A stretch of DNA of 64,000 nt, from assembly GCA_020850325.1 (NCBI GenBank), contig JADZEW010000022.1, positions 1 through 64,000 of the forward strand. Reading direction: 5' to 3'. The notes under the pieces were generated by a model. The model did not search any database, was not told where the DNA came from, and worked only from the letters and a program-made list of their open reading frames with translations. This document shows positions 1 through 64,000 of this stretch, in pieces (positions within the stretch are counted from its first letter, which is position 1; each line of letters begins with the position of its first letter). The translations under genes and the position numbers were made by a program. The stretch comes from Methanoregulaceae archaeon (lineage in GTDB: Bacteria; Armatimonadota; Fimbriimonadia; Fimbriimonadales; Fimbriimonadaceae).

Positions 1-142
1 AAGATAGCGTTCGACTCCCGCCGCGGACGACGCGTGCACACTCTCGCTATGGGCCTCGATTAGCCCAAGGGGAATCGTGCCTTCCCGCGTCGTTCCCGAC
101 TCGCAGTGTTTTACTAGGGGAAGGTGATCCACGCGTCGCGCC

Positions 143-1159
143 CTACCCCTTCGTCGCTCGCGCCAATCTTAAGAACCGTTCGGGCGAGTAGACCGCGGCG
201 TCGAGCGGCTTCCCCTTCGGCCAAACCAGAATCCCGGCCGGAGTGCGCCTAACCACCGAGCCAGCGGATAGATTCATCTGCACGCCGGTCTCAAAGTTCC
301 GCAGCGCCGGGCCAAGGTTGGTTTGGATGAGCCCCAGCGGCGGCCGCTCGCCATCGACGAGATTCACCTTGCCAGCGATCTCCGCGACCGGGCGCATCGA
401 GTCGGTGGGAATGTCGAACCGGACGATCCGGGTCTTGTTGTAGCTCGTCACTTCGCTGAGTAGCAGGGTGCGGCCCGAGAGCGCCATGCCCTCGGCAAGC
501 CCTTGCCCCTTGGGATCAAACGTAAACAGCTTCGAATCGAGCCCGAAACGAGCCACGCCCCACTCTGGCCCACGGCGGGTGAGCGTCACGATCGACTGCT
601 CGCCGATCATCAGCGACTCCGACGGCTTCAGGCCGAGCGAGAATCCGTCGAATCGGCCCACGAGTTCGGGCTTGGGTCGCTCGTGGCTCAAATCGACCTT
701 GGTCAGCACTTCGAGCCACGTCTTGCCGCTTTTCTCTAACCAGGCCAGCCAGAAGAAGACCTCGTTGCCGATTCGGCGCGACCCGATGAGCCGGTCGGCG
801 TCGCGCTTGCGGTCGCCCTTGGCGATCGCGACCTTGGTTTCTTCAATCTCGGCGGTCGTAAACAACCTCGGAGTGACGGCGACCTCGGGCAACCGGGTGT
901 GATAGGTGAAGGTGCCGTGGCGAATACTCAGACCGCGCGCGTCCCACACCGCGAACGCATCGTCTCTTCGATACGTGGTCTTGTCATCCGGCGGATCGGT
1001 TGGCAGTTCGAACGGCTCGCGATGCTCTTTCCCCAAGGCGCGAACGTAGAATCCGTTGGCCTCGACGATCAGCGCCGGGGTTTGAATCGGGGTAGTCTGC
1101 GCCCCCGGATTCTGGGCGGTTTGCGCGAGGGTCGCGCTGATGAGCAAGGTCGTGAGCAT
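143..1159 (-). CDS. hypothetical secreted protein
   Basis: 338-aa ORF with N-terminal hydrophobic signal (MLTTLLISATLAQTAQ); no family recognised. Confidence 0.7.
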   Translation of the reverse strand: MLTTLLISATLAQTAQNPGAQTTPIQTPALIVEANGFYVRALGKEHREPFELPTDPPDDKTTYRRDDAFAVWDARGLSIRHGTFTYHTRLPEVAVTPRLFTTAEIEETKVAIAKGDRKRDADRLIGSRRIGNEVFFWLAWLEKSGKTWLEVLTKVDLSHERPKPELVGRFDGFSLGLKPSESLMIGEQSIVTLTRRGPEWGVARFGLDSKLFTFDPKGQGLAEGMALSGRTLLLSEVTSYNKTRIVRFDIPTDSMRPVAEIAGKVNLVDGERPPLGLIQTNLGPALRNFETGVQMNLSAGSVVRRTPAGILVWPKGKPLDAAVYSPERFLRLARATKG

Positions 1160-1170
1160 AGGTTTTTGAG

Positions 1171-1374
1171 ATGTACTGCCGAGATTGTGCCCGATTTAAT
1201 GAAGAGACGCGGGAGTGCCGCGATAAGAAGGTGAACCCCATCACGTGGGCCGAAGCGATCGATGTCGCGAACCTGCTGGGAGTCCGCGCGGTCTGTATGT
1301 TCAACGATCATCGCGAGCGGCTTGTTGCATCGCGACTGCCTCAAGCGACGCGGACGCCCGGCGCACGTCCGTAG
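1171..1374 (+). CDS. small cysteine-containing hypothetical protein (CxxC near N-terminus)
   Basis: 67-aa ORF MYCRDCARFNEETRECRDKKVNPITWAEAIDVANLLGVRAVC; divergent from upstream gene. Confidence 0.5.
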   Translation: MYCRDCARFNEETRECRDKKVNPITWAEAIDVANLLGVRAVCMFNDHRERLVASRLPQATRTPGARP

Positions 1375-1417
1375 GTCTTGATCCCCGGCGGCCCAAGGCC
1401 GCAAGGTATCGTTTGCC

Positions 1418-2032
1418 ATGCGATGGATCGTGCTGGCAATGGGCCTGGGATGGGCCGCCTTGGCTTCGGCCGACCGAATCGTCTTCGTCCCGACGGGGAG
1501 CAAACTCCTCAAGAATATGATGCGGGTCGAGTTCCAAACCCAGCTGACGCGCAAGCGTGAAGACAACCGGGTCTATCTTGGCTACGGGCTGACCAAGGAG
1601 ATCGAAGCGGAGTTCGTCCTCGACCGTATTGCCCCCAATGCCCGCCTCGGCACGATGAACCTGAGCTACACGTACCTCGGGCCGATCATCGACACCTCTC
1701 CCGGAGTGACCGTGGGGGTCCAAGACATCATGGACCGCACCCGCGAAGGGCGGCTCTACTACATCGCCTTCACGTATCGGATGGGTCTCGATGGGCGCTA
1801 TAACTCGGGGGTGCCCCTCGAACTGACCCTCGGTGGCGGCTTCGGCGATCGGGGTGGCTTGTTCACGGGCGTCGTGATTCCGCTGACGTGGCAGTTCCGC
1901 GGGTTCGCCGAGCATGACTCGCGGCGCATCACGGCTGGCTTCGAGTTCCGCCCGATCCGTGGGGTGGGCCTGCGGCTGATGTGGCGCGATCGGGATCCGA
2001 TGGCGTCGGTTCGGTATGTGACGAGGTTCTAG
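1418..2032 (+). CDS. hypothetical exported protein, possibly outer-membrane beta-barrel-like
   Basis: 204-aa ORF with signal peptide and alternating hydrophobic/Gly/aromatic pattern ending in F. Confidence 0.65.
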   Translation: MRWIVLAMGLGWAALASADRIVFVPTGSKLLKNMMRVEFQTQLTRKREDNRVYLGYGLTKEIEAEFVLDRIAPNARLGTMNLSYTYLGPIIDTSPGVTVGVQDIMDRTREGRLYYIAFTYRMGLDGRYNSGVPLELTLGGGFGDRGGLFTGVVIPLTWQFRGFAEHDSRRITAGFEFRPIRGVGLRLMWRDRDPMASVRYVTRF

Positions 2033-2042
2033 GAGCGCTCGT

Positions 2043-2191
2043 CGGATGTGGGATGTGGGATGTCGTTGATGTCCTGAGAATCTGCACATGTCGCGTATTG
2101 CGAGGGCACGAGTACATCCCTCGCCCACAAAAAGAGGTCGGCGGAATGATGGAGGACGCGGCTGGGTTTATCCAGCCACATCCCACATCCG
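2043..2191. repeat. intergenic element bounded by 16-bp perfect inverted repeats (CGGATGTGGGATGTGG / CCACATCCCACATCCG)
   Basis: arms at 2043-2058 and 2176-2191 read directly; related sequence at 57970-58034. Confidence 0.75.
2100..2124. repeat. REP-like palindrome GCGAGGGCACGAGTACATCCCTCGC
   Basis: 7-bp stem; near-identical copies at 33189 and 44668. Confidence 0.75.
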
Positions 2192-2206
2192 ATTCGCCCC
2201 ACTCGG

Positions 2207-5200
2207 CTACGGCCCCAGCTTGCGAATCCGAATCGTCCGATACGACACCACATCCCCGTGGTCCTGGAACGCGAGGTGCCCCTTCGGGATCTTGCCGTAC
2301 GTCGGCTTCGTCGCGAACTTCGCTTCGGCGACCAGCTTGTTCCACTCCTCGCTGCCGATGCGCATTTCGACGACCTTGACGTTGTTCAGCCAGTGCTCAA
2401 TGCGGTCTCCGTTGACGATGATGCGAGTCTCGTTCCAGCGCCCGCCCGGACGCACGACATCGACCGCCCGCGCCTTGATGCCGTAGATCGAGGCCGCCGA
2501 CGTGAGCGTGCTGCGACCGTCGGGGTGGAGGTCGTCGTCGAGGATCTGATACTCGGGGCCCGTGTACCAAACCACTTCTTGATCCTCGCTGACGCGGTAG
2601 AAGACGCCCGAGTTGCCTCCGGGCGCGACTCTCCACTCGAACCTCACCTCGAAGTTGTCGTACTGCTCCTTGGTTACGATGTCGCCGCCATAGGCACCAG
2701 CGGTGCGCGTGAGCGCGCCATCGACGACCTTCCAGATGCCGGGCAGCGTTTCTTGGCGGAAGCCGCGGAAGTTGTCCGTGCTCGTGCCGTCGAAGATCAT
2801 CTCAAAGCCGAGTTGCTTCTCTTCTGCGGTGAGCGTGTTCGGCATCGGCGGCGCGGTGGGCTTGCCCAAGCGGTTCAGAGGAATCTTGTTCAGCGTGTAC
2901 CAAGCCTCGGTGGTCCAAAGATCGCGGCCCGAGGCGGAGGGAAGCCCGCGATTGAGCCGCAGGTAGACGACGTGACCTTCCTTCAGCCCCTCGATCTCCA
3001 GGAACACGCGTCGTCGGTCGCTGGAGACGGTTGCGCTCTTGGCGGTCAGGGCGCGCTCATCGACCTTCGGTCCGCCGTATTCGACGGTGGGCACATAGCG
3101 CCACTGCTGGATCGTGTAATCCTCGACCGACGATCCCGCACCGGGGGCGAGCTGCTCGGTGAACTCAATCTCCATTCCATTGGTCATCGCGCGCACGGCG
3201 AGCATCTCGAACGTCGGCTTCTTGTTGAAGCTGAGTCGCTGGAGGCCGAACCGCTCTTTGCCTTCTTGGCCCCAGTTGCCGGTCGAGCCGATGCCGCCGA
3301 TGTAGAGCGCACCATCCGGACCCCACACGAGCCGATTAACGCCCGCTTCCAGGCCCTGGGTGAAGCGGAAGACGCTGCCCTGGAGCACGCCCTCGACCTC
3401 CTCCACATAGACCCGCTTGACGCCGCCGTGGGTGACGTCGCCGTGGATCATCTGGCCCAGGTAAGGGCCAGCGTTGAGCGATGTGGGCTGGCTGGGCGAG
3501 TTGCCGATCTCATTCTGCGACAGCCAGACGACGGGAGGCATCTCCGTCGTGTCCTTCTTGCCGACGGGATCGACCGATCGGTTGCCGTAGAACGCCCCTG
3601 GTTGGAACACCAACAGCTTCGATGCAGGGAGCCAGTCGCCTTGGTTATCCGTGATGAAGATGCGGTTCTTGAAGCCGCGGCCAATGCCGTTGGGCGTGCG
3701 CAGGCCGGAGGCGATCAGTTTGTAGTCGCCGGTCTTCGCGTCAATCTCGAGAACGTGTCCGCGCTCGGGATTTTGGGGAGACGTGCTCTTGCCGCCGGGG
3801 TCGATGGCGGTGGCGAGGTTCGCGTAGAACTTGTCGCCCTCGTTCACCAATCCGAAGGCGAACTCATGGAAGTTCGAGGTCACGCCCCAGCCGTTGGCGA
3901 CCGCGAAATACTCGTCGATGATCTCGTCGCCATTCTTGTCCTTGAGCAGCGTCAGTTCCTGCTTTTGGAGCACATAGATCTGCCCACGGACGACCTTCAG
4001 CCCCAGCGGCTCGGCGAGGCCCGCCGCGATCCGTTTGACTTTGATGTTGTTTGGCTTGGGGTCGCGCACGCCGTCGAGGATGTAGACCGCGCCATCGGGG
4101 TCCCACGTACACACCACGAGCCGGCCGTCGGGCAGGAAGTCCATGCCGCCCACGCGAGGCTTGAAGTCGGCGGGACGGACGGTTTCCAGGTCAAACGAAG
4201 GGTGGACCCCGGTCAGCGGAACGCCGTCGCCGGGCCGGTAACGGCGGTTCGGGTCAAAGACTGCCTTACGCCCTGGCGCGGTAACGCGCACCTCGCCTGC
4301 CGGGGTGGTGAACACGCTCGCCGGGATCACGACGAACTCGGTCTTGCCGGGCGGCATCCACTCGAGCTTCAGTTCCTCGCCGCCCCCACTCTCAAAGAAC
4401 TCGATCTCAAAGGGATGCTCGCCCGCCGAGAGACGGAACTTGCCCTCCTTACCCTCTTCCGCGCCGTGCAGACCGTCGTGGTTGACGATCACCTCGTCAC
4501 GAATCGAGAACTTCGAGCCGTCGTCCGAGCTTAGGCGGAAGGCGTAGTCGCCGGGTTCGGTGATGTTGAGGAAGCCCGAGAGCTTGGCGTAGAACTGGTC
4601 CGGTTCCGGCGAGCCAAAGTCGGCGTTGCTCTTGAGGTCGATGTTCGGGATGACCTTCGAGGTGTTCGGGGTCTGGCCCGCCATCAGGCGCGGGATCGAC
4701 GACAGATCGGCACCGATCCAATACACCCTGAGGGAGACGCCGGCTTCTCGGGGTGGACCTTGCGGCAATACGGATTCCGGCTCGGGCTGGGATGACGGAC
4801 CGCGAGGCGTGGTCTCCTCCTCGGCCGTGTCAAGAGGAATCTCCTGGGAGGGCGCTGCTCCGTCAGCGCCTCCGACTCTGGCTCCGACGGAGCGGAGCCC
4901 TCCCGTCTCGAGGCCGTGAACCTTGATCGTGATCGTGGTCAGATCGCCGAGGTTCAACAGCCCCTCTTGGAACGTATGTCCAGCAACGGTCTTGGTGCCC
5001 TTCACCTCGAACTTCGTTGGATCGCTGATGCCTCCCTCGGGGGCCAGCATCCGCAGAGTCAACTTCTGGCCGCGGCGCTCGCGCACGCGAAACTGCCGCG
5101 AAAGGCGCAGGCTGCCATCGGCGTCGGCCACGACTTCCGGCTGCTCTTCGATCCAGAGATCGCGAAGACCCTCGCGGCGGACGCGATACTGCAGGATGAC

Positions 5201-5554
5201 GCCGCCCCGCTCGAAGCGGTAGCCCTTGAACTCGGGTTCGACGCTCTTGCCCGAGAGCGACCACACCGGCGCATCCACGATGCCGGGGATGAGCGGCGCG
5301 CCGATCGAGGTCGGCTGGGGGCCGTGGGCGGAGGTGTACACCGCGCCATCGAACTTGACCCCGCCCTTCCAGGCGCGATAAAGTCCGCAGTTGGTTGCGT
5401 CATAGGCAACCCAAAGATCGGTGTGGAGCGCGAGCGTGAGCATCCGGGCGCGATCGTCGAGCACGGATCGGAACGCCCAAATGTCTCGGGGCCGCTCGGG
5501 GCCCTGGAGCACCGTCAAAGCAAGTAGGGAAGCCAACATCATCGGCGTGAGCAT
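2207..5554 (-). CDS. large secreted protein: PA14-like domain, putative membrane-bound dehydrogenase/beta-propeller region, C-terminal DUF1080 (3-keto-disaccharide hydrolase-like) domain
   Basis: 1115 aa; signal peptide; PA14-like 'AGDYAFRLSSDDGSKFSIRDEVIVNHDGLHG'; C-terminal 'GFEMIFDGTSTDNFRGF...' DUF1080 pattern. Confidence 0.8.
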   Translation of the reverse strand: MLTPMMLASLLALTVLQGPERPRDIWAFRSVLDDRARMLTLALHTDLWVAYDATNCGLYRAWKGGVKFDGAVYTSAHGPQPTSIGAPLIPGIVDAPVWSLSGKSVEPEFKGYRFERGGVILQYRVRREGLRDLWIEEQPEVVADADGSLRLSRQFRVRERRGQKLTLRMLAPEGGISDPTKFEVKGTKTVAGHTFQEGLLNLGDLTTITIKVHGLETGGLRSVGARVGGADGAAPSQEIPLDTAEEETTPRGPSSQPEPESVLPQGPPREAGVSLRVYWIGADLSSIPRLMAGQTPNTSKVIPNIDLKSNADFGSPEPDQFYAKLSGFLNITEPGDYAFRLSSDDGSKFSIRDEVIVNHDGLHGAEEGKEGKFRLSAGEHPFEIEFFESGGGEELKLEWMPPGKTEFVVIPASVFTTPAGEVRVTAPGRKAVFDPNRRYRPGDGVPLTGVHPSFDLETVRPADFKPRVGGMDFLPDGRLVVCTWDPDGAVYILDGVRDPKPNNIKVKRIAAGLAEPLGLKVVRGQIYVLQKQELTLLKDKNGDEIIDEYFAVANGWGVTSNFHEFAFGLVNEGDKFYANLATAIDPGGKSTSPQNPERGHVLEIDAKTGDYKLIASGLRTPNGIGRGFKNRIFITDNQGDWLPASKLLVFQPGAFYGNRSVDPVGKKDTTEMPPVVWLSQNEIGNSPSQPTSLNAGPYLGQMIHGDVTHGGVKRVYVEEVEGVLQGSVFRFTQGLEAGVNRLVWGPDGALYIGGIGSTGNWGQEGKERFGLQRLSFNKKPTFEMLAVRAMTNGMEIEFTEQLAPGAGSSVEDYTIQQWRYVPTVEYGGPKVDERALTAKSATVSSDRRRVFLEIEGLKEGHVVYLRLNRGLPSASGRDLWTTEAWYTLNKIPLNRLGKPTAPPMPNTLTAEEKQLGFEMIFDGTSTDNFRGFRQETLPGIWKVVDGALTRTAGAYGGDIVTKEQYDNFEVRFEWRVAPGGNSGVFYRVSEDQEVVWYTGPEYQILDDDLHPDGRSTLTSAASIYGIKARAVDVVRPGGRWNETRIIVNGDRIEHWLNNVKVVEMRIGSEEWNKLVAEAKFATKPTYGKIPKGHLAFQDHGDVVSYRTIRIRKLGP
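4847..4903. repeat. 57-bp palindromic element embedded in-frame in a CDS
   Basis: arms GGAGGGCGCTGCTCCGTC (4847-4864) and GACGGAGCGGAGCCCTCC (4886-4903), 16/18 complementary. Confidence 0.6.
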
Positions 5555-5615
5555 AGCCGATTCAGGCTGATTCCGACCCTTGCGCGAGCCTTGAGATCGC
5601 GGGCAGAATGGGGTT

Positions 5616-6680
5616 GTGTTGGCCTCCCTCGCTATGCTCGTTGTTTCCGAAGATGTCTTTGTCAGCGGGTTGCTTCAGCCCGGTGAGCCCTATGCTGTGT
5701 ACCGGATTCCCGCTCTGGCAACCACGAAGCGGGGCACGATCCTCGCGTTTGCCGAGGGGCGAAAGACGGAGGGAGACCAGTCGTCGAACGACCTGGTCTT
5801 GAAGCGACAGGAGCGAGGCAAAGCGTGGGGACCGCTGCAGGTGCTGGCCGACGAAGGCGAGGACTCGCTGAACAACCCCTGTGTGACCATCGACCGCCAC
5901 GGAAGAATCTGGCTGATGTTCCAGCGGTATCCCGCAGGCCGTTCAGAATATCGCGCTCCAACCGGGCGAGAAGGCGAGGGCATCTGTCGCACGTACGTGA
6001 TGTTCTCGGATGATGACGGACGGCGCTGGTCCGAGCCTCGCGACCTCACCCGTGATCTTAAACCCGGCTGGGCGCGGACCGTCGCTTCCGGGCCGGGGAT
6101 GGGGTTGGAGATTCAACAGGGGCGCCACAAGGGAAGGCTGGTGGTCCCGTTCAACATGGGCGACGCCTCCGGCTGGCGGGTGTACGCCGCAATATCGGAC
6201 GATAGCGGCGAGACCTGGCGGATGGGCGACATGGCCCCACGATTGCCGGGGACCCAGCCGAACGAGGTGCAGTTCGTCGAACTGTCGGACGGCCGGCTGA
6301 TGATGAATGCGCGCAATCAGGCGGCGGTTCGCCAGCGGCTGGTCGCGCTCAGCGAGGACGGAGGCATGACCTGGTCCACGCCCACGCCAGACCCGAACCT
6401 GATCGACCCGGTCTGCATGGGTGCGATTGTACGCGCGGCTCCCGGTGTGCTTGCGTTCTCGAACCCGAACCACCCGCAACAGCGGGTTAACGGCACGCTT
6501 CGATTCTCGTTCGATGAGGGAAAGACCTGGCCGCAGTCGGTCACGATCGCCCCGGGATCCTTCGCGTACTCGGTCCTTGCACGGTTGCCCGACGGCCAAC
6601 TCGGTTGTCTCTACGAAGTGCAGGAAAGCGGTGCGTACCGTATCCGGTTGTCTCGATTCCCGATTCCACGTTCAGAGTGA
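5616..6680 (+). CDS. exo-alpha-sialidase family protein (BNR-repeat glycoside hydrolase)
   Basis: YRIPAL motif and Asp-box-like 'SDDDGRRWSEP', 'SDDSGETWRMG', 'SEDGGMTWSTP'. Confidence 0.8.
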   Translation: MLASLAMLVVSEDVFVSGLLQPGEPYAVYRIPALATTKRGTILAFAEGRKTEGDQSSNDLVLKRQERGKAWGPLQVLADEGEDSLNNPCVTIDRHGRIWLMFQRYPAGRSEYRAPTGREGEGICRTYVMFSDDDGRRWSEPRDLTRDLKPGWARTVASGPGMGLEIQQGRHKGRLVVPFNMGDASGWRVYAAISDDSGETWRMGDMAPRLPGTQPNEVQFVELSDGRLMMNARNQAAVRQRLVALSEDGGMTWSTPTPDPNLIDPVCMGAIVRAAPGVLAFSNPNHPQQRVNGTLRFSFDEGKTWPQSVTIAPGSFAYSVLARLPDGQLGCLYEVQESGAYRIRLSRFPIPRSE

Positions 6681-6706
6681 GGAGACGGTCCAGGACCGCG
6701 CTTCCC

Positions 6707-6735
6707 TTGACCCTCGCGCGCGGTTGGAGTATCAT
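6707..6735 (+). promoter_or_regulatory. sigma-70-like promoter for tRNA-Gly: TTGACC-17 bp-TATCAT
   Basis: -35 TTGACC 6707-6712, -10 TATCAT 6730-6735, tRNA starts 6748. Confidence 0.75.
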
Positions 6736-6747
6736 CTTACGGAGAGA

Positions 6748-6821
6748 GCGGGCGTAGCTTAATGGTAAAGCTCCAGCCTTCCAAGCTGATCACGCGGGTT
6801 CGATTCCCGCCGCCCGCTCCA
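6748..6821 (+). tRNA. tRNA-Gly (TCC)
   Basis: GCGGGCG acceptor, GGTTCGATTCC T-arm, anticodon loop CTTCCAA, encoded CCA. Confidence 0.95.
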
Positions 6822-6839
6822 AATCTGACAGTCGGGAAC

Positions 6840-6914
6840 GCGGGCGTAGTTCAATGGTAGAGCGCGACCTTCCCAAGGTTGATGTTGAGGGTTCGAATCC
6901 CTTCGCCCGCTCCA
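6840..6914 (+). tRNA. tRNA-Gly (CCC)
   Basis: GCGGGCG acceptor, GGTTCGAATCC T-arm, anticodon loop TTCCCAA, encoded CCA. Confidence 0.95.
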
Positions 6915-6919
6915 ACTCC

Positions 6920-7777
6920 TTACTTTGATCGGGGATGCGCCCGATCCACCGCGGTCTTCAACCGCTCGATACTCAAGTGCGTGTAGATTTGGGTCGTCGC
7001 TAGACTCTCGTGTCCCAGCAACTGCTGCACGGTCTTGAGGTCAGCCCCGCCATCCAGCAAGTGCGTCGCGAACGAGTGCCGTAACGTGTGCGGCGTTACG
7101 CCGGGCGGCAATCCGCAACTGCGCGCCCATCTCTTGACGACGTTTTGAAGCGTTCGTGAAGTGATCCGTCCGCCCCGATCGTTGGTAAAGAGCGGCTCGG
7201 GTGTGAGGTTTGACGGTTTGCGTTCCTGGGCAACGTACGCTTCAAGCGATTCGCGGCATGCCGTCCCAAACAAGGTCATGCGTTCCTTGTTCCCCTTGCC
7301 GCGCACGCGCACCGTGCCCTCCTTAAGATCGAAATCTCCGATGTTCACGGCAACGACCTCGGAAGCCCGCAATCCCGCGGCGTACATCAGTTCGAGCATC
7401 GCGCGATCGCGCCGTGGCGTTCGGCCGACATCCGACTGATCGAGCAGGTCGTTAGTCTCGAGGGCACTGATTGCCTTGGGCAATCGCCGCCTGCGGATGG
7501 GAGCTTCCACGGACTCGGTGGGATCGTGATCGATCTGCCCGACGGCTCGAAGATACTTCACAAACGTGCGGACTGCAGAGAGCTTCCGCGCTCGGGTGAC
7601 CGGCGAGGTGCCGTACTCGCGCAGATACTTGCGCACCCGGTCGGGTTTCAGGTCACTCAGACTCGGGGCAATGCCGGCGAGTTGGCTGAGATCGACCGCA
7701 TAGGCGCGCACGGTGTGCGACGACCTGCGCGATGCCAGGTGGTCGAGGAACGCTTGAATCTGCGTGTCCAGGTCCAT
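6920..7777 (-). CDS. tyrosine recombinase, XerC/XerD-like
   Basis: 285 aa; N-terminal SAM-like domain; 'AAGLRASE', 'HTLRHSFATHLLDGGADLKTVQQLLGHESLATTQIYTHL' catalytic R...HxxR...H...Y. Confidence 0.92.
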   Translation of the reverse strand: MDLDTQIQAFLDHLASRRSSHTVRAYAVDLSQLAGIAPSLSDLKPDRVRKYLREYGTSPVTRARKLSAVRTFVKYLRAVGQIDHDPTESVEAPIRRRRLPKAISALETNDLLDQSDVGRTPRRDRAMLELMYAAGLRASEVVAVNIGDFDLKEGTVRVRGKGNKERMTLFGTACRESLEAYVAQERKPSNLTPEPLFTNDRGGRITSRTLQNVVKRWARSCGLPPGVTPHTLRHSFATHLLDGGADLKTVQQLLGHESLATTQIYTHLSIERLKTAVDRAHPRSK

Positions 7778-7816
7778 CGGTTGATTTGACGCGTTTCACC
7801 GTTCGTTCGGTGCGTG

Positions 7817-7846
7817 TTGGCAATTCTGGAACTTGTTTGCTATCAT
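7817..7846 (+). promoter_or_regulatory. promoter of paralogue G1: TTGGCA-18 bp-TATCAT, with TTGC/GCAA arms flanking the -10
   Basis: -35 7817-7822, -10 7841-7846; ATG 44 nt after the hexamer. Confidence 0.65.
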
Positions 7847-7889
7847 GCAACCCGCGTGCCCGCGAGGTGCGCGTTTCAAGGGGGATCAC

Positions 7890-9580
7890 ATGACTCGCAC
7901 CATGCTTTTTGCGCTTGCCGCCACGACCACAGTCGCTGGCGGCCTCTCTGCTTTCTTTGGCCAGGGCACACCGGTTGAGCTTCAGCCGACGACGCCCGGC
8001 ACGCAACAGGTCGGTAACGCCAACGTGAGCGGCCGGATTATCGCAGGTTCCATTCAAGCGGAAAACGGGAGTCCAACAGCTCAGGTAATCGTCGGTAACG
8101 CGACTTCGACCACGGGTGCGAACTTCGGCGGATTCTTCCGTTCGGACAGTACGCTTGGGCGCGCGATGTATGGGCGAGCTACCGCAGCCAGCGGAACCAC
8201 TCACGGCGTTTATGGGCAAGCAGACAGCCCTGCGGGTCGAGGCGTTACCGGAGTCGTCGCCGCCACTTCGGGCAACGCAACCGGTGTTGGGGACAGACCG
8301 CCAGTTCTGGCGGCAGAGGCGTGTACGGTTACAACACCTCGGCGAGCGGGGTCAACTACGGCGTCTATGGCTGCGCCACCAGTCCGGCCGGATTCGGCGT
8401 GTTCTCCCAGGGCAATATGCACGCCACCGGTGTTACCCCTGGCAATGGCTCCGGTTTGACGGGGGTCAACGCTTCCCAACTGGGCGGCCTGCTGCCGAGC
8501 GCGTTCCTTCAGGCGATTCCGAACCCGCTACACCTGACTGGGAGTCAGGTGGGACCCGTAATTCAAGGGAGCAATGCTTCAACGGGTTCGAGCGCTTCGG
8601 GCGTTTTCGGTTGGGTGACCGCAGCGACAGGTGGCGGATACGGTGTAGGTGGGCGGTCGGACAGCGGTGGCGGACGCGGGGTCTTCGGTACGGCCACGGC
8701 GTCGACGGGCACCAACTATGGCGGTTACTTCCAGGCCAATGGCAGTACAGGTATTGCTGTTTATGGAATCGCACCGTCCGCATCAGGGGCCAACTATGGC
8801 GGGTACTTCCGCTCGGCCAGTAACGGGGGGCGTGCCGTTTACGGCTATGCCGCCTCTACTTCTGGGACCACCTATGGCGGCTCGTTTACAGCTGTTAGTA
8901 CCCTCGGGCGAGGTGTCTATGCTGAGGCACTGGCAAGTACGGGACTCAACTATGGAGGTTGGTTCCAATCTGCAAGCGAAATCGGCCGAGGGGTCTACGG
9001 CTTTGCGAGTAACACGATGGGTACCAACTATGGGGTGCGAGGTGTGACCCAAAGCGCTGCGGGCTTCGGGGTGTTCAGCGGAGGGAACACGGGAGCTACG
9101 GGCACGAAGTCGTTCCGCATCGATCACCCGTTTGATCCCGAAAACAAGTATCTGCTTCATTTTGCGGCCGAGAGCCCGATGCCGCAGAACTTCTATGCGG
9201 GCAATGTGGTCACGGACGCACAAGGCTTTGCGTGGGTCGACCTCCCGGACTACTTTAGCGAGATCAATACGAACGTCAAGTATCAGTTGACCATCGTCGG
9301 CAAGAGCTTTGCTCAAGCCATCGTATGGGAGGAGGTTAAAGGCAACCGCTTCCGAATACGAACAAGCACTCCGAACATCAAGGTCTCTTGGCGGGTGGAA
9401 GCAGACCGGAACGACCTCTACGTGCGCAACCGCCCGCCGAAGGACGTGGTCGAGAAGCAGGGGTTAGAGCGCGGCACCTACCAGCATCCGGAGTTCTACG
9501 GCTTCGGCCCCGAGCGAGGCATGGACTATAACGGAGATCGAGCGAATACCCAGGAACCCGTGGCGCAGCGCAAGCGCTGA
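7890..9580 (+). pseudogene. array paralogue G1: secreted repeat protein with FRIDHP C-terminal domain, broken by a 1-nt frameshift near 8288
   Basis: ORFs 7833-8459 and 8321-9580 are consecutive parts of one homologue; inserting one T restores GVWGQTASSGGRGVYGYNT. Confidence 0.8.
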
Positions 9581-9607
9581 TTTTTCGCTGATCTGACCGC
9601 GATTCGT

Positions 9608-9644
9608 GAGGACATCCGCTAAGATGAACTTGGCGGGTGTCCTC
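9608..9644 (+). promoter_or_regulatory. inverted repeat with TAAGAT in its loop, upstream of G2
   Basis: GAGGACATCCGC...GCGGGTGTCCTC, 12 bp including one G-U. Confidence 0.65.
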
Positions 9645-9669
9645 TCGGTGCTCGTACCGGAGGATCTCT

Positions 9670-11436
9670 ATGACTCGCACCATGCTTCTTGCCTTGGCTG
9701 CCACGACGGCGGTAGCTGGCACTGCGTATCTGTACGGCCAGGGCACGCCCGTGCAACTTCAACCCACTACGCCTGGAACTCAGCAAGTTGGGAATGCCAA
9801 CGTAAGTGGCCGGGTCATCGCTGGCTTTGTTCAAGCGGGTTCTATTCAGGCGGAGAACGGGAGTCCGAACGCCCAGGTCATCGTCGGGAACGCCACATCG
9901 ACGAGCGGAGCGAACTTTGGCGGGTTCTTCCGCTCGGACAGCCCGCTGGGTCGTGCGCTGTACGGTCGAGCTAGTGCGACGAGCGGCACCACCCATGGCG
10001 TTTGGGGGCAGGCCGACAGCCCTGGAGGTCGTGGAGTGACCGGCGTCGCGCCTGCGACGACGGGCAACGCGACTGGAGTGTGGGGGCAGACCGCGAGCAC
10101 CACGGGGCGCGGAGTCTACGGCTACACGACCTCCGCCAGCGGAGTGAACTACGGCGTGATGGGCCAGTCGAGCAGTCCAGCGGGGTTTGGTGTGTACTCG
10201 GTCGGCAAGATGCACGCCACGGGCATCATCTCGGGCAACGGCTCAGGTCTTGCGAATGTCAACGCCGACCTTCTCGATGGCTTGAACTCAACCGCGTTCC
10301 TGCAGTCGATCCCAAACCCCCTTACGTTGAGCGGTACCAGCGATACCCACATCATCAGCGGCGTGAATCATTCCTGGATGGGCACCTCATCGGGAGTCTA
10401 TGGCGGGGCCACCAACCCAAGCTCGTTGGTCTCCGGTGTTTTGGGCGAGGGCTTTACCGGAGTCAAGGGCCGCAGTTCGAGTTCGAGCGGGCGAGGAATG
10501 GTCGGTGTTGCGACGGCTTCCACGGGGTCAAGCTATGGGGGTCTCTTTCAGAACGCGAGTTCCTCGGGTACAGGCGTGTTCGGTTGGGCAACAGCGAGCG
10601 GCGGAGAGACCTACGGGGTCTACGGTCAGAGTGAAAGCAGTTCAGGACAAGGAGTGCGCGGCATTGTCGGTTCAGTTTCTGGAGCCAACTATGGTGGATT
10701 CTTTCAAAGCCGGAGTCCGAGTGGAGAAGGAGTCCGAGGGATCAATGTTTCGACCTCAGGCGCCGCGGTTGGCGGCTACTTTATCAGTGCAAGCACCGAC
10801 GCCCGTGCCCTCTATGGATTGGCGACTTCCGCTAGTGGGACCACTTACGGCGTGGTTGGACAAAGCAACAGCAACGTCGGATACGGCGTGTGGGGCACCA
10901 GTGGTGGGTCGGGGTATGCGGTTTTTGCATCGGGGCATCTTGGTGCCAGCGGCGTCAAGTCGTTCCGGATCGATCATCCCCTCGATCCCGAGAACAAGTA
11001 TCTGCTCCACTACTCGTCGGAGAGTCCGATGCCGCAGAACTTCTATGTCGGAAACGTGGTCACGGATGCTCAAGGCTTTGCCTGGGTGACCCTTCCGGAT
11101 TACTTCACTGAGATCAACGAGAACTTCAAGTATCAGCTGACGGTGATCAGCAGCGGAGCCGACTTCGTACAGGTTATGGTTAGCCAGAAGATCCGGGAGA
11201 ATCGCTTCCAGGTGCGAACGAGTGCGCCGAACACAGAAGTGTCATGGCGTGTGGATGCCGATCGGAATGACTTATACGTCCGGAACCGCCCGCCGAAGGA
11301 TGTGGTCGCGAAGCAGGGGCACGAACGAGGAACCTACCAGCATCCCGAGTTTTATGGCTTTGGCCCCGAGCGAGGCATGACGTACGCTGGCGAGCGCCAG
11401 GAGACGCAGAACCGTCCGGCTAAGGAGAACCGCTAA
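9670..11436 (+). CDS. array paralogue G2: secreted GVYG/NYGG-repeat protein, FRIDHP C-terminal domain
   Basis: 588 aa from ATG 9670; SD GGAGGATC; conserved N- and C-termini shared by the array. Confidence 0.9.
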   Translation: MTRTMLLALAATTAVAGTAYLYGQGTPVQLQPTTPGTQQVGNANVSGRVIAGFVQAGSIQAENGSPNAQVIVGNATSTSGANFGGFFRSDSPLGRALYGRASATSGTTHGVWGQADSPGGRGVTGVAPATTGNATGVWGQTASTTGRGVYGYTTSASGVNYGVMGQSSSPAGFGVYSVGKMHATGIISGNGSGLANVNADLLDGLNSTAFLQSIPNPLTLSGTSDTHIISGVNHSWMGTSSGVYGGATNPSSLVSGVLGEGFTGVKGRSSSSSGRGMVGVATASTGSSYGGLFQNASSSGTGVFGWATASGGETYGVYGQSESSSGQGVRGIVGSVSGANYGGFFQSRSPSGEGVRGINVSTSGAAVGGYFISASTDARALYGLATSASGTTYGVVGQSNSNVGYGVWGTSGGSGYAVFASGHLGASGVKSFRIDHPLDPENKYLLHYSSESPMPQNFYVGNVVTDAQGFAWVTLPDYFTEINENFKYQLTVISSGADFVQVMVSQKIRENRFQVRTSAPNTEVSWRVDADRNDLYVRNRPPKDVVAKQGHERGTYQHPEFYGFGPERGMTYAGERQETQNRPAKENR

Positions 11437-11487
11437 GCGCTCGTCTCGAAAGTCTCCGAGGGCAGTTTGCAAGCGTTTTCACGTAAG

Positions 11488-11511
11488 GCTTGTTATCATA
11501 AGGTAACGAGC
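11488..11511 (+). promoter_or_regulatory. inverted repeat with TATCAT overlapping its loop, upstream of G3
   Basis: GCTTGTTA...TAACGAGC, 8 bp including one G-U. Confidence 0.6.
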
Positions 11512-11543
11512 GTCCTTCTGGTGCTCGTACAGGAGGACCCTTT

Positions 11544-13760
11544 ATGACTCGCACCATGCTCTTTGCTCTTGCTGCTACGACCACAGTCGCTGGCACCACG
11601 TATCTGTACGGCCAGGGCACGCCCGTCGAACTTCAGCCCACGACTCCGGGGACGCAACAAACCGGGAATGCGAACATTAGCGGGAGAATCATCGCGAGTT
11701 CGGTCCAGGCGGCCGATTCGGCCCCGACCGCGCAAGTCATCGTGGGCAACGCTACCGGGACGACCGGTGCGAACTTCGGCGGTTTCTTTAGGTCGGACAG
11801 TGTTCTCGGGCGAGCGCTTTATGGTCGCGCAAGTGCGACCAGCGGAACAACTCACGGTGTCTGGGGCCAAAGCGACAGCCCTGGTGGTCGCGGAGTCACC
11901 GGTGTCGCCCCCTCCACCACCGGGAATGCGACCGGCGTGTGGGGGCAGACCGCGAGCACAACCGGACGGGGAATCTACGGCTACACGACTTCGGCGAGCG
12001 GCGTGAACTTTGGAGTACTTGGGCACACGAGCAGCCCGGAAGGATTTGGCGTGTTCTCGCAAGGCAACATGCATGCGACCGGCGTCATCTCGGGCAATGG
12101 CTCGGGACTGACGGGCGTGAACGCAGCGACCCTCGGCGGACTGCTGCCCGAAGCCTTCCTCCAGGCAATCCCCAACCCGCTCACGCTTAACGGCAACGAC
12201 TCCGGCCACATTATCCGTGGTCAAAACAGCTCGACGACCAACGGATCGTCCGGACTATCCGGCGTGTCAATCGGTGCGAACGGACTGATCTATGGCGTGA
12301 GAGGCGAGAGTGCCAGCAACGCGGGGCGCGGCGTGCAAGGGGTTGCCTCCGCAGCCAGTGGAATCACCTATGGAGTGCAGGGCGAAAGCGCAAGTGTTAG
12401 CGGGCGTGGGGTTTATGGCACGGCTACCGCGAGTTCGGGGATCACCGTTGGCGTTTATGGTGCGAGCAGCAGCACAACGGGGAGGGGTGTCTTTGGGTTA
12501 GCGGGCGAGGCTAGCGGCGTAAACTACGGCGTGTTCGGCCAAACGAGCAGCGCGCAGGGTTTTGGCGTGTTCTCGCAGGGCAACATGCACGCCACGGGCG
12601 TTATCTCGGGCGATGGCTCGGGACTCACCAACGTCGATGCCGCGATGCTCGGCGGTTTCCTCCCAAGTGCGTATCTTAAGGCGATTCCCAACCCCCTAAT
12701 GCTCAGCGGAACTCAGAGCGGCGCGATAATCCAGGGCACGAACGCATCGACAGTCGCCAATGCAGCCGGAGTCCAGGGCCTGTCGTCTGCCGGCACGGGC
12801 GCCACTTATGGTGTTCAGGGACAAAGCGCAAGCACGTCGGGGAGAGGTGTTTTCGGCCGGGCCAGTGCCACAAGTGGCACCAACTACGGCGTTTATGGTC
12901 TGAGTGACAGCACTGCTGGCATCGCAGTATTCGGTTTCGCGCCCACGACCACGGGAACGAATTTCGGCGGATACTTCCGCAGCGACAGCACCACGGGGCG
13001 CGGTGTCTATGGTTATGCCACCGCCGCGGGTGGCGAGAACTACGGGGGGTACTTCCGGAGCGACAGCTCCCAAGGACGGGGCGTCTTTGGACATGCCACT
13101 GCACTGACTGGATTCTCCGAAGGGGTTAGAGGAATCAGTGAGAGTACAGGAGGCGTCGGGGTTAGGGGCTTTGCCCTTGCCGCAACGGGCAACACGTATG
13201 GTGTGTACGGCTCCGGCCAGAGTTCCACGAGCTATGGCGTCTACTCACACGGCACGTTGGGCGCGAGTGGAACGAAGTCGTTCCGCATCGACCATCCGTT
13301 CGACCCCGAGGGGAAGTATCTCCTCCACTACGCCGCCGAGAGTCCGACGCCCCAGAACTTCTATGTCGGAAACGTGGTTACCGACGCCCGAGGCTATGCG
13401 TGGGTCGAGCTTCCGGAGTACTTCAGCGAGATCAACGCGAACTACAAGTATCAGCTGACCGTCGTCGATGATCGAGACTCCAGCGACTTCGTGATGGCCA
13501 AGATCAGCAAGGAGATTCGCAACGGTCGCTTCCAGATCCGAACAAGTGCGCCCAATACGAAGGTCTCCTGGCGGATCGACGCCGATCGAAACGATCTCTA
13601 CGTCCGCAACCGGCCGCCGAAGGACGTGGTCGAGAAGGTGGGGCACGAACGAGGCACCTACCAGCATCCCGAGTTCTACGGCTTTGGCCCCGAGCGTGGG
13701 ATGAACTACCGCGGCGAGCAGAAGCCGCAGGATCCGCCCGCCACAACGCGCAAGCGCTGA
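11544..13760 (+). CDS. array paralogue G3: secreted GVYG/NYGG-repeat protein, with internal duplication
   Basis: 738 aa; two copies of the FSQGNMHATGVISG.GSGLT.V.A..LGG block. Confidence 0.9.
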   Translation: MTRTMLFALAATTTVAGTTYLYGQGTPVELQPTTPGTQQTGNANISGRIIASSVQAADSAPTAQVIVGNATGTTGANFGGFFRSDSVLGRALYGRASATSGTTHGVWGQSDSPGGRGVTGVAPSTTGNATGVWGQTASTTGRGIYGYTTSASGVNFGVLGHTSSPEGFGVFSQGNMHATGVISGNGSGLTGVNAATLGGLLPEAFLQAIPNPLTLNGNDSGHIIRGQNSSTTNGSSGLSGVSIGANGLIYGVRGESASNAGRGVQGVASAASGITYGVQGESASVSGRGVYGTATASSGITVGVYGASSSTTGRGVFGLAGEASGVNYGVFGQTSSAQGFGVFSQGNMHATGVISGDGSGLTNVDAAMLGGFLPSAYLKAIPNPLMLSGTQSGAIIQGTNASTVANAAGVQGLSSAGTGATYGVQGQSASTSGRGVFGRASATSGTNYGVYGLSDSTAGIAVFGFAPTTTGTNFGGYFRSDSTTGRGVYGYATAAGGENYGGYFRSDSSQGRGVFGHATALTGFSEGVRGISESTGGVGVRGFALAATGNTYGVYGSGQSSTSYGVYSHGTLGASGTKSFRIDHPFDPEGKYLLHYAAESPTPQNFYVGNVVTDARGYAWVELPEYFSEINANYKYQLTVVDDRDSSDFVMAKISKEIRNGRFQIRTSAPNTKVSWRIDADRNDLYVRNRPPKDVVEKVGHERGTYQHPEFYGFGPERGMNYRGEQKPQDPPATTRKR

Positions 13761-13787
13761 TTTGTCACTGATCTGACCGCAATTCGG

Positions 13788-13824
13788 GAGGACATCCGCT
13801 AAGATGAATCTAGCGGGTGTCTTC
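13788..13824 (+). promoter_or_regulatory. inverted repeat with TAAGAT in its loop, upstream of G4
   Basis: GAGGACATCCGCTA...TAGCGGGTGTCTTC with two G-U positions. Confidence 0.65.
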
Positions 13825-13849
13825 TTGGTACTCGTTCGGGAGGATCACG

Positions 13850-15406
13850 ATGACTCGCACCATGCTTCTTGCCTTAGCTGCCTCGACTACAGCAGCCGGT
13901 GGCCTTACCATGTTCTTCGGCCAAGGGACTCCGGTCAATCTTCAGCCAACCACCCCCGGTACCCAGCAGGTTGGGAATGCGAATGTGAGTGGGCGGGTGA
14001 TCGCAGGTTCTGTCCTCTCCGAGAACTCGGCCCCTTCGGCTCAGGTCATCGTGGGCAACGCCACCTCGACCACGGGCGCGAACTTCGGCGGCTTCTTCAG
14101 GTCCGACAGCGTGATGGGGCGGGCGCTCTACGGTCGCGCAAGCGCAACGAGCGGCACAACCCACGGAGTTTGGGGACAGGCAGATAGCCCCGGCGGGCGT
14201 GGCGTGACGGGACTCGCACCAGCGACCACGGGCAATGCTACCGGTGTCTGGGGTCAGACCGCTAGTACCACCGGGCGAGGCATTTACGGATTCACGACCT
14301 CCGCCAGCGGGGTGAACTACGGCGTGCTCGGTCAGTCGAGCAGCCCCAGTGGTTTCGGCGTCTACTCAGTGGGCAACATGCACGCGACGGGCGTCATCTC
14401 CGGAAACGGTTCGGGAGTCACGAACGTTGACGCAAGCTTGTTGGGAGGTGTCCCGCCATCAGCCTATCTGAAAGCAGTGCCCAATCCGTTGAATCTGACG
14501 GGGTTCCAGCCTAATGCCGTCATTGAGGCTGAGAACAATGGGGGAGCTACAGGAGCCGTTGGCATCATGGGCGTCGCCTCCCAGGGCACTAACCTAAACT
14601 ACGGGGTTTATGGCTGGTCTGACAGCATGGGTGGGCGAGGCGTCCAAGGGGCTACCTTTGCCAACACCGGCTTAACGACGGGCGTTTATGGAGTGGCTCA
14701 GAGTGTTGACGGTCGAGGAGTCTTGGCTTATGGCTCGGCCCCTTCCGGATTCACCCACGGCGTTCGGGCCCAGGTTGACAGCCCCGACGGTCGAGCGATG
14801 CTCGGATTCGCCAGCAATGGCGCTGGCTCCTCGTACGGCGTTCGCGGCCAGAGCAACAGCCCCGACGGTTGGGGCGTCTACGCGGTAGGCAGGTCGGGGG
14901 CCACGGGAACTAAGTCATTCCGAATTGACCACCCGCTCGACCCCGAGAACAAGTATCTGCTGCACTACTCCACGGAGAGCCCCACGCCGCAGAACTTCTA
15001 TGTCGGCAACGTTATCACCGACGCTCAAGGCTATGCATGGGTGGAACTCCCCGACTACTTCAGCGAGATCAACCGGAACTTCAAGTATCAGCTGACCGTG
15101 GTGGATGGTCCGAAGTCGGGTGAGAATGACTTTGTCCAAGTGAAGGTTCGGCAGAAGATCCGCGAGGGTCGCTTCCAGATTCGCACGAGTGCTCCGAACA
15201 CGGAGGTCTCTTGGCGAGTCGACGCCGACCGCAACGACCTGTACGTGCGGAACCGACCGCCGAAGACGGTGGAAGACAAGGGCGAATACGAGCGCGGTCG
15301 CTATCAGCATCCTGAATTCTATGGCTTCGGATTCGAGCGCGGAATGGAGCGAGATGAACGACAGCTTGCGCAGCAAGCACCGCCGGCCACGACACGGAAT
15401 CGCTGA
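13850..15406 (+). CDS. array paralogue G4: secreted GVYG/NYGG-repeat protein, FRIDHP C-terminal domain
   Basis: 518 aa from ATG 13850; array-conserved ends. Confidence 0.9.
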   Translation: MTRTMLLALAASTTAAGGLTMFFGQGTPVNLQPTTPGTQQVGNANVSGRVIAGSVLSENSAPSAQVIVGNATSTTGANFGGFFRSDSVMGRALYGRASATSGTTHGVWGQADSPGGRGVTGLAPATTGNATGVWGQTASTTGRGIYGFTTSASGVNYGVLGQSSSPSGFGVYSVGNMHATGVISGNGSGVTNVDASLLGGVPPSAYLKAVPNPLNLTGFQPNAVIEAENNGGATGAVGIMGVASQGTNLNYGVYGWSDSMGGRGVQGATFANTGLTTGVYGVAQSVDGRGVLAYGSAPSGFTHGVRAQVDSPDGRAMLGFASNGAGSSYGVRGQSNSPDGWGVYAVGRSGATGTKSFRIDHPLDPENKYLLHYSTESPTPQNFYVGNVITDAQGYAWVELPDYFSEINRNFKYQLTVVDGPKSGENDFVQVKVRQKIREGRFQIRTSAPNTEVSWRVDADRNDLYVRNRPPKTVEDKGEYERGRYQHPEFYGFGFERGMERDERQLAQQAPPATTRNR

Positions 15407-15434
15407 TTCTAAGGTGAATAGACCCTCGATTCGG

Positions 15435-15471
15435 GAAGACATCCGCTAAGATAAATCTGGCGGGTGTCTTC
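15435..15471 (+). promoter_or_regulatory. inverted repeat with TAAGAT in its loop, upstream of G5
   Basis: GAAGACATCCGCTA...TGGCGGGTGTCTTC. Confidence 0.65.
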
Positions 15472-15496
15472 TTGGTACTCGTTCGGGAGGATCACG

Positions 15497-18046
15497 ATGA
15501 CTCGCACCATGCTTCTTGCTCTGGCTGCCACGACGGCGGTAGCCGGCACCACGTATCTGTACGGCCAGGGCACGCCCGTCCAACTTCAGCCAACCACTCC
15601 TGGTACCCAGCAGGTTGGGAATGCGAATGTGAGCGGGCGAGTGATCGCAGGGTCCATCCTCGCGGAAAGCTCGGCTCCAACGGCGCAGGTGATCGTTGGA
15701 AACGCGACGTCTACAACCGGAGCTAACTTCGGGGGCTTCTTCCGCTCGGATAGCCCGCTGGGTCGAGCGCTCTACGGTCGAGCTAGTGCGACGAGTGGCA
15801 CGACCCACGGAGTTTGGGGTCAAGCCGACAGCCCCGGCGGACGAGGTGTGACGGGCGTTGCGCCTGCGACGACGGGCAACGCGACTGGAGTGTGGGGGCA
15901 GACCGCGAGCACCACAGGGCGCGGAGTCTACGGCTACACGACCTCCGCCAGCGGAGTGAACTACGGTGTGATGGGCCAGTCGAGCAGCCCGCAAGGATAC
16001 GGCGTGTTCTCGCAAGGCAATATGCACGCGACGGGCGTGATCTCGGGGAACGGCTCGGGCTTGACTAACGTCAATGCAGCCTTCCTAGGGGGCCAGAATG
16101 CTTCGGCTTTCCTAACTGAGATTCCGGTTCCGCTAACCCTGGCGGGTACGAGTGCCAGCCATATCGTTCGCGGAACGAACTCGGCGACAGCGCCTGGTGC
16201 CTCGGGCGTTAGTGGCTATGCAACTGGGCTCACCGGCGCAACATCTGGGGTCTACGGACAGAACTCGGGCACGGCCGGGAACGGCGTCTCCGGCTACGCG
16301 ACATCGACCACGGGTGTTAACTTCGGCGGGCGGTTCCTTAGCGACAGCACGTCGGGGCGAGGGGTGTTTGGATGGGCGGCCAATCCCACGGGAGCTAACT
16401 ACGGCGTGTATGGTTTGAGCGCCAGCAGCACTGGACGTGGCGTCTACGGCCTTGCCTCTTCCACGACGGGTCTTGCCTACGGGATCTTTGGAGAGAGCCA
16501 AAGCACCTCGGGAAGAGCCGTGGTCGGGCTCGCAAACGCGACAACCGGTTTGACCTTCGGAGGCTACTTCGACTCGGACAGCGCGGGCGGATATGGGGTG
16601 TGGGCCAACAGTGCGGGACCCTATGGGCTATTCGCTTCCTCCACACAAACTTCAGGCTCGGCGTATGGCGTCTTTGGCGAGTCAGCCTCTACGACCGGGG
16701 CCGGGGTCTATGGAGACTCCACCGCGACGACAGGCATCAACTGGGGTGGCCGCTTCCGATCAGCAAGCACCGCCGGAGTCGGTGTCTCTGGGTTCAACAC
16801 CGCTGCAACCGGCACCACTTACGGCGGACGATTCGAGACGAGTAGCACGTCCGGACGCGGAGTCTTCGGCTATGCCGCTGCCGCCACTGGCACGACCTAC
16901 GGAATCTTTGGGCAAAGCGACAGTACGACCGGCCGCGGTGTCTACGGACGGAGCGGCTCGGGCACCGGCGGTTTCTTCAGCTCGACTTCGGGCGAGGCAC
17001 TCCACGCCGAATCCAACGGGCTGGTCGGTGCGACAATCCTCACATCGAGCACAGCAACCACTGCGACCGGCCTCGTCGTGACCAGTGGCTACCGCGGCGG
17101 GGACTTTACCGGCACCTAATACGGGATCGAGGGACGAGGCAGTGACACTGGCGTCTACGGGGAGTCGATTGTCGGTAACACCCAAGGAGTCGGCGTTAGG
17201 GGCTACTCCTTTGGCTCGGAGGGTTCCGGGGTTCAAGGTACCTCCAGTGGGACAAGCGGCTCCGGCGTCACAGGGTACAGCAACTTCAGGGGCGTTTTTG
17301 CCGACGTATTCAACAATGGAGGGGGCACCGTCTACGGAGTCTGGGGACAAGTCCGGACGAGTCCAGGCCGAGGTGTCTATGGTCTTGCGGACGCCAATAA
17401 CGGGAGTTCGACCTATGGCGTGCGTGGTGTGAACGGCGATGCCGCCGCTTGGGCGGTCTATGCGGCGGGAGATTTTGGCGCGAGCGGCACCAAGTCATTC
17501 GTGATCGACCACCCGTTCGACCCGGCCAACAAGTATCTGATGCATTACTGTTCCGAAGGTCCGGAACCCAAGAACATTTACGAAGGCACTGTTATAACGG
17601 ATGCGAGTGGTTGGGCCACGGTAGTCCTCCCCGATTACTTCGTGGAGATCAACAAGGACCCTCGTGTGCAACTGACGGTCATCGACTCAAGTGAAGACTT
17701 CGTGATGGTGAAGAGGGTCGGCGAGTTCAGCGGTAACACGTTCCGAATCAGAACCAGCAAAGGCAACGTGAAAGTCGATTGGGAGGTCAAAGCCACTCGA
17801 AACGACGCGTGGGTCCGTAAGCATGGCGCCCCGGTGGAAGTTGACAAGGATCCTGCGGAGCGTGGCAAGTACCAGCACCCTGAGCTTTACGGACAGGCGA
17901 AGGAAATGGGGGTGGATTTCGATCCTAGGGCTGAGGCGGTTCGAGCACGACCCGACACAAGGCAGAAGCGCGGGGCCAGCAATCCTACGGCTAAGACATC
18001 TCAAATGACGAGTCTTCGCAAGTCGGCGCTAGCGACCAAACGTTGA
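15497..18046 (+). pseudogene. array paralogue G5: longest copy, interrupted by an in-frame TAA at 17117-17119
   Basis: ORFs 15464-17119 and 17420-18046 share a frame; reading through the TAA gives continuous repeat sequence (GT*YGIEGRGSDTGVYGES...) and an FVIDHPFDP C-terminal domain. Confidence 0.75.
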
Positions 18047-18157
18047 GCATGAAACCGAATGAGAGCCAGGCTCGCCCTCAGTTTCCGGTCAATGCTGATC
18101 CACTGGGTGCCCGGCGTCAGTGGCTCAATCGCAAAGAACGCTCACGATCCGTCTCAT

Positions 18158-18175
18158 CTTCCGCTAAGATGGAAG
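18158..18175 (+). promoter_or_regulatory. shorter inverted repeat with TAAGAT in its loop, upstream of G6
   Basis: CTTCC-GCTAAGAT-GGAAG; hexamer 24 nt from the ATG. Confidence 0.5.
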
Positions 18176-18194
18176 CTCGTTCGGGAGGATCACG

Positions 18195-19733
18195 ATGACT
18201 CGCACCATGCTATTCGCTTTGGCCGCCACGACCACGGTCGCGGGCGGGCTTTCCATGTTCTTCGGGCAGGGCACGCCGGTTAATCTTCAACCCACGACCC
18301 CCGGCACCCAGCAGGTGGGCCACGCAAACGTGAGCGGGCGGATCATCGCCGGTTCCATCCAAGCGGAGAGTTCGAATCCGACTGCCCAGGTCATTGTCGG
18401 GAACGCCACATCGACGAGCGGAGCGAACTTCGGTGGATTCTTCCGTTCGGACAGTCCTCTGGGTCGGGCGTTGTATGGTAGGGCATCGGCCTTGAGTGGA
18501 ACAACGCATGGCGTTTGGGGTCAAGCCGACAGCCCCGGCGGGCGGGGAGTCACCGGCGTCGCCGCCGCTGCCAATGGCAACGCCACGGGTGTTTGGGGCC
18601 AGACGGGAAGCACGACCGGGCGAGGAGTCTATGGGCTTACGACATCGGGCAGCGGGGTGAACTACGGGGTCATGGGCCAGTCGAGTAGCCCCGCCGGCTT
18701 CGGCGTTTACTCCGTGGGCAAAATGCATGCGACCGGGGTCATTTCAGGCAACGGCTCGGGCCTCACAAATGTGAATGCGGCAACGCTCGGCGGATTTCAA
18801 TCGAGTTCCTTCCTGCAGGCGGTCCCCAACCCGCTCAATCTTATGGGATCTCAAGGCAATGCCCATATCGTAATGGGACAGAACACTTCGACCGCTAACG
18901 GCTCGGCTGGAGTCCTCGGCATCGTCAGTTCAGCGACAGGATATCACTATGGAGTGGTAGGCAGGAATTCGAGCACTCAGGGGACGGGCGTGTTTGGCTG
19001 GGCCGAGGCACAAACTGGCAACACCAAAGGGGTTTACGGATATAGCCCAAGCCCGGATGGGACCGGTGTATTCGGCCATGTCCCTGCCGCCTCGGGGCAA
19101 ACGACGAGGATTTGGGGCCAAAGCGCGAGCCCTTCCGGGCGCGGCGTGGTCGGCTATGCCGATGCCACATCAGGCTTCACCTATGGCGTATTTGGTTCTG
19201 CCAGTAGCGCGTCGGGCTGGGGGATGTACAGCCTTGGCAACTTTGGCGCGAGCGGAACCAAGGCATTCCGCATCGACCACCCTTCGGACCCCGACAACAA
19301 GTACCTGCTGCACTACGCCGCAGAGAGTCCGATGCCGCAGAACTTCTATGTCGGGAACGTGGTTACCGACGCCCAGGGCTACGCGTGGGTTGATCTTCCC
19401 GACTACTTTAGCGAGATCAACGTGAACTTCAAGTATCAGCTGACCGTGGTGGGTAAGACCTTTGCTCAGGCGGTGGTCTGGGAAAAAGTTAAGGGCGACC
19501 GGTTCCAGATTCGTACCAACGAACCCAACATCGAAGTGTCGTGGCGTGTGGATGCCGACCGGAACGATCTCTATGTTCGCAACCGGCCGCCGAAAGACGT
19601 GCTTGAGAAGGTGGGGCACGAACGAGGAACCTACCAGCATCCCGAGTTCTATGGACTCGGCCCCGAGCGCGGTATGGACTACCGCGGCGAACGGAAGCTA
19701 CAGGATCCACCCGCCACAACGCGCAGCCGCTGA
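18195..19733 (+). CDS. array paralogue G6: secreted GVYG/NYGG-repeat protein, FRIDHP C-terminal domain
   Basis: 512 aa; array-conserved ends. Confidence 0.9.
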   Translation: MTRTMLFALAATTTVAGGLSMFFGQGTPVNLQPTTPGTQQVGHANVSGRIIAGSIQAESSNPTAQVIVGNATSTSGANFGGFFRSDSPLGRALYGRASALSGTTHGVWGQADSPGGRGVTGVAAAANGNATGVWGQTGSTTGRGVYGLTTSGSGVNYGVMGQSSSPAGFGVYSVGKMHATGVISGNGSGLTNVNAATLGGFQSSSFLQAVPNPLNLMGSQGNAHIVMGQNTSTANGSAGVLGIVSSATGYHYGVVGRNSSTQGTGVFGWAEAQTGNTKGVYGYSPSPDGTGVFGHVPAASGQTTRIWGQSASPSGRGVVGYADATSGFTYGVFGSASSASGWGMYSLGNFGASGTKAFRIDHPSDPDNKYLLHYAAESPMPQNFYVGNVVTDAQGYAWVDLPDYFSEINVNFKYQLTVVGKTFAQAVVWEKVKGDRFQIRTNEPNIEVSWRVDADRNDLYVRNRPPKDVLEKVGHERGTYQHPEFYGLGPERGMDYRGERKLQDPPATTRSR

Positions 19734-19763
19734 TTCTGGGCTGATCTGATGCGATTCAAGCAA

Positions 19764-19792
19764 ACATCCGCTATCATGAAGGTAGCGGGTGT
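19764..19792 (+). promoter_or_regulatory. inverted repeat overlapping TATCAT, upstream of G7
   Basis: ACATCCGCTA...TAGCGGGTGT, 10 bp including one G-U. Confidence 0.65.
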
Positions 19793-19821
19793 CACCTCGG
19801 TGCTCGTTCAGGAGGATCACC

Positions 19822-21555
19822 TTGAATCGCACCATGCTTATCGCTATGACGGCCTCGGCCGCCGTCGCTGGCACAACTTACCTTTACGGTCAGGGCACGC
19901 CGGTTGATCTTCAACCAACGACGCCCGGCACGAAGCAGGTTGGCAACGCCAACATCAGCGGGCGTGTCATCGCCAGTTCAGTCCATGTGACCGACCCGAC
20001 CCCCACTGGGATGTCCATTGTCGGCTCGGCAACCTCAACCACGGGGGCAAACTTCGGCGGATTCTTCCGTTCCGACAGTGTGATGGGGCGAGCTCTTTAC
20101 GGAAGAGCCAGCGCCATGAGTGGAACGACCCACGGTGTCTGGGGCCAAGCCGACAGCCCAGGCGGGCGAGGCGTGACGGGCCTTGCTCCGTCCACGACCG
20201 GCAACGCCACCGGCGTTTGGGGACAAACCGCCAGCACCACCGGCCGCGGCGTCTACGGCTACACAACCTCAGCCAGCGGTGTGAACTACGGGGTGATGGG
20301 CCAGTCGAGCAGTCCAGCGGGGTTTGGCGTGTACTCGGTCGGTAACATGCACGCGACAGGCATCATCTCGGGCAACGGCTCGGGATTGACCAACGTCAAC
20401 GCTGCCCTGCTCGGAGGATTGAGCTCGGCGGCGTTCGGCCAGTTAGCCACCGGGAACACCTGGACCGAAGCCAACGCCTTTTCCAACGGGGGGAACTCTT
20501 TCACTGGGAGTGGCGCGGGCCTCACCGGTGTCAACGCCGATTTGCTCGACGGATTGAACTCGACCGCGTTCCTGCAATCCGTCCCCAACCCGCTTACCCT
20601 GAGCGGGACGAGTGCGTCTCACATCATCAAAGGTGAAAACAGTGGTACCGGTCCCGGCGTCTTCGGCGAGAGCACCGCCGCCACCGGCCAAAGCTTCGGC
20701 GTGTGGGGCCAAAGCCAGAGCACGACCGGGTACGGCGTTTACGGCTTGAGCGCTGGCTCTAGCGGGCTCGGCGTCTTCGGACAGGCCAGCGCCGCCACCG
20801 GCCAAACCATCGGCGTGCGGGGCCAGAGCGATAGCTCTAGCGGGCTCGGCGTCTACGGCAAGGCCACCGCCGCCACCGGCCAAACCTTCGGCGTGCGGGG
20901 CGACAGCCAGAGCACGAGCGGGTACGGCGTCTTCGGACAGGCCAGCGCCGCCACCGGCCAAACCTTCGGGGTGCGGGGCGACAGCCAGAGCACGAGCGGG
21001 TACGGCGTCTACGGATTGGCCACCGGCGCCAGTGCGTACGGAGTTTTCGCAGGGGGAAGGCTGGGCGCAAGCGGTACGAAGACGTTCCGCATCGACCACC
21101 CGTTCGACCCCGAGAACAAGTACCTACTTCACTACTCCCACGAGGGGCCGGAGCCGCAGAACGTGTACAACGGCAACGTGATCACCGACGCCAAGGGCTA
21201 CGCGACCATCACGCTCCCCGACTACTTCGAGGAGATCAACAAAGACCCGAGGTACACGCTCACCGTGATCGACGACAGCGACGACTTCGTGTTGGCGAAG
21301 GTGGTTCGGGAAGTCCGCAACAACCAGTTCGTCATTCGCACGAACAAGCCGTCGATCAAGGTCTCGTGGGAGGTCAAGGCGGTACGCAACGACCGCTGGG
21401 TTCAAAAGCACGGCGCGCCGGTCGAAGTGGATAAGGAAGGGCCCGAGCGCGGCACCTACCAGCATCCCGAACTCTACGGCCTCGGCCCGGAACGAGGGAT
21501 GAGTTTTGGTCGCGAACAACGACAAGCACCACCGACACCGACGCGCAGCCGGTGA
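19822..21555 (+). CDS. array paralogue G7: secreted repeat protein, TTG start, C-terminal subtype shared with G5
   Basis: 577 aa from TTG 19822 aligned to the ATG of other copies; SD GGAGGATC. Confidence 0.88.
   Translation: MNRTMLIAMTASAAVAGTTYLYGQGTPVDLQPTTPGTKQVGNANISGRVIASSVHVTDPTPTGMSIVGSATSTTGANFGGFFRSDSVMGRALYGRASAMSGTTHGVWGQADSPGGRGVTGLAPSTTGNATGVWGQTASTTGRGVYGYTTSASGVNYGVMGQSSSPAGFGVYSVGNMHATGIISGNGSGLTNVNAALLGGLSSAAFGQLATGNTWTEANAFSNGGNSFTGSGAGLTGVNADLLDGLNSTAFLQSVPNPLTLSGTSASHIIKGENSGTGPGVFGESTAATGQSFGVWGQSQSTTGYGVYGLSAGSSGLGVFGQASAATGQTIGVRGQSDSSSGLGVYGKATAATGQTFGVRGDSQSTSGYGVFGQASAATGQTFGVRGDSQSTSGYGVYGLATGASAYGVFAGGRLGASGTKTFRIDHPFDPENKYLLHYSHEGPEPQNVYNGNVITDAKGYATITLPDYFEEINKDPRYTLTVIDDSDDFVLAKVVREVRNNQFVIRTNKPSIKVSWEVKAVRNDRWVQKHGAPVEVDKEGPERGTYQHPELYGLGPERGMSFGREQRQAPPTPTRSR
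20791..21024 (+). repeat. three tandem 78-bp units inside G7 (starts 20791, 20869, 20947)
   Basis: GCCGCCACCGGCCAAACC(A/T)TCGG...; units 2 and 3 nearly identical. Confidence 0.85.
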
Positions 21556-21586
21556 TTCTGGGCTGATCTGACTGCGATTCGAGCAA

Positions 21587-21615
21587 ACACCCGCTATCAT
21601 GAAGGTGGCGGGCGT
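21587..21615 (+). promoter_or_regulatory. inverted repeat overlapping TATCAT, upstream of G8
   Basis: ACACCCGCTA...TGGCGGGCGT, one A-C mismatch and one G-U. Confidence 0.55.
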
Positions 21616-21644
21616 CCTCTCGGTGCTCGTTCGGGAGGATCACG

Positions 21645-23291
21645 ATGACTCGCACCATGCTATTCGCTTTGGCCGCCACGACCACGGTCGCGGGCGGGCT
21701 TTCCATGTTCTTCGGGCAGGGCACGCCGGTTAATCTTCAACCCACGACACCCGGAACGCAACAAGTTGGGAATGCCAATGTCAGCGGGCGTGTCATCGCC
21801 GGGTCCATCCAGGCTGAGAACTCGAGCCCGACCGCTCAGGTGATCGTCGGCAACGCGACATCCACCACGGGAGCCAACTTCGGCGGCTTCTTCCGCTCAG
21901 ACAGCGTCTTGGGCAGAGCGCTCTATGGTCGCGCGAGCGCGAAGAGCGGAACGACGAGCGGCGTCTACGGCCAGTCGGATAGCCCTGCGGGCCGTGGCGT
22001 TACGGGTGTCGTTGCCGCAACCTCGGGCAACGCGACGGGGGTCTGGGGGCAGACGGCCAGTGCAGGAGGCCGCGGCGTCTATGGTTACAACACGTCGGCC
22101 ACCGGAGTGAACTACGGTGTCTATGGACGAAGCATGAGCCCCGCGGGATTTGGCGTCTATGCGGAGGGCACCCTAGGAGCCTCGGGTAACGGTGTCATTG
22201 GTGGGAACTTGGGAGTCGGGGTCTCGAACCCGCAGGCGCGCCTTCACAGCAACGGAACGAGCTGGTTCACTGGAGATACGACGCCCTTGCCTCCGGCCGC
22301 CGGTGGAGGGGTCGCGGTAGGTTTCAGCGGAAGTCAAGGGTATCTGTTCGCATTTGACTACGCATCGTTCACGCCCAAGAATCTCTTGTTGCAAGGTCCT
22401 GGCGGCAACGTCGGAGTGGGCACGCTGTCTCCCAGTTCGGGAAGGCTGCATGTCGATGGCGGGAACACCACGGCGGTCTACGCCACGTCGACGAGTGGTA
22501 TCGGTAGCTATTCGGTGAGCGGAACCAATGCCGCCGTCTATGGATACAGCAGTTCGGACTACGGGGTCGACGGTCGAAGCAACAACTCCATCGGCGTCTA
22601 CGGTCAATCGTACAGCAGCGGCGGAGTTTTGGCTCAAGGCCCCTACATCGGGGTGCAAGGCAACTCCACGGGCAGCGATGCTAATCGCCAAGCCGTACGA
22701 GGAGACAACGCTGGTAGCGCGACCGGCTATGCAGGACTGTTCTACGGCAACACGTGGGTGGTAGGCACCCTTACCAAGAGCGCGGGAGCGTTTCTCATCG
22801 ACCACCCCCTCGATCCGGAGAACAAGTACCTCACGCACTCGTTCGTCGAGTCGCCGGACATGAAGAACATCTATGACGGAACCGTGGTCACCGATGCTCA
22901 GGGCGTGGCCATGGTCGAGATGCCCGAGTGGTTTGATGCGCTGAACAAGGATTTCCGATATCAACTCACGGTCATCGGACAGTTTGCCCAAGCCATCGTG
23001 GCGAAGGAAATCGAGAACAACATATTCGTCATTCGGACGGACAAGCCGAACGTCAAGGTGTCGTGGCAGGTGACGGGCATCCGCAAAGATCCCTACGCGG
23101 AGAAGAACCGACTTGAGGTCGAAACGTACAAGCCGAAGGAGTTCCGAGGGAAGTTCATCTATCCCGCTGGCTATGGCGAGCCGAACTCGAAGGGCATCCC
23201 GGCGAATATGGTGAACCTGAACGGCTCGATAGCCGCCAAGAAGAGGCCACGTCCGACCGGTGGTTCAGCGCTACCGCCAACGCCCAGATGA
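21645..23291 (+). CDS. array paralogue G8: chimeric; shared N-terminus, tail-fibre-like middle (GNLGVGVSNPQARLH, GNVGVGTLSPSSGRLHV), divergent C-terminal subtype
   Basis: 548 aa; N-terminal DNA nearly identical to G6. Confidence 0.88.
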   Translation: MTRTMLFALAATTTVAGGLSMFFGQGTPVNLQPTTPGTQQVGNANVSGRVIAGSIQAENSSPTAQVIVGNATSTTGANFGGFFRSDSVLGRALYGRASAKSGTTSGVYGQSDSPAGRGVTGVVAATSGNATGVWGQTASAGGRGVYGYNTSATGVNYGVYGRSMSPAGFGVYAEGTLGASGNGVIGGNLGVGVSNPQARLHSNGTSWFTGDTTPLPPAAGGGVAVGFSGSQGYLFAFDYASFTPKNLLLQGPGGNVGVGTLSPSSGRLHVDGGNTTAVYATSTSGIGSYSVSGTNAAVYGYSSSDYGVDGRSNNSIGVYGQSYSSGGVLAQGPYIGVQGNSTGSDANRQAVRGDNAGSATGYAGLFYGNTWVVGTLTKSAGAFLIDHPLDPENKYLTHSFVESPDMKNIYDGTVVTDAQGVAMVEMPEWFDALNKDFRYQLTVIGQFAQAIVAKEIENNIFVIRTDKPNVKVSWQVTGIRKDPYAEKNRLEVETYKPKEFRGKFIYPAGYGEPNSKGIPANMVNLNGSIAAKKRPRPTGGSALPPTPR

Positions 23292-23379
23292 GATTGAGGT
23301 TCAGGTCCATCGGACCATTTGAAACATGGGGGGCGCATTTCGTGGCCGAACCACGTAAAATGGCCCAACTGCGATCCCC

Positions 23380-25224
23380 ATGGGACGACTTCGACTGTGT
23401 TTGATTCGGCTGCTGGCCGTCCTCTTTGGGGCGGTGCTGGCGGCTGGAGCATGGTCCGACTCTCGCGACCTCGACTTCGATCTGCAGCCGCTCTTCGAGG
23501 CGAAGGGCAGTCCGATGCACGTCACGCCGTACCTGGTCACGGTCGGAAATCGAGGACCCGAGGCCCGCGGCAACGTGGTGGTGCAGGGGCAGGGGTTCGC
23601 GATGCGGTATCCGATCGAGCTGCCCCGCGGCACGCAGAAGCGGCTGATCATCTATCCGACCGAGCCGCAATACCGGATGAGCCCGACGAGCTACATCCTT
23701 GAGACCAATCAGGGGAACTTGCGGCTCCAGCGGGGCACGAACTACGAGGCGCAGACGTGGTACGCGCTTGCGATTTCGGATACCTCCGGCGTGGCGAGCT
23801 TCCTGCAGCAGGGCGGTGAATACCAGAAGGCGATGATCGACGCTTACGGGCGACCCGGACGGTTGCCCGATCGGGCGGTAGGTTATCTCGGTTGCCGACT
23901 GGTGTTGCTCGGCGATGGCGCGGAGCGGATGTCCGATCCCGAGGTTCGCGCCCTCCAAGACTACGTGCTGATGGGTGGAAACGTGGTGATGCTCGGCGGA
24001 GCTTCGACCCCGCTCTTGAGCGACCCGCGTTGGGCGAGTTGGGTGCCCATTCGGCCCGAGCGGCCCAAGACGCTCACCGCGAAAGGGGCCGCAAAGATGG
24101 GCTTGCAGCCGAAGGGGACGTTCACGCTGACGCCAGGCACGCCGGTAGCCGGGGCGAAGCTCCTGATGTCCTACCAGAACGAGGCGCTCGCGGTCGAGAA
24201 AGCCGTTGGGTTGGGACGAGTCGTGTACCTCTCGGTCAATGCGTTCGAGGAGCCCGCACGGTATTGGGCAGGATGGCAGCCGTTCTTCCGAGCGCTGTCG
24301 TTGACCGAGGGCGGCCACGAGTTTGCGAAACAGTTGGGTTTGACCAACACGGACGGATACAACTCGACGCTTCCCGCAATGTACTCGATGTCATCCAACG
24401 GACCGACGGTGCCGGGCGATCCGTTCCAAGCCCAGATGCCGGCCACCGGCACCATCCTCGCGATCCTGCTGATCTACTTCATCTTGGTGGTGCCCGTGAA
24501 CCTGCTCCTGCTGCGCAAGATGGGCCGCGGGGAACTCGCTTGGATCACCTCCCCGATCATCAGCATTGTGTTCGCGGGGATCTTCTTCCGCTTTGCGGCC
24601 GGGCTGTATGCCGCCGACTTGAGCACCGCCACGCGGGGACTTTGGGTTGTCGATGAAGCCGCCGAGTCGGGGCAGTTCCTCGGCAGCACTCAGATGTTCT
24701 TCCCCCGAGGCGGGGCGTACGACTTGGGGCTCGACAGCGTGGAACACATCGTCTCTCGCCGTGCCTCGGACTACGGTGCGGACGACGACCGGCTCTTCAA
24801 CGACCTGAAGGCGATCGATGACGGACGGATTCGCGTGCCGGGCATGCAGGTGAGAAATCTTAGCTTCCACGAGTTCGGCTTCCAGCAACGGATGCCGGGA
24901 GGGAAGATGTTCGAGCTTTCCGCAGACGGGATGTCGGTGACGAACCGCTCGAACTTGACGCTCTCCAACGCCCGGCTGCTGCTCGACGGCAAGGCTTACA
25001 AACTGGACGATCTCAAGCCCGGCGCGACGGTGCGGCGTGGCGCCGCGGCTGAGCTATGGATGGACTGGCAAACCATGATGAACATGACCAAGAACTCGCC
25101 GCGGTTCGCAGTGACCGGCGAACTGCCAGCTTCCGTGCGGCCGGGGCCGCAGGTTGGTCGGATTGTGCCCAGCTACCACCGGATTCAGCTCATGGCGTTC
25201 GGCGCGATCGAGGGGGCAAAGTGA
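23380..25224 (+). CDS. membrane-associated protein of an ABC exporter cluster
   Basis: 614 aa; signal peptide; internal TM segment TILAILLIYFILVVPVNLLLL; upstream of and overlapping ABC permease. Confidence 0.65.
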   Translation: MGRLRLCLIRLLAVLFGAVLAAGAWSDSRDLDFDLQPLFEAKGSPMHVTPYLVTVGNRGPEARGNVVVQGQGFAMRYPIELPRGTQKRLIIYPTEPQYRMSPTSYILETNQGNLRLQRGTNYEAQTWYALAISDTSGVASFLQQGGEYQKAMIDAYGRPGRLPDRAVGYLGCRLVLLGDGAERMSDPEVRALQDYVLMGGNVVMLGGASTPLLSDPRWASWVPIRPERPKTLTAKGAAKMGLQPKGTFTLTPGTPVAGAKLLMSYQNEALAVEKAVGLGRVVYLSVNAFEEPARYWAGWQPFFRALSLTEGGHEFAKQLGLTNTDGYNSTLPAMYSMSSNGPTVPGDPFQAQMPATGTILAILLIYFILVVPVNLLLLRKMGRGELAWITSPIISIVFAGIFFRFAAGLYAADLSTATRGLWVVDEAAESGQFLGSTQMFFPRGGAYDLGLDSVEHIVSRRASDYGADDDRLFNDLKAIDDGRIRVPGMQVRNLSFHEFGFQQRMPGGKMFELSADGMSVTNRSNLTLSNARLLLDGKAYKLDDLKPGATVRRGAAAELWMDWQTMMNMTKNSPRFAVTGELPASVRPGPQVGRIVPSYHRIQLMAFGAIEGAK

Positions 25225-26036
25225 CGTTTCGCGAGCTTGTGATCGATAATCCGCTTCAGATCGAGTTCAAGCGGGCATTCCGGCGGTTCTTCGGCGTGAG
25301 TCGGAACGGCACGCTCAACGCGGCGATTCTCGTGCTCTGCGTGATGGTGTATTCGATCCTGATGCTGGTGGTCATCACCTACCGCGAGTTCATGAGCCCG
25401 ATCGCGATCCTCATTCTCCAACTGATCATGCTCACCTTCATCGTGCCCGCGAATCTGCATGGCGCGATTGCCGCCGAGCGCGAGAAGCGGACGTGGGACA
25501 TGTTGCTCGTCGCCCCGATCACGAACGCCCAGATCGTGATTGGCAAGATGATCGGTGGCGTGTTGCTCTTGCTGTTCGTGTCGGCGCTGTTGATTCCGGC
25601 GACCGTCCTGTCGTTCGCGGGCGATAACGATGCCACGTTCGGCAAGGTGCTGGCGGCCGAGGCGGTCGTACTCGGCTTTGCGTTCTTCTTGGCCGCACTG
25701 TCGGTGTTCATCTCGGCGCGGACCAAGCGGGCGTTTGCCGCCCAACTGACGATCTACGCAGTGCTCATCTTGGGTCTGATCGTGTGGCCGATCTTCACTT
25801 CGGTTCTCGTCCCCTATCGGGAGCAGGGCTACCTCCTGTTTATGCACCCCTATTACGCTCTGGTGCGCATTTGGGATCCGGGTTCATTCGGCTCCATGGT
25901 CGGGGGCGCAAGTGACCAGGGACTGTTTACCGGCTGGCTGCAACTGATCGTCTACTTGGGCGCCGCGGCGGTCTTGACACAGGTTACGATTCAAAGCCTT
26001 ACCAACAGCGACGGCGATGCGGGGCCGCGGAGATAA
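25221..26036 (+). CDS. ABC transporter permease (ABC-2 type)
   Basis: GTG start at 25221 overlapping previous stop; multiple TM segments; 'AAEREKRTWDMLLVAPITNAQIVIGKM'. Confidence 0.85.
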   Translation: MTFRELVIDNPLQIEFKRAFRRFFGVSRNGTLNAAILVLCVMVYSILMLVVITYREFMSPIAILILQLIMLTFIVPANLHGAIAAEREKRTWDMLLVAPITNAQIVIGKMIGGVLLLLFVSALLIPATVLSFAGDNDATFGKVLAAEAVVLGFAFFLAALSVFISARTKRAFAAQLTIYAVLILGLIVWPIFTSVLVPYREQGYLLFMHPYYALVRIWDPGSFGSMVGGASDQGLFTGWLQLIVYLGAAAVLTQVTIQSLTNSDGDAGPRR

Positions 26037-26038
26037 CC

Positions 26039-26968
26039 ATGCTTGAAGTCAAAGAACTCTGGAAAGTCTACGGCCCGCTCACCGCGGTGAAGGGCGTCTC
26101 GTTCTCGCTGAAGCCGGGCGATATCTTCGGCTTCATCGGTTCGAACGGCGCGGGAAAGACCACGACCATCCGCATGATCTCCACCCTGCTGGAGCCGACC
26201 CACGGCACCGCGACGATCAACGGAGCCGATATCATCCGCGACCCGATGGGCGTGCGCCGCCAGATCGGCTACATGCCCGACTTTTTCGGCCTATACGACG
26301 ACGTCAAGGTGTGGGAGTACCTCGACTTCTTCGCCACGATCTACGAGGTTCCGCCGAAGCAGCGCAACTCGGTCATCGACAATGTGCTGGAACTCACCGA
26401 CCTGACCGTAAAGCGGGATGCGTTCGTGCAGTCGCTCTCGCGCGGCATGCAACAGCGCCTGTGCCTCGCCCGATGTCTCGTCCATGATCCCGCGCTGTTG
26501 CTCCTCGACGAGCCGGCGAGCGGTCTCGACCCCCGGGCGCGAGCCGAGCTGAAAGAGCTGATCATCGAGCTGGGCCGCATGGGCAAGATCGTGATCGTCT
26601 CGTCGCACATCCTGCCCGAACTGGCCGACTTCTGCAACTGCGTCGGCATCATCGAGCGGGGCGAAATGCTCGCCTTCGGCCCGGTGAACCAGATCCTGCG
26701 CCAGATTCAGCCGACGCGGGTGCTCGCGATCACCGTGCTCGATGGGGCGGGAGAAGTGCGGACCCGGCTTGCCGACATGCCCCACGTGCTGGCCGCCCAT
26801 CTCGAAGACGAGCATCACTTGCGGGTGGAGTTTAACGGCGACCACGAACAGCAATCGGAGTTGCTCGCGGCGTTGATCCAGGCGAACGTCAGGGTCGTGC
26901 AGTTCCACGAGGAGCACGCGAATCTCGAAGACGTGTTTATGCGGCTGACCACCGGGGCGGTGCAATGA
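26039..26968 (+). CDS. ABC transporter ATP-binding protein
   Basis: Walker A GSNGAGKTT, signature LSRGMQQRL, Walker B LLLLDEPASGLD. Confidence 0.95.
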   Translation: MLEVKELWKVYGPLTAVKGVSFSLKPGDIFGFIGSNGAGKTTTIRMISTLLEPTHGTATINGADIIRDPMGVRRQIGYMPDFFGLYDDVKVWEYLDFFATIYEVPPKQRNSVIDNVLELTDLTVKRDAFVQSLSRGMQQRLCLARCLVHDPALLLLDEPASGLDPRARAELKELIIELGRMGKIVIVSSHILPELADFCNCVGIIERGEMLAFGPVNQILRQIQPTRVLAITVLDGAGEVRTRLADMPHVLAAHLEDEHHLRVEFNGDHEQQSELLAALIQANVRVVQFHEEHANLEDVFMRLTTGAVQ

Positions 26969-28554
26969 CCGCTTGGGCGCGCAGGACGGTCCGCACCTAC
27001 TTCGGCAATGCGGCCGCGGTGCGGGAGTATCGCGCCCAGCTGCGCGGCAACCGCGCGCTCTACCTGTGGGCCGCGTACCTCGGCCTCCTCATCCTGCTCG
27101 GCGGTTTGGCTTACAGCCAGATCATGGACAACGAGTACGCCCAGTCGATCGCCACCCTGCAAAGCGAACTCAACAGCTTCTATTCGACGATCATCGGAAT
27201 GATTGCGGCGGTGGTGTGTTTGGTCGCGCCGGCGCTCACCGCCTCGTCGATTACCGCCGAGCGGCAACGTCGCTCGCTCGATCTGGTGTTCTCGGCACCC
27301 GTGCCACCGCGCTACTTGCTGGTCGGCAAGATGATCGCCAGCATGCGCTACCTGATGATGCTGTTGGTGCTGGCTTTGCCGGTCACCGCGGTTTGCGTGG
27401 TGATGGGTGGTGCGACGTGGTCGGACGTGGTCGGCAGCTATATCGTGCTGCTGTCGAGCGGCATCGTGTTCATGGCGATCGGCTTGGCCGTGTCGGCTCA
27501 AGCCCCGACGCTCATGAGCTCCATCGTGAACACCTACATCGGCGTTGGGGCGTATCTGTGGTTCACTTCGATCTTCGGAATGGTCTTCCTCGCGTCACGC
27601 TTTGGCGGCGGCCCGTTGGGGATGGGTTCGACCAATGAGGCGCCGTGGAGCGTGGTGCTGCTGCCGTTTACCGCGGCGTACACCTCTCCCACGTTCACGA
27701 TCATCAGCGGCGTCGAAGTGCCGAACTGGATTCTCGGGCTCGTGTTCGCACTCGCGTTTTCGCGGTTGCTGCTGTCGGGCGCGGGGTCGGCGCTGAGCCC
27801 GTTTGGCTCGCCGGAGACGAAGTCCTTGCGCATTCACGGCATCGTGTTCCTCGCGCTTCTCGGAGTGCTGGTGGCATTCCCGCTCTCAGCATCCACTCCG
27901 TTCGCAATGCTCGGTGCGCCGGCAACGGGCCCCTCGACACAGGGATACACCTTTGGCGTGTTGGTCGCCTCGGTGAGCATGATCGCCTTTTGGCTGATTC
28001 CGGCTCTGGTGTGCCACGCCCCGGACGCGGACCGCAAGTTTCGCTACGACGGCCTCTTCAGTCTTCGGCAGGCTATCGTCGGTAGCCCGTCGGGCGCGTT
28101 GCCTTACTTGTTGTTCCTATGGGGGACGGTGGTCGCCGTCTTCGTGGCGGTCTACGCTTTCTCAGCCCGAGCCATGCTCGGGGTCCAGTTCTGGCAGCTA
28201 TCCGCATGGGGTCTTGGGTTCATCGTATTCTGGTGGGGGGTCGCGCGGTTCTTCTCCAGCATGGGCATGAACCTCAAGAGCGCTCGGTCGTCGGTCATCG
28301 CCACGGGCATTGTGGTGCTCGCCCTCCCGCTGCCGATCTTGTCGAGCCTGACCTTCACCAGCTACGGCACATCGAGCCCCAGCCAGACCAGCCTGTGGAT
28401 GCTCCACATGGCGTATCCGCTCGCCCCCGGTGAGACCGTTTATGCGCCGTATTACGCGGCGTTCCTCGTCGTATCGGGGATCGCGCTTGCTCTGGCGGGC
28501 GAAGCCAATATGAAGCGGCCGCGACGCCAACGTCGCGCGGGTTCGGCTGAGTAG
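26965..28554 (+). CDS. ABC transporter permease (ABC-2 type)
   Basis: 529 aa polytopic; 'TAERQRRSLDLVFSAPVPPRYLLVGKM'; 4-nt overlap with ATPase gene. Confidence 0.85.
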   Translation: MTAWARRTVRTYFGNAAAVREYRAQLRGNRALYLWAAYLGLLILLGGLAYSQIMDNEYAQSIATLQSELNSFYSTIIGMIAAVVCLVAPALTASSITAERQRRSLDLVFSAPVPPRYLLVGKMIASMRYLMMLLVLALPVTAVCVVMGGATWSDVVGSYIVLLSSGIVFMAIGLAVSAQAPTLMSSIVNTYIGVGAYLWFTSIFGMVFLASRFGGGPLGMGSTNEAPWSVVLLPFTAAYTSPTFTIISGVEVPNWILGLVFALAFSRLLLSGAGSALSPFGSPETKSLRIHGIVFLALLGVLVAFPLSASTPFAMLGAPATGPSTQGYTFGVLVASVSMIAFWLIPALVCHAPDADRKFRYDGLFSLRQAIVGSPSGALPYLLFLWGTVVAVFVAVYAFSARAMLGVQFWQLSAWGLGFIVFWWGVARFFSSMGMNLKSARSSVIATGIVVLALPLPILSSLTFTSYGTSSPSQTSLWMLHMAYPLAPGETVYAPYYAAFLVVSGIALALAGEANMKRPRRQRRAGSAE

Positions 28555-28616
28555 ACTGAAGCTAATCAAGTGCGGCTCTGACTGCCGCTTGGCTGACCCC
28601 TCAGAACGGCGCTTGG

Positions 28617-30227
28617 ATGGTATCGACCATGAACGCCGAACTATTACTTGGAGACGAAGCCGTCGCTTGGGGAGCCATCGATTCCGGGATTGGAGGAGCT
28701 TTCTCCTACGCCGGAACCCCCGCCACTGAGATTCTTGAGACCATCCAGATCGTGGCTCCGCACATCTGGTCCAAGTGGTCCGCGAACGAGAAGGTCGCCT
28801 ACGAGGAAGCCCTCGGCATGTCGTACGCGGGCAAGCGGGCGCTTGTCTCGATGAAGCACGTCGGCCTCAACGTCGCCGCCGACCCGTTCATGAGCTCCGC
28901 CCTGACCGGTGCGGTGGGCGGGATTGTCCTCGCGGTCGGCGACGATCCCGGTATGCATTCCTCCCAGAACGAGCAGGACTCGCGCGTGCTCGCCGAGTTC
29001 GCGAAGATCCCCGTGTTCGAGCCCTGCAACCAGCAGGAGTGCTACGACATGACTCGCACGGCGTTCGCCCTTTCGGAGCAGTACGGCCTGCCGGTGATGA
29101 TCCGGCTGGTTACACGATTAGCTCACAGCCGGTCCACCGTGCGCCTCCGCCCCGACGACGAACGCAACCGTAGCCGTACCCGGCTGCCGCTGCCCGACCC
29201 GAACGATTGGGCGCTCGTACCCGTGAATGCTCGCCGCCGTTACCGCCGATTGCTGGGATTGCAGGGAGATCTGATCGCTGAGTCCGAGCGCTCGCTGTAC
29301 AATCAACTGACGATCCGCGGCCGGCGAGGCATCATCTGCGCGGGCATCGCCTGGAACTACGTGCGCGAGTCGCTCGGCCCCGACCCCGAGGACTCGTTGC
29401 TGCGGATCGGACAATATCCGATCCCGGTGGGGCTGATCCGCCAAATGGTGGATCACTGCGACGAGATCATCGTCGTCGAGGACGGCTATCCGGTGATCGA
29501 GCAACATCTGACCGGGATGCTGGGCGTGCCCGGCAAGTCGATCCGGGGTCGCCTAGACGGCACGCTGCCCGCCGATGGTGAACTGCTTCCCGAGATCGTG
29601 GCGCGAGCATTGGGGGTGCCGGTCGATCTGCCGATTCACGCCGATGCGATCGTGGCCGGACGTCCGCCTCAATACTGCAAGGGCTGTCCGCATGCGAACT
29701 CGATGAACGCGCTCATCGATGCCACCTCGGGTTACGAGCAACCTCTCCTCTTTAGCGATATCGGGTGCTACGCGCTCGGCATCATGCCGCCCTATCGGTC
29801 GGTGCATTCGGCGGTGGACATGGGCGCCTCGATCGGTATGGCTCATGGCGCGTCTCGGGCGGGAGCGTTCCCGGTGCTGTGTACGATCGGCGATTCGACC
29901 TTCGCCCACTCCGGCATGACGCCTCTCCTCGGCGCAGTGCTGAACGACGCGAACATCACCGTGCTGATCCTCGATAACTCGACAACCGCGATGACCGGCG
30001 CGCAAGACTCGATGGCGTCGGGGGAGCAGTTGATGGAGCTTGTGAAGGGCCTCGGGGTCAAGCACTTGCAGCTGATCGAGCCGTTGCCCAAGAACCACGA
30101 AACGAATGTGGCCGCGATCAAAGAAGCGATCGCCCACGAGGGTCTGAGTGTGATTGTGGCGAGGCGTCCGTGTATCCAGATCAAGCCTAGAAAGCTCGCG
30201 GCCAAACTGCCGCAGGTGGAGGCCTAA
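28617..30227 (+). CDS. indolepyruvate:ferredoxin oxidoreductase alpha-like subunit lacking C-terminal ferredoxin domain
   Basis: 536 aa; N-terminal pyrimidine domain, TPP region 'CKGCPHAN...SDIGCYALG...MGASIGMAHGAS..GDSTFAHSG'; ends at RRPCIQIKPRK with no CxxCxxC. Confidence 0.85.
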   Translation: MVSTMNAELLLGDEAVAWGAIDSGIGGAFSYAGTPATEILETIQIVAPHIWSKWSANEKVAYEEALGMSYAGKRALVSMKHVGLNVAADPFMSSALTGAVGGIVLAVGDDPGMHSSQNEQDSRVLAEFAKIPVFEPCNQQECYDMTRTAFALSEQYGLPVMIRLVTRLAHSRSTVRLRPDDERNRSRTRLPLPDPNDWALVPVNARRRYRRLLGLQGDLIAESERSLYNQLTIRGRRGIICAGIAWNYVRESLGPDPEDSLLRIGQYPIPVGLIRQMVDHCDEIIVVEDGYPVIEQHLTGMLGVPGKSIRGRLDGTLPADGELLPEIVARALGVPVDLPIHADAIVAGRPPQYCKGCPHANSMNALIDATSGYEQPLLFSDIGCYALGIMPPYRSVHSAVDMGASIGMAHGASRAGAFPVLCTIGDSTFAHSGMTPLLGAVLNDANITVLILDNSTTAMTGAQDSMASGEQLMELVKGLGVKHLQLIEPLPKNHETNVAAIKEAIAHEGLSVIVARRPCIQIKPRKLAAKLPQVEA

Positions 30228-30229
30228 CC

Positions 30230-33178
30230 ATGCGACACGACATCATCATCGCCGGCGTAGGCGGGCAGGGCATCCTCACTATCGCCCGCGTACTGTCTCT
30301 AGCGGCGATGGCCAAGGGACTCCATGTTAAGCAGGCCGAGGTCCATGGCATGTCGCAGCGCGGCGGCGCCGTGTACTCGCACTTGCGCATCTCGGACCGC
30401 GAGATCTTCAGCGACTTGATTCCGGCTGGGCAAGCGGACATGATCCTCGCGATTGAGCCGCTGGAGGCGTTGCGCTACGTCTCGATGCTTCGCGAAGATG
30501 GCACCGTTGTCGCAAGCACGAACGCCGAAGTCAACATTCCCGACTACCCGGCGATCGAGCGCGTGCTCGCCCATATCGCCGACTTCGAGAGCCACGTGGC
30601 GGTCGACATGGAGAAGCTGGCCCGCGCGGCGGGCGGCGTGCTGTCGGCGAACATTGTGGCGCTGGGTGCGGCCTCGCTGTACTTGGGCTTTACGATCCAT
30701 GAGTTGCAGGCCGCGGTCGAGCAGCTGTTCGAGGTCAAAGGCGAGAAGATCGTGCAGACGAACATCCGCGCGCTGCGCTTCGGCCGCACGGCGGCTTCGG
30801 CTTACCGCGAGGCGCTGGAGCGCGGAGTCCACGCGCAGCATGCCCGGGGTTGGATCGCGACGCTCTCGCCTGAGCACCTCGCCGCTGAGGATCTCGACTT
30901 CGCCGAACTCGATGTGGCGGTCGATGAAAGCCGCCTGACGGGGGCCGAGGCCCACGCCTTCGAGAGCCTGCTGCGGACGGCGTACGACGAGGATCGACGC
31001 CAACTGTACGAACATGAGGTGTACCGGCTGATCGAGTTGGTCGGGGCGATCACCCCGCCCCGCCATGCGTTTATCGCCAAGAGCTCGACCATCGCCGAGG
31101 ACGTGCTGAACGCGTACCCGGGGGACAAGGTTGTCATCAAGCTCGTTTCGACCGCGGTGGTTCACAAGACCGAAGCGGGAGCCGTGCAGATCGTGCCCAA
31201 AGACCTCGACCGGGTGCGCGCCGAAATCGAGCGAATGATCACGCGCCATGCGCCCAAAGGGCCAGTTGCCGGGGTGTTGGTCGTCGAGTTTGTCGAGCAT
31301 GCCCACGGCCTGGGGTCGGAGCTGTTTGTCGGCATTCGGGCCACCCGCGAGTTCGGTCCGGTGATCGCGGCGGGGCTGGGCGGCGTGCAGACCGAGTATC
31401 TGGCTTCGAAGATGCGTCCCGGCGTGGCGGTCGCCAAGGCAGTTGCGTGGGATATCGATGCCGAGGGGTTCCTCGAACTGTTCAAATCGACGGCGGCTTA
31501 CGACATTCTGTCGGGGCGGGTGCGTGGCCATGACCGGGTGGTCTCGGATGGCGAACTGCTACGGTGCTTCCGCGCGTTCATCTCGATCGCCCGCCAGTTC
31601 TGCGTCGATCGCGGCGAAGAAGGTCCGGACATCAACGAACTCGAAGTCAACCCGTTCGCCTTCGTGAACCAGCACTTGGTGCCGCTCGATGGGCGAGGAT
31701 CGTTGCGCCCGGCCGCGAAACCGAGACCTGCACGGCCCGAGGCTGCCGCGAAGCACCTGCTCGAACCCGAGCGAATCTCGTTGGTCGGGGTTTCCGCAAA
31801 GCCGGGGAGCTTCGGACGCGTGATTCTCGGCAATGTCCTCGAGAGCGGCTTCGATGCCGACCGAATCACGATCATCAAGCCGGATGAGGCGGAGTTCGAA
31901 GGCATCCGTTGCGTGCCGACCCTAAGCGATTTGCCTGACCCGGTCGACTTACTCGTCATCACCGTGCCCGCCAAGGCGACGCCCGAGATCATCCGCGAGG
32001 CGAACGCCTCGGGCAAGGTGCGCAGCGGGATCATCATCTCGGGCGGGGCGGGGGAGGCCGAAGGCTCGGAGGCGATTGGTGAGGAGATCGCGGCGGCGAT
32101 CCTCGAGGGGCGCGCGTTGCCGAACGGCGGGGCCGCGTTCTTGGGGCCGAACTGCATGGGCGTGCGCTCGCGGCCGGGACTCTACGATACATTCTTCGTG
32201 CCCGAAGACAAGCTTCCGATGCGCCGTGGGGGCGAACCGCAGCCGATCGCGTTAGTTTCGCAGAGTGGTGCGTTCATCGTTTCGCGGCTGAGTTCGCAAA
32301 CCGAACTCGATCCCCGATTCGCGATCTCGATTGGCAATCAATGCGACCTGACGGTGTCGGACATGGTGCGCGCGGTCGGGCTCCGCGATGACATCTCCGT
32401 GGTTGGCGTGTACCTGGAAGGGTTCATCGATCTCGACGGCGCCGACATGCTGAGGGTCGTTGCCGAGTTGCGCGAGCGCGGCAAGTCAGTGGTGTTCTAC
32501 AAGGCGGGACGCACCGAATCGGGCCGCTCGGCGGCGGCGGGGCATACCGCAGCGGTCGCGGGCGATTACGACATCTGCCAAACCGCGATGAGCTTGGCTG
32601 GTGCGTTTGTTGCCCAGGACTTCCGGGAGTTTGGCGAGGCGCTCGAGCTGGCCGTCCACCTGACGGGACGAACCGTCGGCGAGGGGCGGGTGTTTGCGCT
32701 GACGAACGCCGGCATGGAAGCGGTCGCGATGGCGGACAGCGGGGTACGGCTGAACGCACCCTCGGAAGCGCTGCACTGCGAACTCGATACGCTGCTGACG
32801 ACTCACGGTCTTCGCGGCCTGGTGAGTGCGCGGAACCCGCTTGATCTCGCTCCGGCGGCGGGTGAGGCGGCGTACGATGAACTGGTTCGTGCGGCACTGG
32901 ATTCGGCTGAGGTGGATGCGGTGATCGTCTCCTGCGTACCCCTGGCTCCGAGTCTGCACTCGTTGGCGGCTGATCTCGACCACCCGACGTCGTTCGTTCA
33001 ACTGGCGGCAAAGTGGCGCGCGCACTCGGAGAAGGCGATCGTCACCGTGTTCGACGGTGGTCCGGAGTACGATGCTCTTCGGGCGGGGATCCGCGCGGCG
33101 GGGCTGCCGGTGTTCCGCTCCGCCGACGATGCGGCGCGGCTGCTGCACCGCTGGATCAGCCAGATGGCATCGCGGTAA
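30230..33178 (+). CDS. fusion: indolepyruvate oxidoreductase beta (IorB) + ATP-grasp acyl-CoA synthetase beta + CoA-binding/ligase alpha (ADP-forming acyl-CoA synthetase)
   Basis: 982 aa; 'DIIIAGVGGQGILTIARVLSLAAMAKGLHVKQAEVHGMSQRGGAVYSHLR'; ATP-grasp 'VVIKLVSTAVVHKTEAGAVQI'; ligase 'LVSQSGAF', 'GHTAAVAG'. Confidence 0.88.
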   Translation: MRHDIIIAGVGGQGILTIARVLSLAAMAKGLHVKQAEVHGMSQRGGAVYSHLRISDREIFSDLIPAGQADMILAIEPLEALRYVSMLREDGTVVASTNAEVNIPDYPAIERVLAHIADFESHVAVDMEKLARAAGGVLSANIVALGAASLYLGFTIHELQAAVEQLFEVKGEKIVQTNIRALRFGRTAASAYREALERGVHAQHARGWIATLSPEHLAAEDLDFAELDVAVDESRLTGAEAHAFESLLRTAYDEDRRQLYEHEVYRLIELVGAITPPRHAFIAKSSTIAEDVLNAYPGDKVVIKLVSTAVVHKTEAGAVQIVPKDLDRVRAEIERMITRHAPKGPVAGVLVVEFVEHAHGLGSELFVGIRATREFGPVIAAGLGGVQTEYLASKMRPGVAVAKAVAWDIDAEGFLELFKSTAAYDILSGRVRGHDRVVSDGELLRCFRAFISIARQFCVDRGEEGPDINELEVNPFAFVNQHLVPLDGRGSLRPAAKPRPARPEAAAKHLLEPERISLVGVSAKPGSFGRVILGNVLESGFDADRITIIKPDEAEFEGIRCVPTLSDLPDPVDLLVITVPAKATPEIIREANASGKVRSGIIISGGAGEAEGSEAIGEEIAAAILEGRALPNGGAAFLGPNCMGVRSRPGLYDTFFVPEDKLPMRRGGEPQPIALVSQSGAFIVSRLSSQTELDPRFAISIGNQCDLTVSDMVRAVGLRDDISVVGVYLEGFIDLDGADMLRVVAELRERGKSVVFYKAGRTESGRSAAAGHTAAVAGDYDICQTAMSLAGAFVAQDFREFGEALELAVHLTGRTVGEGRVFALTNAGMEAVAMADSGVRLNAPSEALHCELDTLLTTHGLRGLVSARNPLDLAPAAGEAAYDELVRAALDSAEVDAVIVSCVPLAPSLHSLAADLDHPTSFVQLAAKWRAHSEKAIVTVFDGGPEYDALRAGIRAAGLPVFRSADDAARLLHRWISQMASR

Positions 33179-33188
33179 TCGCCGACTT

Positions 33189-33270
33189 GCGAGGGCACGA
33201 CGCATCCCTCGCCCACAAATGTATCCGACAATACGTTGTGGCCGCAGGGATGCATCGTGTCTGCGCCAGT
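33189..33270. repeat. REP-like palindromic element, extended ~30-bp imperfect inverted repeat
   Basis: GGCACGACGCATCCCTCGCCCACAAATGTAT / ATACGTTGTGGCCGCAGGGATGCATCGTGTC. Confidence 0.7.
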
Positions 33271-33378
33271 TCAGACTCATGCTAAGCCTAGGACCGAACT
33301 AGACTTTCTTCAAGATTGTTGCTATCCTAAACGAGGACAAACGAGCGTGCGTCTTGCCGCGTCGTAATAGGTACAGCG

Positions 33379-35022
33379 ATGAGCGAACTCGAGACTCGAT
33401 TAGCCGGCTTCCGCCGGAGGGTACGTGTGCTACAAGCGTGGCGTGGCCTCGCTCGCGGAGCGGCTTTGGGCGGGCTGGTGGCTCTTGCGCTGGCGGCGCT
33501 CGACTTCTTCAATGTTTGGTACACCGGCTGGTGGGGCGTGGCTCTGCCGATCTTGGCCGGGGCGCTCGGCGGCGTTATCTACGGATTAACGCGCAAGGTC
33601 TCAACCGCGGCGCTCGCCGACAGTATCGACCGTCGCGCCCACTTGCAGAATCGCGTCGCGACCGCGACGGAAGACCACCACGAGCAGTTTGCCGAGGCGC
33701 AGCGTGAAGACGCGCTGGCGCGCCTGGATGGGCTGAAGCCGTCGGGCGTGTATCCGGTTCGGTTCACCCGTTGGCACACCGGCTCCGTTGCTTTGAGCCT
33801 GGCCGCGGTAGCGGTTGTTCTGCTGGGCAACACCCCGATGCTGCTTTCCGCCCAGGAGCGGCAGGATCGCGAAGAGTTGAAGAAGACCGGTCAGGCCATC
33901 GAGCGGGTGGCTAAGCCCGTGCTCGAACGGCCGGATGAGGATTCGACTAGGGTCGCCAAGGAACTCGCCCAGAAGTACGACGCCTTCGGCAAAGACCTCC
34001 AGCGGGGTCGCATGCCCATGGAGAAGGCGATGGAAGAGGCCAACAAGTTGGCCGCCGAAGCCGAGCGCGCGACCAAGGAGCAAGCCGAGCGGGCCGAGAT
34101 GATCGTGTCGAAGGCGCAAGATACGCTCCTGAGGGAGGCGTTTGAGGACGCGGCTCGGGAATCGGGGATGAACCCGGACGACCTTGCCAACCTGTCGGCG
34201 GCCGAGATGCAGGCGTTGTCTCAGTTGACCGAGTCTGAGGCGGCATCGCGGGAATCGAGCCTCAACGAGCAAATGGCCGACCTCGCCAAGCAACTTCGCG
34301 AAGGGAAGAACGAAAAGGGCGAGACCCTGACCCAAGCCGAGCGCGATGCGCTCGCCAAGGAGATGGAGGCGCTCAAGAAGAACCTGCAAGATCTTAAGCT
34401 CAGCCAGAAGGCGCGTGAGTTCCTAAACCGCCTGATGAACGATCCCGATTACAAGGAACTGATGAAGATCGCGCAGGAACTGCGCAAAGCCAGCCAGGCC
34501 GCTCAGCAAAACCCCGATCGTCCGCCGCTGACCAAGGAACAGATCGAGGAGATGAGCAAGAAGCTCGAGGAACTCGCCGAGCGGCTCAGGAATGACGAGG
34601 ACCTCAAGGCGTTCATCGAAGAACTGAAGAAAGCCCTGAAGGAGGGCCAAGGGCAGTGCGACTCGGGCGGCATGTGTATGGGCCTCGGCGGATTGCTCCC
34701 GATGTGGGGACCGAGTGGCCCCGGCCAAGACCAGTTCTTCCGCGACATTGGCCAGGTGCCTCAGAACGAGCAGGAAGAGGACATCCAGGCGAAGCCGGAT
34801 GTAAAGGCCGTGAAGGGACAGCGCCAGGAGACCGGCGACGAAACGTACATGGAGATCAAAGGTCCGGCAAGCATCGGTGACCGAAGCAAGACGCCCTACT
34901 TCAAGGTGATGCCCAAGTATCGCAAGCAGGCCGAGGAAGCGCTTAACAAGGAGCAGATCCCCAAAGAACACCAAAAGCGGGTGCGCGATTACTTCGACTC
35001 GCTGAACCGGGGGAAACCGTGA
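33379..35022 (+). CDS. membrane protein with long charged coiled-coil region, in MoxR operon
   Basis: 547 aa; two TM segments then Glu/Lys/Ala-rich helices. Confidence 0.7.
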   Translation: MSELETRLAGFRRRVRVLQAWRGLARGAALGGLVALALAALDFFNVWYTGWWGVALPILAGALGGVIYGLTRKVSTAALADSIDRRAHLQNRVATATEDHHEQFAEAQREDALARLDGLKPSGVYPVRFTRWHTGSVALSLAAVAVVLLGNTPMLLSAQERQDREELKKTGQAIERVAKPVLERPDEDSTRVAKELAQKYDAFGKDLQRGRMPMEKAMEEANKLAAEAERATKEQAERAEMIVSKAQDTLLREAFEDAARESGMNPDDLANLSAAEMQALSQLTESEAASRESSLNEQMADLAKQLREGKNEKGETLTQAERDALAKEMEALKKNLQDLKLSQKAREFLNRLMNDPDYKELMKIAQELRKASQAAQQNPDRPPLTKEQIEEMSKKLEELAERLRNDEDLKAFIEELKKALKEGQGQCDSGGMCMGLGGLLPMWGPSGPGQDQFFRDIGQVPQNEQEEDIQAKPDVKAVKGQRQETGDETYMEIKGPASIGDRSKTPYFKVMPKYRKQAEEALNKEQIPKEHQKRVRDYFDSLNRGKP

Positions 35023-35996
35023 GCGCCGCTTGGTTTCGCGAGACGTTCGACGGCATCCGCACCGAACTCGGCAAGGTGATCGTTGGCCAGGATGAGATCG
35101 TGGACGGGGTCCTCATGGGGCTTGCGGCCAACGGCCACGTGTTGCTGGAAGGCATGCCGGGGCTCGGCAAGACCTTGCTGGTTCGATCGCTGAGCCAGGT
35201 GCTGCATCTCTCGTTCAGCCGCATTCAGTTCACGCCCGACTTGATGCCCGCGGACGTGACCGGAACCAACGTGCTGAGCGGTGGGCAGTTCGAGTTTCGC
35301 CGCGGGCCGATCTTCGCTCATCTGGTCCTCGCCGACGAGATCAACCGCGCCACGCCGAAGACCCAATCCGCGATGCTCGAGGCGATGCAGGAGCGGTCGG
35401 TCACGGTTGGCGGGCATCGCCACACGCTCGAAGAACCGTTCCTCGTGATGGCGACCCAGAACCCGATCGAGCAGGAGGGAACCTATCCGTTGCCCGAAGC
35501 TCAGCTCGACCGGTTCTTCTTGAAGTTGCTGGTCCCCTCACCCAGCCGAGCCGAACTCGCCGAGATCGTCACCCGCACCACGGGTTCGCTGGAGGCGGAG
35601 CTATCGCCCGTCGCCGATCGGGACGCTGTCCTCAAGATGCGGCAGGTGGTGCGCGAAGTTGCGGTTGCCGAGCCCGTCCTTCAATATGCGCTGTCGTATG
35701 TTCTTGGAACTCAGCCCGATTCGGCTGACGCGGCGCCGGTAGCCCAGCACTACCTCCGATACGGCTCGTCTCCGCGGGGTGCTCAATCCCTCATAACCGC
35801 CGGCAAGATCGTCGCCCTGCGGGCCGAGCGGTTCAACGTGGCCAAGGAAGACATCAAGCGGGTTGCCAAGGCCACGTTACGGCACCGGATCGGGCTGAAC
35901 TTCGAAGCGGAAGCAGACGGGATCACCCCAGACGCGGTGATCGAGCAACTGATCGAGCATGTCGAGCGGCGGGATCGAGACCCGCTGCCGGTGTGA
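35019..35996 (+). CDS. MoxR-family AAA+ ATPase
   Basis: 'GQDEIVDGVLMGLAANGHVLLEGMPGLGKTLLVRSLSQ', 'ADEINRATPKTQSAMLEAMQE'. Confidence 0.95.
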   Translation: MSAAWFRETFDGIRTELGKVIVGQDEIVDGVLMGLAANGHVLLEGMPGLGKTLLVRSLSQVLHLSFSRIQFTPDLMPADVTGTNVLSGGQFEFRRGPIFAHLVLADEINRATPKTQSAMLEAMQERSVTVGGHRHTLEEPFLVMATQNPIEQEGTYPLPEAQLDRFFLKLLVPSPSRAELAEIVTRTTGSLEAELSPVADRDAVLKMRQVVREVAVAEPVLQYALSYVLGTQPDSADAAPVAQHYLRYGSSPRGAQSLITAGKIVALRAERFNVAKEDIKRVAKATLRHRIGLNFEAEADGITPDAVIEQLIEHVERRDRDPLPV

Positions 35997-35999
35997 TCC

Positions 36000-36689
36000 A
36001 TGTGTGCTCGCTACACGATGCGCACGTCGGCGGAAACGCTGTTTGCCCTCTTCGAACTCGATGAGGCGGAAGAGCTTGCTGCAACACCGCCGATCGTTCG
36101 CCCGACCGACGTCGCGGCGGTAATCGTCGCCGGCGAATCTGGCCGCGTCGGTCGAATGATGCGTTGGGGTCTAGTGCCTCACTGGGCGAGCGATCTGAAG
36201 ATCGGGGTCAAGATGATCAACGCGCGGAGCGAGACCGTCTTCGAGAAGCCCGCGTTTCGTGAGTCGATCCTGAAGCGGCGGTGCCTTGTGCCAGCGGACG
36301 GGTTCTTCGAGTGGACGGACATCGTGGTCGAGGAGACTGACCTGTTCGGCGAGCCGCGAAAGAGCAAGTCGCGAAAGCAACCCCAGCTGATCACCGTCAC
36401 CGATCAACCGGTGTTCGCCTTCGCGGGGATGTACGACCGGTGGAAGGACCGCGCCACCGGTTCTGTCGTCTTCTCGTACACGATCCTCACGTGCGAGCCG
36501 AACGAGGTGGTGGTTCCGATTCACGACCGAATGCCGGTGATCCTGCGGCAGGATCGGCATGCGGCATGGCTTGACCAAGGGCTCACCGATCCGGAGGGCA
36601 TCGCGGCTCTCATGGAGCCGGTTTCGGCCGCCGTGACGCGCGTGTTCGCCGTGCCCTCGGCCGACGATCCGACGAGGCTTAGCGCATGA
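36000..36689 (+). CDS. SOS response-associated peptidase (SRAP/YedK/HMCES family)
   Basis: MCARYTMR N-terminus with catalytic Cys2, 'RWGLVPHWA', 'NARSETVFEKPAFRESILKRRCLVPADGFFEW'. Confidence 0.93.
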   Translation: MCARYTMRTSAETLFALFELDEAEELAATPPIVRPTDVAAVIVAGESGRVGRMMRWGLVPHWASDLKIGVKMINARSETVFEKPAFRESILKRRCLVPADGFFEWTDIVVEETDLFGEPRKSKSRKQPQLITVTDQPVFAFAGMYDRWKDRATGSVVFSYTILTCEPNEVVVPIHDRMPVILRQDRHAAWLDQGLTDPEGIAALMEPVSAAVTRVFAVPSADDPTRLSA

Positions 36690-37564
36690 GCCTGCTGTTG
36701 AGCCCAACCGACTTTCGGATGCTGGAGGGGCTGCGGCTCGCGCCGCGCCGGCCCTTTCATGGGCGCATTCGGGGCGAACGACTGACTCGAAGGCGGGGCG
36801 TGAGCATCGAGTTTGCCGACTACCGCGAGTACACCGAGGGCGACGACCTTCGCCACCTCGATTGGAACGTGCTGGCGCGGCTCCAGCATCCGGTGATCAA
36901 GACCTATCAGGACGAAGAGGACCTGGCCGTGTACCTGATGGTCGACGTCTCCGCGAGTATGCAGTTCGGCGCGCCGGCCAAGGCGGCACTCGCGCGCGAT
37001 ACCGCCGCGGCGCTGGCCTACGTGGGGTTATGTGGGCAAGATGCGGTGATACCGGTTGCCATCGGCGGATCGCGGCAACCGCTGGTGACGTATCGGGGTC
37101 GGTCGGCTTATGCGCGGGTAGCGGCGTGGCTCGATCGCAATCTTGCGGCCACCGGACCGTCGAACCTGGCGCAGTCGCTCCGCGAGTTCGCTCGCCAGAA
37201 TGCGCGGCCGGGGTTCATCGCGCTGCTCTCGGATGGCCTCGACCCGGCGGCCGCAAATGAGCTGCGCGTGTTGGGCGGCCGCGGCTTCGAAGTCAACCTC
37301 ATCCAGATTCTTGCCCCTGAGGAGATTGATCCCGACTTGGAAGGCGACCTTAGGCTGCTGGATGCGGAGTCTGGTGCCCAGGTCGAACTCACCGCGAACC
37401 GCGACGCGCTCCGGGTCTACGCCGAGAACTTACGAGCTCACAACGAGGGGCTGGAGTCGGCTTGCCGTCGCTTCGGCGGGCGATACCATCTTGTGCGTAG
37501 CGATACGGCGCTGAGTTCGCTCATCCGCGACCACCTTCGACCCGGAGGTTGGTTCCAGAAGTGA
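36686..37564 (+). CDS. DUF58 domain protein
   Basis: 'GRIRGERLTRRRGVSIEFADYREYTEGDDLRHLDWNVLAR'. Confidence 0.92.
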   Translation: MSLLLSPTDFRMLEGLRLAPRRPFHGRIRGERLTRRRGVSIEFADYREYTEGDDLRHLDWNVLARLQHPVIKTYQDEEDLAVYLMVDVSASMQFGAPAKAALARDTAAALAYVGLCGQDAVIPVAIGGSRQPLVTYRGRSAYARVAAWLDRNLAATGPSNLAQSLREFARQNARPGFIALLSDGLDPAAANELRVLGGRGFEVNLIQILAPEEIDPDLEGDLRLLDAESGAQVELTANRDALRVYAENLRAHNEGLESACRRFGGRYHLVRSDTALSSLIRDHLRPGGWFQK

Positions 37565-39342
37565 GCCTGATTGCCCCCGCCGCGTTGCTCTGGCTGATCC
37601 CGTTGGCGGGGATCATCATTGCGTTGTACTTGCTGAAGATGCGGCGGCGGGATGTGCGCGTCCCGGCGACGTTCCTTTGGCCCGCGATGACCTATGAGAT
37701 TCGCGCCAATGCTCTGTTTCAGAAGCTGAAGTTTTCGTGGCTGATGGTGCTGCAGCTGCTCGCGCTCGCCGCGATCGTGTTTGCTCTGGCTAGACCCCAG
37801 ATGCTCCAGCGAGGTCTGGGCGGCGCGGTGACCGTGGTTGTGATCGACACCAGTGCGAGCATGTCCGCCACCGATGTGAAGCCCAGCCGTTTCGGCGAGG
37901 CGATCCGTCAGGCCGAGGGGTTGATTTCGCGGGCGCAAAGCACCGACCGGATTGCCGTGATCGAGGCGGGGTCGGTTCCTCGCGTCGTCGCGGCCCTGAG
38001 CGGAGAGCCCTCGCGGCTTCGACTGGCGCTCGGCGAGCTCCGGCCCACCGACGCCGAGGGGGATGTCGGGGAGGCGTTGCGACTTGCCGCATCGCTCGCC
38101 GCGAACCAACCCTCCGCGCGGATTGTGTTGCTGTCCGACGGCGTGTTCCCCGAGGTCAGCAACTTCTCGCCGGGCAAGGCAGAAGTCGTGTTTCCCCGCA
38201 TTGGCACCTCGAGTGAGAATGTCGCGATTTCCGCCTTCGCGATGGCCGACACGCCGCGAGGGCGCGAACTCTTCTATGGGGTCCGCAACTTTGGGCGCGA
38301 GGCCGCCGGAGTTCGGCTCCAGCTTTTCGCCGACGGCAAGCTGTTCGATTCAAAGTCGGTCGAGCTCAAGCCGCAGCAAACCGTGGGCGAGACGGTGCGC
38401 GCCCCTGCGGGTGCAAAACTGTTTGAAGCCAAACTCGAAGGCGGCGACGCACTTGCCGCCGACGACTACGCGGTGGCGCTGTCCGATCCGGGGGCGTCGG
38501 TCCGCGTTCTGCTGGTCACGACGGGCAATCTCTTCTTAGAGCGAGCCCTCACGCTAGAACCTCGGGTGGTCCTGGACAAGTCCGCGACCGTGCCGACCTC
38601 CGGTGAGTGGGACGTCGCGGTCCTCGACGGTATCACCGCGGAGCGGATTCCCGCCCGAACGGTGCTTCGATTCGGGGCTTTAGGGCGGGGGTTGAACCTG
38701 CGCAAGCCGACCTTTGCCGATGCCTCGAGCGGCCAGCCGCTGTTGCGAGGTGTCGAGTTGAGCGACGTCTACGTGGACGTGGCGGAATCTGGCGTGGCCC
38801 CCGCGGGAGCCCAAGTGGTCGCCGAGTTTCAGGGGGGTACGCCCGCGATCATGACCCGCCCGGCCAGCGGGCGCCGCGAGGTCATCGTCGGCTTCCGTCC
38901 GCTGGATTCCGACTTCCCACTGCAAGTGGGCTTTCCGATCTTTCTCGCCAACGCACTCGAATGGCTGGTGCCCCCGAGTTCGCGGGGGACGAAGATGGTC
39001 GTTTCCGCAGGCCGCACGATCTCCCTACCCGCCCCGTCGGATGCCCCAGTTACGCTGAAGGGACCGGCACGATCGCTCACCCTGAACCCAACGAACGGTA
39101 GCGTGCTCCTGCGCGACCTGCGCACCGTCGGAAAGTACGAGATCGGAAAACGGACCCTGCACGTGATCTTGCGGAGCGACCTGGAGTCGGCGATCGCCCC
39201 GCAAGATCGGGTCGTGCTGGGGGGTACACCGATCGCATCTACCAACGCGATCACCCGGTTTGCCGACTTGTGGCGGTGGGTCGCGCTGCTGGGATTGTTC
39301 ATCCTCGCTGGCGAATGGTGGCTGTTCGCGAGGAGGTCCTAG
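37561..39342 (+). CDS. BatA/VWA-type membrane protein
   Basis: N-terminal LYLLKMRRRDVRVPATFLW, VWA-like 'VVVIDTSASMSATD'; GTG 37561 or TTG 37549 start. Confidence 0.85.
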   Translation: MSLIAPAALLWLIPLAGIIIALYLLKMRRRDVRVPATFLWPAMTYEIRANALFQKLKFSWLMVLQLLALAAIVFALARPQMLQRGLGGAVTVVVIDTSASMSATDVKPSRFGEAIRQAEGLISRAQSTDRIAVIEAGSVPRVVAALSGEPSRLRLALGELRPTDAEGDVGEALRLAASLAANQPSARIVLLSDGVFPEVSNFSPGKAEVVFPRIGTSSENVAISAFAMADTPRGRELFYGVRNFGREAAGVRLQLFADGKLFDSKSVELKPQQTVGETVRAPAGAKLFEAKLEGGDALAADDYAVALSDPGASVRVLLVTTGNLFLERALTLEPRVVLDKSATVPTSGEWDVAVLDGITAERIPARTVLRFGALGRGLNLRKPTFADASSGQPLLRGVELSDVYVDVAESGVAPAGAQVVAEFQGGTPAIMTRPASGRREVIVGFRPLDSDFPLQVGFPIFLANALEWLVPPSSRGTKMVVSAGRTISLPAPSDAPVTLKGPARSLTLNPTNGSVLLRDLRTVGKYEIGKRTLHVILRSDLESAIAPQDRVVLGGTPIASTNAITRFADLWRWVALLGLFILAGEWWLFARRS

Positions 39343-39345
39343 CCG

Positions 39346-42162
39346 GTGGCGTTCACCCACCCGTGGTGGCTCCTTCTGCTGATTCCGGCTCTCGGCGGGC
39401 TGGCGCTGAGCTATCGCCGGGTGTCGGGCATGATGCGCTCGCGGAAGCGATTTGCGTTTGCGCTGCGCGCTTTGCTGGTGGCGTGTTTGGTGCTCGCCCT
39501 TGCTGGACCGGAGAGCCGCCGTCCCAATGAGGGCACCTGCACGATCTTCCTCCTCGACCGCTCCGATAGCGTTGCCGGGCCGGATCGCGAGCGCCAGGTT
39601 CAATTCGTGAGCGATGCCGTGCGGCGTCTTGGCCCCGAAGATCAGGCAGCCGTGATTGCCTTCGGAAAGGAAGCGGCAGTGGACGTCGCGCCGGGAAAGC
39701 TCCCGGGCGTGGATCGGATCCTCAGCGTCGTCGACGGCTCGGCGAGCGATCTCGCTGCCGCGATTCGATTGGCCAGCGCGAGTTTCCCCGACGGCAAAGC
39801 CCGGCGCATCGTGCTGCTGTCCGATGGCAATGAGACGAGCGGCGATGCCGCCGAAGCGGCAAGCGTAGCCGCGACTGACGGCATTCCGATCGACCACGTG
39901 GTGTTGGGAACCGAGCCACGGGACGGGGAAGCGGTGTTGGTTCAGGCCGACATGCCGAATGAGATCCGTCAGGGGCAGCCGTTCGCGATCCGGGTGACGG
40001 TCGATTCGATGACGAACGGCCCGGCCGAGTTGCTCGTGGACCGGAACGGGGTGACGATTCAGCGCGTGCCAATCACCCTCAGCGAGGGGCGCAACACCTA
40101 CGTCGTCAATCAGCGGCTGGATGACACCGGCTTCCACCGGTTCCGGGTGACTCTCAGCGCCGACCGCGACCGCGACAACCGCAACAACGTTGGAATGGGC
40201 TTCGTGGCCGTGCGAGGACGGCCGCGGGTGCTCATCGTGCAGGGCGATCCGAGCCGAGATCAGCTGGCGCAGGCGCTACGCCAACAGGGACTGGATGTGG
40301 AAGTTCGCGGGCCGAACGGTGTCCCGGTGCGTCCTGAAGAGTTCCAGCCGTTCGATGCGGTGTTTTTCAATGACCTGAACGCGGCCAAGGTGACGCCCGG
40401 CCAGATGAAGCTCGCCCAGTCGGCGGTGCGCGATGCCGGCGTCGGGTTCGCGATGATCGGCGGAGAAGACTCGTTCCTGCCCGGCGGCTGGTACGGCACT
40501 CCCGTCGCGGAGGCACTGCCCGTCGACCTTGACATCCGTCAGCGCAAGAGCTTTCCGAGCACGACGATCTTGATCATCGCCGACACGTCGGGCTCGATGG
40601 GGGCGATCGAGGATGGCCAGCCTAAGGTGCGCCTTGCTGCGAAAGCTGCCGAGCAGACGGTGCAGATGCTGTCGCCCCTCGACAAACTCGGGGTGGTGGC
40701 GAGCACCGACGGGATCGAGTTCGTGGCCCCGATTCAGAAACTCGACAACAAGGCGGCGGTCATCAGCCAGATTCGGAAGCTGGGGGTCGGCGGTGGCGGG
40801 ATTTACATGCGCCCATCAATGGAGTTCGCCAAGCGCCATCTTGAACCGGATGACTCGAAGGTGCGGCACCTCATTGTTTTGGCCGATGGATCGGACTGCG
40901 ACCTGCAAGAAGGGACGATTCCGATGGCGGCGGAGCTGTTTGCCCAGAAGATTACGACGACCACCGTCGCGATCGGGGACGGGCCGCACGTGCCTTATCT
41001 GCGAGCGTTGGCGGCGGCGGGGGGAGGGCGGTTCTACCTTGCCCAGCGGGCCAGCCAACTCCCTGCGATCTTCACCCAGGATGCAGCGGTGATGTCGCGA
41101 TCCGCGATCGAGGAGGGCGCGTTCTTCCCGAAGGTCGCACTGGGTGAAGAGATTCTCCGAGGTATCGACACTGACGCGATTCCGGCGTTGCTCGCCTACT
41201 GTCTAACCGACGCTCGACCGCTCGCCCGCGTGGGGATGCGCACCAAGAAGGATGACCCGCTGCTCGCGGTGTGGCAATACGGACTCGGCTCATCGCTCGC
41301 CTTTACCAGCGACGCCCAGGCGCGGTGGGCGGCGAAGTGGGTGGAGTGGGGTGGCTTCGGGCAGTTCTGGGCGCAAGCCACTCGCTCGATCGCGCGGCGG
41401 GCGACGTCGAACACCTACCAGATCGCGACAACGCAATCAGGTACGGGCGGCACGGTTACGATTCTTGCGCAGGACAGCCAGGGCAATCCGGTCAACGAAG
41501 CCCCCGAGCAGGTTCGGCTCGCGATTCCCGGCGGCTCGTTTCGCGATCTTGTGCTGACCCAAACCGGCCCCGGCACCTTCGAGGCCAAGTTCCCAACGGG
41601 GGAACTCGGGAGCTACATCGTATCGGTCTCGGAGAAGGACCCGCTGGGCGGCACCCGCGTATCGTCGTCGGGGTTCTCGATCCCCTATCCTGCGGAGTAC
41701 CGCAGCTTCCGGCCCAACTCCGCGCTGCTGGAGCGAATCAGCCAGGAGACGGGAGGGCAGGCGCTGCTCAATCCGGCGGAAGCGATCCGCCCAGTGAGCG
41801 AGCCAGGATTCTCGATTCGCGAACTGTGGAGTTTGTTCGTGATGCTCGCGGCTCTGGTCCTTCCGCTCGACGTCGCCGCCAGAAGGATTGCCTTGCCCAT
41901 TGGAGAGATTCTCGCGAAAGCCTGGGCGTGGATGCGCCGCCAGCGTGAGGTTCCTGCCGCACCGACCCATGTCGATCAGCTTCGGCGGGCCAAGCAACGG
42001 GTGACCCAGAGCAACGAGGTCGCGCCTCCCGCCGTGACTCCGGCCGCCACGCGCGAAGCGGAGAAGCCGGCGACACCGGCGGGCCCGTCCGCACCGGGAG
42101 CGACCTCCAGCCAGTTGCTCGACGCCAAGCGGCGGCGTCGGGGGGAGGGCGGCGACGGGTAA
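39346..42162 (+). CDS. VWA-domain / glutamine amidotransferase-like membrane protein
   Basis: 938 aa; 'IFLLDRSDSV', 'LIIADTSGSMG'; GTG start. Confidence 0.85.
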   Translation: MAFTHPWWLLLLIPALGGLALSYRRVSGMMRSRKRFAFALRALLVACLVLALAGPESRRPNEGTCTIFLLDRSDSVAGPDRERQVQFVSDAVRRLGPEDQAAVIAFGKEAAVDVAPGKLPGVDRILSVVDGSASDLAAAIRLASASFPDGKARRIVLLSDGNETSGDAAEAASVAATDGIPIDHVVLGTEPRDGEAVLVQADMPNEIRQGQPFAIRVTVDSMTNGPAELLVDRNGVTIQRVPITLSEGRNTYVVNQRLDDTGFHRFRVTLSADRDRDNRNNVGMGFVAVRGRPRVLIVQGDPSRDQLAQALRQQGLDVEVRGPNGVPVRPEEFQPFDAVFFNDLNAAKVTPGQMKLAQSAVRDAGVGFAMIGGEDSFLPGGWYGTPVAEALPVDLDIRQRKSFPSTTILIIADTSGSMGAIEDGQPKVRLAAKAAEQTVQMLSPLDKLGVVASTDGIEFVAPIQKLDNKAAVISQIRKLGVGGGGIYMRPSMEFAKRHLEPDDSKVRHLIVLADGSDCDLQEGTIPMAAELFAQKITTTTVAIGDGPHVPYLRALAAAGGGRFYLAQRASQLPAIFTQDAAVMSRSAIEEGAFFPKVALGEEILRGIDTDAIPALLAYCLTDARPLARVGMRTKKDDPLLAVWQYGLGSSLAFTSDAQARWAAKWVEWGGFGQFWAQATRSIARRATSNTYQIATTQSGTGGTVTILAQDSQGNPVNEAPEQVRLAIPGGSFRDLVLTQTGPGTFEAKFPTGELGSYIVSVSEKDPLGGTRVSSSGFSIPYPAEYRSFRPNSALLERISQETGGQALLNPAEAIRPVSEPGFSIRELWSLFVMLAALVLPLDVAARRIALPIGEILAKAWAWMRRQREVPAAPTHVDQLRRAKQRVTQSNEVAPPAVTPAATREAEKPATPAGPSAPGATSSQLLDAKRRRRGEGGDG

Positions 42163-42171
42163 AATCGGCGC

Positions 42172-42504
42172 ATGACAAACTGGCGAGAAGGCGATCGGGT
42201 ACGCATCGTGTCTCGTCCGGTCACCGACGAAGATCGAAAAGCCAATCGGTATTTCGAGCACATGTCTGGCCTCACCGGTACGGTGCAGAACATCTACGCC
42301 CCGGACCAAGTCGCGATCAAGGTCGACCCCGAATCACTGACCAAGGTCAGCCGCGACGTTCACAAGACGGCCAACGACCGGATGCGCGAGAAGTTCTTGA
42401 GCAATGTCAGCGAAGAGCAGAAGAAGCAGCTGACGAGCGAGGAGATCAACTTTACGGCCAACTTTGTGCTCTTGGTCCGTGGGGACGACCTCGAGAAGGT
42501 CTGA
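42172..42504 (+). CDS. hypothetical protein with possible KOW/SH3-like N-terminus
   Basis: 110 aa; 'WREGDRVRIVSRPVT...GLTGTVQNIY'. Confidence 0.6.
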   Translation: MTNWREGDRVRIVSRPVTDEDRKANRYFEHMSGLTGTVQNIYAPDQVAIKVDPESLTKVSRDVHKTANDRMREKFLSNVSEEQKKQLTSEEINFTANFVLLVRGDDLEKV

Positions 42505-42505
42505 C

Positions 42506-43615
42506 GTGTCAGGAATCCGCCCCAATGTGCTCCGCATGGAGCCGTATTCGCCCGGCAAGCCGATCTCGGAAGTTCAGCGCGAGCTTGGACTCGGACGCGT
42601 CGTCAAGCTTGCTTCCAACGAGAACCCGCTCGGTCCATCACCCGCAGCCATCGCCGCCGTAAGGGCCGCAGCCGAGGAGATGCATCTCTATCCGGATGCT
42701 TCGGCTTACGCGTTGCGGAAAGCGATCAGCGAGCGGTTCGACATGCCGATGGAGACGATTTTCGTGGGCAACGGCTCCGATGAGTTGATCCACATGCTGG
42801 GGTTGCTGTTCCTCGACAGCCCCAACGACGAGATGATCGTCGGCGACCCGTCATTCGTACGATACGATGCGGCGGCGCAGCTCGCGCCCGCGAAGCTCAT
42901 CAAGGTGCCGCTCGACGCTAACTATCGCCACGATCTGCCGGCGATGGCGCGTGCCGCCAGCGAACACACGAAGCTGATCTTCATCGCGAACCCCAACAAC
43001 CCGACCGGCACGATCGTGCGGCGCGGCGATTTTGATCGGTTCCTCGCCGACTTGCCTCCGCAAGCCACCGTCGTTCTCGACGAGGCGTATTTCGAGTTCG
43101 CTTCCGAGGATCCCGAGTATCCGGTCAGTATCGACTACGTGCGCGCAGGGAAGCCGGTCATCGGTCTGCGTACGTTCAGCAAGACCTACGGTTTGGCCGG
43201 GATTCGCATCGGCTACGGCTTCGCCTCTGCGGAGATCTTCGATGCGTTCAACCGAGCCCGTGAGCCGTTCAATGCGAATGCGCTGGCGCAAGCGGCCGCG
43301 ATCGCCGCTTTGGGAGATGTCGACCATATCACCGCGACCGTCGAGAACAACCGTCGGGGAATGGCGCGCATGGTGGAAGCGCTGACTCGGCTGGGGTCGA
43401 CCCCTTGCGAGAGCCACGGCAACTTTGTGTTCGCCGATCTTCACCGTCCCGCCCAGCCTGTGTTCCGAGCGCTGCTCGAGCGCGGGGTGATTGTGCGGTC
43501 GGGCGAGGTGTTCGGCACACCGACCTGTATTCGAGTTAGCGTAGGCACCGACGATGAAGTCGAGGCTTTCGTAGAAGCCATTGAGGCTGTCTTGAAGGAG
43601 CCTGTAACTTTATGA
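42506..43615 (+). CDS. hisC: histidinol-phosphate aminotransferase
   Basis: 'KLASNENPLGPSP', 'NPNNPTG', 'TFSKTYGLAGIRIGYG'; GTG start 42506. Confidence 0.92.
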   Translation: MSGIRPNVLRMEPYSPGKPISEVQRELGLGRVVKLASNENPLGPSPAAIAAVRAAAEEMHLYPDASAYALRKAISERFDMPMETIFVGNGSDELIHMLGLLFLDSPNDEMIVGDPSFVRYDAAAQLAPAKLIKVPLDANYRHDLPAMARAASEHTKLIFIANPNNPTGTIVRRGDFDRFLADLPPQATVVLDEAYFEFASEDPEYPVSIDYVRAGKPVIGLRTFSKTYGLAGIRIGYGFASAEIFDAFNRAREPFNANALAQAAAIAALGDVDHITATVENNRRGMARMVEALTRLGSTPCESHGNFVFADLHRPAQPVFRALLERGVIVRSGEVFGTPTCIRVSVGTDDEVEAFVEAIEAVLKEPVTL

Positions 43616-44655
43616 TCATCGTGATGCGTTCGGGAGCGACCCGAGAAGATGTCGATGAGGTCAGCAAGCACCTCCATGAGTTGGGATTCCAAACCCGTCC
43701 GATCTTTGGCGTGACCAAGACGATCGTTGGTGCGGTCGGGGCTCCGGACGTCGACAAGTTTGGCGCGGCCGAGCAGCTTCGGGCGTACGAAACCGTCGAA
43801 GAAGTCCACCTCGTGGGCAAGCCGTATAAGCTGGTGGCGCGCGAGGCGCACCCGGAAGGCTCGATTGTTCGCGTGGGCGGCATTCCGATCGGTGGGCCCG
43901 GCGTGGTCATGATGGCGGGGCCGTGCACCATCGAAACCGAAGAGCAAGTCTTCGCGACCGCCGAATCGGTCTCGCGGGCGGGAGCGCTGATCCTACGCGG
44001 CGGCGCGTACAAGCCTTCGACGTCTCCTTATTCCTTCCAAGGTTTGGGAGTGCCGGGGTTGGAGATGCTCCGAGCGGCAGCGGATCGCTACGGCATGAAA
44101 GTCGTCACCGAAGTGATGGATCCGCGCAAGGTGGATTTGGTCGGCCAATACGCGGACATGCTTCAGATCGGCACCCGCAATATGCAGAACTACGACCTGC
44201 TGAAAGAGGTCGGGCTGGCGCGCATTCCCGTGCTTTTGAAGCGCGGCATGAGTGCGAAACTCGAAGAGTGGCTGCTGGCGGCGGAGTACATCGCCGCGGC
44301 GGGTAACGAGCAGATCGTGCTGTGCGAGCGGGGCATCCGGTCGTACGATTCGTTCGCCCGCAACACACTCGATCTTGCGGTGGTTCCGGCGGCGAAGGCT
44401 GCTTCCCACTTGCCGGTGGTCGTCGATCCCAGCCAAGGCACGGGACGGCGGAACCTGGTGACGCCGATGTCGCTCGCCGCAATCGCAGCGGGCGCGGATG
44501 GCTTGATCATCGAAGTTCACCCGAACCCGGATCACGCGATCAAGGACGGCGCGCAGACGCTGCGCACCGACCAGTTTGAGGCGCTCGTCCCGCAGGCGAA
44601 GCAAGTGGCGCTGGCGATCGGACGTGAGATTCTCGCCCCGGACCCTGTACGGTAG
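43612..44655 (+). CDS. aroF: 3-deoxy-7-phosphoheptulonate synthase
   Basis: N-terminal ferredoxin-like domain; 'GPCTIETEEQ', 'LRGGAYKPSTSPYSFQGLG', 'DPSQGTGRR'. Confidence 0.95.
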   Translation: MIIVMRSGATREDVDEVSKHLHELGFQTRPIFGVTKTIVGAVGAPDVDKFGAAEQLRAYETVEEVHLVGKPYKLVAREAHPEGSIVRVGGIPIGGPGVVMMAGPCTIETEEQVFATAESVSRAGALILRGGAYKPSTSPYSFQGLGVPGLEMLRAAADRYGMKVVTEVMDPRKVDLVGQYADMLQIGTRNMQNYDLLKEVGLARIPVLLKRGMSAKLEEWLLAAEYIAAAGNEQIVLCERGIRSYDSFARNTLDLAVVPAAKAASHLPVVVDPSQGTGRRNLVTPMSLAAIAAGADGLIIEVHPNPDHAIKDGAQTLRTDQFEALVPQAKQVALAIGREILAPDPVR

Positions 44656-44667
44656 CCTCAGGTTTCC

Positions 44668-44692
44668 GCGAGGGCACGACGCCTCTCTCGCC
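44668..44692. repeat. third copy of REP-like palindrome GCGAGGGCACGACGCCTCTCTCGCC
   Basis: same core as 2100 and 33189; between convergent genes. Confidence 0.7.
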
Positions 44693-44713
44693 CATAAGGA
44701 GTTCCCGTGGCTC

Positions 44714-45415
44714 TTACTGCACCTTGGTCAGCCGGCGTACCCAGGTGAGTTGGTACAGCGTCCCGTCGCCGCCGGGCAGCGCCACGCCCTTGGCTTCGAT
44801 CCGCCCGTACATCATCAAGCCCGACTCAACATCGAAAAGGGCCTCGCCGGTCCCCTTTAAGCCAGGTTGCTCCTCGAAGCGCCACGTCATGCGACGGCCC
44901 CAGAGGCCATCAAGCTCGAATGAACGTCGCTGATCGAGCGTCCACGTTGCCACAGCGGTGGGAACTCGGATATCGTCGGGAAGGGGCCAGCGGATCGGCG
45001 ATGCGGTGTTTGGAAAGAAGATCGCGGTCAGACGCCCGGTCCGATACTCGACCGGGTCCTCGGGCATGGGTTCGCGGAACTTACCGACTCCGGCTTGTTC
45101 TTCCCACACCAGCGGATCGCCGCCGGGGGGCGGAATCGGTTGCCCATCGATGGTCGAGGCTTCGAGGGTGCGGGTGATGCGCACCCGGATGGGATCTTGG
45201 CTGATCACCTGGCCGATTTCGGCCCACCGCTCGGTGATGATGGCGTCGCCGACGGTATTCCCAATCATGCGAACGTTGATCTGCGCGACCCAGCGCTTCA
45301 GCGCGGGAGGCTCGATCTCGCGGTCGAGGGGTTTGCTCGGCAGTTTGGCGAGGTCCACCGGCGCGAACGGATCGTCCAACCCGGTGGCGAGAGCCAAGGC
45401 GAGCGCGAGAATCAC
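44714..45415 (-). CDS. hypothetical secreted protein
   Basis: 233 aa, signal peptide MILALALALATG. Confidence 0.65.
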   Translation of the reverse strand: MILALALALATGLDDPFAPVDLAKLPSKPLDREIEPPALKRWVAQINVRMIGNTVGDAIITERWAEIGQVISQDPIRVRITRTLEASTIDGQPIPPPGGDPLVWEEQAGVGKFREPMPEDPVEYRTGRLTAIFFPNTASPIRWPLPDDIRVPTAVATWTLDQRRSFELDGLWGRRMTWRFEEQPGLKGTGEALFDVESGLMMYGRIEAKGVALPGGDGTLYQLTWVRRLTKVQ

Positions 45416-45681
45416 GGCGTGTCGGGAACCTCGAGCGGAGTTTCGTCGGGGCGGCGATAGCCCTGCTTGCGGGCGAGTTCTTCACGGCCCAGCGAGCTTT
45501 CGGCCTGGGCGCGTTGCCGCGTCAGTTCGGTCTTCTTGCTCTCAGCGGTTCGCATTTCGCGAATCGCATCGTCGGCGAGTTTGCGCTGCTCCCGATATAC
45601 CTGCCACGGTTTCAGGCTCAGTCCGACCCCAAGCCCGATTGCGCTAACGACGATGATGCTGGTCACCACGAGTTTGTTCAT
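45412..45681 (-). CDS. small membrane-anchored hypothetical protein
   Basis: 89 aa; N-terminal TM; overlaps neighbours by 4 nt. Confidence 0.6.
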   Translation of the reverse strand: MNKLVVTSIIVVSAIGLGVGLSLKPWQVYREQRKLADDAIREMRTAESKKTELTRQRAQAESSLGREELARKQGYRRPDETPLEVPDTP

Positions 45682-47078
45682 CCTTGTCCTACCTTGATCA
45701 CCATGATGAGGTTGGTATTGCCCGGCGTCCCTGCCGGCACCCCTGCGGATACGATGATAGTATCCCCGAGTTTTAGTCGTTTACGGCGCGTAAATGATTC
45801 GATCGCTTGCTCGATTTGCTCGTCCGTGCTGGAAGGCAGCCCCATGTGGACCGCTTCCACCCCCCACACGACCGACATTTGGTGGTAGGTGGAGGAGTTC
45901 CACGTCGCACACAGGATTGGCACGCGCGGTCGATACTTGCTCATCAAGCGAGCCGTCTGGCCGCTGGTCGTCGTCGTGAGGATCGCCTTTGGACGGATCA
46001 TCTTGGCGAGGCGGGCGACCGCGTGGGCGATCGCGGTGGCCTCGTCGGTGCGCTCGTCTTCGAGTTCGAGGAGGGTCCGATCATCGAAGATGCCCTCCGC
46101 CTTCTCGGCGATGCGGGCCATATAGCGAACGGCCTCGAGCGGATACTTGCCCGCGGCGGTCTCGCCGCTGAGCATGACCGCATCCGTGCCATCGAGGATC
46201 GCGTTGGCGACATCGGTGGCTTCGGCGCGGGTTGGCCGGGGGGCGTTCGTCATGCTCTCCAACATCTGGGTGGCGGTAATCACCGGCTTGCTGGCCCGCC
46301 GCGCCGCGCGGATGATCTTTTTCTGGGCGAGGGGCACATCCTCGATCTCCATTTGAAGCCCCATGTCGCCTCGCGCGACCATCAACAGGTCTGACTCCGC
46401 CGCGATCTCGTGGATGTTCTTAACCGCATCTCGGGTCTCGATCTTCGCGCAGAGTCGGATTCCGCGGCGGTATTGCTCGACGTACGTGCGGAGATCGCGG
46501 ATGTCCGACGCACGGTGGACGTAGCTCAGCGCGATGAAATCGACTCCCGCCGAACACGCTTCCTCAATGTCCTTCAGGTCCTTCTCGGTGAGACAGCTGG
46601 TGTGAAACACCTTCCCGACGAGGGTCACGCCTTGCTTGCTCTTGACGATGCCCCCGGAGATGGCTCGTGCCGCAAAGTTCTCGCCTTGGGCGGCACCGAG
46701 ACGGATTTCAACGTCACCGTCGCCGAGGAGGATACGGTTGCCCGGTCCCATCGCGGTTAAGATTTCAGCCTGGTGAATCGGCAACTCACCCGATGGCCCG
46801 ACCGTCAAGTGCTCTCCCGCGCGAATCTCACGAACTCCGTCGGCGATGACGCCCAGCCGGAACTTCGGTCCCTGGAGATCGGCGAGGATACCCACCGGGC
46901 TCACATCGGGACTGTGCCGGCGAATCCACTCGATCCAACGGCGCTTTGTATCCCAGTCACCGTGGCTACAGTTGAGCCGCGCGACGTTCATCCCGGCTCT
47001 GATGAGCCGTCGAATCTGGGCTTCGGAGTCGACGGCGGGGCCGAGGGTGCATACGATCTTCGTGCGGCGTTGAGGCAT
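45678..47078 (-). CDS. pyk: pyruvate kinase
   Basis: 'RRTKIVCTLGPAVDSEAQIRRLIRAGMNVARLNCSHG', 'VARGDMGLQMEIEDVPLAQKKIIRAA...TATQMLESM'. Confidence 0.96.
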   Translation of the reverse strand: MPQRRTKIVCTLGPAVDSEAQIRRLIRAGMNVARLNCSHGDWDTKRRWIEWIRRHSPDVSPVGILADLQGPKFRLGVIADGVREIRAGEHLTVGPSGELPIHQAEILTAMGPGNRILLGDGDVEIRLGAAQGENFAARAISGGIVKSKQGVTLVGKVFHTSCLTEKDLKDIEEACSAGVDFIALSYVHRASDIRDLRTYVEQYRRGIRLCAKIETRDAVKNIHEIAAESDLLMVARGDMGLQMEIEDVPLAQKKIIRAARRASKPVITATQMLESMTNAPRPTRAEATDVANAILDGTDAVMLSGETAAGKYPLEAVRYMARIAEKAEGIFDDRTLLELEDERTDEATAIAHAVARLAKMIRPKAILTTTTSGQTARLMSKYRPRVPILCATWNSSTYHQMSVVWGVEAVHMGLPSSTDEQIEQAIESFTRRKRLKLGDTIIVSAGVPAGTPGNTNLIMVIKVGQG

Positions 47079-47161
47079 TGTCGAAGTAGAGACGCATTGA
47101 GGGCCGGGTTCGGAGGGGCGGGTATCCTTCCCCTAATGGTTTCCCTCCCGGAGGTGCGGTA

Positions 47162-47482
47162 ATGAGCGAACCGCGCGGTCAAAGCGGAACGGCGGGAGGC
47201 GTGCTGGGTGTCCTCGTCTTTCTTGCCGGGGTGGCGATCTTGGTGTTCACCTTTGGACTGGCTCGCGACCTGTTCACCCAAGACCCAAATCAGGTGCTTG
47301 GGCTCACGAAGGACAAGCCCCTCGATCTCAACAATGCGGGGGCGACCCTCGTCGGCGTGCTGCTCAAGGTGTTGCTCCTGCTCGTGATGGCGCTGGTTGG
47401 CGGCATGATCGCTAACCGAGGCATCCGGCTCTATGCAGATTCCCGGATGACGAAGGAACCGGCGCCGAAACGAGAAGCCTAA
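47162..47482 (+). CDS. small integral membrane protein
   Basis: 106 aa with two TM segments; followed by uridine kinase-like gene. Confidence 0.6.
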   Translation: MSEPRGQSGTAGGVLGVLVFLAGVAILVFTFGLARDLFTQDPNQVLGLTKDKPLDLNNAGATLVGVLLKVLLLLVMALVGGMIANRGIRLYADSRMTKEPAPKREA

Positions 47483-47486
47483 CGCG

Positions 47487-48080
47487 ATGCGCCGTCTTGT
47501 GTTGATCGCCGGGGTTTCGGGGTCGGGCAAGACCACCCTGGCGCGGCATCTTTCCGAACATCTCGATGCCGCCCGACTGTCGATCGACGACTATTATCGC
47601 GGCTACCATGACTGGCCGCTCGAGCAGCGGCGATTGCTCAACTTTGATTCCCCGCAGGCGATTGAGCACGAACTACTGGCTAAGCATCTGCGGGACCTGC
47701 TCGCTGGCGCGACAATCGCGCGCCCGGTGTACGATCACGCGGCCTTTGTGCGGCACGAACGGACGGTTCCGATTGAGCCAGCAGACATCATCCTCTTGGA
47801 AGGACTCTTCTCGTTGGCGTGGCCAGAGATTCGCGACTTGGCCTCGCTTCGGGTTTACGTTGACACCCCCGAGACGGTGTGTTTTCGCCGCCGACTGGAG
47901 CGCGACTTGAACGAGTTCCATCGTACGAGCGAGGATGCCCTGCTTCGATATCACACCCATGTTCGTCCCAATCAGGAGCGGCACGTTGTTCCGACGCGAG
48001 CGCACGCCGACCTCATCGTCTCGACCGGTGAGGACGATGACACGGCGTTGCGTCAGGTGCTGGAGGCGTTGAGGGTCTGA
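47487..48080 (+). CDS. uridine kinase-like P-loop kinase
   Basis: Walker A GVSGSGKTTLARHL, 'LSIDDYYRG', 'FDSPQAIEHELL'. Confidence 0.85.
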   Translation: MRRLVLIAGVSGSGKTTLARHLSEHLDAARLSIDDYYRGYHDWPLEQRRLLNFDSPQAIEHELLAKHLRDLLAGATIARPVYDHAAFVRHERTVPIEPADIILLEGLFSLAWPEIRDLASLRVYVDTPETVCFRRRLERDLNEFHRTSEDALLRYHTHVRPNQERHVVPTRAHADLIVSTGEDDDTALRQVLEALRV

Positions 48081-48082
48081 AA

Positions 48083-48114
48083 CAAGAAAGCCCTCGACCT
48101 ATGGGTCGAGGGCT
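48083..48114 (-). terminator. intrinsic terminator for the minus-strand gene
   Basis: AGCCCTCGACC-TAT-GGGTCGAGGGCT stem; T-rich TTCTTGTTT follows on minus strand. Confidence 0.75.
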
Positions 48115-48133
48115 GTGGGGAGAGAACCGAGAA

Positions 48134-49108
48134 CTAGTTGACCGTGACTTCGACGGACTTGGTGATCGCCGCCTTTTTGCCGTACATATCGGCGATGGTC
48201 ACCGTGACCTTGAACTTGCCCGGTCGGCGGAACTTGTACTTGACGACCTGGGCTTCAGCATCGACTTGAATGCCATCCCGATCGTCGAAGTCCCATGTGT
48301 ACTTCAACGGGGTTGAACCCGCGAAGCCGTAGGCCACGAACTCGCGCTCGTCGCCGGTGGCCAGGTTGAGCGGATCCTTGAAGTTCATTTCGCCGCTGAT
48401 CGCGGTCGCATCGTTGATGACTCGCATCTCACCGATCCAGAAGGTGGAGATCGCATCGCCTGAGATCGCGATCGACTGGACAATCTTGTTCGTCTTGTCG
48501 AAACCGTTGATCGCCTGAAGCGGAAGCGAGAAGTTGCGCCACTGTTCGCCACCCGTCGCTCGAACGCTGAGGTAGGCCTCGCTCTTCTTGCCGTCGGTCG
48601 TTGTAATGACGAGGCGAACGCTCCGGAGCGGGACCTCGGTCGTGATCGAGGTCCCAGTTTGGGTGCCACCGCCCCCTCCCTGACCACCGCCGCCATCAAA
48701 GCCACCTGCGCCGCCTCCGCCACCGCGCCCGGCGCCGCCAGCGCCGGCACCACCCGACGTCGGGCCACCGCCGGCGGCTCCGCCACCGGCGGTCGTCGCG
48801 AACTTCGGCTTCTCCCCGGAAGCGCGGATCGAAATCTTCAGCAGGTTATTGGCATCGGAAAACGGCGCGCTGAGGTTGACCGGCGTGCCGAGGTTGATGA
48901 TGCCGCCCTGGAAGTAGTTGCGGGTGGTAATCCGGAGCGAGAACGAACCCTCGTTGGCGACCTCATCGGTTTCGGCGATCGTGCCGCTGCCCCAGCCCTT
49001 CAGGCTGACCTTCTGGTCTTGAATGGTCTGGTTGGGGATGTAGATCGATTGCGCATGCGCCGCCCCCACCATTGCGGACGCCAATGCGATCAGGCCGAGT
49101 TTGTTCAT
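48134..49108 (-). CDS. secreted protein with Gly-rich insert and C-terminal PKD-like domain
   Basis: MNKLGLIALASAMVGAAHAQS start; (G)n low-complexity stretch; 'LKYTWDFDDRDG...YKFRRPGKFKVTVTIAD'. Confidence 0.8.
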   Translation of the reverse strand: MNKLGLIALASAMVGAAHAQSIYIPNQTIQDQKVSLKGWGSGTIAETDEVANEGSFSLRITTRNYFQGGIINLGTPVNLSAPFSDANNLLKISIRASGEKPKFATTAGGGAAGGGPTSGGAGAGGAGRGGGGGAGGFDGGGGQGGGGGTQTGTSITTEVPLRSVRLVITTTDGKKSEAYLSVRATGGEQWRNFSLPLQAINGFDKTNKIVQSIAISGDAISTFWIGEMRVINDATAISGEMNFKDPLNLATGDEREFVAYGFAGSTPLKYTWDFDDRDGIQVDAEAQVVKYKFRRPGKFKVTVTIADMYGKKAAITKSVEVTVN

Positions 49109-49125
49109 GTTGGTCTCCAAGCTTG

Positions 49126-49899
49126 TTACGCGCGAATCCGTTCGATCGAAACCGCGCGACCGGTATCTCTTTCGACGCCGATAACCACCCCAGAGATTAC
49201 ACCAGGATGGTCGGCAACTTCGAACTTCGTAGGAAGAGACGTGCGAAACCGTCGAAGGATAACGTCTTTCTCCATTCCTAGCACGCTCGGCATCGGCCCG
49301 CACATGCCCACGTCAGTGATGTAGGCGGTCCCTCCGGGCAATACGGCCTCGTCGGCGGTCGTGACGTGGGTGTGAGTTCCGACCACGGCCGTGGCGCGAC
49401 CCGCGAGGTGCCAGCCCATGGCGATCTTCTCGCTGGTGGCTTCGGCGTGGAAGTCGACGAAAAAGTGGGGCGTGTCGATTTCGTCGTAGATGCGGTCGAC
49501 GTCGCGGAACGGGTCGTCGTAGCCGTCAAGAAAGACCCGCCCGCAGAGGTTTGCTACCGCAAGCCGAATGCCGTCCCGCTCGATCACCACGCACCCCTTA
49601 CCGGGCGCACCGGGAGGAAGGTTTGAGGGGCGCACCAGCGGTCGGGGGCCCTTCAGATACTCGAAGATCTCGCGCTTGTGGAAGGCATGGTTGCCGAGGG
49701 TGATCGCGTCGATGCCGAGTTTGAAGAGCTCTTCCGCGATATCGGGGGTTATCCCCACTCCGGCGGCGGCGTTTTCGCCGTTGACGACGGTGAACAGCGG
49801 TTCGTGCTCCCGTTGAAGCCGAGGTAGGTGCCGTTGGACGGCCTGACGGCCCGGACGTCCAACCACGTCGCCAAGGAACAGAATGCGGTAATCACCCAT
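49126..49899 (-). CDS. YmdB-family metallophosphoesterase
   Basis: 'ILFLGDVVGRPGRQAV', 'VVNGENAAAGVGIT', 'TLGNHAFHKREI', 'GTHTHVTTADEAVLPGGTAYITDVGMCG'. Confidence 0.93.
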   Translation of the reverse strand: MGDYRILFLGDVVGRPGRQAVQRHLPRLQREHEPLFTVVNGENAAAGVGITPDIAEELFKLGIDAITLGNHAFHKREIFEYLKGPRPLVRPSNLPPGAPGKGCVVIERDGIRLAVANLCGRVFLDGYDDPFRDVDRIYDEIDTPHFFVDFHAEATSEKIAMGWHLAGRATAVVGTHTHVTTADEAVLPGGTAYITDVGMCGPMPSVLGMEKDVILRRFRTSLPTKFEVADHPGVISGVVIGVERDTGRAVSIERIRA

Positions 49900-49955
49900 T
49901 GCTAAGGGAGAGTGTGCGAGAAACCGACGGGCGTTTGCTGATATAACGGGCCTGA

Positions 49956-51182
49956 ATGGCAAAGCTCGGCATCCTGGTGGGACCGCATGGACGGGGCTCG
50001 AACATGGCGGCGATCATCGAGGCTTGCCAGTCCGGTCGCATTCCCGCTGAAGTCGCTGTCGTCATTGGATCTCGCGAGGGAAGCGGAGCGTTGGAGCGAG
50101 CGGCGGCGATGGGTGTTCGTGCCGCGGTGATCGAACCGGGCGAGGATTATGGCGCGCGGCTCCTTGCCGAGTTGGGGAGTTGCGACTGGATTTGCCTCGC
50201 CGGCTACCTCCGGTTACTGCCCAGCGAAGTGCTCGCTCGCTTTCCGAACCGGGTGCTGAACATCCACCCCGCGCTACTGCCGAAGTTCGGAGGCAAGGGA
50301 ATGTATGGCCAGCGGGTTCACGAGGCGGTGATTGCCGCGGGCGAAACCGAGTCGGGTTGCACGGTTCACTACGTCAACGAGCAGTACGATGAGGGGGCGA
50401 TCATCCTTCAGCGCCGATGCCCCGTCGAGGCGGTGGATACCGCGGAGACCCTCGCGGCTCGGGTGCTGGAGCAAGAGCACCTGGCGTACGTCGAGGCGCT
50501 GGCGAAGCTGCTTACGCCAACAACCAACAGGCAAACAACCAGCCCGCCAACGCCACCACCGCTGCACTCCCCGCTTTTCCTCGCGCTGGGCCTGCCTTTA
50601 TCGCGTGTGCTCTGCTGGATTCTGATGACCGTGTTCGGCCCGCTTCGGGTGTTCGGGCGGTCGCGGATTCCCCGCAAGGGAGGGCTGCTGATCCTCGCAA
50701 ACCACCGCGCAGACGTCGATCCGATCGCGATCTACTTGGCGTGCCCCCGCCCGATCTACTTCATGGGCAAGAGCGAGCTCTTCGCGATGCCGGTGGTCGG
50801 GTCGATCATGCGGGCCTTTCGCGCGTTTCCCGTGAAGCGAGGCGAGCCAGATCGCGCTGCGCTCAAGTTGGCGGCAGCCTACACCCACCTCGGAAACGTG
50901 GTCGGCGTTTTTCCCGAAGGCCAACTTACCGAAGACGGCAAACTCCAGCCATTGAAGCCGGGAGCGGCCCTGATTGTACGTCTGACCGAGTGCCCGGTGA
51001 TCTGCTGCGGACTAAGGCGGACCGATCGCATCATGCCGTACGGAAAAGTGATTCCCCGCCCAGCGCTGGGTTGGGTGGAAGTGCACTGGGGCGAGCCTCG
51101 ATCGTTTGTCAAGGGCACGCCACCCGAGGAGATTCTCGGCTGGGTGGAGTCCGAACTGCGGCACCTTTCTGGCGAAGCCTGA
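49956..51182 (+). CDS. PurN (phosphoribosylglycinamide formyltransferase) - PlsC (acylglycerol-phosphate acyltransferase) fusion
   Basis: PurN: 'RGSNMAAIIEAC', 'LNIHPALLPKFGGKGMYGQRVHEAVIAAGETESGCTVHYVNEQYDEGAIILQ'; PlsC: 'NHRADVDP' (HX4D), 'FPEGQLTEDG'. Confidence 0.93.
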   Translation: MAKLGILVGPHGRGSNMAAIIEACQSGRIPAEVAVVIGSREGSGALERAAAMGVRAAVIEPGEDYGARLLAELGSCDWICLAGYLRLLPSEVLARFPNRVLNIHPALLPKFGGKGMYGQRVHEAVIAAGETESGCTVHYVNEQYDEGAIILQRRCPVEAVDTAETLAARVLEQEHLAYVEALAKLLTPTTNRQTTSPPTPPPLHSPLFLALGLPLSRVLCWILMTVFGPLRVFGRSRIPRKGGLLILANHRADVDPIAIYLACPRPIYFMGKSELFAMPVVGSIMRAFRAFPVKRGEPDRAALKLAAAYTHLGNVVGVFPEGQLTEDGKLQPLKPGAALIVRLTECPVICCGLRRTDRIMPYGKVIPRPALGWVEVHWGEPRSFVKGTPPEEILGWVESELRHLSGEA

Positions 51183-51226
51183 GTGGAACCTGCGTTCTTC
51201 AGGCGTTTTGGACGTATCATAAGGTT

Positions 51227-51802
51227 ATGATGCTCAGCATGCTTCTCCTGACCGTCGCCCTGCAGGGCTCGGATCTCAAGTGCCCGGTGATGGCCGGCGC
51301 TGTCGCCAAGGATTCCAACATCGTCGAGTACCGCGGTGCCGCCTTCACGTTCTGCTGTGCGGGTTGCGATACGAACTTCGCGAAGGCGCCGGATAAGTTC
51401 ATGGCGACGCAGAAGAAGGCAGGCAACACGGTCGGCCAATTCCTCTTCGACCCGATCAGCGGCAAGCGAATCGACCCGGCAAACGCTGGTGCTACGACTG
51501 ACTTCGGCGGTCTGCGCTACAGCTTCGAGAGCGAGGCCAATCTCAAGGCGTTCACCGCTAACGCGGCTAAGATCTCGGTCGCACCGGCCAAGGAAGCTCT
51601 GTACTGCCCGGTGGGTAACGAGGCCATCGCCTCGGCCTCTAAGGCGTGGGGTTACGTCGATCACCAGAATGTTCGTTGGTACCTCTGCTGCGCCGGGTGC
51701 GAAACCCCGTTCCGTACCGAGCCCGATAAGTACATCACCGCCGACGCGAAGAAGCAAATCAAGAACGCGGGCGCAAAGCTGCTACCGAAGCCGAAGGGCT
51801 AG
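51227..51802 (+). CDS. secreted protein with two YHS/TRASH-like cysteine repeats
   Basis: signal peptide; 'LKCPVMAGA...FCCAGCDTNFAKAPDKFM' and 'LYCPVGNEAI...LCCAGCETPFRTEPDKYI'. Confidence 0.8.
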   Translation: MMLSMLLLTVALQGSDLKCPVMAGAVAKDSNIVEYRGAAFTFCCAGCDTNFAKAPDKFMATQKKAGNTVGQFLFDPISGKRIDPANAGATTDFGGLRYSFESEANLKAFTANAAKISVAPAKEALYCPVGNEAIASASKAWGYVDHQNVRWYLCCAGCETPFRTEPDKYITADAKKQIKNAGAKLLPKPKG

Positions 51803-51842
51803 TTCGGTTCGGGTTAGTTCGGATTGGCTCGGAGATTGATCC

Positions 51843-52430
51843 TTGAACGGAGTTAGGATCGTGATTGTGGTGGTCGCGGCGATGATTATCGCCGCGACCA
51901 TCGCTGTTCTTGCTTACCGAGCTTTGCCACCTCTGCCTGACCTTTCCGGGTCGGATTACGGCGGAAGGGTACACCTGGTTGTCTCTCGCGAAGCGGGTGT
52001 GCTCTTCCCTTCGACCCTGGTGAGCATCGACTTCACGACCAAGACCCGTGTTAAGGTCAATCATCCTGCGGGGCCAGCTGACGGCTCGGCAAGGACCGAG
52101 AAGCGCCGCCTCATCATCTCAGTTGACACCGTGGAAGGCCTGCCTGTGGCAGCATGGAGCAAGAAGTGGCCGCAGATACGATCAATGCTGCTGGCAGAAC
52201 GCGTCGCTGTTGCCCGACGTCCGGTTGAACCGCTGGCAAGGGAGGTGATACCGCGAGGAGCGCTGAAAATACTGCGGGGAGTGAGCAACGCACAACAAGC
52301 CGTGCGCGCTCTAGAGGCTTCCGACTATGCCGCTTCGCTGCAGAATCCGTTTGTTGAGTCGTGGGAGTGGGAGGTTCCGGTCGACGCGGATTGGATCGCT
52401 CTCACACCGCTGACTCCAGAAATGCGCTGA
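51843..52430 (+). CDS. hypothetical membrane-anchored protein
   Basis: 195 aa, TTG start, N-terminal TM. Confidence 0.6.
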   Translation: MNGVRIVIVVVAAMIIAATIAVLAYRALPPLPDLSGSDYGGRVHLVVSREAGVLFPSTLVSIDFTTKTRVKVNHPAGPADGSARTEKRRLIISVDTVEGLPVAAWSKKWPQIRSMLLAERVAVARRPVEPLAREVIPRGALKILRGVSNAQQAVRALEASDYAASLQNPFVESWEWEVPVDADWIALTPLTPEMR

Positions 52431-52596
52431 CGGTAAGCATCAGAGCTTGTCAAGCGTCACATCCTTCCCGCGTGCGATTCGGACTTGCGGAAGGTCTCGA
52501 ACCCCGCGGGCCATTCTGGGCGAGGCGCAAACCATCCTCGCACCTCGTAATCGTGCCCTCCGGCGCAAACTTCCGCAAACTTGTCGGAACTTTCTG

Positions 52597-52612
52597 ATAC
52601 CCCATGGGGTAT
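52597..52612. promoter_or_regulatory. CsoR-type operator palindrome ATACCCCATGGGGTAT
   Basis: perfect 16-bp palindrome 16 nt upstream of csoR-like ATG. Confidence 0.85.
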
Positions 52613-52627
52613 AGTAGAGTGTAGGCC

Positions 52628-52921
52628 ATGAAATCCGAAAACACCAAAGCCATCGACCGACGACTTGCCCGCATCGAGGGGCAAGTTCGAGGACTTCGCC
52701 GGATGCTGGAAGAGGACGCATATTGCTGCGATATTCTCACCCAGATCAGCGCCGTCACGTCCGCACTGCAGCAGGTTGCTGGCCAAGTCGCCGCGCAGCA
52801 CGTCAAGCACTGCATCGTCGGGCACGGCAGCGGCAGCGAACACGATGCCGCGAAGCGCATGACTCAAGACGAGCTCGTCGATGAGCTCACCGAGGTGTTC
52901 GGACGCCTCATGAAAGCCTAA
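52628..52921 (+). CDS. csoR: CsoR-family copper-sensing repressor
   Basis: DUF156 fold; Cys-His-Cys set 'YCCDIL...QHVKHCIVGH'. Confidence 0.92.
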   Translation: MKSENTKAIDRRLARIEGQVRGLRRMLEEDAYCCDILTQISAVTSALQQVAGQVAAQHVKHCIVGHGSGSEHDAAKRMTQDELVDELTEVFGRLMKA

Positions 52922-52936
52922 TACCCCAAGGAGTAT
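52921..52936. promoter_or_regulatory. second, imperfect CsoR-like operator ATACCCCAAGGAGTAT
   Basis: 14/16 match to the palindrome at 52597; contains SD AAGGAG of the copZ-like gene. Confidence 0.65.
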
Positions 52937-52944
52937 CAACCCTA

Positions 52945-53142
52945 ATGAGCATCAACCTGAATGTCACCGGAATGACTTGCCAAAACTGCGTTCGCCACGT
53001 GCGGGAAGCCCTCGAAGCCCTTGAAGGTGCGCACGACGTCACCGTCGATCTCGAGAGCGGCAAGGCCTCCGTCAGCGGCGTTTCCGCCGAGGCCGCGATC
53101 GCCGCGATCGAAGAGGAGGGCTACCAAGCGAGCGCGCAATGA
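52945..53142 (+). CDS. copZ: copper chaperone CopZ-like (HMA domain)
   Basis: '[20 protein letters not shown]'. Confidence 0.92.
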
Positions 53143-55373
53143 ACACTTCGACCGCGGCTGACACCCACGAGCCTCTCCAAGAGACTCAACTTGCCGTCTC
53201 GGGCATGACCTGCGCTTCCTGCGTGTCCCGCGTCGAGCGCACCCTCACGAAGCAGCCCGGGGTGGTGGACGTCGCGGTCAACTTTGCCACGCATCGGGCC
53301 ACGATTCACCACTCGGCCGATGTCGATGTCGAAGCCTTGACGAAGGCCGTCGACAAGGCCGGGTACGGAGCGGAGGTCATCGTCGATGATCCTCATGCCC
53401 GCCACAGTGCCTCGGAGCATGCCGAGCACCTGCGCATGGAAACCGAGTCAGAGATGGTGGCGATCCGCCGCAATCTCATCCTCGCCGCCGCGCTGACCGT
53501 GCCCACGTTCGTGCTCTCCATGTTCTGGCATCCGCGCCCGATCTGGGCGAACTGGTTGCTGTTCGCCTTGGCAACGCCGGTGATCTTCTGGTGCGGGCGC
53601 GGTTTCTTCCGCGTCGCGGCTAAGGCGCTGCGACACGGTTCGACCACGATGGACACCCTGATCGCGATGGGTTCGGGAGCGGCGTGGATGTACTCCACCG
53701 CGGCCCTCTTCATGTATCAGGGCAACGCCCACCACCAGAGCGAGCACATCTACTTCGAGACCGGCGCGGTTATCGTCACCTTGATCTTGCTCGGCCGGTA
53801 TCTGGAGGCGCGCGCCAAGACACGCATGTCCGACGCGATCCGAAAGCTGATGGATCTTGCACCCAAGGTGGCGACGGTCGTTCAGCCCGACGGTAGCGAG
53901 ACCGAGATCGAAGTTCCGATGCTGCGGCAGAGCATGCTCGTCCGGGTTCGGCCAGGCGAGCGGGTCGCCGCCGACGGCATCGTCGTCGAAGGCGAGTCGT
54001 ATGTCGACGAATCGATGATCACCGGCGAACCGCTGCCGGTTTCGAAGAAGCCGGGCGATGAAGTCACGGGCGGCACGGTCAACGATCGCGGCTCGTTCGT
54101 GTTCCGTGCAGAACGCGTCGGAAAGGAGACGACCTTGGCGCACATCGCTCGGCTGGTGCAGCGGGCGCAAGGCTCCAAGGCACCGATGCAAAGCTTGGCC
54201 GACCGCGTGTCGGGCGTGTTCGTGCCCGTGGTCATTCTGGTCGCCATCGCGACCCTCGTGGGCTACGTGCTGCTGGGCCACGGATTCGAGCAAGGCGTCA
54301 TCGCCGCGGTGGCGGTGCTGGTGATCGCTTGCCCCTGCGCCCTCGGATTGGCAACGCCGACCGCGCTCATGGTGGGCACGGGTCGAGGCGCCGAGTTGGG
54401 GATTCTCATCAAGGATGGCGAGGCGCTCGAGCGCGCCGGCAACGTTAGAACGATCCTCCTCGACAAGACCGGCACCCTCACGAAGGGCCAGCCCGCGCTG
54501 ACCGACATCCGCGCCTTCGGGGGCTGGAACGAGAACGAGGCGCTGGAGTTTGCCGCAAGCTTGGAGAGTTCGAGCGAGCATCCGGTCGCCCGAGCCGTGG
54601 TCGCCGAAGCCCAACGCCGGGGTCTGCCCGTGCTCGCGGCCGCCGACTTCGAGGCTATCCGGGGCCAAGGTGTTCGCTCACCGGAAGGCATGATCGGACG
54701 TCTGTCCTGGATTGCCGAAAGTCGCCAAGTGCCCGAAGAAGTGGTCCGCGCCCACGACGCGTTGGAGCACGCTGGCAAGACCGCGTTTGTGGCGGCCAAC
54801 GAGTATGACTTCGCGATTCTCGCCGTCTCCGACACGATCGGCGAGCACGCGGTCGAGGCAGTTGCCGCGCTCAAGGCGCTGGAGATCGTGCCCGTGATGG
54901 TCACTGGCGACAATCCCCGCGCCGCGGAATCCGTGGCTTGGAGCGTTGGCATCGAGAAAGTCCATGCCGGCGTTCTCCCCGGCGAGAAGGCCGAGATCGT
55001 CGAGGGCTATCAGAGGCCCTCGACCGAAGGCGAACGAGCTGTGGGGATGGTCGGCGATGGCATCAACGACGCGCCCGCGCTTGCCCAGGCCGACCTCGGA
55101 ATCGCGATGGGCTCAGGCACCGATGTCGCCATGGAGACGGCGGGGGTGACGCTGCTGCGCTCCGACCTGCGCGGCGTGGCGCAAGCGGTCCGCCTGGCGA
55201 GGGCGACGCTCTCCACCATCCGTGGGAATCTGTTCTGGGCGTTCGCCTACAACGTGGTGATGATCCCGCTGGCGGTGATGGGGAAGCTGAGTCCGATGCT
55301 GGCGGCGGGAGCCATGGCGTTCAGTAGCATTTCGGTGATTCTGAACTCGCTGAGATTGAGAGGCTTCCGCTAG
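53139..55373 (+). CDS. copA: copper-translocating P-type ATPase
   Basis: 'GMTCASC', '[10 protein letters not shown]', 'DKTGTLTKG', '[12 protein letters not shown]'. Confidence 0.96.
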
Positions 55374-55420
55374 ACCTGGCGGAAGCCTTCGAAAGTCGGA
55401 TCGGATAACTTTGCACGAGC

Positions 55421-55508
55421 GGAGTAGGTGGGATTCGAACCCACGACCCGGCTTTCACCGAGTACGCGATTTCCAGTCGCGCTCCTTCGACCACTCGGAC
55501 ACCACTCC
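55421..55508 (-). tRNA. tRNA-Ser (GGA)
   Basis: minus strand GGAGTGGTGTCCGAGTGGTCGAAGGAGCGCGACTGGAAATCGCG...GGTTCGAATCCCACCTACTCC; long variable arm; CCA not encoded. Confidence 0.95.
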
Positions 55509-55557
55509 GCTCGTGCCGCTCAATTATGACCCACCCGGGGGTGGGATAATCTCCCTG

Positions 55558-56142
55558 ATGCAGATGACGAGCGATCAAGCCTTGGCCCGACTTCTCGAAG
55601 GCAACCAGCGATTCGTCGCTGCCCAGAACCATCACCGAACCTACGAGCCTGGTGACTTGGTCGAGATCGCCCACATACAAGAGCCCTTCGCGGCGGTGGT
55701 CGCTTGTGCCGACAGCCGCGTGGTTCCCGAGGTTCTGTTTGATCAAGAGCTGGGCAGCTTGTTCGTCAGCCGAGTCCCCGCGAACGTCGCCAGCGATGGC
55801 ACGAAGTGGATGATCGACATCGCGGTCGGTGAGTTCAAGGTGCCGCTCGTCGTTGTTCTGGGGCACACGGGATGCCTCGCCGTGCGGCAGATTGTCGAGG
55901 GGCTCAGTGGTCCTGGCGGCGGGCTACGGCATCGAGTTCAGACAGCGTTTCAAGATGTCCGGCTGGCCCGACTCGAGCCGGTTTATGAAGCCACGATCGA
56001 GCAGAACTCGCTGAACACGGTGAAGGACCTGCTCTCCGAGTGTCCGCCGCTCCATCAGGCGGTTCGAGAGGGGCGGACGCGCGTCGTGGCGGCGCTCTAC
56101 GACATGCCGAGCGGGGAAGTCCGCATCCTCGAGCCGCGTTAG
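55558..56142 (+). CDS. beta-carbonic anhydrase
   Basis: 'ACADSRVVPEVLFDQELGSLFVSRVPAN', 'VLGHTGC'. Confidence 0.93.
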   Translation: MQMTSDQALARLLEGNQRFVAAQNHHRTYEPGDLVEIAHIQEPFAAVVACADSRVVPEVLFDQELGSLFVSRVPANVASDGTKWMIDIAVGEFKVPLVVVLGHTGCLAVRQIVEGLSGPGGGLRHRVQTAFQDVRLARLEPVYEATIEQNSLNTVKDLLSECPPLHQAVREGRTRVVAALYDMPSGEVRILEPR

Positions 56143-57623
56143 CCGCCGCCGCGTTGGGCCGCTTGCTGGCGGATCTCCGCGCGCACCTTAACGAGCCGTT
56201 CCGGCCAAGCGAACTTCGGGGCGTTGGCGGGGTCGTAGCCCGCGAGGTGGCCGGTGAGTCGGGTGACCGGCTTCGTGTACTTCAGCTCGGTGGTGCCGAA
56301 CACCTCTTGGCAAAGCGCGGCCAGACCGGGATCGTAGGCGATGAGCTCGACGCGGGTGTTCACGTGGTTGTGGTCGTTATCGTTTTCGCGGTTGTTGTCA
56401 AACCACGACTGCACGCCTTCCGCGAAGTATTCGGCGGAGTTGGTGCTGGCATACTTGCCCTTCCACAAGCCGGACTTCATCGCCGCGTCGTACGTCTCCT
56501 GCAGCCGCTTGTCGAAGGTGGGATCGATGTTGACCAGCCCACGCAGATGGATGTTGTGGGCGAACTCGTGGATCACGATGCTCTCGGTGGAGTAGGGGTC
56601 GCCCTCGTAGCCGAGGACGTTCTCCTCAGCGCAGCTGCACACCGGATCGGTTCGCGAGCCGCCAAGTCCTCGCGCCCTGGCATCCCAGAAGTCCTTCGGC
56701 GTCATCCGCGAGTATTCGGGGATGTCGGTGGTGAACTCGCTGTGGCCGATGACGACCATCCGCGAGCCGCTCTTGACCATCGCCGCCTTGATGTCCGGCC
56801 GTCGGGCGAGGAGCAGGTTGATGAGGTAGCCGGTCTCCTTCAGCGCGTAATCGTTCACCTTGGCCGACGAGACGACCGGGTAGAAGTCGGCATCGAAGAA
56901 CTTGCCGTAAAACGGGTTCGAGGTGATCGAGCTCGGCGGCGCGGAGATGTCCTGGACGCCCCACGCTCGCCGAACCATGGCGTAGCCCTCGGGATCATGG
57001 GCGATGAGCTCGCTCCACTTGAAGGGGAAGAAGTCGTTGCGGGTGAAGTACGCCTCGGTGAGTTCGGCGAAGTACTCCTGCGGGGTGGTCATTGCGTAGG
57101 CGCGGTCAAAGGAGCGCTTGCCCTCGGCGTCGCGCCGCTCGACGTGGTCGTACTTTCCACCGGCAAATGCCTTGCCGTAGGTGGTCTTGATGTCGTCGTT
57201 GCTGAATCCACCCTCGAGCACCCGGTCGTGATAGGCGTGGGCCAGTTCGTGCAGGGCAAAGTTCGGCATGCGCCGGGTCTCGGCTTCGAAGATCCTCACG
57301 TTGGTGATCTCGATGCCCTTGGCCATCGCCGGATTCCGCTTATTGTCGCGAAGCCACTGCGCGCCAGGGTGGTACTCCGCCCGCGGAGGGATGCCCTTGT
57401 ACTCGGGCGAAATCCAAATCTTGACCTTCTTGAGTTCGGCTACTGCCTTGGCGGGGACGACACGCTTCACCTCGGCAAGCTGCCTCTCAAGCAACTCCAA
57501 GGCGGTTGTGGTCGCCGGTTGGTCATCCATTTCCTCCCTGATGTGGAGCGTCCAGCCCTCAAGCTCCCGAGTCACGTAGCCCGGGGTATCGAACAAAGCA
57601 CATCCAAGCAGCAGGGAGAGCAT
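56139..57623 (-). CDS. putative zinc metallopeptidase with two HExxH...EYFAE halves
   Basis: 'LHELAHAYHD...PQEYFAELTEAYF' and 'IHEFAHNIHL...SAEYFAEGVQSWF'. Confidence 0.8.
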   Translation of the reverse strand: MLSLLLGCALFDTPGYVTRELEGWTLHIREEMDDQPATTTALELLERQLAEVKRVVPAKAVAELKKVKIWISPEYKGIPPRAEYHPGAQWLRDNKRNPAMAKGIEITNVRIFEAETRRMPNFALHELAHAYHDRVLEGGFSNDDIKTTYGKAFAGGKYDHVERRDAEGKRSFDRAYAMTTPQEYFAELTEAYFTRNDFFPFKWSELIAHDPEGYAMVRRAWGVQDISAPPSSITSNPFYGKFFDADFYPVVSSAKVNDYALKETGYLINLLLARRPDIKAAMVKSGSRMVVIGHSEFTTDIPEYSRMTPKDFWDARARGLGGSRTDPVCSCAEENVLGYEGDPYSTESIVIHEFAHNIHLRGLVNIDPTFDKRLQETYDAAMKSGLWKGKYASTNSAEYFAEGVQSWFDNNRENDNDHNHVNTRVELIAYDPGLAALCQEVFGTTELKYTKPVTRLTGHLAGYDPANAPKFAWPERLVKVRAEIRQQAAQRGGG

Positions 57624-57657
57624 TCCCTAACTGTACACAACTTTCGCGGCAAGCAAA

Positions 57658-57930
57658 CTAGCTTTGACGCCAACGCTTGAGATTGGGCAGGCTGGCGATC
57701 GTCATTTCGACGATCTGCGGCGGCATCGGCATGTTGCCCATGATGCCCTTTAGCTTCTCGACGAACTCGGGAAGCGTGACGCCCTCGTCGTGGAACTTGC
57801 CGCCTTCGTAGCAGTAGCTGCAATAGTCGGTGCTGATGCTGCCGTCGGCTTCGGTGGCCCCGCCCTTCGGGTCTTGCGACAGGGGCATGGCGCAGCTTTG
57901 GCAGATGTTCTGAGGGATTGTCATTTTCAA
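57658..57930 (-). CDS. putative zinc-ribbon domain protein
   Basis: 'ICQSCAMPLSQDPKGGATEADGSISTDYCSYCYEGG'. Confidence 0.85.
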   Translation of the reverse strand: MKMTIPQNICQSCAMPLSQDPKGGATEADGSISTDYCSYCYEGGKFHDEGVTLPEFVEKLKGIMGNMPMPPQIVEMTIASLPNLKRWRQS

Positions 57931-57969
57931 TCCTCCTTGTTGGACAGTCTACCGGGCCACTAACAGGAT

Positions 57970-58034
57970 GTCGAATGCCGGATGTGGAATGTCGCTGGAA
58001 CGCTCAAACGACATCCCACATCCTACATTCGACA
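57970..58034. repeat. imperfect inverted repeat related to the 2043-2191 element
   Basis: GTCGAATGCCGGATGTGGAATGTCG / CGACATCCCACATCCTACATTCGAC (22/25). Confidence 0.7.
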
Positions 58035-58042
58035 CTCCTCGC

Positions 58043-58534
58043 CTAGCCTTCTTCGAAGGAATCCAGCAACGGCTCGGCTTGGAAGAGGTTGATCCCGCTC
58101 GCGACGAGGTCGCTCAGTTTCGCCATCTTGCTCTCTTCTTCCAGTTGCTCCTCGAGGAACCATTGGAGGAACTGGTGGGCTACGGCGTCGTTCTCTTCGA
58201 TCGCGGCTTGGGCCATCGCTTTGAACTCGCGGGTGACTTTCGATTCGCTGCTCGCCGCCGCTTGAATGCACGCGGCGGCGTTGGCGAACTTGGTCGTCGC
58301 CGGACCCACCCCGGGCAGATCATAGTGCACGTCATTGTCATCGAGGAATCGCATGATCTTGGCCGCGTGCTCGGCCTCTTCGGTCGCTTGATTCCAGAAT
58401 AGCTTCGACCAGCGGTCGAGGCTTTGCCTTCGGAACCAAATCGCAATGCCGTGATAGTTCATGTGCGCCGAAAGCTCGCTGGCGATCTGCGCGGTCAGCA
58501 TGTCGGCAAGTCGGTCGGAGATGAGTCGTGGCAT
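58043..58534 (-). CDS. ferritin
   Basis: 'AQIASELSAHMNYHGIAIWFRR...EEAEHAAKIMRFLDDND...EQLEEESKMAKL'. Confidence 0.9.
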   Translation of the reverse strand: MPRLISDRLADMLTAQIASELSAHMNYHGIAIWFRRQSLDRWSKLFWNQATEEAEHAAKIMRFLDDNDVHYDLPGVGPATTKFANAAACIQAAASSESKVTREFKAMAQAAIEENDAVAHQFLQWFLEEQLEEESKMAKLSDLVASGINLFQAEPLLDSFEEG

Positions 58535-58555
58535 GGCTGGATTATGGCCCGGTTC

Positions 58556-59659
58556 TTACGCCACGACCACGACCGGCTCGCCGAGCATATCCAATCTCGG
58601 CTCGACGCCCAGCCCAGGTGCCTCGGAAGCGCGCATAGTGCCGTTGTCGCGCTGCGGGGCGCCGTCGGCGATGCTGACCGTCACGTAGCTGTTGAAGTCC
58701 GTCGAGGTAAAGCGGTTGAGTTCGGGCGTGCTGTGGGCGAGATGCGCGATGGCGGCAGTCACAATGTCGCCGCCCCAACTGTCTTCGAGGGTCATCCCAA
58801 TGCCGAGGGAAACGCACAAGTCACGCAGTTGCCGAATCTTGGTGAGGCCACCCAACTTGCTGATCTTTAGGTTGACGACGTCCATCGCCCGGTCTTGATG
58901 GGCGCGCATGAGGGCGGCAAGCGAGTCGATGTTCTCGTCGAGCACGAACGGTCGGTTCGTGTGTTGGCGCACGTTCAGGCACTCTTCGTAGGTTCGGCAC
59001 GGTTGCTCGATGTACACATCGACGTCCTTGACCGCGGCGGCAACGCGGATCGCCTCGTGCTGGATCCAGCCGGTGTTCGCATCCGCCACAAGGCGGTCGC
59101 CCGGTTTGAGCATGTCGGCAACGGCGTGGATGCGCTCGATGTCGATATCGGGATCGCCGCCGACCTTCAGTTGGAACCGACGGTAGCCCTCGGCTCGGTA
59201 GCCGGCGACCTTGCGGGCCATGGTCGCCGGGTCTTCTTGAGAGATCGCCCGATAGAGGGTGACGTTATCGCCGAATCGTCCGCCCAACAGCCGGCATACG
59301 GGTTGCCCGGTGGCTTTGCCGAGAAGGTCCCAGCACGCCATGTCGATGCCGGACTTCACGTAGGGATGCCCGAGCAGCGCCGAGTCCATGCGTTCATTCA
59401 GCACCCCGATGTCCAGGGGATTCCAGCCGATGAGGTGAGGTCCGAGCTCGCGGATGCCCGCGCGGACGCCGTCGGCGTAGGCGGGTAAGTAGAACGGTCC
59501 AAGCGGGCAAACCTCGCCCCAGCCCGTGATCCCGGCATCAGTATCGACGGCGACCACGGTGCTATCGAACACCGAGACGGACTTGCCTCCCGACCAGTTG
59601 TAGCTACCCTCGACGAGCGGTAGCTCAACCCGAAATGCGCGAATCGAAGTGATCTTCAC
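58556..59659 (-). CDS. mandelate racemase / muconate lactonizing enzyme family (enolase superfamily)
   Basis: '[16 protein letters not shown]', 'VADANTGW', 'IEQPC', 'VLDENIDS', '[11 protein letters not shown]'. Confidence 0.92.
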
Positions 59660-59662
59660 GGC

Positions 59663-60052
59663 TTATCGGGTCACGGCGCGGAGGCGGGTGCCATCCCAGG
59701 TCACAAGCATGCCGTGGAGGTTCTCGGCGTGGCTTTCCTTACCGTCGATCGTGATCTCGACGGTAGCCAGGGCCAGTCCGGGAGGGGTGCACTGGAAGAT
59801 GAAGCGCTCGACTTGATCTTCGCGCGTCCAGATTCGCGTCTGGCGGATGGTGCGACGGCCGCTCGATGCCAATGATGTGGTTGCGCCCGGAGTCTCCGGT
59901 AGCACCCACATGTCCAGCTGGTCAGGGCTGTTGTTCTGGAACTCGATCGCGAGTTCACGAGTGTTGGGAAAGAAGAGGTTGAGCCCGCTACCGCCGCACG
60001 CGACGATGATCAGCATTGTTGGAATCCACCAGAACCTGCGCATATCCGGCAT
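59663..60052 (-). CDS. putative lipoprotein
   Basis: 'MRRFWWIPTMLIIVACGGSG' lipobox-like. Confidence 0.7.
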   Translation of the reverse strand: MPDMRRFWWIPTMLIIVACGGSGLNLFFPNTRELAIEFQNNSPDQLDMWVLPETPGATTSLASSGRRTIRQTRIWTREDQVERFIFQCTPPGLALATVEITIDGKESHAENLHGMLVTWDGTRLRAVTR

Positions 60053-60167
60053 TGTAGCAAATGCGGGCCCCGGGCACCCGGGAGGCTCCGAGTTGCGTAG
60101 AATGACGCGGCGACGAGGGGCGAACAAACCGACGGTTTGAACGTCTCTACCGACACCAACCCAGCTG

Positions 60168-61715
60168 ATGAGTGCCCTGCATCCTGCCGCGTCCGAATAC
60201 GGCCTGCCCTTTTTCGACTTAGCCGAGCGCAAACCCGACCCCGTCGCCATCGACCGGGTACTGGGTGACTATGCGCTTAAGCATCAAATACTCCCAGTTG
60301 ACGAGGAAGGCGGCGTACTCGTGTGCGCAATCGGCACCATTGACAGTTTGTCCGCGGTCGATGACCTCGGCATCCTGCTGGGCATGCCGGTCACTCCCGT
60401 GCTGGCCGATCCGCAGCTGATCCGCGATCGCATCGAAGAGCGATTCCTCGAAGACATCCTCTCGCAGATTCCCAGCGACGATGGGACGGTCACCGAGATC
60501 GACGACTCAACCGATCTTGCCGACCTGCAGAAGATGGCCGGCGAAACGGCGGTCGTCCAGATGGTGAACCTACTGTTCGCCCAGGCGGTTCGCGACGGCG
60601 CTTCGGACATCCATATCGAGCCGTACGAGCGCGACGTGAAGGTGAGATACCGAATCGACGGCCTGCTGCGCGAGATGATGCGCCCGCCGAAGCGGATGCA
60701 CGCGGCGCTGGTTTCGCGCCTCAAGATTCTTGGCGAGATGAACATCGCGGAGCGGCGTTTGCCGCAAGATGGCCGCATCAAGCTGACCATCGCCGGGCGT
60801 TCGGTGGACGTCCGCGTCTCGATCGTGCCGACCGTCTTCGGCGAGCGCGCGGTCATGCGTATCCTCGACAAGGGCACGGCGATGCTGGGCCTCGAAGAGT
60901 TGGGCATGTTCCCCGACACGCTGGAGCGGTTCCGGCGGGTCATCAGCATCCCGTACGGCATCGTCCTTGTAACCGGCCCTACGGGTTCGGGTAAGTCGAC
61001 TACGCTCTACGCTTCGCTGCAGGAAATCTGGTCGCCGACGACCAACATTCTCACGATCGAAGACCCGGTCGAGTATCAGGTGTCGGGCATCGGCCAGGTT
61101 CAGGTGCGACCCCAGATCGGATTGACGTTCGCCAATGGACTGCGGTCCTTCCTCCGCCAGGACCCCGACATCATCATGGTCGGTGAAATCCGCGACCATG
61201 AGACGGCAGAAATCGCGATCCACGCGGCGCTCACCGGCCACCTCGTCTTCAGCACGCTCCACACGAATGACTCGGCGGGCGCGATCACCCGACTCCTCGA
61301 CATGGGCGTCGAGCCCTTCTTGGCGGCGTCATCGATTGTCGGCGTGGTGGCTCAGCGGCTCCTACGGCGGAACTGTCCGTTCTGCAGCCAACCGGCGGAG
61401 TACGACGCCGATGCCCTGCGCGCAGTGGGTATCACCCCCGAAGAAGCGGCAACGGCGAACTTCCGAGAGGGTAAGGGCTGCGACAAGTGCGGCGGCTCGG
61501 GCTACAAGGGTCGGCAGGGCATCTACGAACTTCTGGTCATCGACGACCACATCCGCCACATGACGGTCGAGCGGGAATCGGCTGGCGCGATCAAGCAATA
61601 CGGGATTGAGAGCTGCCACCTTCGGACGCTTATCGGCGACGGCAAGCTCAACGTTTTGAACGGCAAGACGACGCCGCATGAAGTCCTCCGGGTTTGCCAG
61701 CGGGAGGAGATCTAG
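60168..61715 (+). CDS. gspE: type II secretion / type IV pilus assembly ATPase (GspE/PilB)
   Basis: 'GPTGSGKSTTLYASL', 'LRQDPDIIMVGEIRDHETAEIAIHAALTGHLVFSTLHTNDSAGAITRLLDMG', tetracysteine motif. Confidence 0.95.
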   Translation: MSALHPAASEYGLPFFDLAERKPDPVAIDRVLGDYALKHQILPVDEEGGVLVCAIGTIDSLSAVDDLGILLGMPVTPVLADPQLIRDRIEERFLEDILSQIPSDDGTVTEIDDSTDLADLQKMAGETAVVQMVNLLFAQAVRDGASDIHIEPYERDVKVRYRIDGLLREMMRPPKRMHAALVSRLKILGEMNIAERRLPQDGRIKLTIAGRSVDVRVSIVPTVFGERAVMRILDKGTAMLGLEELGMFPDTLERFRRVISIPYGIVLVTGPTGSGKSTTLYASLQEIWSPTTNILTIEDPVEYQVSGIGQVQVRPQIGLTFANGLRSFLRQDPDIIMVGEIRDHETAEIAIHAALTGHLVFSTLHTNDSAGAITRLLDMGVEPFLAASSIVGVVAQRLLRRNCPFCSQPAEYDADALRAVGITPEEAATANFREGKGCDKCGGSGYKGRQGIYELLVIDDHIRHMTVERESAGAIKQYGIESCHLRTLIGDGKLNVLNGKTTPHEVLRVCQREEI

Positions 61716-61725
61716 CTAGCGCGCT

Positions 61726-62940
61726 ATGACGACGTTTGCCTACACTGCCCTCGACCCGGCCGGCAAAAAGCGGTCCGGTTTCGTCGAGGCCGCCGATCAA
61801 GATCAGGCGATCGCCAAGATCGTGGCGGAAGGGCGATTTGTCGTCGACATTCGCCCGCAAGGGCGGACCGTCGAGCACAAGGATCATGCTCCGGGGCGCG
61901 GCGGCAAAATCAACAAGGCGGACATCGCGCTCTTCACGCGGCGTCTGGCCGATCTGTCCTCGGCGGGATTGCCGCTCGATCGCGGATTGCAGGTGGTGGC
62001 CGAGCAGTCAGAGAGCGCTCGGCTTACTCAGATTGCGGAAGAGGCGCTCGAGGATGTCCGAAGCGGTCTCAGCGTGTCACAGGCGCTTTCGAAGCATCCC
62101 AAGGTTTTCAACGAGGTGTACACGCAGACGCTGCGCGCTGGCGAAGCCAGCGGTCAGTTCCCCGAGGTTGCGACGCGCCTGGCCGAGTTCCAAGAAACGG
62201 AAGTCGCGCGGCGCTCACAGATCGTGTCCGCGCTGATCTATCCGGGCGTGCTGACCTTCACCGCGGTCATGGTCGTGGTCTTCCTGCTCACGTTCGTCGT
62301 GCCCCGCTTGTCCGGCGTGTTCGAGGACCTTGGCGATGACCTTCCGGCCTCCACCAAGATTCTGCTCGCCACGACCGGCTTCCTAACCGAGAACGCGTTG
62401 TTGGTCTTGCTGGGTATGGCGGGCACGGTCGTCCTGTATCGGATTTGGTCGGCCACGGAGCCCGGCGCGATGGCCCGAGACCGGTTCATCATGAAGCTCC
62501 CCGCTGCCGGTCCGGTGATTGCGAAGGCGATCGTCTCTCGCTTTGCCCGGGTGTTGGGCACCCTGGTCTACGGCGGCGTTCCGATCTTGGAAGCGCTCCA
62601 AATTGCAGGCATGTCCGCGGGAAACCGTCTGTTCAAAGTCACGAGCGAGAAGGTCGCGCAGGATGTCCGCGAAGGACGTCCGATCGCCGAAGCGATGCGC
62701 GATTCGGGGGGCTTTCCGCCCGTGCTGGTGCACATGGTGGCGATCGGCGAAGAGACGGGCGATCTCCCCAAAATGTTGGGGCGCGTCTCGGACAGTTTGG
62801 ACTTCGAAGTCGATAACGGTATGCGGCGGCTGACCGCACTCGTCGAACCGACGATCCTGCTCACGATGGGCGTGTTCGTCGGATTCGTCGTGCTGTCGGT
62901 TGTGCTGCCGATCTTCCAAGCACAGGACTTGGTGAAATAG
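61726..62940 (+). CDS. gspF: type II secretion inner-membrane protein GspF
   Basis: 'ALFTRRLADLSSAGLPLDRGL', 'GEETGDLPKML', duplicated GspF halves. Confidence 0.95.
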   Translation: MTTFAYTALDPAGKKRSGFVEAADQDQAIAKIVAEGRFVVDIRPQGRTVEHKDHAPGRGGKINKADIALFTRRLADLSSAGLPLDRGLQVVAEQSESARLTQIAEEALEDVRSGLSVSQALSKHPKVFNEVYTQTLRAGEASGQFPEVATRLAEFQETEVARRSQIVSALIYPGVLTFTAVMVVVFLLTFVVPRLSGVFEDLGDDLPASTKILLATTGFLTENALLVLLGMAGTVVLYRIWSATEPGAMARDRFIMKLPAAGPVIAKAIVSRFARVLGTLVYGGVPILEALQIAGMSAGNRLFKVTSEKVAQDVREGRPIAEAMRDSGGFPPVLVHMVAIGEETGDLPKMLGRVSDSLDFEVDNGMRRLTALVEPTILLTMGVFVGFVVLSVVLPIFQAQDLVK

Positions 62941-62967
62941 GTTTGGTCTTCATGAGGAGAACAGGGA

Positions 62968-63413
62968 TGAAACAAAGAACGGTGTTCATGCGGCGGCGAT
63001 CGGCGTTTACGCTGATTGAGTTGCTTGTCGTAATCTTGATCTTGGCGATCTTGGCGGCGCTGATCGTGCCGCGCGTCGTGGGTCGAACCAGTGACGCGAA
63101 GCGTGCGAAGGCAGCCTCCGATATCGCCGCGCTCACGAACGCGCTCAACAACTTCCGCCTCGATTGCGATCGCTTTCCAACTTCGGAAGAAGGTCTCGAT
63201 GCGCTGCGAACTCAGCCTGGCGATGTAACCGGCTGGCGCGGCCCATACATCGAAAAGGCGATTCCGCCGGACCCTTGGCAAAATCCTTACGTGTATGAGT
63301 ATCCGGGATCGACGGGAGATGACTCGTTCTTCCTCATCTCATACGGGTCGGACGGAGCTCCGGGTGGTGAGGGCGACGCCGCAGACGTTGGGAACGACGA
63401 GGAGTTGGGTTAA
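62968..63413 (+). CDS. gspG: major pseudopilin GspG
   Basis: 'SAFTLIELLVVILILAILAALIVPRVVGR'; C-terminal DPWQNPYVYEYPG. Confidence 0.93.
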
Positions 63414-63422
63414 CCCGTTTTC

Positions 63423-63947
63423 GTGCGACGCCGCGGCTTCACCCTGATCGAGATTTCCACGATCGTCGTCATCTTGGCGATGATCGCGGCGATCACGTAT
63501 CCGAGCCTTGCCTCGGTGGTTAAGTCGCAGCGCATACGTTCTTATCTCCAAGATGTCGAGCGGTTGACGACGGACGCCCGGGGTATTGCGGTGCAGACCG
63601 GGCAGACCGTGAGTCTAGCGAGCGACGGGGAAGGCAGCTTCCAAATCCGGGCGAGTTCGGAAGATGATTCCGGCGAGGGCCAAGTGTTCGAGCAGATTGC
63701 TCCCGTCCAGGGGATCAGCGCTACCAGCTTTCGCTTAGGCGCGGACGATATCGGGGCCGACGAATGGGAGATACGCTTTTACGAGGACGGCACTGCAGAT
63801 CCAGGGGGCGTGTTGCTCACCGAGGCCTCGTCGACTTGGGCGCTTGTGATCGAGCCCAAGACCGGACGAGGGCGTGTTCAGCGCGGAGAACTTCCCGACA
63901 CCACGTTGACCGAATGGGAAGCAGGTGACTATGTCCGCCGGTCGTAA
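63423..63947 (+). CDS. pseudopilin (GspH-like)
   Basis: 'RRRGFTLIEISTIVVILAMIAAITYPSLASV'. Confidence 0.85.
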   Translation: MRRRGFTLIEISTIVVILAMIAAITYPSLASVVKSQRIRSYLQDVERLTTDARGIAVQTGQTVSLASDGEGSFQIRASSEDDSGEGQVFEQIAPVQGISATSFRLGADDIGADEWEIRFYEDGTADPGGVLLTEASSTWALVIEPKTGRGRVQRGELPDTTLTEWEAGDYVRRS

Positions 63948-64000
63948 GCGTGGCTTCACGATCGTGGAAGCGCTGGTCGCGGTCGTCCTCACCGGCATCG
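63931..64000 (+). CDS. pseudopilin (GspI-like), truncated by window end
   Basis: ATG 63931: MSAGRKRGFTIVEALVAVVLTGI... Confidence 0.75.
   Translation, partial: MSAGRKRGFTIVEALVAVVLTGI

Follow-up and report, generated by a model that had tools for sequence, protein, structure and literature searches.

An IorB-ADP-Forming Acyl-CoA Synthetase Fusion Encoded Directly Downstream of iorA in Fimbriimonadaceae and Other Bacteria

Introduction

Can the oxidative decarboxylation of a 2-oxoacid and the recovery of the resulting thioester as ATP be assigned to a bacterial locus of just two genes? This question is raised by a 64,000-nucleotide stretch of DNA, referred to here as the window, that spans positions 1 to 64,000 of the forward strand of contig JADZEW010000022.1 (assembly GCA_020850325.1). 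The source is labelled Methanoregulaceae archaeon, and GTDB places it in the Fimbriimonadaceae (Armatimonadota). One reading frame in the window appeared to join IorB, a subunit of an indolepyruvate oxidoreductase (IOR), to an ADP-forming acyl-CoA synthetase (ACD). A sequence-only reading of the window had proposed that the two activities act in succession, IOR first and ACD second. That logic is documented as an operon in P. furiosus (PMC3942289) and as the proximity of such genes in Clostridia (PMC13285125).

Results and Discussion

Domain architecture of the fusion

The iorB-acd fusion (Table 1) is a single uninterrupted frame of 982 codons plus a stop. Its N-terminal ~190 residues had been read as IorB-like and the remainder as a full ACD with the ATP-grasp domain ahead of the alpha domains, and domain searches bore out both assignments. 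Pfam placed POR at residues 11 to 186 (6.6e-36), ATP-grasp_5 at 251 to 489 (2.3e-24), CoA_binding_2 at 515 to 646 (4.1e-16), and Succ_CoA_lig at 672 to 807 (5.3e-31), all far past the cut-off. Across Pfam, NCBIfam, and Foldseek, every ACD subdomain was found. The expectation that beta before alpha would be an uncommon order did not hold, because 9y43, the closest solved structure, shares it.

The NCBIfam model NF005324, "indolepyruvate oxidoreductase subunit beta," was passed over residues 1 to 191 (257.9 versus a cut-off of 222), and TIGR03334 scored below its cut-off (147.2 versus 205.8). The non-IorB remainder matched ACD equivalogs for acetate, 3-hydroxypropionate, and 4-hydroxybutyrate, far below their cut-offs. 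For example, TIGR02717 (acetate--CoA ligase) scored 212 versus 567, and NF045492 (3HP-CoA ligase) scored 203.5 versus 1300. Therefore, the substrate of the ACD half is not transferable from a family name.

TABLE 1 Positions in the window of iorA, the iorB-acd fusion gene, and the predicted parts of its product
Feature	Coordinates	Strand	Basis or remark
iorA, TPP-binding catalytic subunit, 536 aa, predicted [4Fe-4S] ligands C354/C357/C384/C519	28617..30227	+	TIGR03336, invariant Cys
iorB-acd fusion gene	30230..33178	+	982 aa; full length also in other genomes
IorB (POR gamma-type) domain, residues 1-190	30230..30799	+	PF01558, NF005324; model versus OorC 3g2e_C TM 0.83
Linker, residues 218-235	30881..30934	+	Low conservation
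ATP-grasp domain (ACD beta), residues 251-489, with H312-K313 and ELEVNPF	30980..31696	+	Pfam, alignment
H312-K313, aligned with the phospho-accepting His of ACD beta	31163..31168	+	4xyl_B, 8wzu, 9y43 alignment; invariant
CoA-binding Rossmann domain (ACD alpha subdomain 1), residues 515-646	31772..32167	+	Pfam
Succ_CoA_lig flavodoxin-like domain (ACD alpha subdomain 2), residues 672-807, with E730 and H772	32243..32650	+	Pfam, alignment
Predicted swinging phosphohistidine loop, residues 762-776, with H772	32513..32557	+	Low pLDDT; 4xyl_A alignment
C-terminal ligase-CoA domain (ACD subdomain 5), residues 808-982	32651..33175	+	TIGR02717 508-973; Foldseek to 9y43, 4xz3_C

The linker between the IorB and ACD halves is poorly conserved, with a majority-residue frequency of 0.42 compared with 0.67 and 0.73 on the flanking sides. 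A frameshift or an assembly join at 30880 to 30960 had been named as the finding that could undo the fusion. Homologues are continuous across this region in many independent assemblies, and the in-frame fusion is repeated across phyla and across separate assemblies, with conserved sequence to either side of the join. The probability of an artefact is thus negligible, and the IorB-ACD fusion is genuine.

The partner gene iorA

The fusion had also been described as adjoining iorA, and this is borne out: iorA lies directly upstream and ends 2 bp before the ATG of the fusion. The predicted IorA carries the TPP-binding core domains PF02775 and PF01855. By far its best family is TIGR03336, although the score of 505.7 bits does not reach the cut-off of 650.9 and the match stops at model position 538 of 595. 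As judged from its sequence, this IorA is without the C-terminal ferredoxin domain, and the ferredoxin motif CxxCxxCxxxC was absent from the reading frames of all 38 IorA homologues. The likely partner is therefore an external ferredoxin, and the host genome has candidate ferredoxin-type frames. Four cysteines, C354, C357, C384, and C519, are invariant in 39 of 39 IorA sequences, and we take them to bind one proximal [4Fe-4S] cluster, as in the POR family.

Catalytic residues and predicted structure of the ACD half

By residue count in the printed alignment, residue 213 of ckcACD1 alpha (4xyl_A) lies opposite E730, and residue 254 lies opposite H772. H312 aligns with the conserved histidine of the ATP-grasp beta subunit in 4xyl_B, 8wzu, and 9y43, which is the second phosphate carrier of ACD (PMC3942289, PMC11494057). 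All three residues are invariant in 35 fused proteins, which goes against the loss of catalytic residues that the sequence-only reading had named as a possible refutation.

An AlphaFold2 single-chain model of the fusion (35 sequences) had a pLDDT of 87.6 and a pTM of 0.83. The pLDDT fell below 50 in two stretches only, residues 41 to 45 in IorB and residues 762 to 776, the loop that carries H772. In the model, this low-confidence loop matches what would be expected of a swinging phosphohistidine loop of the type described for Nmar_0206 (PMC11494057). Foldseek aligned the ACD half with 9y43 over 764 columns at a target-normalised TM of 0.84; for the IorB half, the match was OorC 3g2e at a TM of 0.83. 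In a comparison with the closest congener, dN/dS was lowest in the ATP-grasp part (0.015), followed by IorB (0.032) and the alpha part (0.059). These values, and 0.04 for the fusion, indicate strong purifying selection.

These results bear on whether the ACD half might be a regulatory or protein-modifying domain, in the manner of a PatZ-type acetyltransferase, rather than a working synthetase. PatZ has an ACD-like fold and is present among the sequence and structural matches. However, the Pfam scan of the fusion gave no (GNAT) acetyltransferase domain, and the nearest relatives are true synthetases. Together with the invariance of H772, E730, and H312 and the strong purifying selection, this makes a PatZ-like role very improbable.

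Distribution of the fusion and its gene neighbourhood

The sequence-only reading had suggested a search for the same architecture elsewhere, and it was found in several bacterial phyla. Other Fimbriimonadaceae have full-length homologues at 52 to 96% identity. Within the phylum Armatimonadota, 10 of 292 genomes have the fusion, all from this one family; among these 10, one fusion is split across two contigs and another is cut at a contig end. A scan of named genomes yielded 48 loci, about 40 of which have IorB and ACD in one ORF. The fused loci come from Fimbriimonadaceae, Phycisphaerae, Deltaproteobacteria/Myxococcota, an Acidobacteriota MAG, and a MAG labelled Cyanobacteria. The class Phycisphaerae had the fusion in 14 of 200 sampled genomes. 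On the Cyanobacteria-labelled contig (L077), the fusion is very near that of a Phycisphaerales genome (L075), and the contig is likely mis-binned or mislabelled. A plasmid collection contained 349 matching records, none with at least 80% query coverage.

The gene iorA is upstream of the fusion in all 37 fused loci with sufficient flank. It is also the only neighbour that recurs: clustering of 378 neighbour ORFs revealed no other conserved gene, and a wider conserved operon around the fusion was rejected on this basis. When 61 relatives were searched with the IorA model, nine genomes matched. Eight belong to the family and all eight carry the fusion; the ninth (G062) belongs to a different family and has a different IOR.

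Several other features of the window were recorded. A MoxR-type AAA ATPase, a DUF58 protein, a BatA/VWA protein, and a large VWA-GATase-like protein are encoded in a row at 35019 to 42162, with a SRAP (SOS response associated peptidase) gene amid them at 36000 to 36689. The frames at 23380 to 25224 (614 aa) and 33379 to 35022 (547 aa) had no Pfam match at an E value of 0.001.

Origin of the fusion

Among the Acidobacteriota sampled and in the phylum to which locus L058 belongs (labelled Myxococcota at NCBI), iorB is adjoined by a member of the same ACD subfamily as a gene of its own. Twenty such loci were read, and in 16 of them iorA, iorB, and acd are separate genes in that order. The other four are L130 and L131, which are truly fused, and L117 and L132, which are incomplete or without IOR on the stretch. 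Locus L086 is an additional unfused trio. Ten Acidobacteriota/Myxococcota genomes had appeared to contain fusions; nine were read and found to have separate genes with an in-frame stop between them, and these genomes were counted as unfused.

A tree was built from 61 ACD sequences. In it, the 38 fused proteins group without exception in a single clade with 100% SH-aLRT support that also takes in one unfused protein (L091), and inside this clade the Fimbriimonadaceae are one subclade (99%). Two changes between the fused and unfused states suffice on this tree. Because the tree was rooted at its midpoint, the direction of change is unproven, but it is read most simply as an operon that became a fusion, with a single loss afterwards. 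An earlier tree, rooted on the ACD of G062, was dropped because the very long branch of that sequence made the root unreliable.

The fusion thus probably arose from a three-gene iorA-iorB-acd operon. Since the unfused operon is known and the fused proteins all fall in one clade, a single fusion probably spread between phyla, and the mixture of phyla within the fused clade implies transfer across them. Single records in that clade may reflect MAG mis-binning. Overall, the fusion is conserved and apparently mobile between phyla.

The unfused ACD within the fused clade (L091, 6280 to 8592, genome G378) has no IorA or IorB nearby, probably through secondary loss of the oxidoreductase. Two close ACD relatives in Phycisphaerae (L082 and L083) have no adjacent IOR genes. 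At positions 1982 to 7088 of L090 (G062:C20), a 792-aa beta-alpha ACD is followed after 13 bp by a 904-aa IorA-ferredoxin-IorB fusion. This arrangement has a distant ACD and is independent; its genome belongs to the same order but to a different family.

Proposed function

We infer that the products of iorA and the fusion gene form a physical complex, which probably functions as a two-subunit aryl-type 2-oxoacid:ferredoxin oxidoreductase that recovers thioester energy as ATP on its own ACD. IorA, with TPP, and the IorB domain would convert an aryl-type 2-oxoacid and CoA to acyl-CoA and CO2, with indolepyruvate, phenylpyruvate, or hydroxyphenylpyruvate as the candidate 2-oxoacids. A separate ferredoxin would receive the electrons by way of one [4Fe-4S] cluster. 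The ACD half would convert the acyl-CoA and phosphate to the acid, CoA, and phospho-H772, whose loop would swing so that the phosphate could pass via H312 to ADP. The net reaction would be 2-oxoacid + ADP + Pi + 2 Fd(ox) -> acid + CO2 + ATP + 2 Fd(red), in which CoA would have a purely catalytic part because the ACD hands it back on the same complex.

Tethering would hold the oxidoreductase and synthetase sites together. It is a tentative further step to propose a channelled energy-conserving complex in respiring bacteria, in which acyl-CoA is passed to the tethered synthetase without leaving; a single-chain model cannot reveal a channel. If true, such a complex would take a 2-oxoacid to acid, CO2, and ATP using catalytic CoA alone.

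Aromatic specificity is put forward with caution because IorA is under the TIGR03336 cut-off and one paper reports that indolepyruvate use is not reliably predicted by any sequence motif (PMC13290082). The same mechanism might instead serve 2-oxoacids that are not aromatic, branched-chain ones for example, in which case IOR would be a name given by homology. The IorA score and the difficulty of foretelling the range of these oxidoreductases from sequence would fit such a substrate, but IorB passes its family cut-off, and neither subunit scores better in another 2-oxoacid oxidoreductase family. A non-aromatic substrate is therefore considered unlikely.

The direction of the aryl-type reaction also requires consideration, because ADP-forming synthetases are reversible and some, such as 9y43 and 8wzu, have names that take the acid-to-CoA direction. 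In reverse, the complex would spend ATP to activate an aryl acid, which IOR would carboxylate to the 2-oxoacid, so that aryl acids would be salvaged for the synthesis of aromatic amino acids. Here maripaludis is given as a case, and a Bacteroides IOR may operate likewise. However, the Bacteroides case relies on a ligase that forms AMP, and such a ligase favours that direction. Prephenate dehydratase is present in 13 of 14 tested family members, the host among them, and almost every tested relative that lacks the fusion has it as well. In addition, reduced ferredoxin for carboxylation would be expensive given the haem-copper oxidase, which was found in all 14 tested family members, the host included. 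For these reasons, operation in reverse seems distinctly unlikely.

Formation of ATP from the acyl-CoA would also fit the gene content of the family: PaaA/PaaC was found in none of the 14 tested members, and hence there would be no phenylacetyl-CoA ring-oxidation route to consume the CoA ester. Two observations stand as counterpoints to the proposed function. The host has a haem-copper oxidase, whereas sensitivity to oxygen has been described for archaeal IOR, and a few genomes hold this ACD without a nearby IOR (L082, L083, and L091).

Comparison with known systems

Linkage of IOR and ACD genes in operons and the beta-alpha order are already known. The covalent IorB-ACD fusion appears to be new; no description of it was found in the open-access papers searched, and this scope makes the novelty provisional. 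Subdomain shuffling is a recognised trait of the ACD superfamily (PMC11494057). The fusion is a Rosetta-stone link of an IOR-type oxidoreductase with an ACD, and it offers a two-protein system in which the coupling of oxidative decarboxylation to substrate-level ATP formation becomes measurable. The presence of fused and unfused versions of the operon in related lineages allows a clean comparison.

The Magnetococcus 2-oxoglutarate:ferredoxin oxidoreductase (6n2n, 6n2o) has homologous alpha and gamma-type domains. It is a minimal oxidoreductase that needs an external ferredoxin, as the enzyme proposed here would. It differs from the fusion in that its gamma-type domain is joined to the alpha subunit and there is no ACD. 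The N. maritimus 3HP-CoA synthetase (9y43) and Ca. Korarchaeum ACD1 (4xyl) have in common with the ACD half the subdomains, the catalytic His and Glu, and the ATP-grasp His. In structure alignments, however, they are ~23 to 26% identical to the fusion, and neither has an IorB domain.

In Clostridia, genes for IOR or related oxidoreductases lie near a PF13607 ligase, for which a role in acyl-CoA disposal has been proposed, and in C. difficile a ligase beside a different oxidoreductase takes aryl acetates; in these clusters, the oxidoreductase and the ADP-forming ligase are encoded in separate genes, unlike in the fusion (PMC13285125). In P. furiosus, ACS2-alpha is in an operon with IOR (PMC3942289). 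The Thermococcales IorAB and this IOR-ACS2alpha operon share with the locus studied here the homology of IorA and IorB and the linkage of IOR to ACD alpha. There the ACD subunits are separate proteins, whereas the present locus has both of these parts joined to IorB, and its IorA is without the C-terminal ferredoxin domain. Thus, a scheme best known in hyperthermophilic archaea appears here in bacteria with a haem-copper oxidase and with the ferredoxin domain lost.
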